A stretch of 6,299 bases of DNA. Source: a bacterium (lineage in GTDB: Bacteria; BMS3Abin14). Made by a program: the position numbers and the translations under genes. The stretch's first letter is position 1. Each line of letters starts with the position of its first letter. The stretch lies in NCBI GenBank assembly GCA_029210545.1, contig JARGFV010000128.1, positions 1-6,299 on the forward strand, written 5' to 3'. The notes under the pieces are model-generated. The model searched no databases and was not told where the DNA came from. It saw only the letters and a list, made by a program, of their open reading frames with translations. This document shows, piece after piece, positions 1-6,299 of the stretch.

Positions 1-86
1 GAAAGGGAAAACGACGCTTTTCCCTTTCCCCAGGACATTAAGGAGCCAGGAAAAGTCCCGCCTGGACTTTTTGCGACTCTATCAAA
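1..86. repeat. Two-hairpin intergenic repeat element, left copy (inverted relative to 6224-6299)
   Basis: Bases 1-29 are the exact reverse complement of 6269-6297. They form hairpin A: arms GAAAGGGAAAA (1-11) and TTTTCCCTTTC (18-28) with a six-base loop. Bases 63-86 match the reverse complement of 6224-6247 at 23 of 24 positions, the only difference being T78. They include the 3' arm of hairpin B (AAAAGTCC 51-58, GGACTTTT 64-71). Bases 30-50 between the modules are not shared with the right copy, so the copies differ by an internal indel. In this copy CCAGG (46-50) can also pair with CCTGG (61-65), competing with hairpin B. The element ends 22 bases before the uvrC start and is cut by the window edge. 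Confidence 0.9.
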
Positions 87-108
87 TGTGAAATTGGAGT
101 TCTAACCG

Positions 109-1938
109 TTGAAACCCGCACTCAAGGACCAGCTCAAGCATATCCCCGCCTCACCCGGAGTCTACATTTACCGGGACAAGGACTGTGCGGTCCTTTACGT
201 CGGCAAGGCCAAGAACCTGAATAAAAGAGTCCGCCAGTATTTCACCGGGACACAGGGCAACCGGACGGGGCTGTTCGTACCGCTTATCGAAAGCATCGAG
301 ACCATCGTCGCCGGCACCGAGAAAGAGGCCCTGCTCCTGGAAAGCGCTCTCATCAAGCGTTATCGCCCCCCCTTCAACGTGGATCTCAAGGACGACAAGA
401 GTTACCCCTGCTTCAGGATCACTGTAAAGGAACGATACCCGAGGTTCCAGATCACCCGCAGGATCACCCGTGACGGCAGCCTCTATTTCGGCCCTTTCAC
501 GAACGCCGGGGCCGCCCGCAAAACCCTCGGATGGCTCGAGAGAGCGTTCCCCCTCAGGCGCTGCCGCGGAGTCAACCCCGGGGGCAGAGGGAGACCGGGT
601 CGTCCGTGCCTCGACCACCAGATGGGACGCTGCCTTGGACCTTGCGGGGGGAATGTCGATCCCGAACGCTACCGGAAGATCGTGGACGAACTCGTGGAAT
701 TTTTAAAGGGCAGGGGATCCCGTGTCGTCAGGGAGATGGAGGCCCGGATGAACAAGGCCTCCCGTGATCTGCGGTTCGAGGATGCCGCTTTCCTGCGGGA
801 CCGGATCCAGGCTGTCAGAACGGTCCTGGAAAAACAGGATGTCGTGGGAGACCCGGGTGAAGACCTGGATGTCCTCGGATTCGCCTCTTCCGGTGAGATC
901 GGTGTGCTGACCTGCCTTTTTGTTCGCTCGGGAACCCTGGTCGGACGGTCCGACACCGTGGTGACCGGCTCCGTGAACCGGAACCAGGCTCTGGACGCTT
1001 TCATATCGAGGCGCTACCGCGAGGGAACGATGGTTCCGCCCAGGATCCTCCTGCCGGAGGGGATCGAGTTCAGCTCTGCCCACGAAGAACAGCTTGCGGA
1101 ATTCGCCGGGAGAAAGATCCGGATATACACGCCGGTAAGGGGCAGGGGAGTCCGGCTTGTTAAACTGGCGGAAGAGAACGCAAGGCAGGCCCTGAAAGAG
1201 AATGTCACCCGCACGAAGGCGGCTGATACAGTCAGTACCGAGATCGGACGGGCCCTGAAACTGCCTGCCCCCCCCCGAAGGATCGAATGCGTGGATATCT
1301 CCCATACAGCTGGGAAAGGTACCTACGGAAGTATCGTCGCCTGGGAAAGCGGTTCCCTGGTCAAGGAACAGTACCGGCTTTACAAGGTGGGTGGAGACGT
1401 AGCGCCCGGTGACGATTACGCCGCTCTTGCCCACGTCCTGCAGCGCCGTTTCGCCGGTTCCGCAGCCGATTCTCTTCCTGACCCGGATCTTCTTCTTATC
1501 GACGGGGGACGCGGTCAGCTGGCAAGGGCCGGGAAAGTTCTATCAGAGCAGGGAGCCGACCACGTCCGGCTGTCATCGATATCCAAGGGCAAGGCGGCCG
1601 CCAGGAAGGGGCAAAGCAGAGCCCGGGATGAGGTGCACCTGCCGGATCGCATCAACCCCGTCAAATTTCCCGCGCAATCGGGGGCTCTGCACCTTCTTCA
1701 GCTGCTGAGGGACGAAGCTCACCGGTTTGCCCTGTCAACCCACCGTAAAAGCAGGGCAAAGGGCGATCTTTTAAGCACCCTTGACGGGATCGACGGAGTC
1801 GGCCCGGCCAGGAGGAAAGCCCTGCTGGGCAGGTTCCGTTCTGTGGAGGAGATAAGGGCCGCACCGGTGGAGGAGATCGCCTCCGTTCGGGGATTGAACC
1901 TGTCAGTTGCCGAAAAGATCAAGGAGAGCCTCAGATGA
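109..1938 (+). CDS. uvrC: UvrABC excinuclease subunit C
   Basis: UvrC makes the two incisions flanking a lesion in nucleotide excision repair, acting in the cytoplasm after UvrA/UvrB recognition. The 609-residue product is full length for the family. The N-terminal GIY-YIG nuclease is visible (G17-V-Y, L29-Y-V-G-K, R40, E78, N90) for the 3' incision. A cysteine group C152, C167, C175, C179 matches the positions of the reported UvrC Fe-S ligands. A UVR motif at about 210-240 binds UvrB. The RNase H-like 5'-incision domain has D396 (VDISH), D436 (GDDY), D465 (IDGG) and H538 (RDEAH). Two helix-hairpin-helix motifs end the protein (about 555-609). The start is TTG: an in-frame TAA lies at 103-105, and GGAG at 96-99 is nine bases upstream. 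The stop overlaps the mobB start (ATGA). A run of nine C at 1268-1276 sits just before the RNase H-like domain. Confidence 0.98.
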   Translation: MKPALKDQLKHIPASPGVYIYRDKDCAVLYVGKAKNLNKRVRQYFTGTQGNRTGLFVPLIESIETIVAGTEKEALLLESALIKRYRPPFNVDLKDDKSYPCFRITVKERYPRFQITRRITRDGSLYFGPFTNAGAARKTLGWLERAFPLRRCRGVNPGGRGRPGRPCLDHQMGRCLGPCGGNVDPERYRKIVDELVEFLKGRGSRVVREMEARMNKASRDLRFEDAAFLRDRIQAVRTVLEKQDVVGDPGEDLDVLGFASSGEIGVLTCLFVRSGTLVGRSDTVVTGSVNRNQALDAFISRRYREGTMVPPRILLPEGIEFSSAHEEQLAEFAGRKIRIYTPVRGRGVRLVKLAEENARQALKENVTRTKAADTVSTEIGRALKLPAPPRRIECVDISHTAGKGTYGSIVAWESGSLVKEQYRLYKVGGDVAPGDDYAALAHVLQRRFAGSAADSLPDPDLLLIDGGRGQLARAGKVLSEQGADHVRLSSISKGKAAARKGQSRARDEVHLPDRINPVKFPAQSGALHLLQLLRDEAHRFALSTHRKSRAKGDLLSTLDGIDGVGPARRKALLGRFRSVEEIRAAPVEEIASVRGLNLSVAEKIKESLR

Positions 1939-2501
1939 CCTTCGACACTCCACCCCGGGACATCCAGCCACCCGATGTTCCGCCGCTTATTGTTCCCGTA
2001 GTCGCGTTCATAGCGGCACGGTCCGGCACCGGCAAGACGACCCTCATGGAGTCGGTCCTCAAGGAGCTGACCGCGAGAGGATATCGCGTCGGCACAGTGA
2101 AACATTCCGCCCACCGTGTCCGGATTGACAAGGAGGGCAGCGATTCCTGGCGCTTTTCCAGGGCGGGGGCGGTCAACAGTGTCGTTGTCGGTGATAACAA
2201 GATGGCCGTCATGAGGCCCGCTCCTGAAAATGCCGCCGGACAGGCCATCCGGGACGCCGCCCGCAACGCCGATATCGTCCTGGTGGAAGGGTTCAAGGAG
2301 ATCGATCTTCCGAAGATCGAGGTCTACAGAAAGGATCACAGCACCGAACTGCTGGCTGGCCGGGGTGCGGCGGAAAGCTTCGGGATCATCGCTGTGGCGA
2401 CGGATGGTGATCTCCATGTCGATGATGTGCCGGTACTGCCCCTGAACGAACCTCGCGTGGTGTGTGATTTTATTGTGGAGCGTTTTTTCAAGGGCGGTTA
2501 A
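1935..2501 (+). CDS. mobB: Molybdopterin-guanine dinucleotide biosynthesis protein MobB
   Basis: MobB is a P-loop GTPase that assists MobA in attaching GMP to molybdopterin, giving the bis-MGD cofactor of DMSO-reductase-family enzymes. It is accessory rather than essential in E. coli. The P-loop is AARSGTGKTTL (residues 27-37); the first Walker A position is A28 instead of the usual Gly. Other family marks are TVKHSAH (54-60), a D/S/R segment with FSRAGA (74-79), and VLVEGFK (115-121). At 188 residues it is slightly long, because about 20 proline-rich residues precede the first beta strand. The ATG overlaps the uvrC stop by four bases and has AAGGAG at 1921-1926, so translational coupling with uvrC is likely and supports this start. 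No other molybdenum gene is in the window, so pairing with uvrC looks like operon sharing rather than common function. Confidence 0.93.
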   Translation: MTFDTPPRDIQPPDVPPLIVPVVAFIAARSGTGKTTLMESVLKELTARGYRVGTVKHSAHRVRIDKEGSDSWRFSRAGAVNSVVVGDNKMAVMRPAPENAAGQAIRDAARNADIVLVEGFKEIDLPKIEVYRKDHSTELLAGRGAAESFGIIAVATDGDLHVDDVPVLPLNEPRVVCDFIVERFFKGG

Positions 2502-2517
2502 CAGTGAATGTTTATCA

Positions 2518-2538
2518 GATTTCGGATTTCGGGTTGAC
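2518..2538 (+). repeat. Short heptamer tandem repeat (GATTTCG unit)
   Basis: Two perfect tandem copies of GATTTCG (2518-2524 and 2525-2531) are followed by a degenerate third unit, GGTTGAC (2532-2538). The unit resembles the GTTTCGA/GTTTTGG units at 6007-6034. It lies in the mobB-lipoprotein gap and its last unit overlaps the possible -35 box of the next gene. Confidence 0.6.
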
Positions 2539-2562
2539 ATATCGAATTAAACTGACGAAAAT
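2534..2562 (+). promoter_or_regulatory. Candidate sigma-70 promoter for the lipoprotein gene
   Basis: A perfect -35 box TTGACA (2534-2539) is followed, after 17 bases, by GAAAAT (2557-2562), which matches the -10 consensus at four of six positions. Initiation near 2570 would give a leader of about 40 bases. The AT-rich stretch up to 2582 offers a weaker alternative -10 (TACTAT, 2576-2581). This is the only good -35 in the 107-base gap after mobB. Confidence 0.4.
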
Positions 2563-2608
2563 GACATTGTTTTAATACTATTTACCAGGAATTTCACGGG
2601 AGGCGAAA

Positions 2609-3412
2609 ATGGTCGTTATCAGGACATCCCTGGCCATCGCGGTTTCCATCGCCATCCTCGCCGTCAGCGGATGCGTCACCAGTGACGGTCGGAGTAACAG
2701 AGGTTGGGTGGTCATCGGCGACACAACGAACCCTCCGCCGAGGACCGGCAGGGATCCGGAGCCTCACCCCGGTAAGGGTAAGGGGCTTGATGTCGCGGCC
2801 AGGAACCACATCCGTTCCGCCTACCGGTTCCTGAAGAATGACAAGCCCGACCATGCGCTGCGGGAGCTTGAGAAAGCGCGCGGCAAGATGGACAGCGATT
2901 TCTGGTACCATTACTACCTGGGCGGCGCCTATTACATGAAGGGCATGCATTCCCAGGCCCGTGACAGCTGGGAGATGGCGTACCGCTTTACCCAGGACTA
3001 TCGGCTCAGGTCCCGCATCCGCACGTGCCAGTCCTTCGTCGTTTTTCGTATCCAGGGGCAGCAGCCCACCCTGGGTTTCCTGCGCAATGCGGTCGACATG
3101 GACCTTGATAACGGAACGGCCCGGGGCCTGCTGGACGACCTTTTTGCCGATCGGGAGCATCCTGAAAGCCGGTCCGGGTCAGGTGGCGATCAGCCGGCTT
3201 TTGTCAGGGATATGCTGGAAAATTCGAAGTACGAAACCAGTGATGAAGACAAGGACAACGATCGCCATAACGACTCCGACGGGAGAGAAACAGGACCCGG
3301 GAAAAAAGGCGGGCCTGGCCACGACAAGAAATCAAAGGACAAGGAAAAAAAGCGCTACCGCATTGAGGACAACGAACAGTTTGCCGCCTACTTTTTCGTG
3401 GAGATGCCCTAG
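2609..3412 (+). CDS. TPR-like lipoprotein of unknown function
   Basis: The 267-residue product is a predicted lipoprotein: R5, a hydrophobic stretch to about residue 19, and lipobox V-S-G-C with lipidation at C22. V23/T24 after the cysteine do not suggest inner-membrane retention, so an outer-membrane anchor is expected. A flexible Gly/Pro/charged linker (about 25-60) leads to helical repeats at 62-130 with TPR-like spacing (LKNDKPDHALRELEKA, then LGGAYYMKGMHSQARDSWEMA), which suggests a protein-binding scaffold. Residues 205-250 are low complexity, acidic first (211-224) and lysine-rich after (231-249), ending in a short hydrophobic tail, QFAAYFFVEMP. The start is supported by GGGAGG at 2598-2603, five bases upstream. 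I do not recognise a named family. The downstream transglycosylase hints at an envelope role, but that is inference. Confidence 0.85.
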   Translation: MVVIRTSLAIAVSIAILAVSGCVTSDGRSNRGWVVIGDTTNPPPRTGRDPEPHPGKGKGLDVAARNHIRSAYRFLKNDKPDHALRELEKARGKMDSDFWYHYYLGGAYYMKGMHSQARDSWEMAYRFTQDYRLRSRIRTCQSFVVFRIQGQQPTLGFLRNAVDMDLDNGTARGLLDDLFADREHPESRSGSGGDQPAFVRDMLENSKYETSDEDKDNDRHNDSDGRETGPGKKGGPGHDKKSKDKEKKRYRIEDNEQFAAYFFVEMP

Positions 3413-3417
3413 CCGGC

Positions 3418-3445
3418 AGTTTACCGTTCACAGTTCACAGCATAC
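3418..3445 (+). repeat. Degenerate heptamer array (AGTTCAC unit)
   Basis: Four consecutive 7-base units lie in phase: AGTTTAC (3418-3424), CGTTCAC (3425-3431), AGTTCAC (3432-3438) and AGCATAC (3439-3445). The consensus AGTTCAC is the reverse complement, in a shifted phase, of the ACTGTGA units at 6042-6069. The array begins six bases after the lipoprotein stop and fills nearly half of the 67-base gap before the next gene. Confidence 0.7.
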
Positions 3446-3479
3446 AACGATACCGTATGACCATCTGAGTCTTTAAAAG

Positions 3480-4061
3480 ATGAAACGGATCATTACCCAC
3501 ATTTCGGTATTCGCAATCCTGATGCTGCCTATGGCGGCAACGGCTGACATCTATCATCATGTTGATGAGCGGGGAATAAAAGTATTTTCCGACAGGCAGT
3601 CCCACCCGGCATCCGAGATTTACCTGAGGGAGAGGGGGAGTTTCCGGCTCGCTTCCACAGGCTCCTACTACCCCTACAGGGAGATCGTGGTGGAAGCGTG
3701 TTCCCTTTACAGGATGGACGAGGCACTGATACGGGCAGTCATGGAAGTTGAATCGGATTACAACCGTTACGCGGTGTCCAGCGCAGGCGCCCGGGGGCTC
3801 ATGCAGCTCATGCCGGGCACCGCTGCCGTACTGGGTGTGAGGAACACGTGGGACCCGAAACAGAACATCCAGGCGGGGACGCGTCACCTGAACGGTCTTC
3901 TCAAACGCTTTTCAGGGGACCTGGAGCTGACCCTTGCCGCCTACAACGCCGGCACCAGCACCGTCATCCGATACGGCAGCGTCCCACCCTACCCGCAGAC
4001 CCAGAACTATGTTAAGAAGGTCATCAGCCTGTATCGCACCTATGCGGGATTCGGCCGGTAA
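3480..4061 (+). CDS. Secreted lytic transglycosylase, SLT domain with N-terminal DUF4124-like segment
   Basis: Lytic transglycosylases cleave the MurNAc-GlcNAc bond of peptidoglycan, forming 1,6-anhydroMurNAc, in the periplasm. The 193-residue protein has a signal peptide (K2, R3, hydrophobic 4-18, likely cleavage after A20-T-A22 before D23). A short DUF4124-like segment follows (IYHHVDERGIKVFSD, 24-38). The SLT domain covers about 68-190, with ES at 91-92 (E91 the likely catalytic acid), GARGLMQLMPGTA (103-115), an NIQAGTRHL motif (129-137) and AAYNAG (153-158). It is a compact single-domain member, not an Slt70. The start is fixed by an in-frame TAA at 3474-3476, and the ribosome site is weak (GAG, 3467-3469), perhaps because the heptamer array lies just upstream. 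pgsA follows after six bases, so co-transcription is likely. Confidence 0.94.
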   Translation: MKRIITHISVFAILMLPMAATADIYHHVDERGIKVFSDRQSHPASEIYLRERGSFRLASTGSYYPYREIVVEACSLYRMDEALIRAVMEVESDYNRYAVSSAGARGLMQLMPGTAAVLGVRNTWDPKQNIQAGTRHLNGLLKRFSGDLELTLAAYNAGTSTVIRYGSVPPYPQTQNYVKKVISLYRTYAGFGR

Positions 4062-4067
4062 TTCTAA

Positions 4068-4628
4068 ATGAAGATCAACACCATTCCCAACTGGCTCACC
4101 TTCGGCCGGATCATGTTCCTTCCGGTCATCATTGTCCTGACATCGTTTCCATCCAGGGAGTTCGGTATCGCAGCCGCCGTGGTTTTCTCGGTTGCGGCCA
4201 TCACCGATCTCCTCGACGGATACATCGCACGGAAAACCGACCAGGTGAGCGAATTCGGAAAACTGCTAGATCCCATTGCCGACAAGATCATCGTGGCGGC
4301 GGCTTTCATCATGCTGGTACACCTGGACCGCGCTCCCGCCTGGCTGGTGGCCCTTATCATCAGCCGCGAGTTTGCGGTGTCAGGTCTGAGGGCCTACGCG
4401 GGTACCAGGAACGTCGTCATCGAGGCCGGGTTTGCCGGAAAAACCAAAACGACCCTTCAGGTCCTTGCCATCATAGGGCTCATGGTCAACTACAACCTGT
4501 GGGGTTTTCCTTTCCATGAGGCGGGAATCATCCTACTCGTGGCTGCCTTTGTGACCACCATGTGGTCCGGTTACCGCTATTTCATGGATTATGCCGCCAT
4601 TATAAAGGAAGATCCTCACAGCGGCTGA
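4068..4628 (+). CDS. pgsA: CDP-diacylglycerol--glycerol-3-phosphate 3-phosphatidyltransferase
   Basis: PgsA condenses CDP-diacylglycerol with glycerol 3-phosphate to phosphatidylglycerol phosphate, the committed step to phosphatidylglycerol and cardiolipin, in the inner membrane. The complete CDP-alcohol phosphotransferase signature is present: D47-x2-D50-G51-x2-A54-R55-x8-G64-x3-D68-x3-D72. The SREFAVSGLR segment (99-108) and FAGKTKTTLQ (122-131) are typical of PgsA rather than of PssA or cardiolipin synthases of this fold. Several hydrophobic segments (about 13-25, 33-46, 73-85, 90-99, 130-140, 153-165) fit a six-helix membrane protein, and 186 residues is a normal length. An in-frame TAA at 4065-4067 fixes the ATG. 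No clear Shine-Dalgarno is visible, so translation may depend on coupling to the transglycosylase gene. Its position upstream of tRNA-Gly matches the E. coli order. Confidence 0.96.
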   Translation: MKINTIPNWLTFGRIMFLPVIIVLTSFPSREFGIAAAVVFSVAAITDLLDGYIARKTDQVSEFGKLLDPIADKIIVAAAFIMLVHLDRAPAWLVALIISREFAVSGLRAYAGTRNVVIEAGFAGKTKTTLQVLAIIGLMVNYNLWGFPFHEAGIILLVAAFVTTMWSGYRYFMDYAAIIKEDPHSG

Positions 4629-4639
4629 ATCGCTTCTTT

Positions 4640-4674
4640 AACGTCTCAACGAGCCGTTTTAAGACGTTTTAAGA
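4640..4674 (+). terminator. Hairpin with 10-bp tandem duplication after pgsA
   Basis: AACGTCT (4640-4646) pairs with AGACGTT (4662-4668), and inside it AACG (4648-4651) pairs with CGTT (4655-4658) around a three-base loop. CGTTTTAAGA occurs twice in perfect tandem (4655-4664 and 4665-4674), and the second copy supplies part of the 3' arm. The structure sits 12 bases after the pgsA stop and just upstream of the tRNA-Gly promoter region, as a terminator would. The U-tract is short (TTTT, 4667-4670, partly inside the stem), so termination is uncertain. Confidence 0.4.
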
Positions 4675-4676
4675 GG

Positions 4677-4707
4677 TTGAATTCATGGGGCAATTCTGTT
4701 ATATAGT
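4677..4707 (+). promoter_or_regulatory. Candidate promoter for tRNA-Gly
   Basis: TTGAAT (4677-4682) could be a -35 box. Seventeen bases later lies TATATA (4700-4705); overlapping it, TATAGT (4702-4707) matches the -10 consensus at five of six positions but with a 19-base spacer. Initiation would fall just before or at the tRNA start (4718). Confidence 0.45.
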
Positions 4708-4717
4708 TGTCCCTCAA

Positions 4718-4789
<72 letters not shown>

Positions 4790-4792
<3 letters not shown>

Positions 4793-4837
4793 GAAAATTA
4801 CTCAGGGCTCCATTTGGAGCCCTTAATAATTTTCTGG
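4790..4837 (+). terminator. Long hairpin overlapping the tRNA-Gly CCA end
   Basis: The outer arms are perfect over 11 bases: CCAGAAAATTA (4790-4800) and TAATTTTCTGG (4827-4837). The inner arms GGGCTCC (4805-4811) and GGAGCCC (4816-4822) are perfect over 7 bases around loop ATTT. Four-base partly mismatched segments (4801-4804, 4823-4826) separate them. The inner GC-rich stem followed by TTAATAATTTT can serve as an intrinsic terminator. The outer stem would bury the CCA end of the precursor, which may affect 3' processing. Confidence 0.7.
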
Positions 4838-4863
4838 AGATGAGGTAAGCAAGGGGGGCAAAG

Positions 4864-4917
4864 ATGAAACGTTTTTTGGAATTTTCATGTATACCGGTAA
4901 CAAACAAGTGGTTTTAG
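4864..4917 (+). other. Possible 17-codon leader ORF overlapping the regulator start
   Basis: An ATG at 4864 follows a strong Shine-Dalgarno-like AAGGGGGG (4851-4858) by five bases and opens a frame reading MKRFLEFSCIPVTNKWF before TAG (4915-4917). It overlaps the regulator start at 4887 in another frame. The regulator's own ATG has only GGA (4878-4880) upstream. It could be a coupling leader peptide. Alternatively, the T6 run at 4872-4877 may be one T short: a seventh T would join this ATG in frame to the regulator, extending it by eight residues. Confidence 0.3.
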
Positions 4918-5561
4918 CCCGCTTCCCCCTGTTTTCAGGTCTTGAAGAAGAGCATCTGAAGACCCTGGCCGAAATCGCCGCCCCAAAGAGGATCGCGAAA
5001 AAGTCACTGCTTTTCCGCGATGGAGAGGAGGCCAGGGGTTTCTATCTCCTCGTAAGCGGGAAGGTCAAGCTGTATAAGGTCAGTTCCTCCGGGAAGGAGC
5101 AGATCCTCCATTTCGTGCTGCCGGGCCAGTCCTTTGCCGAGGCCGCCCTTTACATGGACAGGGCCTACCCCGCGACCGCGGAGGCCATCGAGGAATCCGA
5201 GCTGTTCTACATCCCGCGGGAAGCCCTCTCCAGGGCCATGTCCTCCGATCCCGCGCTGGCCATGAACCTTGTTGCCCACCTTGCGCGTTACCTCCAGCTG
5301 CTGACGCGGAAAGTCGAGGAACTTTCTCTCATGGACGCGACATCGAGGCTGGCGCGGCACCTCCTCGGAGCGATGGACCAGACAACCGGGCTGGTCCGCC
5401 TTGCTGCCGGAAAGGGACAGACTGCTTCCAGCCTCGGAATGGCCGTCGAGACCTTCTCCAGGACACTCACACGGTTCAAGGACGACGGCGTCGTCAAGGA
5501 AGCATCCCCGGGCGTCCTGCAGGTCCTGGACCGGGAACGTCTTAAAGGATATACCGGATGA
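4887..5561 (+). CDS. Crp/Fnr-family transcriptional regulator, DNR-like
   Basis: This cytoplasmic regulator has 224 residues, normal for Crp/Fnr proteins. The effector domain (about 12-125) has the cNMP-binding fold (LFRDGEEARGFYLLVSGKVKLYK). The cAMP phosphate-binding Glu and Arg positions are not kept: the loop reads SFAEAALYMDRAYPATAEA, as in DNR-type nitric-oxide regulators. There is no N-terminal cysteine cluster, so it is not an oxygen-sensing FNR. The dimerisation helix runs from about 126 to 146, followed by SLMDATSRLARHLL (147-160), very like DNR. The winged HTH has recognition segment AVETFSRTLTRFKDDGVV (186-203) and ends VLDRERLKGY. Ligand is unknown; heme/NO is plausible by family. 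The neighbouring YgbA gene supports a nitrosative-stress role. I see no TTGAT-N4-ATCAA site in its upstream region. The start is uncertain because of the stronger ribosome site before 4864. Confidence 0.9.
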   Translation: MYTGNKQVVLARFPLFSGLEEEHLKTLAEIAAPKRIAKKSLLFRDGEEARGFYLLVSGKVKLYKVSSSGKEQILHFVLPGQSFAEAALYMDRAYPATAEAIEESELFYIPREALSRAMSSDPALAMNLVAHLARYLQLLTRKVEELSLMDATSRLARHLLGAMDQTTGLVRLAAGKGQTASSLGMAVETFSRTLTRFKDDGVVKEASPGVLQVLDRERLKGYTG

Positions 5562-5571
5562 AACCTGTCCA

Positions 5572-5648
5572 GAACGAAGTAAAAGGAACGAAGAACGAAG
5601 ACATTATTTTTTCTTCGCGCTTCGCACTTTGATCTTCGAGCTTTTGCC
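5572..5648 (+). repeat. Eleven in-phase degenerate heptamers, with inverted halves
   Basis: The sequence divides exactly into eleven 7-base units ending at the base before the next ATG. The first half uses GAACGAA (5572-5578, 5586-5592, 5593-5599). The second half uses TTCGNNC-like units (5614-5620, 5621-5627, 5635-5641), which are inverted relative to the first. Consequently CGAAGAACGAAG (5589-5600) pairs with CTTCGCGCTTCG (5613-5624) with two central mismatches and a 12-base loop. The hairpin lies between the regulator and the YgbA gene. The stretch also occupies the place where the YgbA ribosome binding site should be, and none is obvious. Confidence 0.7.
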
Positions 5649-5990
5649 ATGCCCCCACTACCCACATCCGATCCTGAATACATCCGGGCTGATGCCCGGA
5701 AGCTTGTCCGGTTCGTCTCGATGTACTGCGACAGTCATCACCGGGACAGGTCCAGGATACCCTTTTCCTTCGAACCGGGGAAAACCCCCGTTCACATCCA
5801 GTCGGGTCCACCCCTTTGTGATGAGTGTACCGCCCTGCTGCGCCACGCTATCGTCATGCGGGTTCTTTGCCCCCTCGACCCGAAACCTAAGTGCCGCAAA
5901 TGTCCCCGGCACTGTTACAGACCCGGGTACAAGGAGGAGATGGAAAGGGTGATGAAATACGCGGGACCGCGAACACTCTTCCACCGCTAA
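5649..5990 (+). CDS. ygbA: YgbA-family protein (nitrous oxide-stimulated promoter family)
   Basis: This 113-residue, cysteine-rich cytoplasmic protein matches the YgbA family, named from an E. coli gene in the nitric-oxide-responsive NsrR regulon; its biochemical role is not settled. Family marks are MYCDSHH (25-31), LCDEC (56-60), CPLDPKPKCRKCPRHCY (74-90), and MKYAGPR (102-108). Seven cysteines (27, 57, 60, 74, 82, 85, 89), mostly in CxxC-like pairs, suggest a metal or Fe-S site (inference). About 18 residues between HH (30-31) and LC (56-57) look like an insertion relative to the enterobacterial form as I remember it. The frame opens after TAA at 5580-5582 and 5649 is the first ATG, but no good Shine-Dalgarno is seen. 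The DNR-like regulator 87 bases upstream on the same strand suggests regulation by, or an operon with, that gene. Confidence 0.85.
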   Translation: MPPLPTSDPEYIRADARKLVRFVSMYCDSHHRDRSRIPFSFEPGKTPVHIQSGPPLCDECTALLRHAIVMRVLCPLDPKPKCRKCPRHCYRPGYKEEMERVMKYAGPRTLFHR

Positions 5991-6006
5991 CATGATCTCG
6001 TCCAGT

Positions 6007-6076
6007 GTTTTGGGTTTTGTGTTTCGAGTTTTGGGTTGGATACCGTGAACTGTGAACCGTAAACTGTAAACGGTTC
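6007..6076 (+). repeat. Ten in-phase degenerate heptamers upstream of tRNA-Cys
   Basis: Seventy bases divide into ten 7-base units. The first block is GTTTTGG-like (6007-6013 and 6028-6034 identical, with GTTTTGT at 6014-6020 and GTTTCGA at 6021-6027), then a transition unit at 6035-6041. The second block is ACYGTRA: ACCGTGA (6042-6048), ACTGTGA (6049-6055), ACCGTAA (6056-6062), ACTGTAA (6063-6069), and ACGGTTC (6070-6076). The second block is the reverse complement of the AGTTCAC array at 3418-3445. The phase is kept across the change of unit sequence. Confidence 0.75.
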
Positions 6077-6104
6077 ATCCGATTGACAACAATCGGGATG
6101 AACC
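6072..6104. repeat. Imperfect hairpin before the tRNA-Cys promoter
   Basis: The arms GGTTCATCCGATTG (6072-6085) and CAATCGGGATGAACC (6090-6104) pair over 14 bases with a single bulged base in the 3' arm, around loop ACAA. The 5' arm begins inside the last heptamer of the preceding array. No T-run follows on either strand, so it is not a typical intrinsic terminator; it could protect the 3' end of the YgbA transcript or be an operator-like palindrome. Confidence 0.6.
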
Positions 6105-6108
6105 TCTA

Positions 6109-6137
6109 TTGACATTAAACCTGTTAAAAACTAATAT
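6109..6137 (+). promoter_or_regulatory. Sigma-70 promoter of tRNA-Cys
   Basis: Consensus -35 TTGACA (6109-6114), a 17-base spacer and -10 TAATAT (6132-6137) precede the tRNA by ten bases. Initiation would fall around 6144, giving a leader of only a few bases. This means tRNA-Cys has its own promoter and need not depend on transcription from tRNA-Gly. Confidence 0.8.
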
Positions 6138-6147
6138 TCCTTAGCCC

Positions 6148-6221
6148 GGCGCCATCGCCAAGTGGTAAGGCAGAGGCCTGCAAAGCCTTTATCCCCGGTT
6201 CGAATCCGGGTGGCGCCTCCA
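6148..6221 (+). tRNA. tRNA-Cys (anticodon GCA)
   Basis: The cloverleaf is complete in 74 bases. The acceptor stem GGCGCCA (6148-6154) pairs with TGGCGCC (6211-6217). The D stem has three pairs and an A-A mismatch at its inner end, as in E. coli tRNA-Cys. The anticodon stem GAGGC/GCCTT (one G-T pair) holds loop CTGCAAA with anticodon GCA at 6180-6182. The T stem CCCGG/CCGGG has loop TTCGAAT. The discriminator is T6218, the identity base expected for Cys, and CCA (6219-6221) is encoded. It corresponds to cysT in E. coli; a tRNA-Leu would be next in that order but lies beyond this window, if present. Confidence 0.98.
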
Positions 6222-6223
6222 AC

Positions 6224-6299
6224 TTTGATAGGGTCGCAAAAAGTCCAATCCGGGACTTTTTGCTCAACGGAAAGGGAAAAGCGTCGTTTTCCCTTTCCT
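6224..6299. repeat. Two-hairpin intergenic repeat element, right copy
   Basis: This is the inverted counterpart of 1-86 and starts two bases after the tRNA-Cys CCA. It reads TTTGATAGGGTCGC, then hairpin B, a five-base link (6264-6268), then hairpin A with arms GGAAAGGGAAAA (6269-6280) and TTTTCCCTTTCC (6287-6298) around GCGTCG. It lacks about 20 bases present between the modules of the left copy and may continue past the edge. Confidence 0.9.
6236..6263 (+). terminator. Hairpin B, possible tRNA-Cys terminator
   Basis: GCAAAAAGTCC (6236-6246) and GGACTTTTTGC (6253-6263) form a perfect 11-bp stem around loop AATCCG, 14 bases after the tRNA end. The T5 run lies inside the 3' arm rather than after a GC-rich stem, so it is an atypical, possibly bidirectional terminator supplied by the repeat element. 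Confidence 0.4.

Follow-up and report, generated by a model that had tools for sequence, protein, structure and literature searches.

The gap between the genes for a CRP/FNR-type regulator and a YgbA_NO protein contains one complete copy of a 72-bp imperfect palindrome with heptamer-built arms, and this element is dispersed over about 40 loci in the 2.72-Mb draft genome. The pentamer boxes of the arms are conserved as sequence, and the facing dinucleotides between the boxes tend to stay mismatched within each copy. The original prediction treated the gap as an array in its own right, but comparison of the copies identifies it as a single member of a family of fixed length. The element may act as an intercistronic hairpin that a putative factor recognises by its shape.

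The element in the CRP–YgbA gap

The window, that is, the whole stretch of DNA analysed, is the entire 6.3-kb contig C128. It carries uvrC, mobB and genes for an SLT transglycosylase, a CDP-alcohol phosphatidyltransferase, the CRP/FNR-type regulator (4887..5561, + strand; Pfam cNMP_binding 6.5e-24, HTH_Crp_2 6.1e-12) and YgbA_NO (PF11756; 5649..5990, + strand; Pfam 1.2e-15). An Rfam search of the window returned two tRNAs and nothing else. The element occupies 5571..5642 and scores 81.8 bits on the + strand and 57.8 bits on the − strand with a covariance model. It begins 9 nt after the CRP stop codon (5561), and the YgbA ATG (5649) lies 6 nt downstream of its end. The sequence between the element end and this ATG contains no Shine-Dalgarno motif, in agreement with the proposal that the repeat replaces the usual ribosome binding site region of YgbA.

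On the + strand, the left arm (5571..5600) reads AG aaCGAAG taAAAGG aaCGAAG aaCGAAG and the right arm (5613..5642) reads CTTCGcg CTTCGca CTTTGat CTTCGag CT, and they flank the non-heptameric 12-nt loop ACATTATTTTTT (5601..5612). The consensus arms, each 30 nt long, are AG nnCGAAG nnCAAAG nnCGAAG nnCGAAG and CTTCGnn CTTCGnn CTTTGnn CTTCGnn CT. The CAAAG/CTTTG box is position-specific and is found on both arms. The window copy, parsed against 35 copies, agrees with the consensus at 38 of 40 pentamer bases, and the second unit of its left arm, GTAAAAG in the earlier reading, is a decayed nnCAAAG unit. The ends are sharp: when copies are lined up by their loops, only the 30 nt on either side are conserved and the signal drops to roughly zero one or two columns further out, and column information is near zero outside 5571-5642 in an alignment of 26 copies.

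The gap has 40 of 80 matches at lag 7, compared with 19.5 ± 4.1 in dinucleotide shuffles (0 of 1000 shuffles as high), and no signal at lags 6 and 8. The period itself is therefore as first described, but the accompanying statement that unit sequence drifts was imprecise, as each unit has five conserved and two free positions. Likewise, the hairpin between GAACGAA units and inverted TTCG units is borne out, because the gap folds as one hairpin (RNA, −23.2 kcal/mol, z −2.3), with predicted RNA and DNA folds consisting of 4-6-bp helices split by internal loops. The division of the gap into eleven in-phase units with no leftover does not hold. Copy comparison instead resolves two arms, each of four units plus AG or CT, around the loop, and the supposed last unit, TTTTGCC, lies outside the element, since conservation stops at 5642 and, on the other side, at 5571. 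Loop length ranges from 6 to 28 nt across copies, mostly 10-12 nt, and is 12 nt in 9 of 28 copies. Both arms share one frame in the window copy because its loop happens to be 12 nt, so that the eleven-unit phase is a coincidence.

A profile search of 2.14 of the 2.72 Mb (79%) found 42 distinct loci at E<1e-3, of which 35 parse as two arms and 28 are well formed. BLAST with the CRP–YgbA gap as query found a few dozen places, and the covariance model gave 60 matches genome-wide, both strands counted, scoring up to 88 bits. Most copies have diverged at spacers and loops; those on contigs C44 and C9 form one near-identical pair. The element shows a modest preference for gene 3' ends: 20 of the well-formed copies are no more than 30 nt away from a 3' end, where random positions in those gaps predict 13.0, and at the same distance from a 5' end there are 7, compared with 8.8 expected.

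The pentamer boxes show 85% identity between copies and 91% to the consensus, whereas the adjoining spacer dinucleotides show 43% between copies. Because simple decay after dispersal would erode boxes and spacers equally, this inequality argues against it and suggests that the boxes are under constraint and not just inherited, although the contrast could also stem from a copying process that varies spacers and loops. Boxes are paired in 93.8% of cells. Compensatory changes inside boxes occur in 2 cells, the same as in shuffles, and so make no case for selection on box pairing; the boxes are conserved as sequence.

The facing dinucleotides are complementary at only 27 of 168 bases. Permuting the right arm within each copy, which keeps copy composition, gives 41.4 ± 4.2, and shuffling between copies at the same position gives 45.3 ± 4.7 (P<0.001 for each null, run separately). 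Because a null made by column shuffling over mixed orientations can be inflated, the comparison was repeated within copies and on copies of clear orientation, where 17 of 138 bases are paired against nulls of 31-33, and 5 of 66 against nulls of 11-12. The avoidance persists on either strand when G-U is counted as a pair. The longest unbroken paired run averages 5.5, compared with 5.9 ± 0.14, and its maximum is 8. Such covariation against pairing at set positions is hard to derive from slippage or simple inheritance.

Heptamer arrays in the genome and its relatives

Autocorrelation was computed over 2.14 of 2.72 Mb, with genes called by a simple hexamer model, so that starts and small genes are approximate; YgbA was missed by this model, and the CRP–YgbA gap therefore entered the analysis as intergenic. 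Across the 340 kb classed in this way, the signal exceeds dinucleotide shuffles by 55 SD at lag 7, 38 SD at lag 14 and 23 SD at lag 21. Other lags deviate too (25 SD at lag 6, 19 SD at lag 8), with lag 7 dominant. Coding DNA shows the codon period only. The genome-wide check proposed with the original prediction, for an intergenic period-7 excess, is thus strongly positive. A total of 506 local lag-7 segments fall in 390 of 1273 intergenic stretches (~31%), compared with 1-2 in shuffles, and their density is 14.9 per 10 kb in intergenic DNA and 0.34 in coding DNA. Lag 8 gives 173 segments, lag 14, a harmonic, 297, and each of the remaining lags from 4 to 15 gives 9-30; a 50-kb piece of E. coli K-12 contains zero lag-7 segments. 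The period-8 arrays are plentiful in their own right and include GACGCGGA and GTATGGGG types (G000 C17:7463, C94:79 and C34:4233).

The heptamer units of the genome fall into at least 60 distinct consensus sequences. A universal rule of five fixed plus two free bases was considered for all heptamer arrays and rejected, as the two positions that vary most show no preference for lying side by side. Neighbouring arrays are often inverted copies, with 18 of 78 pairs matching in inverted orientation at 6 or more of 7 bases, compared with 4.5 expected upon re-dealing. Long intergenic hairpins number 312, compared with 6 in shuffles; 91 of them overlap a heptamer array, and part of the remainder belongs to other repeat families. 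Among all heptamer arrays in co-directional gaps, 20% lie within 5 nt after a stop codon, compared with 7% expected, and there is no enrichment before starts. This post-stop enrichment may be due in part to arrays that supply the stop codon. Strand bias by purine content is weak at most (178 vs 143).

Contig C128 itself carries four further heptamer arrays, all with other unit sequences. Tandem Repeats Finder located one at 2518-2532 and, with period 7, a GTTTAC/GTTCAC type (CAGTTTACCGTTCACAGTTCACAG) at 3417..3440 on the + strand; a GTTTTGG type (6007-6037) and a ACCGTGAACTGTGAACCGTAAACTGTAAAC type (6042-6071), both on the + strand, lie 3' of YgbA. A dispersed palindrome of GGAAAGGGAAAACGACGCTTTTCCCTTTCC type occupies both ends of the contig (1-60 and 6225-6299) and may be the cause of the contig breaks. 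Similar repeats are present in contigs C7, C19, C22, C51 and C85, and elsewhere the palindrome is repeated with a spacer of about 51 nt containing CCAAAGTC..GACTTTGG.

The family consists of this genome and 11 others, and the lineage is isolated, as the search beyond the family lists 'same domain' only. Relatives were compared through selected loci, pattern counts and one covariance-model search. In this search they score no more than 51 bits, with almost nothing outside the family, and strong copies of the element are found only in this genome among the 12. TTCACRG arrays give 159-250 matches in G000, G001 and G003, 64 in G011 and near zero in other family members, including G008, which belongs to the same genus as G003 and G011. 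Because the counts are uneven even within one genus, unit families appear to turn over fast. Same-family loci hold 16 lag-7 segments in 19.6 kb, compared with 0 in 24.3 kb at three loci outside the family. Beyond the family, G027 has GTCGAAG / CGAAGGTCGAAGGTCGAAG arrays (contigs C5, C28 and C50), near relatives of the element unit, which indicates that the wider class extends beyond this lineage.

The gene order CRP–YgbA is kept in six same-family relatives. Their gap, which the original prediction had proposed to compare for gain or loss of units, carries other heptamer sequences in two of the six: G008 has a heptamer hairpin of another kind there (P=0.0015), and G010 has heptamer arrays (0 of 2000 shuffles as high). 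The gaps of G001, G006, G007 and G009 show no significant heptamer array, and the six together show no pattern of unit gain or loss. The G007 gap (L180 1278-1500) has a CTCTGTG-type repeat with mixed 7-9-base spacing. Another gap, on contig C86, has the 72-bp element in this genome and GATCTCA heptamers in CP070682.1. A hairpin of CGCAG units plus two bases at G008 L176 53-181 scores 31 bits with the model; it keeps the 5+2 layout, with the box changed on both arms. The 26-mer CGAAGTTCGAAGAACGAAGACGGAAG is nearly unchanged across genera, occurring in G004, G009 and this genome (C52:2798-2909) with a near match in G001, and its stability contrasts with the fast-changing heptamer arrays.

Possible mechanisms and origins of the element

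The element was searched for signatures of established element classes. A scan for Rho-independent terminators found 0, and most other copies lack a T-run after them. No curated Rfam family matches the element. There is no excess of 2-9-nt direct repeats at its ends that would mark a target-site duplication. The flanks carry information of about zero, with GTAG/CTAC near 1 of 26 copies, and thus lack a REP-type GTAG foot. These results together favour a lineage-specific, multi-copy, REP/STRR-like intercistronic hairpin recognised by its shape, which we place ahead of the alternatives as a tentative reading that stops short of being probable. A single strand, most likely the CRP–YgbA mRNA or possibly single-stranded DNA during replication, would fold into a series of short helices, each of 5 bp in the consensus, with 2x2 mismatched loops between them and a short terminal loop. 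A putative factor would recognise this bulged rod copy by copy, so that boxes and mismatches would be kept while spacer and loop sequence stayed free. Under this reading the hairpin would work in the RNA and could influence crp or ygbA: it would protect the end of the upstream message, in the manner of REP/BIME hairpins at gene ends, and would bring the YgbA start closer to the CRP stop. No gene for the recognising factor was found in this analysis.

A less likely explanation is that the element is a non-autonomous mobile element of MITE or REPIN kind. The 72-bp unit would then be copied into gaps by a transposase that works on single-stranded hairpins and recognises them by their mismatches. 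The exact arm length and sharp ends fit this explanation, as do the near-identical C44/C9 pair, the restriction of strong copies to this genome among the 12, the lack of the 72-bp element from the same gap in relatives and the Y1 transposase genes in the genome. However, the element has neither a target-site duplication nor a fixed flank such as GTAG, and spacers and loops differ among most copies, which is not what a recent burst would leave. Of the two Y1 genes (C27 and C150), the one on C27 was read; it lies between apparent IS200/IS605-type ends with no flanking heptamer array, and a link between the element and this transposase was rejected on that ground.

It is unlikely that the element is a double-stranded operator array, in which a nucleoid protein or global regulator reads CGAAG every 7 bp, as proposed in Geobacter metallireducens. 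Conserved boxes, free spacers and opposite-strand pairing do resemble the Geobacter classes (PMC2700814). However, an operator gives no reason for the facing spacers to avoid complementarity, its 7-bp pitch would not be a multiple of the helical repeat, and the same genome holds at least 60 different unit consensus sequences. Least likely is neutral slippage, in which 7-base units expand without function in unselected intergenic DNA and template switching produces inverted copies. In its favour, no other longer simple repeat is as common in bacteria as the heptamer, slippage has been proposed (PMC4679880, PMC4692102), and about 31% of intergenic stretches here contain arrays of diverse units, but slippage does not account for the fixed arm length and ends, the CAAAG/CTTTG box as third unit (counted from the loop) on both arms or the mismatch avoidance, and it would homogenise spacers, whereas neighbouring spacers in one arm resemble each other no more than spacers of different copies do.

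These explanations are not fully exclusive, and an element mobile in origin can have been selected afterwards as a shape-recognised hairpin. A broader version of the shape-recognition reading, which we regard as doubtful, is a structure-specific system of an isolated lineage, a bulged-hairpin code with fixed 5-bp helices, obligatory 2x2 mismatches and a 7-base pitch, in which boxes would be replaced between species while the architecture is kept, and which an undescribed factor would read at dozens of junctions. To our knowledge, no function has gained acceptance for the heptamer repeats that have been seen between bacterial genes over several decades. The present genome provides a dense and statistically clean case with one family of fixed architecture, and lets a long-standing puzzle be put in testable form by asking which factor would read a bulged hairpin of 7-base pitch. 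A further caution is that ribosome-binding sites of annotated genes can be displaced by intergenic DNA of period 7.

Comparison with known repeat systems

REP/BIME and REPIN sequences are palindromes scattered through intergenic DNA, frequently close to the 3' ends of genes, and the element shares all of these features. It differs in lacking the GTAG flank, and no linked RAYT was seen at the Y1 gene that was read. We know of no heptamer units in REP, and the initial description of a degenerate heptamer hairpin whose sequence sets it apart from REP, ERIC and CRISPR stands. Intergenic heptamer arrays have been described in Beggiatoaceae (TAACTGA; PMC4679880) and Xanthomonas (GGGAATC; PMC4692102), some of them replacing the ribosome-binding site. 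These are mostly direct arrays of one unit, with only one inverted repeat reported for TAACTGA in the Beggiatoaceae genome (PMC4679880), unlike the inverted arms of the element.

The cyanobacterial STRR sequences, named at the outset as the nearest analogue, are indeed close: they consist of 7-bp tandem units with many intergenic copies and form hairpins between genes, for which roles in transcript stability or translational coupling have been suggested (PMC2670836). Tandem 7-bp units in many intergenic places are likewise found in this genome (506 vs ~1 shuffled). The element differs in its CGAAG/CAAAG boxes with two free bases, its fixed 30-nt arms, its enforced mismatches and its lineage. 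Of described heptamer families, the three units compared, TAACTGA, GGGAATC and GGGGAYT, occur in 0 of the 506 arrays.

In Geobacter metallireducens, paired tandem 7/8-mers on opposite strands have been proposed as binding sites of global regulators (PMC2700814). These sites resemble the element in having four to five 7-/8-base units on opposite strands and dozens of copies, and their octamer pairs have a counterpart in the octamer arrays of this genome. Their consensus sequences (GTTGCTYN, MTYCTGA and GGACCGG) differ from the element, the distance within a pair is variable whereas the element has a short loop, and no mismatch rule is reported in the accessible text. Among the 506 arrays, MTYCTGA occurs 3 times and GGACCGG 0 times, and neither is the 72-bp element. 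In the P6b stem of the Nostoc tRNA-Leu intron, degenerate heptanucleotide repeats base-pair into a hairpin (PMC3488679); this is one locus that varies in unit number, whereas the element is dispersed and of fixed length.

Heptamer repeats and intergenic heptamer hairpins are thus already known from cyanobacteria and Geobacter, whereas the unit sequence, the fixed arms, the position-specific third box and the enforced mismatches were not found in the open-licence literature and are new in relation to it. The paired 7/8-mers of Geobacter and the intron hairpin of Nostoc are better analogues of the element than STRR.
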